Assembly (NCBI GenBank): GCA_029288775.1
Contig: JARIGQ010000009.1
Coordinates: 1 to 37,361, forward strand
DNA length: 37,361 nucleotides
Source of the DNA: Candidatus Nomurabacteria bacterium
Lineage (GTDB): Bacteria; Patescibacteriota; Minisyncoccia; Phycocordibacterales; UBA5272
Direction: 5' to 3'
Part shown: positions 1-37,361 of the stretch, one piece after another
Layout of the letters: each line of letters begins with the position of its first letter
How positions within the stretch are numbered: the stretch's first letter is position 1
Position numbers and translations under genes: made by a program
The notes under the pieces: generated by a model
The model's database searches: none
The model's input: only the letters and a program-made list of their open reading frames with translations
Told to the model about the DNA's origin: nothing

Positions 1-160
1 ACATAACTCCTGCAGCTACAACAGATACCATAATAAGCACTGAATAGATAAAGCTTGTAGAAGCAAACAACGAAGTACTCTTCCCTGCTTCAAAGGTAGG
101 AGTAGCTATTCCAAGAGATTGGGTGAAGGAGGGTTCGAGGGAAGTATAGGAGGTAGCCAT
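1..160 (-). CDS. Partial CDS (3' end outside window), small protein with hydrophobic segment, possible pilin/VirB2-like or T4SS-associated membrane protein
   Basis: Reverse complement from 160 reads MATSYTSLEPSFTQSLGIATPTFEAGKSTSLFASTSFIYSVLIMVSVVAAGVM..., open to the window edge; lies just downstream of the T4SS-like genes. Not in the ORF track. Confidence 0.5.
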   Translation of the reverse strand, partial: MATSYTSLEPSFTQSLGIATPTFEAGKSTSLFASTSFIYSVLIMVSVVAAGVM

Positions 161-161
161 A

Positions 162-1106
162 TTATTTGCGGGTATCAAATACTATTTGCATATCCGCTTC
201 CGCTTGCTGGAGGAGACGTCTGGTGTTTTCTGTTGTGATAGAAAGGTTGCGTACTCCGTAGGAGTTTTCTTTGGGTCGAAGTGATAAGATTGTTTGCTCT
301 TGAGGGGTAACCGGCAATCCGTCGAGGGACCAGGTATATTGTGCGGTAGAGCTGAGTCCCCTTTTAGTAGAAAGATAATACGGCTCAAGGGAAAGTGTGA
401 TTGCGTTTGTTAATTCTATGCGATTACCAAATGCATGAGCCATGAGTGTTCCTAAAATATCATCATATCCGTAGACAAGCGGCATAACTGGATGTGGCGA
501 AAGAGAAATGGTATTTTCAGCTACTCCACCGAGCGCGCTTCGTACTCGCACTTTAATAGAAGTAGAATCAGATAAGGTGTCTAAAGGAATAAACGCTGAT
601 TGTTTCCCTGCCCCTGAGCTTGAGGAAAGATATTCATCGTTAACATACCACGCATATGAAAGAGATGCAGGTGCTTGCCCTATATCGGGAAGAGCGGTTA
701 CTTTCACCACTGATCCTTCGGCGGGAAGCGCACGCCCTTCGTAAAATGCTGGTACATAGCTTTCTACTGCTTCCCAAAGTAGCTGTACATACTGTGGGGC
801 TACGGTGATTGAGGTAATGACGCTATTGCCTTTACTGTCGGTCAAAGAAGCATCGACTGGAAATGAGGACCCAGACGGCCCTGTTGTTACTGTAAGGTCT
901 CGTACCCCTAGTCCACGCTTCACTTCTTTACCTTTTACCTTCCATATAACTAGAGAGGTATCTACATCCATATCGTAACTTACTAAGGTAAGTTTTACTT
1001 GAGAGTTAGGGGCAGGATTTTCGGGATCAATAGTAATTACAACCGAGGCTGCATGCGCCCACCCTACTCCCAAAAGTAGCATACAGGTAATCAAGAATGA
1101 TCTCAT
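162..1106 (-). CDS. Secreted protein with signal peptide and PKD/Ig-like repeats, T4SS-associated hypothetical
   Basis: 314-aa ORF; N-terminal signal MRSFLITCMLLLGVGWAHA; beta-rich repeats (VVITIDPENPAPNSQVKLTL); overlaps the VirB4-like start by 4 nt. Confidence 0.75.
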   Translation of the reverse strand: MRSFLITCMLLLGVGWAHAASVVITIDPENPAPNSQVKLTLVSYDMDVDTSLVIWKVKGKEVKRGLGVRDLTVTTGPSGSSFPVDASLTDSKGNSVITSITVAPQYVQLLWEAVESYVPAFYEGRALPAEGSVVKVTALPDIGQAPASLSYAWYVNDEYLSSSSGAGKQSAFIPLDTLSDSTSIKVRVRSALGGVAENTISLSPHPVMPLVYGYDDILGTLMAHAFGNRIELTNAITLSLEPYYLSTKRGLSSTAQYTWSLDGLPVTPQEQTILSLRPKENSYGVRNLSITTENTRRLLQQAEADMQIVFDTRK

Positions 1107-2920
1107 AGAGTTTGAGCTTGCTCCTTCTCTTCTTTCATGGCTTTAATTTGGAGCAGTTGTGAAGGATCACTCGTAATGATTTGGTCCTCGGTATAGCTTG
1201 CTACTACTTTGATGGCTACGTGCTTGAGTCCTGCAAAGAATATTCCCTCACCCACACCTGATTCAAGCAGAAGGAATTTCTCTTCATCGGTAAGGTTGAA
1301 AGTTTTTTGCACCACATCAATGGATGAAGGCGATTGTTTGAGAAGGAGCTGAATGGATGAGTTCGTAATAATCGGTAATCCGTATGGGCTTTTAAGAAAG
1401 TCGCCAACGTCTTGGGTGATAGTTGCAAGCCCTAAATAATATTTTCGGCCACGCTTCGCAAGACCAAATAAGAAGGAAGCGGTATCATCATTTTTCATCA
1501 TAATCCACGCTTCATCCACCACAAGCAAGCGTCTCTTGATGTTTTTACGCACAGCATTCCATATATAGTGGGTGATAATGTACATAGCCACTGGCTTGAG
1601 CTCGTCTTCCATATCGCGAATAGAGAAACATACCAGCTTTTTATTAATGTCCACGTTCGATGGCTGATTGATGAATCCTGACCATGTACCTTTGGTGTAC
1701 TTTGAAAGACGGGCTAGCAAGTCATCCGATCCTCCAATTCCCTGAAGTACTGTTTCGAAATCCGAAAGAAGGGGCGGTTCAAGCTTGGTGAAGTCTATAT
1801 CACCTGTAATGTCCTTGAGCGCATAGGTTTCCGTAATTGCCTGATCAATAATGGCATCTTCTTCTGGAGTAAGTCCTCCCAACATGACACGAAAGAGGCC
1901 GACTAAGTTTACGATATTGGATCGAAGCACTTCAGATGGAGATTCATCTTCAGTCGGTGCCGGAAGATCAAAGGGGTTGATGTGGTGTTCACTTGTGAGG
2001 GAAATATCAAAATATCTACCCCCTACGGATTCAGCGAGATACTCATACTCGCGTTCAGGGTCGATGATAATGACCTCCGTATCAAACATAAGCGTACGCA
2101 GGATTTCCAATTTGGTAGTATAGCTTTTACCGGAACCAGATTTTGCAAAGACGATGGAATTATAGTTTTCAAGTGAAAAACGGTCAAAGAGAATAAGCGA
2201 TCCATTATGGCGGTTAAGACCGTACAAAATACCTCTATCTGATGAAAGGTCAAAAGAAACAAATGGAAAGAATGAAGAAAGGGGCGAAGTGTTAAGTTTT
2301 TTCTTGATGAGAAGCTGGTCCTGACCAAGGGGGATTGTTGAGAGAAAGCCAGTATCTTGCTGGAAAAGTGCAGGTTTTACATATACGAGACGAGATTCAA
2401 GAATATTTTTGATTTCATTTTCCACCTTGTCTACTTCTGCTTCACTTGATCCATAGATAGAAAGATAGAGCGCCACCTCAAACATCTTCTCTTGTGCTTG
2501 GGTAAGACCATCACGGAGATCTTCCAAATCTTGATAGGCAACATCTAATGTCGGGTCGCGCACTAGCCCCTTCTCTTCTCTGGTCATGATTTGGCTTTCC
2601 ACTTCCGCTACTTTTCGTTGGAATTGCTTCATGACATCCCCCGTATCAAGTGGAGTAACATGAATGCCAACATCAAATACTTTATCCAAGTTAATAATTG
2701 GTGAAAGCCAATTGTCAGTAAGAAAACGAGGATAAGATACCACGAAATAGGAACGGACAATATTAGTACCGAGATTTAAATATTTTGGCTGTATACCAAG
2801 GGCCGACGGAGCAATAATGTCCTTCAATTGCATTTCCGCTACTTTATATACCTGGTCAGGAAGCACCGGATTAACGGGGCTTGTAGGTTTATTTTTATTT
2901 AAAAAATCAAAGATTCCCAT
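1103..2920 (-). CDS. VirB4/TraC-type conjugation ATPase (C-terminal ATPase part)
   Basis: 605-aa ORF; Walker A FAKSGSGKSYTTK, Walker B RRLLVVDEAWIMM, and the ITQDVGDFLKSPYG...ITNSSIQLLLKQ segment typical of VirB4. Confidence 0.9.
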   Translation of the reverse strand: MGIFDFLNKNKPTSPVNPVLPDQVYKVAEMQLKDIIAPSALGIQPKYLNLGTNIVRSYFVVSYPRFLTDNWLSPIINLDKVFDVGIHVTPLDTGDVMKQFQRKVAEVESQIMTREEKGLVRDPTLDVAYQDLEDLRDGLTQAQEKMFEVALYLSIYGSSEAEVDKVENEIKNILESRLVYVKPALFQQDTGFLSTIPLGQDQLLIKKKLNTSPLSSFFPFVSFDLSSDRGILYGLNRHNGSLILFDRFSLENYNSIVFAKSGSGKSYTTKLEILRTLMFDTEVIIIDPEREYEYLAESVGGRYFDISLTSEHHINPFDLPAPTEDESPSEVLRSNIVNLVGLFRVMLGGLTPEEDAIIDQAITETYALKDITGDIDFTKLEPPLLSDFETVLQGIGGSDDLLARLSKYTKGTWSGFINQPSNVDINKKLVCFSIRDMEDELKPVAMYIITHYIWNAVRKNIKRRLLVVDEAWIMMKNDDTASFLFGLAKRGRKYYLGLATITQDVGDFLKSPYGLPIITNSSIQLLLKQSPSSIDVVQKTFNLTDEEKFLLLESGVGEGIFFAGLKHVAIKVVASYTEDQIITSDPSQLLQIKAMKEEKEQAQTL

Positions 2921-2934
2921 AGTGGTGATAGGTA

Positions 2935-3576
2935 TTATTGTGTGCTTTGAGTGACATGCGGAGCGTCACGATCTTGCTCGCCAGGGTTAAAGAGTTTGTA
3001 GAAGAGTTCAACCACTTCTTCCGTGCCTAGTTTTTGCGCGCGAATACCAAAGCGAAGCAATCCCTGGATTACGGTTGCGATGCGCTGTTCGAGCTGAATG
3101 CGCGCTGCATCGAAACCGTCTTGTCCTGTCATTCCCGCTTTACCTCCGCCAAATGAAAGTAGGCCAGCTCCCCCTGCTCCGCTTGCTTGTGCGGGTAAAT
3201 ACGGAATCACGATGAAGAAATGTTTGGTCATGATATTGGTTTCTTCAGCAAATTTGTTGATGAATCCCATATATTCATGAATTTGAATCTTCAATAAGTC
3301 CTCCTTTACTTCAGCCGAGCGAGCCTGAAGCAATTCCATATAGGGTTTGATGTTGAGTCGGCGCGATTGAATGAAGAATTGTATGGGGAAATCAAGGGAA
3401 TTGAGAAGATTTTGAAACTGAAGAAGGATAGCCTGTTGTTCATCCTCGCTTTTAAGAGCCAAGTTTAAGGAAGAGGTAATCAACACAGAACGAAGTTCCC
3501 CGTTTTTTAGGACAATAATGCCATCGCGAACTCTATCAATGGGTACAAACTGTTGTGTAGCTGCTCCTGCTGCCAT
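2935..3576 (-). CDS. TraC/VirB4 N-terminal-domain-like protein
   Basis: 213-aa ORF; FVPIDRVRDGIIVLKNGELRSVLITSSLNLALKSEDEQQAILLQFQNLLNSLDFPIQFFIQSR resembles the TraC N-terminal region; directly upstream of the VirB4 ATPase. Confidence 0.65.
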   Translation of the reverse strand: MAAGAATQQFVPIDRVRDGIIVLKNGELRSVLITSSLNLALKSEDEQQAILLQFQNLLNSLDFPIQFFIQSRRLNIKPYMELLQARSAEVKEDLLKIQIHEYMGFINKFAEETNIMTKHFFIVIPYLPAQASGAGGAGLLSFGGGKAGMTGQDGFDAARIQLEQRIATVIQGLLRFGIRAQKLGTEEVVELFYKLFNPGEQDRDAPHVTQSTQ

Positions 3577-3632
3577 GTTTGCAGTATAGCAAAGTAAACC
3601 TTATCTTTTATCGGAAACAGTTGATAGTATCT

Positions 3633-4076
3633 CTAGGAATTGTCAGGAGGTAACTGTGTTCTATCAAGAACATCCAATCCGAGCGCGAGTTCATGAAGTT
3701 TGTCTTTGCTTGCTTTTTCTAAAGTAAGTTCTTTGGTGGTTTGTGCTACCACTTTATCGACATTGCTAGAAGTATTTGTACTTGTTGGGGTTTGGGCAGG
3801 TTGTTTCCAGGTATAAATTTTATTGCCGGTGTAGTAGCCAAACGCGCTTTCTAACACATCTGCAAAGGGTCTATTGTTAAGCTTAAGAAATGCCAAGGAA
3901 AGAAAAAGTGCGGAGACTATGACAATAAGGATTACTGCGATTATCTTAATAGGAATAAAAGTCCAAATAATGAAGGAAAATCCCCCGGCACCAAGGATGT
4001 AGCCAAACTGGCGAAGGGAAAGCGGGCCTACTACTTTGTCTTCTACGTCGATAAATTGAGGAACTCTGAATTGCAT
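3633..4076 (-). CDS. PrgI family membrane protein (T4SS)
   Basis: 147-aa ORF; MQFRVPQFIDVEDKVVGPLSLRQFGYILGAGGFSFI plus two TM segments is PrgI-like; next to VirB4 genes. Confidence 0.8.
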   Translation of the reverse strand: MQFRVPQFIDVEDKVVGPLSLRQFGYILGAGGFSFIIWTFIPIKIIAVILIVIVSALFLSLAFLKLNNRPFADVLESAFGYYTGNKIYTWKQPAQTPTSTNTSSNVDKVVAQTTKELTLEKASKDKLHELALGLDVLDRTQLPPDNS

Positions 4077-4117
4077 GATGAGCCCAGTATAACAGCCCCT
4101 AGCGGGGAGGAATAGTC

Positions 4118-4885
4118 TTATTCTTCTACCACTTCTCGATACGGATCCACATTATAGTGGGTGGGCGCTTTGGCGTAAGTTGCAGATCGAGATACAGCAT
4201 CCACAGGAACAGGGTTTATATTTTCCTCTGTGATTTGAGGGAGAACAACACCTGAATCTAGTTCGCCTTCATTTTGTTTAGATGAAGCTATTTGTTCTTG
4301 AATTTTTTTCAAACGCTCAGTCACTTCTTCATCATTGGGAATAGTATCCAAAATTTTAAGTTGATCCATCAGTGCAGAGCGAGATCCTGGTATGAGATTT
4401 GGTTGGGTTGGTTGGGTAGCAGGTTGAGGTGCTGTTGCTTCAGGTGAAGCCGGTGGAGTAGGTTCAGATACAAACGGTCCACGCTTTGTGGTATCGAGTA
4501 GTTCTTTACGTAACTCCTCTTGAGATCTCCCCTCACCTTTGAACTCAAGTGTTACCATTTCTGTAGGTGCTTTGCCTAGTATTTGTATGCGGGCTTTTTC
4601 TAGAATGGTTTTATCCAGATCAGCAGCAAGCTTGAGGGCTTCATCTTCCGAAAGACCTAACATATCAATGATCCCCTGCACTGCATCTTGTGGTTTAAGA
4701 GCCCCTATAAGAAGAAAGATAATAAGATCGGACAGCGCGGAATATTTACTTACTTGGAGGGTATAGGCTTTTCCTAGAATGGCGGTAGTTGTATTGACTT
4801 CTCCTCCATCAATAAGTCCCTGTATTTCTGCAGGAGCACTGCCGTAGAGTTCATCTAAATTGTCAGCAATGTAGTTAGGATGCAT
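4118..4885 (-). CDS. Hypothetical protein in T4SS-like cluster
   Basis: 255-aa ORF, colinear, 5 nt after the VirB6-like gene; Pro/Thr-rich middle; no family recognised. Confidence 0.6.
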   Translation of the reverse strand: MHPNYIADNLDELYGSAPAEIQGLIDGGEVNTTTAILGKAYTLQVSKYSALSDLIIFLLIGALKPQDAVQGIIDMLGLSEDEALKLAADLDKTILEKARIQILGKAPTEMVTLEFKGEGRSQEELRKELLDTTKRGPFVSEPTPPASPEATAPQPATQPTQPNLIPGSRSALMDQLKILDTIPNDEEVTERLKKIQEQIASSKQNEGELDSGVVLPQITEENINPVPVDAVSRSATYAKAPTHYNVDPYREVVEE

Positions 4886-4890
4886 AAAGG

Positions 4891-7407
4891 TTAAATGGTA
4901 GCCGCTTGAGGTTGTGTAGAAGTTCCCGTCTGGTTGGTAGAAGGAGAGTTTTGGCTTCTTAGATTCGGAGTAGTATTCCCAAGGTTTTGATTTTGCTTAT
5001 GAACTCGTTGTGCTGCAAGGGCTTCGCTGTAGCTTCCATAAGAAGTTCCATTAAATGAGTACTTTCCATCCTGAGTTTTATTAATTCCTCCTACGCTTGA
5101 TGGAGGAGTAGAAGTGGAAGATGGGGAATTGGGCACAAGCCCTGCTGCATCAAGTGATGAAGTATCAAGATTTGGGGAGCTTGTTTGTACTGAAGAAGGC
5201 GTGGATGTTGCAGGTGATGCAGATCCAGGTACTGATTGGGTTGAATTACTTTTAATATAATCTTGTATATCCTTAGGCAAGGAATCAAAATATTCTTGTT
5301 TTTTATCCTGGTCGTTAATTTTATCGTATTTATCTTTTGCTTTTATTTTATCTTTTTGGAATTCATCGCGAATCTTCTGCGCATCACTTCTCATGAAAAG
5401 CGCTCTTTGGCCGAGTTCCGTAGGATTGCGCGTGGTTTGCGTAAGATAACTATCTGCAACCCCCGCCTTCTTTTTCTCTGCAGAGTTTATGTAGTTAAGT
5501 TTTGCTCTAGTTGTTTCTTTTTGAGTTTTATAGCGTTCATCATAATTTTGTTTAAGTCCAGTTTGCATACTAAGGCCCATACCCCCCGTAATTCCGGCGG
5601 TTGCTAATCCTTTACTTACCAAACCCACATTACGCGCATCAAACGTGCTTTGAGCAAGTGAGTTGCTTAATGTATATAATCCTCGACCCATTCGGGAGGC
5701 TTGGGCATTTTTCATCCAATCACTATCACGCCAACGGGCTGCTGCTGCCCCAAGGCTTCCTCTAGCCAATACCCCTGTCCCTGCAGTTGCTGCTGCAAGT
5801 CCAAACCCTCCTACTTTGCCAAGGGCGTTTGTGGCAAATTGCCCTACTTCTCCTGCAAAATAAGTGGTTACCTTAAGCATAATGTGGAGCATGACCAGCA
5901 TCATGGTGATATTGAAAAACGTCTGTATAGATGCCCCACCGCCCGTAAAAGAATTACCACTTACTTGTGAGATAGTTCCAAACACTTCCATAAATTTGAG
6001 AGTGAGCGCAAGCATGATCATAAATACCGGAGCTACGATGAGTTGTTCAAAGAATATTTTCCGTACTTTCATTGCTGCTTCACCAAGTTTAGGGACTACG
6101 CTATCTATAAGAAGAATTGGAGATGCGATGATAATAAACACCAAGGCTGCCGCACGGCCTACAATAATAGCGGTTGCTTTAAAGAATATATACGCGGCAT
6201 AGAGGACAAAAACTACAGCAAGAAGCGCTGCTGGAGTGCTGTTGAGTGAGTTCACAAAACCGCTTTGGGAAGTGCTCACATTAGTTGCACTCCCAACGAG
6301 TCCATAGAGTCCCAAGCGTGTCATAATAAGCGCCCCGGGAGTGTTTTGGCCTAAAGCAGTAGCTGCATTACTAAAATCCGTAGTAAGCGGTTCTGACCCC
6401 ACTGCACTTGCGTATACATTTAGCGAAATAACATTCGAGATATCTGTAAGGGTACGAGTTACGGGATAGGAAAAGTTTACAAAAAGGGCAAAAATTACAA
6501 GCCACCCAACGTATTTAGTGAATGTTTCTTCTTTTCCTATGATGTACATAAAACCAAGATACAAACCGGCAAACACTACCACAAGCGAGATGATTTGTCG
6601 CACCACCAACCAGATTGGGTAAAGGCTGTCAGGTGCCCATTTGCTAAATCCAAGAACACTGACCTGAATTGCATAATTCATCATATTGGCACTCACCCAC
6701 ACCAAAAATCCGGCAATTTGAAGGAGAGTGTTTTTAATAATCCAAGCAATACCGCTATCAATACAGTTGGTTATGCTTCCTTTTATGATTCCACATTCAT
6801 CTTTAGTTCCGGGGGTTACTGCGGTTGCGGCGGATGTTCCCGAGGTGCTTATAGCGGTTGCATTATTAAGAGAAGATGCCGCATCGCTTCCGGCTGTTAT
6901 GGTGCCATTTTGAATTTGCTTTGCCTGAGTAATAAGATCATTTAATCCATGTAGTCCCCCACCCGTTCCGTTTGATCCCGTAAGAATCGATTGCTGTTCA
7001 GCAATTCTAGGTATTCCTGTAAATGCTGTAGACCATGCCCCTACAGTCTTATTAAGAGCATTGAGTTGAGTTTGTGCTGGTTGTAAGGCATTGTTTTGAC
7101 CTGTCGTAAATTCTTGAAAGTAAATATTTTGAAGGGAAGTAAGTGTTTGAACATTTTGATCCAATGCTGCCAGTTTTTGTGTTTTATCTGTACCATCCGG
7201 AAGTTTTTGTGTTGCTGTTTTAAGAGTGTCCAATGCCTGAAAGGTTGCACTAAAAACACTCGCCGTTTGTGCGAGAAAATAATCATAGGTGCCCGCATTT
7301 GCTTTATCTACCAGACGATCAGCATTTTGTGCAGAAACTAATCCAGTAGTGGAGAAAAACCCTGTAAAAATGAGGAGCGATATAACAAAAACTCCGAGAC
7401 GTCTCAT
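4891..7407 (-). CDS. VirB6/TrbL-like multi-TM membrane protein with signal peptide and low-complexity C-terminal tail
   Basis: 838-aa ORF; several TM segments (IISLVVVFAGLYLGFMYIIG, ALLAVVFVLYAAYIFFKATAIIVG, LIVAPVFMIMLALTLKF) then a charged, Ser/Thr/Gln-rich tail; synteny with PrgI/VirB4. Confidence 0.75.
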   Translation of the reverse strand: MRRLGVFVISLLIFTGFFSTTGLVSAQNADRLVDKANAGTYDYFLAQTASVFSATFQALDTLKTATQKLPDGTDKTQKLAALDQNVQTLTSLQNIYFQEFTTGQNNALQPAQTQLNALNKTVGAWSTAFTGIPRIAEQQSILTGSNGTGGGLHGLNDLITQAKQIQNGTITAGSDAASSLNNATAISTSGTSAATAVTPGTKDECGIIKGSITNCIDSGIAWIIKNTLLQIAGFLVWVSANMMNYAIQVSVLGFSKWAPDSLYPIWLVVRQIISLVVVFAGLYLGFMYIIGKEETFTKYVGWLVIFALFVNFSYPVTRTLTDISNVISLNVYASAVGSEPLTTDFSNAATALGQNTPGALIMTRLGLYGLVGSATNVSTSQSGFVNSLNSTPAALLAVVFVLYAAYIFFKATAIIVGRAAALVFIIIASPILLIDSVVPKLGEAAMKVRKIFFEQLIVAPVFMIMLALTLKFMEVFGTISQVSGNSFTGGGASIQTFFNITMMLVMLHIMLKVTTYFAGEVGQFATNALGKVGGFGLAAATAGTGVLARGSLGAAAARWRDSDWMKNAQASRMGRGLYTLSNSLAQSTFDARNVGLVSKGLATAGITGGMGLSMQTGLKQNYDERYKTQKETTRAKLNYINSAEKKKAGVADSYLTQTTRNPTELGQRALFMRSDAQKIRDEFQKDKIKAKDKYDKINDQDKKQEYFDSLPKDIQDYIKSNSTQSVPGSASPATSTPSSVQTSSPNLDTSSLDAAGLVPNSPSSTSTPPSSVGGINKTQDGKYSFNGTSYGSYSEALAAQRVHKQNQNLGNTTPNLRSQNSPSTNQTGTSTQPQAATI

Positions 7408-7467
7408 GCGCGTAGTGTATCACGCAGGAATCTCGGAGTTCTGTTGATGGAAGAGTTTCCGGTAATA

Positions 7468-9138
7468 CTATCCCCCCGCCCCTACATTTGAGCTTGAATT
7501 GGAGGATCCTTGTGAGGCTCGCATGGATTCACACCTGGTTTGGAGATTGGTAAGATCTCCATTTGAACCCATATCACTTTCTACCTGGTCCTTGTACTTT
7601 GCGTAGGCAGTTTTACGCATGATGGTGGTATTGGCATTAGGGAGATTACGGGATTCGTTCAAGAAATTATCATAAATTGTTGAAATCTTTTGGGAGGACT
7701 GCGCGGTACTTATTTCTTCACGGGAAGATTCTATGAGGGCACGTCCGGAGGCAATGCCTTCCGAGTCCGATTCCAGGTTTTGCTCCATGGCACTTATTTT
7801 AGTCGCACGATCTGCAAGCGTGCTATTTGCTGATGTGTCTCCAATTGCCTGATAGCACGCTTTGGTAGCAGTAACTTTGTCGCTATAGGTGCCAAGTATG
7901 GAACGTATATCATCGTCGGCAGACTCCAAATCATTAAGCGAATTCTCGTTTATGTCTAGCATAGAGAGAATTGGTTCAGCGGTTTCATTTTTTTTGTTGG
8001 GATCATTGGCAAGATCTTGTATTTCTTCACTGGACACGGTTTGGGAAGTTGAGGTGTTTTGCGAAGAACCAGCATTTAAAATGCTTTGCGCTCCTTGGAA
8101 AAGTGTACCCAGATTGGTAAGAAGTTCCGTGAAGGGTGATGCTTGGAGGAAGGTTGCGCGATCAAATCCGGCAAATTGAGCTTTGGAAAGCGTGTCAGCT
8201 ACGAGTCCTGCAGGGTTAATGACGGCATCTGAAATACACGGGGCAAGATCAGGGTTTGAGTAAGGGTCTCCATTTTCATCTGTAGGCGCACGCACAAGAC
8301 ATTTTGTTTGGCTTACTGTACCGCGACCACGATTGAGGTCATCTGTAGCAGCTTGTTTTTTAGCATTTGCCGCTTGCGCTAAGATGGTTGTATTTTGTAC
8401 AGTTTTTGTATAAGGATTATCTCCTCCAGTAATATCAAGCCATGTATCCCAGCCCCCTACTTCCGGACGAGCAGTATTGAGTTTATTAAGAGCAGCTGCG
8501 GTCTTTGGATCATTGCTTGGATTGTTGGCACAGAGCTGCTGATAAAGATATTGCTTGCGAGCTTGGAACGCAGCGTTATCAAAGGCGTTTCCATTTGCGG
8601 TAACGTCTTCTTTGGCTAAATTGGAAAGAGTCGTATCATCACATGCTTTTTTCTGTATGATGGAAGGAAGGTTGGAGGTATTGTTTGCTTGCAGCTTGGC
8701 TGTAAAACTGACTGATTTGAAGTTATTGGTAAGACTGGAAAGGAGAGAGTTGGTGAATGCTCCGTTTTTTTGAGCAGCCAACGCTCCTAGGCCTATTTTC
8801 ACTACTGCAAGTCCTTGTTTGTCGATGTAATTTTGCGGATTGGAAATGATAAGCGAGCTTCCTTGTGATCCCCCGGTGACAAGAGTGAGCATGCTTTTGG
8901 CAGCGGAGAGCTGTTGAATGGTGATAAGCGAAGTGGAAATTGGATCCATGATTGCCTTGGCACCTAAAATTTGAGCATTTACAGAAGTAATTCCTGAGGA
9001 GATGTTAGTCGGAATGAGCTCAACGTGGTTTGCTATTTGGGTAAGTTCGGAAGCATTTCCTCCAGGCACAGCTCCGCCGGCAAAAACGGGAAGAATTATT
9101 CCCCCGAGAAGTATGCCGCTTATAAATATCTTTTTCAT
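7468..9138 (-). CDS. Secreted hypothetical protein, T4SS-cluster associated
   Basis: 556-aa ORF with signal peptide MKKIFISGILLGGIILPVFAGGA; colinear. Confidence 0.7.
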   Translation of the reverse strand: MKKIFISGILLGGIILPVFAGGAVPGGNASELTQIANHVELIPTNISSGITSVNAQILGAKAIMDPISTSLITIQQLSAAKSMLTLVTGGSQGSSLIISNPQNYIDKQGLAVVKIGLGALAAQKNGAFTNSLLSSLTNNFKSVSFTAKLQANNTSNLPSIIQKKACDDTTLSNLAKEDVTANGNAFDNAAFQARKQYLYQQLCANNPSNDPKTAAALNKLNTARPEVGGWDTWLDITGGDNPYTKTVQNTTILAQAANAKKQAATDDLNRGRGTVSQTKCLVRAPTDENGDPYSNPDLAPCISDAVINPAGLVADTLSKAQFAGFDRATFLQASPFTELLTNLGTLFQGAQSILNAGSSQNTSTSQTVSSEEIQDLANDPNKKNETAEPILSMLDINENSLNDLESADDDIRSILGTYSDKVTATKACYQAIGDTSANSTLADRATKISAMEQNLESDSEGIASGRALIESSREEISTAQSSQKISTIYDNFLNESRNLPNANTTIMRKTAYAKYKDQVESDMGSNGDLTNLQTRCESMRASQGSSNSSSNVGAGG

Positions 9139-9153
9139 AGTTTCTAGTATAGC

Positions 9154-10068
9154 TTAGTGGAATATATACCCAGCCTCTTTTTGTGAAAAGACAGTTTGCT
9201 TTGTTTTGAAATAGGTTGAAAAATCCCCTGCTGCACGGAGCATATCCGACGTGTCAGACACATAGCGCTTGTAAGCAATTGATGCTCGTACAGGATCATT
9301 GGCAACTTGAAGCATGTTATCCAGCGTCGTAGCGTACGCATTTACCTTGTTAAGTAATACAACGTGAAGCGGAGAAGCAGAAAGCGGTACGGACATAGCT
9401 TGTAATGCGGAAGCAATGGAAGTAGCTGCATCTCTCTTGGCTTGAAGGCGCTTGAAGGCCAAGGAATCCTGAGTATCGATATATGATTTATAGTCTTTTA
9501 AATCATCCGTTGCTAAATTAGCCGAGACTGCTTTTTGCATAAGTGTACCAAGCTTATTCCCGTAAAGTTTAATAGAGGCAGACGTCTCTTTCCTGTCCAA
9601 GGAAAGATCGCCGATAGCGTAACTGGTATACGTAAGTTTGTTTGCAACTTCTTGCAAAAGGTTTTGGGAAATGGTGCTTTTTGTTGCATCATCAGTAACT
9701 CCGTTTTTATCAATATAAGCAGAGGCTAGATAAAAATTCTTAGCAAGAGTGGCAGTGAGATTATTTGGGTCATTAAGTTGTTGTACAGCTTGAGGATCCA
9801 CCTGGCCTTCGTTTATTGTTTGAGTGTCGATCTCATCACCAAAGGTTTGCTTGATGATTTCATTCCAGTCCACCGTTCCATCTCCGTTTGTGTCGGTTGC
9901 CAAATCATTAACTGTTTCTGAAGAAAGATCAAGCGGTGCGCGCCCAAGTCCTGTTTGCTTGATACCAAACCACCTTGAAGGCAGAAGTCCCAAAAGGAGT
10001 GTAATCGCAAGTACTCCCGCCAAGATAAAAAGAGCACTTCCGTGGTTGTTTGAAGGGGTGGTATCCAT
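9154..10068 (-). CDS. Membrane-anchored protein with one EF-hand/dockerin-like Ca2+ loop
   Basis: 304-aa ORF; N-terminal TM (ALFILAGVLAITLLLGLLP) and loop DTNGDGTVDWNEI. Confidence 0.75.
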   Translation of the reverse strand: MDTTPSNNHGSALFILAGVLAITLLLGLLPSRWFGIKQTGLGRAPLDLSSETVNDLATDTNGDGTVDWNEIIKQTFGDEIDTQTINEGQVDPQAVQQLNDPNNLTATLAKNFYLASAYIDKNGVTDDATKSTISQNLLQEVANKLTYTSYAIGDLSLDRKETSASIKLYGNKLGTLMQKAVSANLATDDLKDYKSYIDTQDSLAFKRLQAKRDAATSIASALQAMSVPLSASPLHVVLLNKVNAYATTLDNMLQVANDPVRASIAYKRYVSDTSDMLRAAGDFSTYFKTKQTVFSQKEAGYIFH

Positions 10069-10092
10069 GGCCGTAGTATACGCTAGCTCTCC

Positions 10093-11505
10093 TTAAGGTA
10101 TGTGTACAAGAGAAGTAATGCTACTACTTGCGGAAAAATTAACTATATAACTTTGAGTGGTAGAAGCTCTGAGGGTATAGAGGATGTTTCCTTTGGGGGA
10201 AATGACGTAACTTTCTACTTTGTTTGCATCGCTTATGGTGAAAGTGCGGGTTTGTGCAGCAGCTATTTTTACATACGCACGATATTGGGCTCCAAACCAT
10301 GGATTATTGCGAAATACCGATAAGTTGGATTGGGCTATCACAATGTCTGGATGTTGCGCAGCTAAACTAAAAATTGTCTGAAAGGAAGAGAGTTCGGAAC
10401 ACAGCAGTGTTCCTATGCGCAAGCCTCCAATAGTAAAGGTTGTCATGGAAGCAAATGGAGTGTACGTGTGCTCTTTCTGGTAAATAGAATATTGCCCCGG
10501 AGAGAAAAATAGCCGCACGATGGGTTCTAGAAACGCTGGCACATATTCGTTGAAAGGAAACAGAAATACTTTACCCCTTCCTAACTCTTGAGTGGGGTGG
10601 GTCGGATCAAAAGCAATGCTGAAGTTGGAAAATCCTTCTGCAAATTTTTCGGTAGAGCCATCAATGAACACAGTGTGAGGAAATGTTGCAGCAAGGAGTG
10701 CGAGTTTCTCGGGAGATGAGCGTTTAATGTACTCAGCATCTTCCGGATAGGTAATGAAATCTGGTGTGGTGCTTGCAAGCCGCATGGTTGCTGCATCAAG
10801 TTCGTTGTATCTTTTCTCAAGCCATCCATGTTCTAAGTCATCATCGGTTGGATTTGAAATACTAGTAGTAATAATCCCTATACGAATGTCTTTGATGGGT
10901 TGATGCACAGGAATGGAGGTATGAAGTATAAAAAGCGCAACGACCGTTACGACTATTCCCATATACCATCTAGTAAGATAGCGGGAAAAAAGAAAGGTAT
11001 AGAGAAGGAAGCCCAGAATAAAAGTAAGCATGTAAACACCACCTAAGTATGCAAATTCGATAAGAGGTGTTGGGGAAAGGGCAGTGCCAATAGTTCCTGC
11101 ATTATAATGAAGCCCTATTTTCCCTCCATTTCCGAAGAGAAGTATGCTAAATAGTAGAGAGCGCACAGTCTCCCCTATCATAAGGAGAAAAGAAAAAAGA
11201 AAGGCTTGTTTCCATGAAGGTTTCGTGAATACGAAAGTGTACCCTACTGGTAAGAAGGCAATTCCGGCTATGACGGCGAGTATTATCAGAAATAAAGAAA
11301 GGGCAACTAACTGAAGCACTCCTCCAGGAAACCATATAAGTGGATACGTGGTATAAAGCCAGGAAAGACTGAAGAGATTGAAAGAAAGGCCAAACAAAAA
11401 CCACCATCTAAGTGTATGGTGTGTGGTAAGACTTTTACGAATAAAAAACCCAAGACAGAAAACGGTTACGACTCCGTAGAGAGCTTCGAAGAAAGCTGGA
11501 TCCAT
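10093..11505 (-). CDS. lnt: Apolipoprotein N-acyltransferase-like (nitrilase-fold) membrane protein
   Basis: 470-aa ORF; multi-TM N-terminus plus carbon-nitrogen hydrolase domain with candidate E/K/C (ITYPEDAEY, GRGKVFLFPFNEYVPAF, GTLLCSELSS). Confidence 0.75.
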   Translation of the reverse strand: MDPAFFEALYGVVTVFCLGFFIRKSLTTHHTLRWWFLFGLSFNLFSLSWLYTTYPLIWFPGGVLQLVALSLFLIILAVIAGIAFLPVGYTFVFTKPSWKQAFLFSFLLMIGETVRSLLFSILLFGNGGKIGLHYNAGTIGTALSPTPLIEFAYLGGVYMLTFILGFLLYTFLFSRYLTRWYMGIVVTVVALFILHTSIPVHQPIKDIRIGIITTSISNPTDDDLEHGWLEKRYNELDAATMRLASTTPDFITYPEDAEYIKRSSPEKLALLAATFPHTVFIDGSTEKFAEGFSNFSIAFDPTHPTQELGRGKVFLFPFNEYVPAFLEPIVRLFFSPGQYSIYQKEHTYTPFASMTTFTIGGLRIGTLLCSELSSFQTIFSLAAQHPDIVIAQSNLSVFRNNPWFGAQYRAYVKIAAAQTRTFTISDANKVESYVISPKGNILYTLRASTTQSYIVNFSASSSITSLVHIP

Positions 11506-12239
11506 TTCGGAAGTGTAACATTTTCTGCTCGCGCCTTTGCTGGTATGTCAGAACTTTCAAAATACTCTGCCATCGGCGTGTTAGGAAAAGCGGAGGTAAG
11601 GTTGGAAAGAAGTAATTTACGTTTGTGTGCAAACCCGGCTTTAACCGCCTTGAAGAAAAGGGCCTCGTGATATTGGTTTTTGAAATGCGACCGAGAAATA
11701 GCTTTGATTTGAAGTACTGCCGAATCAACAGTGGGCGCAGGATTAAAGCTTCCGCGAGATACTCGGTATACAAGTTTTGGTTCCCCATATGCTTTTACCG
11801 AAAGAGAAAGAATAGACTCCTTTCCATCGCGAGCGCATACTCGCTCAGCTACTTCTTTTTGCACCAGCACAACCATAGTGCGCGGTTGATTTTTGTGGGT
11901 AAGATAATGTTCTAAAATTGCTCCCGTAATGTAATAAGGAATATTGGCGATGAGTTTGTAGTCGACCATCTCTGGCTCATAGGTAAGTGCGTCCCCTTGA
12001 AGCAAAGTAAAATTTTTATGGAGTTTGAACTCCTCTTCCAAAATAGGAATGAGATCCCTGTCCTTTTCTACAGCAATTACGTGTGCTTTTGTGTTTAACA
12101 ATGCACGCGTAAGGAATCCTTTGCCTGGCCCTATTTCGAGAACGGTATCTCCCGGTGTCACCTCTCCCGCTTGCACGATTGCATTGCGTGCAGGAATGGA
12201 TGTGAGAAAGTTTTGGCCGAATTGTTTCTTTGGCTTCAT
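11466..12239 (-). CDS. rsmA: 16S rRNA (adenine1518/1519-N6) dimethyltransferase RsmA/KsgA
   Basis: MKPKKQFGQNFLTS start, SAM motif VLEIGPGKGFLTRALL, catalytic LIANIPYYITGAI. ORF track extends to a GTG at 12248; ATG at 12239 preferred. Confidence 0.95.
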   Translation of the reverse strand: MKPKKQFGQNFLTSIPARNAIVQAGEVTPGDTVLEIGPGKGFLTRALLNTKAHVIAVEKDRDLIPILEEEFKLHKNFTLLQGDALTYEPEMVDYKLIANIPYYITGAILEHYLTHKNQPRTMVVLVQKEVAERVCARDGKESILSLSVKAYGEPKLVYRVSRGSFNPAPTVDSAVLQIKAISRSHFKNQYHEALFFKAVKAGFAHKRKLLLSNLTSAFPNTPMAEYFESSDIPAKARAENVTLPKWIQLSSKLSTES

Positions 12240-12260
12240 AGTGTGCACTCTAACACACTC

Positions 12261-14207
12261 CTATATATAGACGATAGTTCCTCCGCCTTGTTTGTAGTAG
12301 AGATCGTGAACTTCTGCTATATCTTCAGGGACGTCATCCAAAAATTCACTCGGCGCATTAATTTGTTTTTGTCCAAAAATGGTGCGAAGTTCAGCATGAG
12401 TAAGATAGAGATGTTTCTTAGCTCGTGTCACCGCAACGTAGAAAAGCCGTCGTTCCTCTTCTTCCTCTTCTTTGGTGCGTTTGCGATTGGTAATATTTTT
12501 GTGAGGAAAGAGATCTTGTTCAAGGCCGGTAACGAATACATGATCAAATTCCAAACCTTTTGAAGCGTGAATGGTCATTAAGCGTACCCCTGATTTTTCT
12601 TCGGTGTCATTATCTTGGTCTGATTGAAGTGCGGTTTCTTCCAGGAACGGCGTAATGACTTCTTGCGCTGGTACGCCATCATAGCGGATGGTAAGAGAGA
12701 CAAGTTCGCGCGCATTTTCCAAACGGTCCCGGTCGTCAGCAGAACCTTCAAGAAGTTCTTTTTCCATGCCGGAGTCAACGATTATCGTCTGCATAATGTG
12801 TGACAAAGGCTCGGTGTGCATCATTTCAGTAATGCGATCGAGGAAGTCGTACACTTTTGAAACTTTCAGTGTTGCCGCGGCTGGGATCTCCTGATTGGCA
12901 AAAATCTTCGCTATTGTTGTTTTTCCTATTCCTTTTTTGGGGGTTTCAAAGACACGCTTGAGATCTGGCTGGCTTGCACGATTGAGCGCTGCACGGAGAT
13001 AGCTCATGACGTCTTTGATTTCCTTTCGTTCAAAAAATTTAGTTCCCAGGAGATTGTACGTAACGTTGGCGTGGATAAATGCTTCTTCCAAGACGCGCGA
13101 CTGAAAGTTTGCTCGATAAAGTACAGCAATATCTTCACCACGAATACCTTCACCAATTAATGCTTTACATTTTTCGGCGATCATTTCAGCCTCCCCTTGT
13201 TCATCCCAGGCCGGCATGATGTCTATCCTGTCCCCTTCACCTTGTGAGGTAAAAAGATTTTTTTCCTTACGAACTGTATTTTTCTTGATTGCAGTATTGG
13301 CTAAGGTGAGGATATTTCCCGTCGAGCGATAGTTCTCTTCCAAGAGAACGGTTTTAGTCCCAGGAAAATCAGTTTCGAAATTCATGATGTTGCGCACATT
13401 TGCCCCGCGCCAACTGTAGATATTTTGATCGGCATCGCCCACAACGCAGATGTTGTTGCGTTTTGGGTGTACCAAGAGTCGCACAAACGCATACTGGGCA
13501 GCATTGGTGTCCTGGTATTCATCGACATGAACATAACGAAAACGCTCTTGATAGTGAAGACGAATATCTTCATGATCCTCAAGGAGGCGCACTGCACACA
13601 CAATGAGATCGTCAAAATCTACTGCCTTTTGGCGTTTTAATTCTTCTTCGTAGATACGCCACACGGAAGCTACGATATCCATTTGAGCACTGGCTACCTT
13701 TTGTTTGTATTCTGATGCACTTACGAAATCGCCTTTTTCTCGGCTAATAATGCCACGTATTTTGGATGGATCGTTTAATTTTGGATCAATGCCAAGCTGT
13801 TCTACAGCATTTTTTATAATCGAAAGAGAATCACTTTGATCTAAAATGGTCGGGTGGCGCGAAAGACCAATCCGTGATCCAAAATCCGAAAGGATCATAA
13901 GGCCTAAACTGTGGAAGGTTTTGATGAGTGGAGTGTGGTGAAATGGATTTCTTCCGGACTCTGGCGCATCAATGATATGTTCCTCTTCAAGACGACGAAT
14001 AATGCGCTCTCGCATTTCTTTTGCGGCTTTGTTGGTGAATGTTACCGCCAAAATAGCTCTCGGGTCCGTACCTTCCTTTATGATATGGACGATTCTTTCC
14101 GTGATGGTTTTTGTTTTTCCAGCACCTGCGCCTGCCAAAATAAGAAGCGGTCCTTCGGTATGAAGGACAGCTTCGCGCTGTGCGTCGTTTAAGGAGATAG
14201 TTGCCAC
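12261..14207 (-). CDS. UvrD/PcrA-like superfamily I DNA helicase
   Basis: 648-aa ORF, GTG start; LNDAQREAV (Q motif), GAGAGKTKTITERI (Walker A), VDEYQDTNAAQ, VVGDADQNIYSWRGA, LMTIHASKGLEFDHVFV, RRLFYVAVTRAKKHL. Confidence 0.96.
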   Translation of the reverse strand: MATISLNDAQREAVLHTEGPLLILAGAGAGKTKTITERIVHIIKEGTDPRAILAVTFTNKAAKEMRERIIRRLEEEHIIDAPESGRNPFHHTPLIKTFHSLGLMILSDFGSRIGLSRHPTILDQSDSLSIIKNAVEQLGIDPKLNDPSKIRGIISREKGDFVSASEYKQKVASAQMDIVASVWRIYEEELKRQKAVDFDDLIVCAVRLLEDHEDIRLHYQERFRYVHVDEYQDTNAAQYAFVRLLVHPKRNNICVVGDADQNIYSWRGANVRNIMNFETDFPGTKTVLLEENYRSTGNILTLANTAIKKNTVRKEKNLFTSQGEGDRIDIMPAWDEQGEAEMIAEKCKALIGEGIRGEDIAVLYRANFQSRVLEEAFIHANVTYNLLGTKFFERKEIKDVMSYLRAALNRASQPDLKRVFETPKKGIGKTTIAKIFANQEIPAAATLKVSKVYDFLDRITEMMHTEPLSHIMQTIIVDSGMEKELLEGSADDRDRLENARELVSLTIRYDGVPAQEVITPFLEETALQSDQDNDTEEKSGVRLMTIHASKGLEFDHVFVTGLEQDLFPHKNITNRKRTKEEEEEERRLFYVAVTRAKKHLYLTHAELRTIFGQKQINAPSEFLDDVPEDIAEVHDLYYKQGGGTIVYI

Positions 14208-14229
14208 GGTCTAGAGTGTAGCATGTACG

Positions 14230-14520
14230 CTACGCTCCTTCATGAAAGGAGGTTTTTACTTTTTCCCGAGCGTTTTGGAATACTTCTTCATAATTTGGAA
14301 GGAGGTGTTTCAGCGTGGTGGCGTAAAACGCCTCCCCCATCTGAGCTGACTTTTCTAAGGCGTCAAATTTCTCCTCCCCCAATAATTCGTATACGTCCAA
14401 AAGAAATTGCTTTTGAATAGTTTTAGCAATTTCATTAAGCATTGCTTCTTGTTCTTCCTTAGGGAAGCTCTCAAGTTTGAAATCGCCTATGAGTTGATTA
14501 TAGAGTTGGGTGAAGTCCAT
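14230..14520 (-). CDS. Small conserved-looking hypothetical protein
   Basis: 96-aa ORF (MDFTQLYNQLIGDFKLESFPKEEQEAMLNEIAKTIQKQFLLDVYELLGEEKF), tightly packed between neighbours. Confidence 0.65.
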   Translation of the reverse strand: MDFTQLYNQLIGDFKLESFPKEEQEAMLNEIAKTIQKQFLLDVYELLGEEKFDALEKSAQMGEAFYATTLKHLLPNYEEVFQNAREKVKTSFHEGA

Positions 14521-14526
14521 AGATTA

Positions 14527-17517
14527 TTATGTAGTGCTACGCTTTTCAAATTCAAGCACTTTCCCACGCACTTCAAGTATCGCATCTGATAGTTTTTTAG
14601 CCTGAAGCGGTTGGCCTGAGGTTGCCATAGAAGTTGACTGAAGCGTTTTGATAAGGAAGCTTAATTCGGCACGTTGATACTCTTGAAGATTATGCATGTT
14701 GCCTAGGTAATTACCATTAGCATCATAGTCAGAGAGAATGGTATCAAGAGCCCAGTTACAAGCTTCTGCAGGATTGTTCCATTTTGCACAAAAAACGGGA
14801 GCATAGGTCTTAAGGAGTTCCATAGGCGATGGGGATTTAATATCTTCATGCCAATGCCCCGCATAGCGTGTCGTGGTTTCTGCTGAAAGCCCACTTCGCG
14901 TCGTATCCATTTTTGTTTCGAGTACATTTTTTGTCCATACAGGTCGGCCTGTATCTTCGAGTGTTGGTTGTAGAGGTTGTACCACAGGTATCGGAGCTGT
15001 AGTTGTTGGTGTGCTTGGAGTTGCTTGAGCATTAAGCGCTCCTGCTTTTTGATGATATGCATATACTGCTGCTCCGCCCCCTCCAATGAGCGCTAGTGCA
15101 AGTGGTGCACCATAGAGCATCCACGCAGGCACTTGGGGAAGGTGGGTCGTGCGAGCATCAAGAAGAGCCTTTACGCTTTTAAGTTTTTTCTGTATATAGC
15201 TTTCAGGTTTTTCACCATCCATTTCATACGTTTTGGCCATAGCTTCCTTCCCCGCTCCCCCGCTTGTCATATCTTTTCCTTGTGGTTTGGTAGATTCAAC
15301 AGTAGTGTAGAACACTTCTTTCCCTTCTGGGATTGGCTCCTCTTTTGGAATGTAGGATGCAAGCTTTTCTTGTGCAATTGCCTCTTTTTCCTCTTTTGTA
15401 AGCACCATTATTTTTTTGCCAGGTGTATAGACAAGCCGATACTTGTCGACACTTGTTTGAGTGGGTCGAAGTTTAGGTGGATCTTGAGGGACGATGCCTT
15501 TTTGTACAAAGAAGAAATGAAGTGCTTCTTTATGTGGATGTCTTAGGAAGGTTTGATTTTTATAATAGGTGATCGTATCATCATCTTTATTTTCTTTGGA
15601 TGTGAGATAGAGATTGATGAACGCTTCTGGATCGCGCTCATACATATCCTCAAAACTATATACCATTTCTTCCTGAGTTTGAGCCTCTTTTTCTTCCTTG
15701 CTTCGCTTAGCATCTGTCACCGATTGTTGGTGAGAAGCCAGTTTTTCTTCCAAAGTGCTTTCTGGTATGCGAGTGATGATGTTCCCGTCGCGAGTATTTA
15801 TTTTATAACTTTTTGAAGCACTTTCAGTAAGCGCGGTAAGGCCGGTAATCATTTCCTCTAAATCTTTTACCTCATCAGTGGCCAAACTATCAGTATCACG
15901 TTTTTGAATGAGTGGAGTTTTTGCCTCGCGAGCTTTTGTAAGTTCACGAACAAGTGCAGTTCTGTAGTCGGCGGTTATGTCACTAAAGATCGTATCAATA
16001 CTTTTTTCCAACTCGCTCAATTGCTTTACAAGGGCGTCAAATTTCTTACGAAGCATTCGTTTCTGTTCTGGAGCAGCAATGGAAGCTCCATTTTCATCTT
16101 TCTCCTTTTCCTTCTTCTCCTTCCAGGCCTCTTTGGCTTCACGCAATAGCTCGCGGAAGCGATTGGCTTCAGTGAGTGCCTTCTGAGCTGTGGAAGCGTT
16201 TTCCAAGAATTTCCCTATCCTTTTTTTCGTTTCTAATAGTTCTTCAAATTCATCCAACTCTCCCCTCTTTTCTGGTTCACGAATAAAGCTTCTGTATTCA
16301 GCAAATAAAGAATAGAGATTTTTATTTTCTTCTTTGTTTTTGAATCGCGGATCCCAACCTTTCCAAACATCTTCTTGAGTGAATGCTTTCTTTGGATTGT
16401 TTTCTACGAAGGTTTTTACTTCCGCCGCTTTAGTCTTAAAGTGATCGAATATTTTTTTGAACGCTTCCAATTCCGTAACGGTCGGAGTAGCGCGGAGAGC
16501 AGCAAACTTTTGTTTGAGTTCTATTATTTTTTCTTCAAATTCTTTTTTTCTGTGTGCATCTGAAAGTCCATCAAGGAGCTTGTGTGCACGTTCAAGTTCG
16601 CCTTCTACTTCAAGGGATATAGTATTTATTTCCTTGTAGGCTTCAGGAGGTTTGACTGGTAGAACTACCTTTGCTTCTGCTTCGGTTACGGCCTTACGCC
16701 AGTCTGTTATAAGCTTTTCTAGCTTTTCTAACTCTTCTTGCCTTGGGGTGGATCTGATTGCGCTCACTAGGGTGTATGCCTCTCCATCTAATGTGGTCAG
16801 TGGGGTGAGGTCTGTTGGAGGAAGTGTGCTTGATTGGAGCGCAATGAGGCGTGCTTGGAGTGAAGCGATATCTGCCGTGAGTACGGAAAGATTTTTAAGT
16901 ACACGCTCTTTTTCTTGGGTTTCTGCTTCAGCTTTTTCCTGTGCCTCTTTGGCTTTTTCTTCTGCCTCAGCTTGGAGTGTGGCCGCTTCTTGTTCAGCTT
17001 GTTCTACAGCTAATACATAAGCTTCTTTTGTCTTTTGGAGGAGTTCCCATGTAGATGCACTGGGTTCATTGGTTGCGTTTTCAAGTGCTAAAGTGACATT
17101 TTCTTCAGTGATTTCTAAAAGCCTTTTTGTTGCATCTGAAAGAGATTGCTTTAAAGCAACTGAGGCGTTGTAGGTCAAATCTTTAATATCCATCGAAAGA
17201 GGAATAATATCCGCTAGAATACGAATCTTCTCATGTGCTTCTTGGAGTTGTACAGCCGCAGGTGGGGCTTTCACTTCCCTGCCTATGCGTTGTAAATTCG
17301 TAATAGTTGTTTTTGGATAAGCTACCGTAGAAAATGTGCCCGGAGTAGTTGCTTTGTGTATTTCACGCTGTTCATCGGTATTTCCTGAAGGATTATTGCT
17401 CAAATTGTACTGCACGCTTGTGACAGGCACCTGTTTGGCAGGTGAATAAGCATTTTCCGGAGCTACGGTAAAAGAAGGCAAAGGTGCCTCGGTTTTTTGC
17501 CCATGAGAATCGCTCAT
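14527..17517 (-). CDS. Large coiled-coil protein with one C-terminal-proximal TM segment
   Basis: 996-aa ORF, Glu/Lys/Ala-rich heptad-like region over most of its length, TM WMLYGAPLALALIGGGGAAVYAY, then a ~170-aa C-terminal domain. Confidence 0.8.
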   Translation of the reverse strand: MSDSHGQKTEAPLPSFTVAPENAYSPAKQVPVTSVQYNLSNNPSGNTDEQREIHKATTPGTFSTVAYPKTTITNLQRIGREVKAPPAAVQLQEAHEKIRILADIIPLSMDIKDLTYNASVALKQSLSDATKRLLEITEENVTLALENATNEPSASTWELLQKTKEAYVLAVEQAEQEAATLQAEAEEKAKEAQEKAEAETQEKERVLKNLSVLTADIASLQARLIALQSSTLPPTDLTPLTTLDGEAYTLVSAIRSTPRQEELEKLEKLITDWRKAVTEAEAKVVLPVKPPEAYKEINTISLEVEGELERAHKLLDGLSDAHRKKEFEEKIIELKQKFAALRATPTVTELEAFKKIFDHFKTKAAEVKTFVENNPKKAFTQEDVWKGWDPRFKNKEENKNLYSLFAEYRSFIREPEKRGELDEFEELLETKKRIGKFLENASTAQKALTEANRFRELLREAKEAWKEKKEKEKDENGASIAAPEQKRMLRKKFDALVKQLSELEKSIDTIFSDITADYRTALVRELTKAREAKTPLIQKRDTDSLATDEVKDLEEMITGLTALTESASKSYKINTRDGNIITRIPESTLEEKLASHQQSVTDAKRSKEEKEAQTQEEMVYSFEDMYERDPEAFINLYLTSKENKDDDTITYYKNQTFLRHPHKEALHFFFVQKGIVPQDPPKLRPTQTSVDKYRLVYTPGKKIMVLTKEEKEAIAQEKLASYIPKEEPIPEGKEVFYTTVESTKPQGKDMTSGGAGKEAMAKTYEMDGEKPESYIQKKLKSVKALLDARTTHLPQVPAWMLYGAPLALALIGGGGAAVYAYHQKAGALNAQATPSTPTTTAPIPVVQPLQPTLEDTGRPVWTKNVLETKMDTTRSGLSAETTTRYAGHWHEDIKSPSPMELLKTYAPVFCAKWNNPAEACNWALDTILSDYDANGNYLGNMHNLQEYQRAELSFLIKTLQSTSMATSGQPLQAKKLSDAILEVRGKVLEFEKRSTT

Positions 17518-17714
17518 ACGTACTCGAAGTATACTTTATAAAACAAGGAGAATATGAAACTTCTCCACATTTAGATCTCTTGAAAAGGATGCATAAGGGT
17601 TGCTTTCCTTTTCCTCTTTTGCTACAGTGGAATGGTTACGTTTGAGACCATATATCTTGACTCTTGTGAACTTCCATGTCGAGATAAACGCATGAAGGTA
17701 CACCTTACTAGGAA

Positions 17715-18845
17715 TTGGGAGTCTTAACCCCTCACCATTCCTCCTCTATCGTAGTAGAAACACACAAACGCCTTTCGGCCTCTTTCTATATCGCTTTAAT
17801 TTCCGCAATTACGGTTGCGTTTGCGTCCCCTGCTCCAGCACATGCAGGCATGCTGTCTGATTTTACTCAAAAAGTAAAAACGGTGTTTTTGGGCCAACCA
17901 GAAGCTGTTACTTCAGCTTCAGCAACTTCCCAGACTATGGACCTGTTCAAACCTGTAGTGGTAGCGGATGATGCAACAGATACTGACAGCAACTTAGATG
18001 ATTCCTCTAATGATGCTCTTTCTGCCACTACTGGTGCACTTCGTGTTTCGACAGAAGACATTGATTATCCTCTGGATGACACGATTAGCCAGTATGAAGT
18101 AAAGAAAGGAGATACTATCGCTACGGTCGCCAAGCTCTTTGGAGTATCCAAGAACACGATTATGTGGGCAAACGATCTCAAGACCGACAAGCTTACTCCT
18201 GGTCAAACAATCATTATTCTTCCTATTACTGGGGTTCGTGTTACGGTCGCTAAAGGAGATACTATTTCTTCAATTGCTAAGAAATATAATGGTGACGTAG
18301 ATGAAATCGCAAAGTATAACGGCATACCAGCCGACACCAAGCTTACTGTGGGAGATGTTGTTATTGTTCCGGATGGTGAAATTGCAGCTCCTACCATTGC
18401 AACGGTAAAGAAAGTTATTCAAAAAGTTGCGTACGGAGTGTCGCCTGGCGCAGTCTCTACATACGAAAGACTTTTGGATAGTTATTCGAACTCAACTCCT
18501 CCAGGATTCCTTATGCGTCCAATTTCTGGAGGTATCAAGACACAAGGTTTGCATGGTCATAATGGTGTGGACTTGGCTTCAAGTGTGGGAACACCAGTGA
18601 TGGCCTCGGCTAATGGTACTGTTATTGCGGCTAAGAGTTCTGGATATAACGGTGGGTATGGTGAAATGATTATTATTGCTCACGCAGGTAATATTCAGAC
18701 GGTATATGGTCACTTGAGCCGAGTGAATGTGACGGTTGGTCAGGTGGTCTCACAAGGACAAGTCATCGGGGCGGTGGGTAATACAGGTAAATCAACCGGC
18801 CCCCATCTTCACTTCGAAGTGCGCGGCGCAAAGAATCCATTCTAA
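17715..18845 (+). CDS. Secreted peptidoglycan endopeptidase: two LysM domains plus M23 (LytM) domain
   Basis: LysM repeats YEVKKGDTIATVAKLFGVSKNTIMWAND and VTVAKGDTISSIAKKYNGDVDEIAKYN; M23 HGHNGVDLASSVGTPVMA...VYGHLSRV...GPHLHFEVR. TTG start at 17715 as in the ORF track; exact start uncertain. Confidence 0.92.
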   Translation: MGVLTPHHSSSIVVETHKRLSASFYIALISAITVAFASPAPAHAGMLSDFTQKVKTVFLGQPEAVTSASATSQTMDLFKPVVVADDATDTDSNLDDSSNDALSATTGALRVSTEDIDYPLDDTISQYEVKKGDTIATVAKLFGVSKNTIMWANDLKTDKLTPGQTIIILPITGVRVTVAKGDTISSIAKKYNGDVDEIAKYNGIPADTKLTVGDVVIVPDGEIAAPTIATVKKVIQKVAYGVSPGAVSTYERLLDSYSNSTPPGFLMRPISGGIKTQGLHGHNGVDLASSVGTPVMASANGTVIAAKSSGYNGGYGEMIIIAHAGNIQTVYGHLSRVNVTVGQVVSQGQVIGAVGNTGKSTGPHLHFEVRGAKNPF

Positions 18846-18888
18846 TTTTCCTTCTCAAATCTTGCTACAAACTTCTAGTAAAATAATT

Positions 18889-18936
18889 GTTCAGCAATAA
18901 CAAAACCGCCTTGGGGCGGTTTTGTTATTGCTGAAC
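18889..18936. terminator. Bidirectional intrinsic terminator, 22-bp perfect stem
   Basis: GTTCAGCAATAACAAAACCGCC-TTGG-GGCGGTTTTGTTATTGCTGAAC between convergent genes. Confidence 0.9.
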
Positions 18937-19569
18937 ACAGTATTCCCATAGTTTGTCTATATCTTTTTCTTGTTCCCAAAAAGTAAGTATTTTCTGTCGA
19001 AGCTCTTGATGGTGATCATACCCTCTGTCTATAACATTTTTTGGCAAAATATCTTTGCATTCTACATTGAGTAACACAGTTAAGGATTCCTTAATGTCAT
19101 TATATTTTTGTTTCCCCAACCTGTCTTCCCACTCTTTTCCAAATCTCTGCCAGGTATAAAAGTGCCACAATTCATGCATTGCTGTTTTGGTTGAAGAATA
19201 TGCTGACGTTGAAACAAAAAACATGCGTTCTTCAACGCTGTAAGGACATCTGTCGTTGATGGTTAAATATGCTGAAACATCATAAGATAACTTTGTTTTA
19301 AAAGTTTTTTCTGCTCGAGTTTGATATTCAGAAGCAACCATATCCCACTCCTTCTGATACTTTTGTTGGTATGCGTCTATATCTATGTTGTTAGTGTGGG
19401 TATAGATTTCTATGAATGCATCGGTGTTGTCGCTAGACGGGTCTTCTCCATATCTTGTAGTAAGTTCTTCATATACTTTAGTGGGATAAGGCATATTTCT
19501 TGAGGTCTTACCAAATGTAAGAATGCACCCTATATCATGCTGCCTGTCATAAGTGAAAGTAAGTTTCAT
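18925..19569 (-). CDS. Putative zinc metallopeptidase-like hypothetical (HELWH)
   Basis: 214-aa ORF; HExxH motif in STKTAMHELWHFYTWQRFG, downstream Glu in NDIKESLTVLLN. Confidence 0.65.
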   Translation of the reverse strand: MKLTFTYDRQHDIGCILTFGKTSRNMPYPTKVYEELTTRYGEDPSSDNTDAFIEIYTHTNNIDIDAYQQKYQKEWDMVASEYQTRAEKTFKTKLSYDVSAYLTINDRCPYSVEERMFFVSTSAYSSTKTAMHELWHFYTWQRFGKEWEDRLGKQKYNDIKESLTVLLNVECKDILPKNVIDRGYDHHQELRQKILTFWEQEKDIDKLWEYCVQQ

Positions 19570-19596
19570 AAGGTAAGTATATACTTATTGAAGTTA

Positions 19597-21153
19597 TTAC
19601 AATCTATTTTCGTATAGTTTTGGTCTGTATTGAAACGCTTCCAAAATATCAGATTCCCCTATCTCTTTTGCTTCGCGAAGGTCAGCAATAGTGCGCGCAA
19701 GTCGAAGCACACGATGATATGCTCGCGGAGAAAGTGCGTACGTGGTTGCTAATTTCTTCATAAGATCGGTACAGGCTTCGTTTAGTGTGATATAGGCATC
19801 TACATCTTTAGCTTTCATATCTTTGTTTTTACGAAGCCTCGTATTACCCAGACTTTCGAAACGAGTGGTTGCAAACTTCCTCGCCTTCTTCACTTTTTCA
19901 CTAATTGATTCACTTTCCTCTCCAATGCGTGCAGCAGAAAGCGTGTCATAGTCGATATGTTGTACTGGTACCCAAATATCAATACGATCCATAATTGGCC
20001 CGGAAAGCTTGCGTGCATACCGATCGATGTCCGAGGGTTTGCATATGCAGCGCTTTAATTTGCTCCCCATAAATCCGCATGGGCAAGGATTCATCGATGC
20101 AATAAGTGTACAGGAAGCCGGAAAGTAAAACGTACCTTTGGCGCGCGAGACGGAAATGAAACCTTCTTCAAGCGGTTCACGTAAGCTTTCGATTACTTTT
20201 TTGTCGAACTCTGGAAATTCATCCAAGAAAAGAACACCATGATGAGCCAATGTAACTTCTCCCGGGCGTGGGTTTGCTCCTCCCCCAACCAGAGAAACAT
20301 ACGATGAAGTATGATGCGGGCTGCGAAACGGCGGATGAGTAATAAGTCCGCTCTTTGGGTGTGTAACGGAATGAATGCGTGTTACTTCGAGTGCTTCCTC
20401 ATGGGAAAGCGGAGGTAAAATGCCGGTGAAAGCGCGAGCAAGCATGGTCTTTCCCGTTCCAGGTGGTCCATAGAGAGCAATGTTATGCCCTCCGGACGCA
20501 GCAATGAGAAGTGCTCGCTTGGCTGTTTCTTGACCGCGTATATCTTTGAAATCCAAATAGGAATCTGGCCGCACATAAATAATGTCTGCGTGCGGTGTAG
20601 GGGTAATTTCCAATACTTCGTGTACACCTTCGATCACACCGCCTAAATGAAGCACGAGTTCTTTAAGGTTTTTGCAGCCATATACAGTAAGTCCATCCAC
20701 AAGTGCCGCTTCTTCTTTGTTTGCATGGGGTACATACAACGCGCGAGCACCCTCTTTTTTGGCGCGTTCGGCAATTGAGAGTACTCCCATCATAGGGAGA
20801 ATGTCTCCGGTAAGTGATAGTTCTCCTACAAACCATCCCACGTCTTCTGCGCACTCAAGTTGTTTTGAAGCAAGGAGATAGGTAAGTGCTACGGGTACAT
20901 CAAAGTGTGAGCCTTCCTTCTTTTGATTGGCAGGAGAAAGCGATACAGTTACTTTATGATTTTCTGTTTTTGGATTGCGTAACCCGGTATTGCGTAAAGC
21001 GGCGATGACTCGATCTTTGCTTTCGTCGATTGCTTTATCGGGAAGTCCAACAATTGAAAAGCTATAGAGTCCATGTTGAACATCAACTTCTACCGTTACG
21101 GGTTCGGCGTCGAGTCCGACAATATGCGCGCTCTTTATTGTTGCAACACTCAT
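19597..21153 (-). CDS. comM: YifB/ComM family Mg-chelatase-like AAA+ ATPase
   Basis: 518-aa ORF; GPPGTGKTMLARAFTGILPPL, GEVTLAHHGVLFLDEFPEF, SCTLIASMNPCPCGFMG. Confidence 0.95.
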   Translation of the reverse strand: MSVATIKSAHIVGLDAEPVTVEVDVQHGLYSFSIVGLPDKAIDESKDRVIAALRNTGLRNPKTENHKVTVSLSPANQKKEGSHFDVPVALTYLLASKQLECAEDVGWFVGELSLTGDILPMMGVLSIAERAKKEGARALYVPHANKEEAALVDGLTVYGCKNLKELVLHLGGVIEGVHEVLEITPTPHADIIYVRPDSYLDFKDIRGQETAKRALLIAASGGHNIALYGPPGTGKTMLARAFTGILPPLSHEEALEVTRIHSVTHPKSGLITHPPFRSPHHTSSYVSLVGGGANPRPGEVTLAHHGVLFLDEFPEFDKKVIESLREPLEEGFISVSRAKGTFYFPASCTLIASMNPCPCGFMGSKLKRCICKPSDIDRYARKLSGPIMDRIDIWVPVQHIDYDTLSAARIGEESESISEKVKKARKFATTRFESLGNTRLRKNKDMKAKDVDAYITLNEACTDLMKKLATTYALSPRAYHRVLRLARTIADLREAKEIGESDILEAFQYRPKLYENRL

Positions 21154-21782
21154 GGGGAGATAATGCCTTTCATGGAAAGGATACCTTGGGTAGAAGAGGA
21201 AATAAGTAACAGGGTGTCATTTACGAATGCGTACACAAGTGTGCTTGATCCGGAGACTCCCACTCGCATATTTTGGTTGGAAAGCGTTACGTCATTCCAT
21301 ACAAACGGAGAAGTTGTTGTGCTTGTATCGCGCGGAGATCCAACAGCTTGCGCCAATTCATCGGCAAACGCACTTTCATTTTTGAGCATGTAGGCAAATA
21401 CTTCGGAATACTTGGTAAGTTCAACGGAATAGCCATAGCCATTTTTGGAGAGAGATCCGACACTGTCACCTATTGCTTGCGCAAGGGTTGGAGAAAGCGC
21501 TTGAAGTGCTTTTTGAGCTTGGGAAGTGTTGCGCTCTGAACCTTGCTCTACAGGAACAACTTGAGGGGTTTGATTGTAATAATAGACCAGCCCTCCGATT
21601 GCAACGAGAATGATAATGACAAAAAAGATGCCAATAACAATAAGTAGGCGCAGGTACGTTGCGTGTGGAGGTATATTGCCGACGTCATTGCCTGCCGATG
21701 CAATATCCGTAAAGCTCGCCTCTTTGTGTTTTATTTCTTCGGCAATGTCGTGCTCGAAAGTATCTACGTTTGCTACTGCCAT
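21150..21782 (-). CDS. Hypothetical single-TM protein
   Basis: 210-aa ORF; TM LLIVIGIFFVIIILVAIGGLVYYY; overlaps comM start by 4 nt. Confidence 0.7.
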   Translation of the reverse strand: MAVANVDTFEHDIAEEIKHKEASFTDIASAGNDVGNIPPHATYLRLLIVIGIFFVIIILVAIGGLVYYYNQTPQVVPVEQGSERNTSQAQKALQALSPTLAQAIGDSVGSLSKNGYGYSVELTKYSEVFAYMLKNESAFADELAQAVGSPRDTSTTTSPFVWNDVTLSNQNMRVGVSGSSTLVYAFVNDTLLLISSSTQGILSMKGIISP

Positions 21783-21802
21783 TACTTACAAGTGTAGCAA
21801 AT

Positions 21803-21838
21803 AAGAAACCGGAACGATGTGCATCGTTCCGGTTTCTT
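21803..21838. terminator. Intrinsic terminator downstream of the NYN gene
   Basis: AAGAAACCGGAACGATG-TG-CATCGTTCCGGTTTCTT, 17-bp perfect stem. Confidence 0.85.
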
Positions 21839-21841
21839 GCT

Positions 21842-22468
21842 TTAGTTTATGGTGGTGTCCTCTTCAGGAGAGAAGATGCCGAGGGCGTCATCAGAAAATT
21901 CGGTGATGTTCTTTTTTTGCGAAGGTCGTCGTACGGTTTTCTTGGCACTTCGGCGTACACGATAGCCGATGAGGAATTTCTCCGGATGATCGCACATGTC
22001 GATAAAGTCTTCACACGCTTCTTTGAGTTTGGAAGAGGAAGAGCGGCCAAATGAAATCACTTCCACCTGCACGCCGTGATGTTCCTTGAGGAAGTTCACA
22101 AGCGGTACGAAGTCTCCATCCCCTGTCGCTAAAATGATGGTATCTACTTTTGGCGCAAGACGAATTGCGTCTACCGCAAGTCCCACATCCCAATCGGCTT
22201 TCTTCGCTCCCCCATAAAAGATCTGAAGATCTTTTGTTTTGGTTTCGATACCAAGCTTGGTAAGCGCTTCAAAGAAGTTGGTCTCATCCCCTGCTTCGGT
22301 TGTAATAACGTATGCAAGTGCACGAATCAGTTTGCGAGCCCCTACGGACTCTTTCATAACTGCACCGAAGTTTACTTTTGTGTTATAAAGATTTTTTGCA
22401 CTGTGGTATAGATTTTGAGTATCTATAAATACTGCGACGCGCTGGTCGCTATGTTTGATAACTGCCAT
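21842..22468 (-). CDS. NYN/LabA (DUF88)-family PIN-like nuclease
   Basis: 208-aa ORF; RVAVFIDTQNLYHSAKNLY, DVGLAVDAIRLA, DTIILATGDGDFVPLVNFLKEHHGVQVEV. Confidence 0.88.
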   Translation of the reverse strand: MAVIKHSDQRVAVFIDTQNLYHSAKNLYNTKVNFGAVMKESVGARKLIRALAYVITTEAGDETNFFEALTKLGIETKTKDLQIFYGGAKKADWDVGLAVDAIRLAPKVDTIILATGDGDFVPLVNFLKEHHGVQVEVISFGRSSSSKLKEACEDFIDMCDHPEKFLIGYRVRRSAKKTVRRPSQKKNITEFSDDALGIFSPEEDTTIN

Positions 22469-22480
22469 ATATGAATAGCT

Positions 22481-22508
22481 GGTAGCTTATAGTCGATAGC
22501 TAATAGTC
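22481..22508. repeat. Two tandem imperfect 14-bp direct repeats
   Basis: GGTAGCTTATAGTC / GATAGCTAATAGTC (12 of 14 identical), partial third copy just before (GAATAGCT). Confidence 0.6.
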
Positions 22509-22593
22509 TTAACTAAAAATACAAACAAACCAATGACTTAAATATTAAAAATGAGTAACCCTAGTCAGTCTACTATGTGCTCTACGAAAGGCG

Positions 22594-22619
22594 AAGCGCC
22601 GCACGTGAGTGCGGCGCTT
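22594..22619 (-). promoter_or_regulatory. 11-bp hairpin downstream of rpsO, no strong T-tract
   Basis: AAGCGCCGCAC-GTGA-GTGCGGCGCTT. Confidence 0.55.
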
Positions 22620-22629
22620 ACTGAGGGGA

Positions 22630-22893
22630 TTACTTGAGTCCGAGCTTTGAAACGAGTGTGCTGTAACGCTTCTTGTTCGTTGCTTCGAGGTACTTAAGAT
22701 GAGCCCTGCGATCAGCAACCATCTGAATGAGTCCACGTCGAGAATGATTATCCTTCTTGTGAACCTTGAGGTGATTGGTGAGTTCCGCGATTTTTTTGGT
22801 CAAAAGCGAGATCTGAACATCGGCAGAACCGGTGTCTTTCTCATGAATTTGAACATTTTTGATGGCGGTAGCCTTTTTTCGTGCAGTAAGCAT
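22630..22893 (-). CDS. rpsO: 30S ribosomal protein S15
   Basis: 87-aa ORF; DTGSADVQISLLTKKIAELTNHLKVHKKDNHSRRGLIQMVADRRAHLKYL. Confidence 0.97.
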   Translation of the reverse strand: MLTARKKATAIKNVQIHEKDTGSADVQISLLTKKIAELTNHLKVHKKDNHSRRGLIQMVADRRAHLKYLEATNKKRYSTLVSKLGLK

Positions 22894-23017
22894 ACTTGAT
22901 TAACTAGTGGAAGTATTGTATCACATATATCCAAAAAAAGCAAGCCCCTCCCGTCCTTACGCAATAAGCTTTTTCTTCTCCCCAGCGATATTGTGCGACA
23001 TTGGCTATACTGGATAC

Positions 23018-23962
23018 ATGCAAAGTTTAGAGTCGCTTAAAGCGGAATATCTTCAATATATAGAAATAGAAAAAGGCCGCTCGGCGCTTACGGTACGCAA
23101 TTATGATCATTACCTTACCCGTTTCTTACAGTTTGCTAAGGTCTCCTCCCCTGCCGATATCACTGAAAGCATGATGCGCGAATACCGCGTGTATCTCAAT
23201 CGCCATCCAGCGCGCGAAGCCAAGAAAGGTCAAGCGCAGGAAACATTGGACAAGAAGACTCAAAACTATCACCTCATTGCCTTGCGTGCATTTTTTAAAT
23301 ACATCAGAAAGCGGGGTATGCAAGGCTATGATCCAGAACGCATCGAACTTGCCAAAGTACAACAACGAGAACTCGATCTCATTTCTGAAAAGGAATTGGA
23401 GAATCTTTTAAGTGCGCCGGATCTGTCTACCATTAACGGTCTTCGTGACAAAGCTATTTTGGAATTGTTTTTTTCTACAGGTCTTCGTGTGTCTGAGCTC
23501 TGTTCGCTTGATCGCGACACTGACTTACGTTCGGGAGAAATATCTGTGCGTGGAAAAGGAGGAAAAATCCGGGTGGTATTTGTTTCGGGTTCGGCAGCTA
23601 TTGCGGTGAAAAAATATTTGGAGCATCGTGTAGATATTGATGAAGCGATGTTTGTGGATCACTCCCCTCGTGCACATGCCAGAATGGTGAAAGAAGAATC
23701 TATTCGTCTTACTCCGCGCTCTGTAGAACGCATTGTAGAAAAGTATGCGACGCTTGCCGGCATTGCCAAGAAGTGTACGCCGCACGTGATACGCCACTCC
23801 TTTGCAACAGATCTTTTGTACAACGGCGCGGATCTGCGCACGGTACAAATGATGCTGGGACATGCTTCCATTTCTACGACACAGATTTATACCAATGTGA
23901 CTAATAAATTCCTTCGTGATCAATTCGAGAAGTTTCATTCGAAGCGTGGGAAGAAAGAGTAG
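23018..23962 (+). CDS. xerC: Tyrosine recombinase XerC/XerD-like
   Basis: Catalytic motifs STGLRVSELCSL, HVIRHSFATDLL, LGHASISTTQIYTNV. ATG at 23018 preferred over the longer ORF start at 22907. Confidence 0.92.
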   Translation: MQSLESLKAEYLQYIEIEKGRSALTVRNYDHYLTRFLQFAKVSSPADITESMMREYRVYLNRHPAREAKKGQAQETLDKKTQNYHLIALRAFFKYIRKRGMQGYDPERIELAKVQQRELDLISEKELENLLSAPDLSTINGLRDKAILELFFSTGLRVSELCSLDRDTDLRSGEISVRGKGGKIRVVFVSGSAAIAVKKYLEHRVDIDEAMFVDHSPRAHARMVKEESIRLTPRSVERIVEKYATLAGIAKKCTPHVIRHSFATDLLYNGADLRTVQMMLGHASISTTQIYTNVTNKFLRDQFEKFHSKRGKKE

Positions 23963-23968
23963 GAGTAG

Positions 23969-23997
23969 TTGACATTAATATATTTTTATAGTAATGT
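23969..23997 (+). promoter_or_regulatory. Sigma70-type promoter for hfq
   Basis: TTGACA - 17 nt - TAATGT. Confidence 0.75.
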
Positions 23998-24057
23998 GCA
24001 ATTTAGCAAAGGCAATCCCGCCAAAGCCAACTGTTCTCTTTTGAAAGGATAAGGCCC

Positions 24058-24324
24058 ATGAGCAACAAAGGCCAGCTCCTGCAGGACCCGTTCCTGAACA
24101 CGCTCCGTCGTGAGCATGTGCCCGTCTCCATTTACCTGGTCAACGGCATCAAGCTGCAGGGGCAGATCGAGAGCTTCGACCAGTACGTGGTGCTGCTCAA
24201 GAACACGGTGACGCAGATGGTGTACAAGCACGCCATCTCGACCATCGTGCCGGGTCGGGCTGTGAACTTCACCGCAGTGGTGGAGGGTTCGGAGAAAGGC
24301 AGAGCTACTGAACTCCATTCTTAA
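24058..24324 (+). CDS. hfq: RNA chaperone Hfq
   Basis: 88 aa; [71 protein letters not shown] contains Sm1 and Sm2 ([10 protein letters not shown]) of proteobacterial-type Hfq. Confidence 0.98.
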
Positions 24325-24342
24325 AAGTACAAACCCTTTCCG

Positions 24343-24366
24343 AAAGCGCGCCGCAAGGCGCGCTTT
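24343..24366 (+). terminator. Intrinsic terminator of hfq
   Basis: AAAGCGCGCC-GCAA-GGCGCGCTTT followed by TTCTTTATTT. Confidence 0.9.
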
Positions 24367-24419
24367 TTCTTTATTTAATCGACAAAGCTTCTCAGAAAGG
24401 CGTTTGCTATACTTTTCTT

Positions 24420-25190
24420 ATGAAAATCATTTCGTGGAATGTAAACGGCATTCGAGCATGCCACAAAAAAGGTGCTTTTGATGAACTCCTTAAGCTCAAA
24501 GCAGACATCATTGGTATTCAAGAAACAAAATCTACACCTGACCAATTAAGCGATGCTATCAAATCTCCTCCTGGGTATACCGCTTATTTTGACTCTGCAA
24601 AGGAACGCAAGGGATACTCTGGGGTTGCGGTGTATACAAAGATTCCACCTGTGCATGTTGAATATGGTTTGGGTCAAGATGCTTACGATACTGAAGGCAG
24701 ATGTCTTACGCTTCACTTCGAAGACTTTGCATTAGTTAATTGTTATTTTCCAAACGGTGGACGCGATGAAGAGCATTTCCAGTACAAGCTTCGTTATTAC
24801 GATGAGTTTCTCAAGCATGTTAAGAAACTTGAGAAGAAGTATGGCAAAGTGATTTTCTGCGGTGATATGAATGTAGCTCATGCGCCAATTGATCTTGCTC
24901 GCCCTAAAGAGAATGCAAATTCTATTGGTTTTCTTCCTGTTGAGCGCGCGTGGGTAGATCGCGTGCAGGAAGCAGGATTTATTGATACCTTTCGTGCGCT
25001 CCACCCTGATACGGTGAAATATTCATGGTGGGATATGAAAACGGGATCACGTGATCGCAATGTCGGGTGGAGAATCGATTACTTTTTTGTTAATGAAGAG
25101 TTGTTTTCCTTTGTAAAGAAATCCGACATTTTAACTGATGTATACGGGAGCGACCACGCGCCGATTGTACTTGCAATTGATATGGAATAA
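24420..25190 (+). CDS. xthA: Exodeoxyribonuclease III
   Basis: 256-aa ORF; MKIISWNVNGIRA, DIIGIQETK, VIFCGDMNVAH, GSDHAPIVL. Confidence 0.96.
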   Translation: MKIISWNVNGIRACHKKGAFDELLKLKADIIGIQETKSTPDQLSDAIKSPPGYTAYFDSAKERKGYSGVAVYTKIPPVHVEYGLGQDAYDTEGRCLTLHFEDFALVNCYFPNGGRDEEHFQYKLRYYDEFLKHVKKLEKKYGKVIFCGDMNVAHAPIDLARPKENANSIGFLPVERAWVDRVQEAGFIDTFRALHPDTVKYSWWDMKTGSRDRNVGWRIDYFFVNEELFSFVKKSDILTDVYGSDHAPIVLAIDME

Positions 25191-25228
25191 ATAAAATCGG
25201 ACTTTATGCAAGTCCGATTTTATTTATT
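25186..25228. terminator. Bidirectional terminator, 19-bp perfect stem
   Basis: AATAAATAAAATCGGACTT-TATGC-AAGTCCGATTTTATTTATT; contains the xthA stop codon and the first two bases of the convergent stop. Confidence 0.9.
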
Positions 25229-25787
25229 ATTTATTGTCGCCTATCTTAAGGAGAGATTTTAAGATGTTGAATTGACCAAGCAATGTGTCTTTGAAGGATT
25301 TATTATCTCCTTTGTCGGATATGTCAGCTTTAAGGGATGCTCTCATTGGGGTGCTGGTTCCTTTCTTAACCTGATTGCTCAAATCGCGGCACGCGCTTGT
25401 GTTGGATTCAAATTGATTCCAGGCGTCTTTGCGGGCAGAAGTAAGAGTATCTTGAGCTTGCTGCACGGCTGTTTTATAGGCTTCAACAGCGTTTTCAATT
25501 GCGTCTTTCTTTAAGTTATCATCAAGTGCGACTGCTTTCTTTTCCGCATCTTTACGAGCATCAAGCGCAACGGCCATCGCGTTATTGTATGCTGTACGAG
25601 CGCTTCCAATTGCTGAATCTCGAATATCAATTGCTGATTGGGCACATTGGGTCATGAGCTGGGCCGGTGTTGCCGTTCCAATTGCCCCAGCCACGGTGGT
25701 GGTTGCACTCACTGCTGTTTCAGCGCTTGCAAAAAGCGGCATTGCAAGCAGCGAAAGCGTGGTCAGGAATAATGTGGTTCGTTTCAT
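25227..25787 (-). CDS. Secreted helical hypothetical protein
   Basis: 186-aa ORF; signal peptide MKRTTLFLTTLSLLAMPLFASAE; Ala/Lys/Asp-rich helical region. Confidence 0.75.
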   Translation of the reverse strand: MKRTTLFLTTLSLLAMPLFASAETAVSATTTVAGAIGTATPAQLMTQCAQSAIDIRDSAIGSARTAYNNAMAVALDARKDAEKKAVALDDNLKKDAIENAVEAYKTAVQQAQDTLTSARKDAWNQFESNTSACRDLSNQVKKGTSTPMRASLKADISDKGDNKSFKDTLLGQFNILKSLLKIGDNK

Positions 25788-25829
25788 AAGTATCGTGTAG
25801 GTCCTTGTGGTCAGTATAGACTGCAGCCC

Positions 25830-26171
25830 CTATAATGTATAGTCATTCTGCATCATTTCTGCATCCTCTTGGTTAATGTTTTGTTCGAATTGGTCGACTT
25901 GCTGGTCTACCGCATAGAAGGGGTTCTGGGCCATTTCTGGTTTCTCAAGCGTCGGCATAATTGCTAACGCAATGAGAAAGACCGATGCAAGTTGGACCAC
26001 AGCGAGCCATCTATAGGGGGAGCGTATCGCGCGCCTGTCTTGTAGTTCAGTTTCTTTTATCTCTGGTATTTGATTAAGAATATATACAAGCGTATCTTTA
26101 GACGGCGACACGGTCTCCTTATACATAGCAAGCGCTCGTTCTTCTATTGTAAGAGTTTTTTTAGTGCTCAT
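25830..26171 (-). CDS. Single-TM protein, possible anti-sigma factor
   Basis: 113-aa ORF overlapping the sigma gene end by 11 nt; TM WLAVVQLASVFLIALAIM. Confidence 0.6.
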   Translation of the reverse strand: MSTKKTLTIEERALAMYKETVSPSKDTLVYILNQIPEIKETELQDRRAIRSPYRWLAVVQLASVFLIALAIMPTLEKPEMAQNPFYAVDQQVDQFEQNINQEDAEMMQNDYTL

Positions 26172-26754
26172 AGAGATGACGAGTGAGTGCTCGTAGTTTT
26201 TTTAGTGCACGCTCCTTAATCTTTCGTACAGTTGCTTCTTCTTTGCGAAGTACTTCTCCGATTTCTCGATGGCTTAAATCACCATAGTAATGCATACGGA
26301 GAACTTCTTCTTCGTCGGAAGTTAAAGACGGAAGATAGGAGTCGATTCTGTCAGCTAATAGCTTGAGGTGGGTTTCCTCAAGAATGTTTACAGAATCGTC
26401 TTCGGTCGTTTCAAAGAGGGTTTCGTCGAAAGGCACGGGAGCCTTTTTCTCTCCGTGATTGATAAGGAGGTGTTTGGCAATGGTAAAGAGGTATGCAAGC
26501 GGACTTTTATTGGGCTCATATCCGGGGAGAGCCTGAAAGAATCGCAAAAAGCTTTGCTGGCACACATCATTGGCAAGTTCCTTATCTTTACATCTGGAAA
26601 GGACGTATCTATACAGTGGGGTGTAAAGCGTCGTGTATACCTGGGCAAATGCCTCAGTATTTCCTCCTTTTGCCGAAAGAATCAGACTTCGGAGGTCTTC
26701 CGCATTTTCCCCCACATTATCTATAACCGGCTCGTTTGGATTCTGTGACAGCAT
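26161..26754 (-). CDS. ECF-type RNA polymerase sigma factor
   Basis: 197-aa ORF; region 2 ELANDVCQQSFLRFFQALPGYEPNKSPLAYLFTIAKHLLINH; region 4 LTSDEEEVLRMHYYGDLSHREIGEVLRKEEATVRKIKERALKKLR. Confidence 0.9.
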   Translation of the reverse strand: MLSQNPNEPVIDNVGENAEDLRSLILSAKGGNTEAFAQVYTTLYTPLYRYVLSRCKDKELANDVCQQSFLRFFQALPGYEPNKSPLAYLFTIAKHLLINHGEKKAPVPFDETLFETTEDDSVNILEETHLKLLADRIDSYLPSLTSDEEEVLRMHYYGDLSHREIGEVLRKEEATVRKIKERALKKLRALTRHLYEH

Positions 26755-27868
26755 GTATCCCGGGTAGTGTACCAGATGCTAAAAAATCGAGCATCGCTCC
26801 GCCCCCTAAAGATACGAAGGTAAATTCCTGAAGGAGTTTTAAGGAATGCGCTACGGCTACTGTGTCCCCGCCTCCAATATAAGTTTGGCCTTTGGTATGA
26901 GCCATAGAACCCAGCACTTCTTCTGTCCCTTTAAGCCATCCTTTTTCATAGAGACCAAGTGGGCCATTTGCAATGATGGTTTTGGACTCGTCTATTTTTT
27001 GCTGAAGCAGCGTCGCTGTTTGGGGTCCGCAGTCCATCACTTTTCCATCCTTTGGTATTGCGGTAGAGAGAACAGTATTTCCATTTTCAAGCGTTACATC
27101 AATCGGGGTCATAAGGAGCGGATGGTTGAGAAATCGTTCCGAAAGCGGTGTTGTTCCATCAAAGAGACTTTGCCCGATTTCAATTCCTTTTGCTTTCCAT
27201 ATATCATGAACCATAGCGCCACCTACAAAGACAGTCACTCCTTTGTCTAAGTAGTTTTGGATAAGATTGAGCTTGGTTTTAATTTTAGCTCCACCAATGA
27301 TAAGCAGGGCCGGCTTTTCTGGACTAAGCGCAGAAGTCAGATGTTCAAGTTCACGCATAAGAAGTGGTCCAAAATAAGAAAGGGTATAGTTTGGAACACC
27401 TGCGACACTTGCATGTTCCCGGTGTGAAACTGAAAAGGCATTGTTAACGTACACATCTCCTAACGTAGCAAATCCTCGCGCCAGTGAGGGAAGATTGTCC
27501 TCTTCCCCTTTCCAGAGGCGCACATTTTCAAGGAGCATGCCGTCCCCTTCTTTAAGCTCACGGGTTACCTTCTCCAGTTCCTCCAAATCAAGACTGGGAG
27601 TAAAAGTAATGAAAGGAAGATGTTGTTTGATATACGTTGCAATAGGTGACACACTTTCTCCTTTGTCACCAAAGTGCGTCATAAGTACCATCTTGGCTCC
27701 TGCAAACGAAAGTTTTTTTAGAAAATCAAAGGTAACATCTGCGCGACTCGTATCGGAGATCTCACCCTTTTCATTTACGGGCATATTCCAATCCACGCGG
27801 ATAAGAACCCTTTTTCCTTTAAGGGCAGCATAATCTGTTAATGCGCATGTTTTCCAGTTTTCTTCCAT
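26717..27868 (-). CDS. pgk: Phosphoglycerate kinase
   Basis: KRVLIRVDWNMPVNEKGEI, VNNAFSVSHREHASVAG, FVSLGGGAMLDFLASGTLPGI. ATG at 27868 (MEENWKT) preferred over the ORF start at 27931. Confidence 0.95.
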   Translation of the reverse strand: MEENWKTCALTDYAALKGKRVLIRVDWNMPVNEKGEISDTSRADVTFDFLKKLSFAGAKMVLMTHFGDKGESVSPIATYIKQHLPFITFTPSLDLEELEKVTRELKEGDGMLLENVRLWKGEEDNLPSLARGFATLGDVYVNNAFSVSHREHASVAGVPNYTLSYFGPLLMRELEHLTSALSPEKPALLIIGGAKIKTKLNLIQNYLDKGVTVFVGGAMVHDIWKAKGIEIGQSLFDGTTPLSERFLNHPLLMTPIDVTLENGNTVLSTAIPKDGKVMDCGPQTATLLQQKIDESKTIIANGPLGLYEKGWLKGTEEVLGSMAHTKGQTYIGGGDTVAVAHSLKLLQEFTFVSLGGGAMLDFLASGTLPGIHAVTESKRAGYR

Positions 27869-27872
27869 AATA

Positions 27873-28649
27873 TTAGTGGCAGGAGGAAATAATAGTATAA
27901 AAGTCTTGCACATCTTGCGAAGCGCGCCCAATAAGAAGTCCGTCTACTCCCCCTTCTTCAAGAAAGCTCTTAGCGTTTTCGGGAAGAACGGACCCTCCAT
28001 AAAGAATATGTACTTTCTTGGCATAATCAATACCCCCAAGTGTGGCAAGAGCTCTTCGTAGGGCAATTACTACCTCAAAGCATTCTTGGGGCGTAGCCGG
28101 AGTCTTTGCTCCAATTGCCCAGACGGGTTCATAGGCAATTACAAGATATTCAAAGAGGTCGCGCTTTACTAAAGAAAGCGCGTGTTTTACGTCATCTTCT
28201 AATTCTTGAAGATATTTTCCTCCTTTATCTCGCTCGTGTTCTCCTAAACAAAGTACCGTCATAAGTTTTGCTTGCAGCGAAAGAGCTACTTTGTGCGCAC
28301 GAGCATCCGCTGTTTCGCCTGTTGCCCGCACTTCGCTGTGGCCGATTAAGGTGAAATCTGCACCTCCTGAGAGAAGTTGAGAAGGGATAGTTTGGCCAGT
28401 TGTTTGACCAAGACTTGTCCCGGAAACATTTTGTGAACCAATATATCCATTTTTGGTTGCTGCTTTTAGGTGCGGAATGAAAATATCCGGCGCTGCAAGA
28501 TAATACGCCCTTCGTGGAAGCTTGTACTTGCCGGTAGTTATTTTTCTATCCAGTCCTTTCACGAATTTAACTGCTTCTTCGCGCGTTGCTGGAGTAGTTT
28601 TCCAATTGCCAATAATCAAAGGCACGTGGCGGGATATAGGTTTTGCCAT
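27873..28649 (-). CDS. tpiA: Triosephosphate isomerase
   Basis: LIIGNWKTTP, TLIGHSEVR, VIAYEPVWAIGAKTPATPQE, ILYGGSV, GVDGLLIGRAS. Confidence 0.95.
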   Translation of the reverse strand: MAKPISRHVPLIIGNWKTTPATREEAVKFVKGLDRKITTGKYKLPRRAYYLAAPDIFIPHLKAATKNGYIGSQNVSGTSLGQTTGQTIPSQLLSGGADFTLIGHSEVRATGETADARAHKVALSLQAKLMTVLCLGEHERDKGGKYLQELEDDVKHALSLVKRDLFEYLVIAYEPVWAIGAKTPATPQECFEVVIALRRALATLGGIDYAKKVHILYGGSVLPENAKSFLEEGGVDGLLIGRASQDVQDFYTIISSCH

Positions 28650-28718
28650 GTGTAAAAGTGTAGCATGTATAAAAAGAAAAAAGCCGCCCCGAAAGGTCGA
28701 CTTTTGAAAAGCCTTGGC

Positions 28719-29300
28719 TTATGCAAGCACCGGGCTCCACCATTTCTGGTTGCCAGAGGTCCGCTTTTCGAAGAAAAGTGGTTCGCCGTACTCGACAAAT
28801 TTGTCGTGGACGTATTCATTGAGCGCAGGAAGCAGTTTTTTGGCGGACTGGTGAAGGTTTGGCCCCTCGAGAATGCTCATGTGAGGGATCCAGACGTGGT
28901 CCGTGGCATTTGTGATCGCCAACGGGAATACGAATTCAAGCGGCCACTCGAGCTTGTACTTTTCCACGAACTCCCGGTAGGTAGGATCTACGATCATTTC
29001 GAGATAGAGCGCCCCGATGTCGCTTTCCAGGGTGGGCGGTTCGAATACATTGAAGCCCTTCACTTCCACACGTCGCGGTGCTCCGCAAAACTTCCACATG
29101 TTTCGTGTGAGAAGTGCCACTAGGCGCCGTTCGGAAGGGGTACAGTAGAAAGGAGGAATGATGGTTGCGTGAGGTCCCATCTTCGGTCGTGTGCCGTGAA
29201 GTCCGCGGGCTTGGCACACCTTTTGCGCCAGTTCGTAGAGGTGGGCCCCGCCTGATCCGCCCGGGAAAGGAAAGGCAAATGTGAGAATGTGCTTGTCCAT
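28719..29300 (-). CDS. 2H phosphoesterase / 2'-5' RNA ligase-like protein
   Basis: HxT and HxS motifs HATIIPPF and HMSILEG; ATG at 29300 with a GGAG Shine-Dalgarno; GC-rich. Confidence 0.75.
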   Translation of the reverse strand: MDKHILTFAFPFPGGSGGAHLYELAQKVCQARGLHGTRPKMGPHATIIPPFYCTPSERRLVALLTRNMWKFCGAPRRVEVKGFNVFEPPTLESDIGALYLEMIVDPTYREFVEKYKLEWPLEFVFPLAITNATDHVWIPHMSILEGPNLHQSAKKLLPALNEYVHDKFVEYGEPLFFEKRTSGNQKWWSPVLA

Positions 29301-29353
29301 TGATTGCTCCAAAGGTTCGTATGTACTCTACTCCTTTTTGTGTTTGAGGAAAA

Positions 29354-29381
29354 CTTGCAAAATTCTTCATTTGTTGTATAC
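29354..29381 (+). promoter_or_regulatory. Sigma70-type promoter upstream of nusA
   Basis: TTGCAA - 16 nt - TATACT in cTTGCAAaattcttcatttgttgTATACTataag. Confidence 0.7.
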
Positions 29382-29405
29382 TATAAGAGTTAGATTTGGA
29401 TGTGT

Positions 29406-29423
29406 GTCGGCCTTGCGGCCGGC
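29406..29423 (+). promoter_or_regulatory. Terminator-like hairpin in the nusA 5' leader
   Basis: GTCGGCC-TTGC-GGCCGGC followed by CATTTTTGTT. Confidence 0.6.
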
Positions 29424-29471
29424 CATTTTTGTTAAAAAATTACAAAATAATATCGTTTTAGAAAAACATAT

Positions 29472-30782
29472 ATGTTGGACATTAAAGCATTGAAGGTTGC
29501 ACTCGAACAGCTCGAGAGCGAAAAGAAGATTTCTCATGAAAAAGTAGTAGACGCGGTTGAAAAGTCACTCGCGGCGGCGTATCAGAAAGAATACGGAAAG
29601 CGTGGCCAAATCGTACGCTGCAATATCAATTGGGATACAGGCGAAACGACATTTGAACAAGTAAAGATCGTAGTTGATGAATCAACAGTGCGTATGCCTG
29701 TTGAAGGAGAAGAAGAGGTTTTTGAAAAACCCGAAGAAGCTGAAGCTGAAGGCTTGCTTCCTCGTTACAATGAAGAACGCCACATTTTGCTTGGCACGGC
29801 AAAGCTTTTGAAGAAGAATGCTGAACTTGGTGAAGAGATTGTGTTCCCGCTTGATAATCAGGATGACTTCGGTCGTATTGCGGCTCAGACTGCAAAGCAA
29901 GTGATTGTACAAAAGCTTCGCGAAGCAGAACGTGAATCAATCGTTGGTGAATTTACCGACAAGGAAGGCACGATTGTTTCTGGTATTGTTCAGCGTGTGG
30001 AGCGAGGTACAGCGTTTGTGGACCTTGGACGCACAACCGCTATCTTGCCATTTGAAGAGCAGATTCCTTCAGAGCGTCTTCGTCCAGGAGAGCGTCTTCG
30101 AGCATATCTATTTTCGATCGAAGAAGGATTCCGCGGTCTTTCTATTCGCCTTTCGCGCACGCATCCAAAATTCCTCATCGAGCTCTTCAAGAATGAAAGC
30201 TCAGAAATAGCGCAAGGTGTGGTAGAAATTGTTGCTGTTGCTCGTGAACCGGGTTCGCGTTCTAAGATAGCCGTGAAGTCAAACGATGATCGCATTGATC
30301 CGATTGGTGCATGTGTTGGTCAGCGAGGTGTTCGTGTATCGGCAATCACTGATGAACTTTCAGGTGAAAAGATTGATGTGATCGAATGGTCAGGTGATGC
30401 GCGTCGCTTTATTGCAACGGCGCTTTCTCCAGCGAAAGCTGTATCAATTGAGCTTAACGAGGACGATAAGAAGGCTATCGTTACTGTTTCTCCAGAAGAG
30501 CAATCATTGGCAATTGGTAAAGGTGGACAGAACGTGCGCCTAGCTGCAAAGCTTACTGGTTGGAAAATTGACATTGTCTCGGGCGGAGAAATGGTAGCAG
30601 AAGCTGATGAAGCTGGCATGTTTACTGAAAATCAGGTAGTTGATGAAACACTTGAAGAAGAAGTCGAAGAAGTAATGGACTCATTGAACGTATCTGAAGA
30701 AGCAGCTGTTACGATAACTGAAGTTGAAGAGCCAACTTCCGTAAATCCGCCAGTGGATGAAATTGCAGAAGAAACCAAGTAA
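29472..30782 (+). CDS. nusA: Transcription termination/antitermination protein NusA
   Basis: 436-aa ORF; S1 region GTIVSGIVQRVERGTAFVDLGRTTAILPFEEQIP and KH regions DPIGACVGQRGVRVSAI, LAIGKGGQNVRLAAKLTGWKIDI; acidic tail. Confidence 0.96.
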   Translation: MLDIKALKVALEQLESEKKISHEKVVDAVEKSLAAAYQKEYGKRGQIVRCNINWDTGETTFEQVKIVVDESTVRMPVEGEEEVFEKPEEAEAEGLLPRYNEERHILLGTAKLLKKNAELGEEIVFPLDNQDDFGRIAAQTAKQVIVQKLREAERESIVGEFTDKEGTIVSGIVQRVERGTAFVDLGRTTAILPFEEQIPSERLRPGERLRAYLFSIEEGFRGLSIRLSRTHPKFLIELFKNESSEIAQGVVEIVAVAREPGSRSKIAVKSNDDRIDPIGACVGQRGVRVSAITDELSGEKIDVIEWSGDARRFIATALSPAKAVSIELNEDDKKAIVTVSPEEQSLAIGKGGQNVRLAAKLTGWKIDIVSGGEMVAEADEAGMFTENQVVDETLEEEVEEVMDSLNVSEEAAVTITEVEEPTSVNPPVDEIAEETK

Positions 30783-30809
30783 ACTTTAGTAATTAATTTC
30801 TTATACTCC

Positions 30810-31346
30810 ATGAGTTTAAATTTACTTCATGATCTAACCCCGGGTGATAATGTGCCAAATGAAATGACGGTGGTGGTGGAAATTCAAAAAGGTTCCAAGA
30901 ACAAGTACGAACTTGATAAGAAAACAGGCATGATCAAGCTTGATCGCGTCATGTTTACTGGTCAGGATTATCCATTTGATTATGGATTTGTTCCTCAGAC
31001 TCATTGGCACGATGGAGACCCGCTTGATGTGGTACTTCTCACTACGTATCCACTTGTCCCAGGGCTTTTGCTCGATGCTCGACCAGTAGGTGTGATGGAT
31101 ATGATTGATAATGGGGAAAGCGATGCGAAAATTATTGCAGTACCTGTAGAGGATCCGCGTTTTAAGGATGTACATGACCTTAGGGATGTAAATCCTCACA
31201 CTATTGAGGAAATCAAGCACTTCTTCGAAACGTACAAGCAAATACAAAAGAAAGTGGTTACTGTCCCTACTATTCGTGATGCAAGCGCAGCTAAAGAAGT
31301 GATTGCAGAAGCTCTCGAACTCTACAAGAAAGAATTCTCTAAGTAA
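30810..31346 (+). CDS. ppa: Inorganic pyrophosphatase
   Basis: 178-aa ORF; YELDKKTGMIKLDRVM, YPFDYGFVPQTHWHDGDPLDVVLLT. Confidence 0.96.
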   Translation: MSLNLLHDLTPGDNVPNEMTVVVEIQKGSKNKYELDKKTGMIKLDRVMFTGQDYPFDYGFVPQTHWHDGDPLDVVLLTTYPLVPGLLLDARPVGVMDMIDNGESDAKIIAVPVEDPRFKDVHDLRDVNPHTIEEIKHFFETYKQIQKKVVTVPTIRDASAAKEVIAEALELYKKEFSK

Positions 31347-31354
31347 GAACGTAT

Positions 31355-32413
31355 ATGAATATAAAAGTTACCCAGCTTCCTAAGTCGGAAGTAGAATTGA
31401 ATATCGTCGTTGATGTGCAGGAATTTGAAAGCTATCACGACCGCGGATTCAAGCGCGTGCAGGAAGTTGTCGAGGTGGACGGGTTCCGCAAAGGAAATGC
31501 ACCAGAAGATGTGATCGTTAAGAAGTATGGTGACATGATTATCCTTGAAGAGATGGCAAATCTTGCGCTTCGTGATGCCTACGTGAAAGCAATTGATGAA
31601 CATAAACTCTCTCCTATTACAGAACCAAAAGTTACTATCACCAAGCTTGCTAAGGGAAATCCACTTGAAATGACGATTACCGTTGCGCTTATGCCTGAAG
31701 TAAAGCTTCCTGCGTACAAGACTATCGCCAAAGACGCAGTGAAAGATGATGAGAAAATTGAAGTAACCGATAAGGATATCGAAGAAGTTATCGATGAGCT
31801 TCGCAAGGGTCGTGCTATGCAGCATGCACATGAGCATGAAGAGCATGATCATTCTGATCCAAATCATACGCATGATGTAAAGCCGGAAGAGTATCCAGCG
31901 CTTGATGATGCATTTGCACAATCGTTTGGTGATGGATTCAAAACGGTTGATGATTTGAAGTCAAAAGTAAGCGAGAATTTGAAGCTTGAAAAGGAACAGA
32001 AGGCTCGCGAGAAGCGTCGCACGGCAATCATGGAGAAGTTGATCGAAGAAACAAAAGTTGAACTTCCTGAAGCGCTTGTAGAAGGAGAATTGAATAACAT
32101 GCTTGCGCAAATGCGTGCCGACATCACACGGTTCGGTGGTACTTGGGAAGAGTACCTCACTCATACCAAGAAAACCGAAGATGATATCAAGGCTGATTGG
32201 CGAAAAGATGCTGAAAAGCGTGCGATAAGTCAGCTTGTGCTTCATAAGATTGCTGAAGCCGAAAAGCTTCAGGCAACCGATGAAGAGATCGAAGTTGAAC
32301 TTGTTCGCTTGCTTGCTCAAGTGCAGGATGCAGATGAGAATCGCGCTAAGGCGTATCTGTATCAGGCTTTAACCAATGAAAAGGTACTCAAATTCCTAGA
32401 GGAATCAAAGTAA
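31355..32413 (+). CDS. tig: Trigger factor lacking a recognisable PPIase domain
   Basis: 352-aa ORF; ribosome-docking VDGFRKGNAPEDVIVKKYG; N-terminal part runs into HAHEHEEHDHSDPNHTH, then the C-terminal domain (YPALDDAFAQSFGDGFKTVDDLKSKV). Confidence 0.93.
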   Translation: MNIKVTQLPKSEVELNIVVDVQEFESYHDRGFKRVQEVVEVDGFRKGNAPEDVIVKKYGDMIILEEMANLALRDAYVKAIDEHKLSPITEPKVTITKLAKGNPLEMTITVALMPEVKLPAYKTIAKDAVKDDEKIEVTDKDIEEVIDELRKGRAMQHAHEHEEHDHSDPNHTHDVKPEEYPALDDAFAQSFGDGFKTVDDLKSKVSENLKLEKEQKAREKRRTAIMEKLIEETKVELPEALVEGELNNMLAQMRADITRFGGTWEEYLTHTKKTEDDIKADWRKDAEKRAISQLVLHKIAEAEKLQATDEEIEVELVRLLAQVQDADENRAKAYLYQALTNEKVLKFLEESK

Positions 32414-32429
32414 ACAGAGGAAATACAAC

Positions 32430-32466
32430 AATTATAAAACCGCCCCGGAAGGGCGGTTTTATAATT
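32430..32466. terminator. Intrinsic terminator, 16-bp perfect stem
   Basis: AATTATAAAACCGCCC-CGGAA-GGGCGGTTTTATAATT. Confidence 0.9.
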
Positions 32467-32479
32467 AAACGAAATTGAA

Positions 32480-32860
32480 TTACTTCTTTGAAGTAAGCAC
32501 ATCACAGCGATTGCAACTGCAAGCGCCAGTAGTAGCCAAGATTCCGCCAATGATAGCGAGATTCTTTAGGGCCATGACCATGTTCATGCCGTTTGAAAAA
32601 TCGCTATGCACAAACACAATAGTAAGAAGAGTAAAGAGCACAAGAAGTCCGCCTGTAAAGCGTACTTTATAGCCCCAGGCATAGAGTAGCGCAACCGGTA
32701 CTTCTATAAGGATAACAAGTATAGCTACAAGCGTAGGCATCGGAAGGCTTGCTGGCATCATACCAACGGCTCCTTGGAAATTCATAAGCTTCTGCACTCC
32801 TGCTACCACGAAAAGCAGTGCAATGAGAACACGGGAAATCAGTGGTAAATGTAAATTCAT
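32480..32860 (-). CDS. DoxX family membrane protein
   Basis: MNLHLPLISRVLIALLFVVAGVQKLMNFQG; four TM segments. Confidence 0.8.
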   Translation of the reverse strand: MNLHLPLISRVLIALLFVVAGVQKLMNFQGAVGMMPASLPMPTLVAILVILIEVPVALLYAWGYKVRFTGGLLVLFTLLTIVFVHSDFSNGMNMVMALKNLAIIGGILATTGACSCNRCDVLTSKK

Positions 32861-32920
32861 ATGCGTTGTATGGTTATTCCCTGGTTGGGGATATACAAAG
32901 TATAGTAAAAATCTACCCAC

Positions 32921-33628
32921 TTAGCTCTGGATAGCAGAAAGGAGCGCAATAGCTGCGGTGTCAGCCCGAAGGACTGTATCGTTAAGTTTGTAGAAAAGAA
33001 AATGCTTATTCCTCATCCATTCCTCCTCTTCCTCGGTCCATCCACCTTCTGGTCCAACCCATAGAACATTCCCCTCTTTCATTTCGGGTTTGGTTGTAGT
33101 ACCGGATAAACTTCCAACTATATGGGTTCCATTTTTAGCTACCTCCCAAGCTTCTTCGAAGGAAGCAATTGGGTGAATCTTTGGAATGCTTCCTCGGCCG
33201 CACTGTTCGCTTGCTTCAATGGAAATTGCCCGCAGTCGCTCAAAATTAAGGTTTTTCTTCTCTGAACGCGCCGCAAGGAGCGGAATAATCTCCTGTATTC
33301 CTAGTTCTGTTGCCTGGCGGACAATCGTTTCAAAGGTATCTTTTTTGACAAGCGCCATAACTAAAGCAGTTTTGCCGGGAGGAAGAATAGTCGGCTGAGT
33401 GCTAAGTGGCGTAAGAGTAGCTCTTTCTTTGGAGAGAGTCGTAATGCGATAGAGGAAGTCGGTGCCTGGGCTTGTTTCAGAAAAAAGAAAGACTTCGTCT
33501 CCGCTTTTGAAGCGGAAGACGTGTGCCCACTGATGCAGTATTTCTTTTTCTTCACCAGAACCATGCACATTTTCTACGACAAGCTCTTCACCAAGGGGTT
33601 TGTTCACGTAGAAGCGATGTAATCGCAT
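32921..33628 (-). CDS. rsmE: 16S rRNA (uracil1498-N3)-methyltransferase
   Basis: MRLHRFYVNKPL, KKDTFETIVRQATELGIQEIIPL, SIEASEQCGRGSIPKI, LWVGPEGGWTEEEEEWM, LNDTVLRADTAAIALLSAI. Confidence 0.94.
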   Translation of the reverse strand: MRLHRFYVNKPLGEELVVENVHGSGEEKEILHQWAHVFRFKSGDEVFLFSETSPGTDFLYRITTLSKERATLTPLSTQPTILPPGKTALVMALVKKDTFETIVRQATELGIQEIIPLLAARSEKKNLNFERLRAISIEASEQCGRGSIPKIHPIASFEEAWEVAKNGTHIVGSLSGTTTKPEMKEGNVLWVGPEGGWTEEEEEWMRNKHFLFYKLNDTVLRADTAAIALLSAIQS

Positions 33629-33650
33629 TACTTGCACTCTACGAATTACA

Positions 33651-33757
33651 AAAAGACATTGCAAGGATTTTTAAAAGACCACTATTTTAAAAGACGTTTC
33701 GGAGCTCTATTAAGTAAAAGACAGTTATCCACAGGTAGGTGCTTGCATATAAAAGAC
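33651..33757 (+). repeat. Cluster of five AAAAGAC heptamers upstream of the ncRNA candidate
   Basis: AAAAGAC at 33651, 33673, 33689, 33716, 33751 (a sixth at 34052); copies 2 and 3 share 11 bp (TTTTAAAAGAC). Confidence 0.7.
33725..33733 (+). promoter_or_regulatory. Perfect consensus DnaA box
   Basis: TTATCCACA. Confidence 0.45.
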
Positions 33758-33770
33758 ACTGCGCTATTAT
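33743..33770 (+). promoter_or_regulatory. Sigma70-type promoter for ncRNA candidate
   Basis: TTGCAT - 16 nt - TATTAT. Confidence 0.65.
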
Positions 33771-33776
33771 TAAGGA

Positions 33777-34046
33777 CAGGGTAGATGACGTAGCGATTAC
33801 GCGCTCCCATGCGAAGTTGGGTACAACAAGTCGCATAGCTCTACCACGAAGGTTAGTTCTTTCTCATAGCAGCCCCTAATCATCACTCGATGAGCTGCAC
33901 AAAATAGCAAAAAGCAACCCTAAAAAGCTCAATTTTATTAGCTATCTGGTTTTTGAAACTCCATGTAGCCTAAAACATTCTCTCTAAATCCCCTGCCTTG
34001 TGTGCACGAACCCCCTTTCGCGCCTACAATGCAGGGGATTTTTTAT
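33777..34046 (+). ncRNA. Candidate structured non-coding RNA (~270 nt), family not recognised
   Basis: Promoter just upstream; GGTAGA(33780-33785)/TCTACC(33840-33845) closing stem over GCG-ATTA-CGC and ATGCGA-A-GTTG-GGTA-CAAC-AAG-TCGCAT hairpins; GCAGC...TCATC-ACTC-GATGA-GCTGC hairpin; ends in a GC-rich hairpin plus T-tract; no convincing ORF. Confidence 0.55.
33986..34046 (+). terminator. Long-loop intrinsic terminator of the ncRNA candidate
   Basis: AATCCCCTGC ... GCAGGGGATT then TTTTATTTTA; stem may extend via TTGT/ACAA. Confidence 0.7.
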
Positions 34047-34072
34047 TTTATAAAAGACAAACCAATGAAAAA

Positions 34073-34098
34073 GAGCGGTTGCGCACGCGCAACCGCTC
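34073..34098 (-). terminator. Intrinsic terminator of the 296-aa membrane protein gene
   Basis: GAGCGGTTGCGC-AC-GCGCAACCGCTC perfect 12-bp stem, followed on the minus strand by TTTTTC. Confidence 0.9.
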
Positions 34099-34109
34099 CT
34101 CAAGACCCC

Positions 34110-35000
34110 TTATTGGATGATCCGGCTCTCAGCTCTTCTGCTCCACTCCCTCAAGTGTTTGAGGAGATGGTACAGCGTGAGGAGGAAGAGTCCGAATGCC
34201 ATGATCCACCCGTAGAACTCCAGGGTTTCGTAGGTTACCCGGCCGAACTGGTCGGACCACCAGGCGGTTTTTGTGCCCCGCTTGAAGGCAACCATGAGCA
34301 TGAAGCCCACAATGAGTAGCGCTGTCCAGGAGTACAGCATGAAGGGTCCCGCAAAAAGCCACGCCAGACCCTCTCCCGCCTTTTGGATGGCTTTCCCTAC
34401 CCCTTCTCCAACGGCATCCCATTTTTCGGCAGCGCTGATGCTGCAGAAAATGGCGCCAGCGGTGAAGATAAGGACCAAGTCCCATCTGCCGGCAAACCCC
34501 GAGGGGATTGCAAGCACAAGACACAGGACAGCGAGTGTCCACCAAGCGTTCTCTTGGTAAAACTCCCACCCCTTCCTGGCGGCTACGCCTATGAAGACCG
34601 TTCCTGCGGCGCAGAAATACGCGCTATACGCCCAGATGGGGTGTCGCGGGTATTTGTAGGCCATTATGAGACAGCCTGCGCTCGCTCCCCCCAAGAGCAA
34701 GGCGACAAAAGCGGCAGGAGAGGATCTGATCCACTCCTCCGTCGCTTCTATCCCCCTGTCTAAGTGTGGTTGCGCACGAGACGCTCCTCTCTGGAGCATC
34801 TCCGGCACTTCTCCCCAGGGAATGATACCCAGGAGAAGAAAAATGCCGGCAACTACTACAAACCACCAGAATCCTTCCCAGGCAACTGCCTCGGCGATCT
34901 GGGTGTTGCCGAAGACGGCAAGAAATAGACAGACGATCTCGAAGATCGCCCCGGTGAGGAGGGTCCCGAAGAACCCCCACCTCATGAGGATTTTGAACAC
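34110..35000 (-). CDS. Multi-TM, Trp-rich membrane protein of unknown function
   Basis: 296-aa ORF, GTG start with GGAGG SD 6 nt upstream; many TM segments; GC-rich relative to neighbours. Confidence 0.8.
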   Translation of the reverse strand: MFKILMRWGFFGTLLTGAIFEIVCLFLAVFGNTQIAEAVAWEGFWWFVVVAGIFLLLGIIPWGEVPEMLQRGASRAQPHLDRGIEATEEWIRSSPAAFVALLLGGASAGCLIMAYKYPRHPIWAYSAYFCAAGTVFIGVAARKGWEFYQENAWWTLAVLCLVLAIPSGFAGRWDLVLIFTAGAIFCSISAAEKWDAVGEGVGKAIQKAGEGLAWLFAGPFMLYSWTALLIVGFMLMVAFKRGTKTAWWSDQFGRVTYETLEFYGWIMAFGLFLLTLYHLLKHLREWSRRAESRIIQ

Positions 35001-35041
35001 ACAACACCTCCAGAAAAAAAGTTAAAATTCAAAGAATCCCT

Positions 35042-35058
35042 GTAAGCAAAGCGCTTAC
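35042..35058 (-). promoter_or_regulatory. Hairpin at the 5' end of the 296-aa gene's predicted transcript
   Basis: GTAAGC-AAAGC-GCTTAC. Confidence 0.5.
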
Positions 35059-35069
35059 GGTACGTCTAT

Positions 35070-35098
35070 ATTATATAATGCAATTTGCATTTTGTCAA
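35070..35098 (-). promoter_or_regulatory. Perfect consensus sigma70 promoter with a palindrome in its spacer
   Basis: Minus strand: TTGACA - 17 nt - TATAAT; spacer contains AATGCAA-A-TTGCATT. Confidence 0.85.
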
Positions 35099-35201
35099 TC
35101 GTTTACCCTTAAGAAAATCGTGGTATAGTGCGCGTATCCTGAGCTTCAGTTGCGACCGCATGGCACTTTACTTACATTAATTGATTTTTACTTTTGAACT
35201 T

Positions 35202-35795
35202 ATGCTTATCCCTACTGTTATTGAAAAGAGCCAGTTTGGCGAACGTGCGTACGACATCTATTCTCGCCTTCTCAAGGAGCGCATTATTTTCTTAGGAGGT
35301 TCCATAGACAGCAACTTGGCAAATATTGTCATTGCTCAGCTTCTTTTCCTCGAAAGCGAGGACCCAAAGAAGGATATTACTATTTATATTAACTCCCCTG
35401 GTGGAGAAATTCAGTCTGGTCTGGCTATTGTGGATGCAATGCATCATATCAAGCCTGACGTAGCCACCGTGTGCGTAGGTATGGCTGCTTCTATGGGTGC
35501 GGTTATCCTCTCTCAAGGTAAGAAGGGTAAGCGCTTCGCTCTTCCTAATTCAGAAGTTATGATTCATCAGCCGCTTACAGGTGTAGAAGGCCAGGCTTCT
35601 GACATTGAAATAACAGCAAAGCATATTTTGGCTCTCAAGGAAAAGCTTTATTCCATGCTTGCAAATGCTACTGGTAAATCCAAAGCGCAAATTGAGAAAG
35701 ATGGCGACAGAGACTACTGGATGGTTGCCGAAGACGCCAAGAAATACGGCATTGTTGATACCGTGCTCAAGCCTAAGACCAGCATGGCTAAATAA
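35202..35795 (+). CDS. clpP: ATP-dependent Clp protease proteolytic subunit
   Basis: [47 protein letters not shown] (Ser), [11 protein letters not shown] (His), [18 protein letters not shown]. Confidence 0.97.
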
Positions 35796-35834
35796 TGTAA
35801 TGAGTACTGCCTCCTTACAGGAAGCATCTTTACC

Positions 35835-37328
35835 ATGGATCTACTTATCATAGAGGCCGGAATTATCGCAGGAGCAATAGGCACTGCGTTTGGTTGGGTT
35901 GTGCGCCACTATGTGGCGAAGTTTCGTCGGGGCACGGTTGAGCAAGAGCTTGAACAACTTGTATTAAATGCACGCAAAGAAGCGCATCGTCTCGAAGAAG
36001 AAGCATTAACCCGCGCCCAAGAAATGCGTAGCGAACTTGAAAAAAGCAAGGAGCGCTTGGAGATGCAGGAAGAGCGACTGTTTAAGCGTGACGCGGAGCT
36101 CACACAAGAAATGGACACCCTCCGTCAGAAAGCAAAAGAACTAGAATCTTTTAAAGAAAAGATTGTCGAAAAGGAGAAGGCTCTTGCTTCCAAGTATGAA
36201 GAGGCGTCCGGTTTATCTCGAGAAGAGGCTCGTGCTTTTCTCTTTGATAAGTTATCCAAAGAGTATGAAGAAGATTTGCAATCGCGTATGCTCAAGCTTT
36301 CCCGCGATGGCGAGCAAAAGCTAGAAGGGCGAGCACGAGATATTTTGGTAAATTGTGTATATCGTATTGCCAATCAAAATGTTTCTTCATTCACCTCTTC
36401 TACGGTTGAAATTTCCGATGAAGAAATTAAAGGGAAGATCATTGGTAAGGAAGGTCGTAATATTAAAACATTCGAACGCTTGGCGGGTGTAGAGCTTCTG
36501 GTGGATGAGGCACCAAACGGTATTGTGGTTTCCTGTTTTGATTCGGTGCGTCGTGCAATTGCGGTAAATGCGCTCGAGATGCTCATCAAGGATGGCCGCA
36601 TTCAGCCAGCAAAAATCGAAGAGTGTATCGATAAAGCAAAGCGTGATATTGGGCTTTTTATTCGAAAAAAAGGAGAAGAGGCAGTGCTTGCGTGTGGGTT
36701 ACTTGCAATTCCTGATGAACTTATTCCAATTCTGGGGCGTCTATGTTTTCGTACAAGTTACGGGCAGAATGTGTTGGATCACTCAATTGAGATGGCACAT
36801 ATCGCAGGCCTTCTTGCACAAGAACTCGGTGCAGATGTACATGTAGCGAAGGCAGGAGCGCTGCTTCATGATATTGGCAAAGCGGTTGATCATGAAATTC
36901 CTGGTACCCATGTAGAAATCGGACGCAAGATCCTTGCAAAATACGGCATGGATTCTCGCATTATCCAGGCGATGCAGTCGCATCATGAAGAATATCCGTA
37001 TGAAACTATCGAAAGCGTTATCGTTCAAGTGGCGGATGCTGTTTCCGGCGGACGTCCGGGAGCACGTCGAGATACAGTAGATCGCTACATACACCGTCTT
37101 CAGGATTTGGAAGCTATTGCGCTCGCATTTACAGGCATTGAGCGGGCATATGCACTTCAGGCTGGGCGAGAGATTCGTGTCTTCGTTGCTCCAACTCTGG
37201 TGTCTGATATGCAAGCTCGAAACCTTGCACGACAAATTGCTATTCGTATTGAACAAGAGCTCAGGTATCCGGGAGAGATAAAGATTAATGTCATACGCGA
37301 GTCGCGAGTTATTGAAATCGCGCGTTAG
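35835..37328 (+). CDS. rny: Ribonuclease Y
   Basis: 497-aa ORF; N-terminal TM, coiled coil, KH (GKIIGKEGRNIKTFERLAGVELLVDEAP), HD (ALLHDIGKAVDHEIPGTHVEIG), SHHEEYPYETIESVIVQVADAVSGGRPGARRD. Confidence 0.97.
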   Translation: MDLLIIEAGIIAGAIGTAFGWVVRHYVAKFRRGTVEQELEQLVLNARKEAHRLEEEALTRAQEMRSELEKSKERLEMQEERLFKRDAELTQEMDTLRQKAKELESFKEKIVEKEKALASKYEEASGLSREEARAFLFDKLSKEYEEDLQSRMLKLSRDGEQKLEGRARDILVNCVYRIANQNVSSFTSSTVEISDEEIKGKIIGKEGRNIKTFERLAGVELLVDEAPNGIVVSCFDSVRRAIAVNALEMLIKDGRIQPAKIEECIDKAKRDIGLFIRKKGEEAVLACGLLAIPDELIPILGRLCFRTSYGQNVLDHSIEMAHIAGLLAQELGADVHVAKAGALLHDIGKAVDHEIPGTHVEIGRKILAKYGMDSRIIQAMQSHHEEYPYETIESVIVQVADAVSGGRPGARRDTVDRYIHRLQDLEAIALAFTGIERAYALQAGREIRVFVAPTLVSDMQARNLARQIAIRIEQELRYPGEIKINVIRESRVIEIAR

Positions 37329-37361
37329 GTAGAAGTAGAGAAAAAGAAAAAGCGGCGCCCG

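Follow-up and report, generated by a model that had tools for sequence, protein, structure and literature searches.

A probable new structured RNA gene of Nomurabacteria-type Paceibacterota, with a DnaA-box promoter and a covarying pseudoknot

Introduction

The described systems closest to the RNA gene reported here are 6S RNA (RF00013), tmRNA (RF00023), RNase P RNA (RF00010) and the Hfq-dependent small RNAs. Signal recognition particle (SRP) RNA is near universal and has as its hallmark a helix 8 closed by a GGAA loop, and pseudoknots are common in riboswitches. The consensus of the DnaA box is likewise known, and it is by this consensus that we call TTATCCACA a DnaA box. Our literature searches returned no work on the present RNA or on any structured non-coding RNA from Patescibacteria.

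We analysed a stretch of 37,361 nucleotides (the window) from a Candidatus Nomurabacteria contig, JARIGQ010000009.1. A preliminary description of this DNA had proposed a novel structured ncRNA between rsmE and a gene encoding a 296-aa protein. Our analysis supports this proposal through the lack of a match to Rfam families, kept synteny, strong covariation and the presence of a dedicated promoter and terminator, and the region 33743-34050 almost certainly encodes a real new ncRNA. That the RNA family is new is well supported by every comparison made in this analysis; the kind to which it belongs, the stand-alone structured bacterial RNA, is already known.

Results

The locus and known RNA families

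Rfam 15 at gathering thresholds, a scan that the preliminary description had proposed, gave no match in the window, nor in four loci from relatives, and a permissive scan of the RNA region returned sub-threshold matches only. The preliminary description had also seen no signatures of tmRNA, RNase P RNA or SRP RNA, and this view held. ARAGORN identified no tRNA or tmRNA at the locus, and both tmRNA and RNase P RNA were rejected as identities for the new RNA, since separate genes for them lie elsewhere in the genome (G000:C11:104418-104805 and G000:C5:90998-91276, respectively).

A highly diverged SRP RNA would be in keeping with the lack of hits to the small-type SRP RNA model (RF00169), for which 21 genomes of the order were searched, but this model misses some control genomes too, which makes the absence weak evidence; the large-type model (RF01854) was covered by the all-Rfam scan of the window, with no match. 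Because no GGAA-loop helix 8 was seen in the sequence and the new RNA is confined to one family of organisms, this identity is barely credible. The Rfam 6S model likewise matched neither this genome nor its relatives, the search covering 22 genomes of the order. Either 6S and small-type SRP RNA were lost from the genomes searched or they are too diverged for the models.

Gene boundaries and neighbours

The gene is delimited by the following elements.

33725-33733, + strand: DnaA box TTATCCACA, 5' of the -35 element and the sole perfect copy in the window
33743-33770, + strand: sigma70-type promoter TTGCAT-N16-TATTAT, with -35 at 33743-33748 and -10 at 33765-33770, kept in relatives
33777-34046, + strand: inferred RNA of ~270 nt, based on the positions of promoter and terminator
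33987-34051, + strand: P5, terminator hairpin followed by a T-run, 92.4% paired

The promoter and the strong terminator (AATCCCCTGC..GCAGGGGATT plus T-run) had both been named in the preliminary description; we located both in place, the promoter being conserved among relatives and the terminator hairpin covarying in them, with two-sided changes at 11 of 21 pairs. Judging from these elements, the RNA would start at about 33776-33780 and end within the T-run. No ORF was found to be conserved among the RNA copies, which bears out the earlier view that the locus contains no believable CDS. The motif TAAARGACA occurs three times in the window, at 33715, 33750 and 34051 (+ strand), each time at the RNA locus, and it also clusters there in several relatives.

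The RNA gene lies between rsmE, which is directed away from it, and the convergent 296-aa gene, with the terminator in between; clpP is more than 1 kb away, again with the terminator intervening. This arrangement bears on whether the element could act in cis, as a leader, riboswitch or 3' UTR of a neighbouring gene. The pseudoknot described below would suit a riboswitch, but the convergent orientation of the next gene downstream and the terminator before it argue that the RNA is not a leader, and in relatives the downstream neighbours vary and a trigger factor gene replaces rsmE in one genome (G018). We therefore consider a cis-acting element very unlikely.

Covariation among related copies

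The preliminary description had suggested examining related loci for covariation, which proved strong across 18 copies. In a model-fitted alignment of these copies (17 distinct), 95.1% of pair cells held standard pairs and two-sided changes occurred at 21 of 23 pairs, and because the alignment was fitted to helices P1, P2, S2 and P3, the counts lean towards these. None of 500 shuffles reached the observed value on any of five measures, and sliding the 3' partners, as a control, lowered pairing to about 45% or less. The 17 copies from the genus alone gave similar counts of pairing and covariation. A full-length MAFFT alignment misaligned the helices and was excluded from the counts, whereas the counts for P4 and P5 come from plain MAFFT alignments restricted to the respective hairpin. 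The RNA is thus established by covariation and not by folding energy: the single-sequence fold gave z = -4.5 with the terminator but z = -1.7 without it, which is weak evidence alone. The conservation of the RNA shows that its shape matters.

The 5' domain contains a pseudoknot

The 5' domain is composed of two nested helices around an H-type pseudoknot.

33780-33785 with 33840-33845 (span 33780-33845), + strand: P1, closing helix GGTAGA/TCTACC, two-sided changes at every pair
33793-33797 with 33830-33834 (span 33793-33834), + strand: P2, helix GCGAT/GTCGC, 95.8% of cells paired
33799-33821, + strand: H-type pseudoknot formed by S1 and S2, enclosed by P2
33799-33802 with 33811-33814, + strand: S1, ACGC/GCGA, 3 of 4 pairs forming in the window copy
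33806-33809 with 33818-33821, + strand: S2, CCCA/TGGG, 100% paired

The closing stem P1 had already been recognised in the preliminary description, and it covaries in relatives (two-sided changes at 6/7 pairs in the 17-copy genus alignment); P2 shows such changes at all three counted pairs of the 18-copy alignment. The two inner hairpins that had been drawn inside P1, GCG-ATTA-CGC and ATGCGA..TCGCAT, can both be drawn in the window copy, but the second of them finds no support in relatives. The ATGCGA/TCGCAT hairpin was rejected, as 66.7% of its cells are paired, the same as in shuffles. As read from the aligned sequences, the bases of the two proposed hairpins form P2 and the H-type pseudoknot instead.

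Across copies, the supported pseudoknot architecture is S1 ACGC/GCGT with S2 CCCG/CGGG. S1 pairs in 95-95.6% of cells though it was never part of the alignment model, and it shows five two-sided cells on the genus alignment compared with a shuffled mean of 0.8. The changes in S1 fall in separate branches of the rsmE tree, namely the G005/G008 pair, the G009/G004 pair and G019. Since loop 3 of the pseudoknot spans very few nucleotides, a single one in some copies, S1 may comprise only 3 bp or may alternate with S2.

The joint and the 3' hairpins

Three further conserved elements lie between P1 and the terminator.

33856-33863, + strand: single-stranded joint GUUCUUUC between P1 and P3, conserved in alignments
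33869-33898, + strand: P3, hairpin GCAGC/GCTGC with inner TCATC/GATGA, 97.6% paired
33940-33970, + strand: P4, hairpin with a conserved CATGTAG internal loop, 84.4% paired, 15 two-sided cells

The GCAGC..GCTGC hairpin of the preliminary description is P3, with its outer arms at 33869-33873/33894-33898; it covaries in relatives, all five counted pairs having two-sided changes in the 18-copy alignment. The earlier fold missed P4, although this hairpin is conserved. The joint GUUCUUUC is pyrimidine-rich; like the internal loop of P4, it is a well-conserved unpaired part of the RNA, and the two are the best candidates for contact.

Distribution in relatives

With loci located via rsmE, the RNA was found upstream of this gene in all 16 genus genomes examined; most loci of sufficient length have clpP on the far side of the RNA. 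One genome, G014, contains two copies 529 bp apart, which brings the genus to 17 copies. In this tandem pair (G014:C9:58641-59305, L040) the first part is identical and P4 and P5 differ; P4 carries a compensatory change, AGCT/AGCT versus ATCT/AGAT. A nucleotide search of 99 genomes identified the RNA in 11 more members of the genus, and the one hit elsewhere was trivial, covering 26 bases of the terminator tail. Matches in public records are metagenome assemblies labelled Candidatus Nomurabacteria, Paceibacterota, Patescibacteria and, in one case, Gracilibacteria.

An order-wide search under strict filters with R1, a covariance model built on the 5' domain, covered 397 genomes from 179 genera and identified no genus besides the window's own; the sensitivity of R1 outside the genus is limited, as it missed G019, which was part of that sample. 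The refined model R2 gave a weak match of 24.4 bits in G019, which belongs to another genus of the same family. This copy lies precisely upstream of rsmE, in a locus that continues with HU and clpP, and has the same DnaA box, P1 as GGTGAG/CTCACC, P3 as GGAAC/GTTCC and the pseudoknot AAGC-ACA-CCCG-GCTT-A-CGGG. Model R3 includes the G019 copy, so that its 54.6 bits for G019 are by construction; it identified a further copy in G018 (29.1 bits), beside the trigger factor gene and near a contig end, with P1 GGTGA/TCACC, pseudoknot AAGC..CCCG-GCTT-A-CGGG and P3 GCAAC/GTTGC. The two diverged copies thus keep the DnaA box, P1, the pseudoknot and P3. The G019 copy (L108 about 2350-2815; G019:C6:3850-4315) appears longer, with more than 400 nt to the next terminator-like hairpin, and has an extra GTCCAGC...GCTGGAC hairpin in common with G018.

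The known copies are few, 17 in the genus and two outside it. R3 gave no match in g2, g3 or G020, and in the genome of genus g2 rsmE abuts clpP with no RNA between them. Weak extra matches, such as those in G010:C20 and G004:C4, were out of place and were taken as chance.

The DnaA box at the promoter

All 18 genomes with the RNA have a perfect TTATCCACA at a fixed place upstream of the promoter, as in a DnaA-regulated gene; the box usually ends nine bases before TTGC, and this N9 spacing to the -35 element applies in most of the 18. From the 9-base motif, these sites would be bound by DnaA. The same TTATCCACA-N9-TTG arrangement occurs at lexA-like promoters, with an SOS-like GAAC-N4-GTTC, in G004, G006 and G007 (L075, L076 and L077), and upstream of an mraZ-like gene in G024, elsewhere in the order, both gene names coming from reading of the ORFs and not from a family search. 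These occurrences are consistent with a promoter-linked element, and the lexA-like genes suggest a putative DnaA-box promoter class in the genus. In L074 (G001:C3, near 1646-1870), a TTATCCACA-N9-TTGACA promoter precedes an ORF of 39 aa, possibly a small gene of this class.

A perfect DnaA box in all copies could also be expected if the DNA itself were conserved, as a replication origin or a DnaA-titrating site. Most copies have one box only, however, and it is sited at the promoter; the window has no GC-skew turn, and in G011 the turn is ~30 kb away in the readable part of the contig, so that skew places no origin at the locus. That helices well downstream of the box carry compensatory changes indicates an RNA, and we regard a DNA element as a poor explanation of the locus.

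Hfq is confined to a few genomes

An 88-aa hfq gene is present in the window (24058-24324, + strand), and on this basis the RNA had been put forward as a candidate Hfq client. This gene and the U-rich terminator tail would both fit an Hfq-dependent antisense sRNA. The hfq gene was indeed confirmed, but just 3 of the 16 genus genomes have it and a search of 25 other relatives found none, whereas the RNA is present in 16 of 16. The RNA is thus not in general an Hfq client, and Hfq dependence is refuted as a general mechanism and highly improbable as an account of the gene; Hfq could be an acquired partner in the three genomes. The Hfq of the window is proteobacterial in type, its best matches in the PDB and in a plasmid collection being proteobacterial Hfq with up to about 85% identity, and the gene looks like a horizontal gain into Patescibacteria.

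Discussion

The covarying helices, the lack of a conserved ORF and the dedicated promoter and terminator identify this locus as a gene for a stand-alone structured ncRNA. We propose that its sigma70-type promoter, beside the DnaA box, would drive synthesis of an RNA ended after ~270 nt by the intrinsic terminator, and that this RNA would fold into a 5' domain (P1-P2 around the H-type pseudoknot), the pyrimidine-rich joint, P3, P4 and the terminator hairpin. Because the RNA has a promoter and a terminator to itself, is followed by a convergent gene and has different neighbours in relatives, it would act in trans, the likeliest form being a regulatory RNA or a ribonucleoprotein. It may bind a partner, whose identity is a guess, via the joint GUUCUUUC, the conserved internal loop of P4 or both, and DnaA would tie synthesis of the RNA to replication. 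On the sequence evidence, a trans-acting RNA with DnaA-linked expression is the reading we hold to be fairly probable; base-pairing through GUUCUUUC in particular appears possible but doubtful.

Wider roles can be considered. A functional analogue of 6S RNA would bind RNA polymerase and regulate transcription globally. The lack of an Rfam 6S match in 22 genomes of the order means that this role may be vacant, and the new RNA is stand-alone, structured and a single gene in nearly all genomes. The absence of 6S is weak evidence, however, as its model found a match in only 5 of 14 control genomes, and the new RNA, with its multi-hairpin pseudoknot fold, has no long bulged duplex that would mimic an open promoter. 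We consider such an analogue quite unlikely. Unlikely too, though slightly less so, is a reading in which the RNA is a global regulator tied to the cell cycle of these ultra-small Paceibacterota. DnaA would then control its synthesis, alongside the lexA promoters with the same box, and the RNA would do what 6S and Hfq do elsewhere, in bacteria in which no 6S RNA is detected and most of which lack Hfq.

With its covarying pseudoknot and DnaA-box promoter, the new RNA family offers a concrete entry point into regulation in these uncultured bacteria. It also indicates that organisms with genomes of ~0.5-1.2 Mb keep lineage-specific structured RNAs despite genome reduction.

In comparison with known systems, the new RNA is of a size comparable to RNase P RNA, which is a separate gene in the same genome. 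It shares an H-type pseudoknot and a comparable size with tmRNA but is without a tRNA-like end. Like Hfq-dependent sRNAs, it is intergenic and has its own promoter, an intrinsic terminator and a single-stranded pyrimidine-rich stretch; unlike them, it is larger and more structured, and 13 of the 16 genus genomes with the RNA have no Hfq. With 6S RNA it has in common a stand-alone, usually single-gene, structured nature and possibly a global role, but it has no Rfam match and no long bulged hairpin, and is instead distinguished by its pseudoknot and promoter-linked DnaA box.
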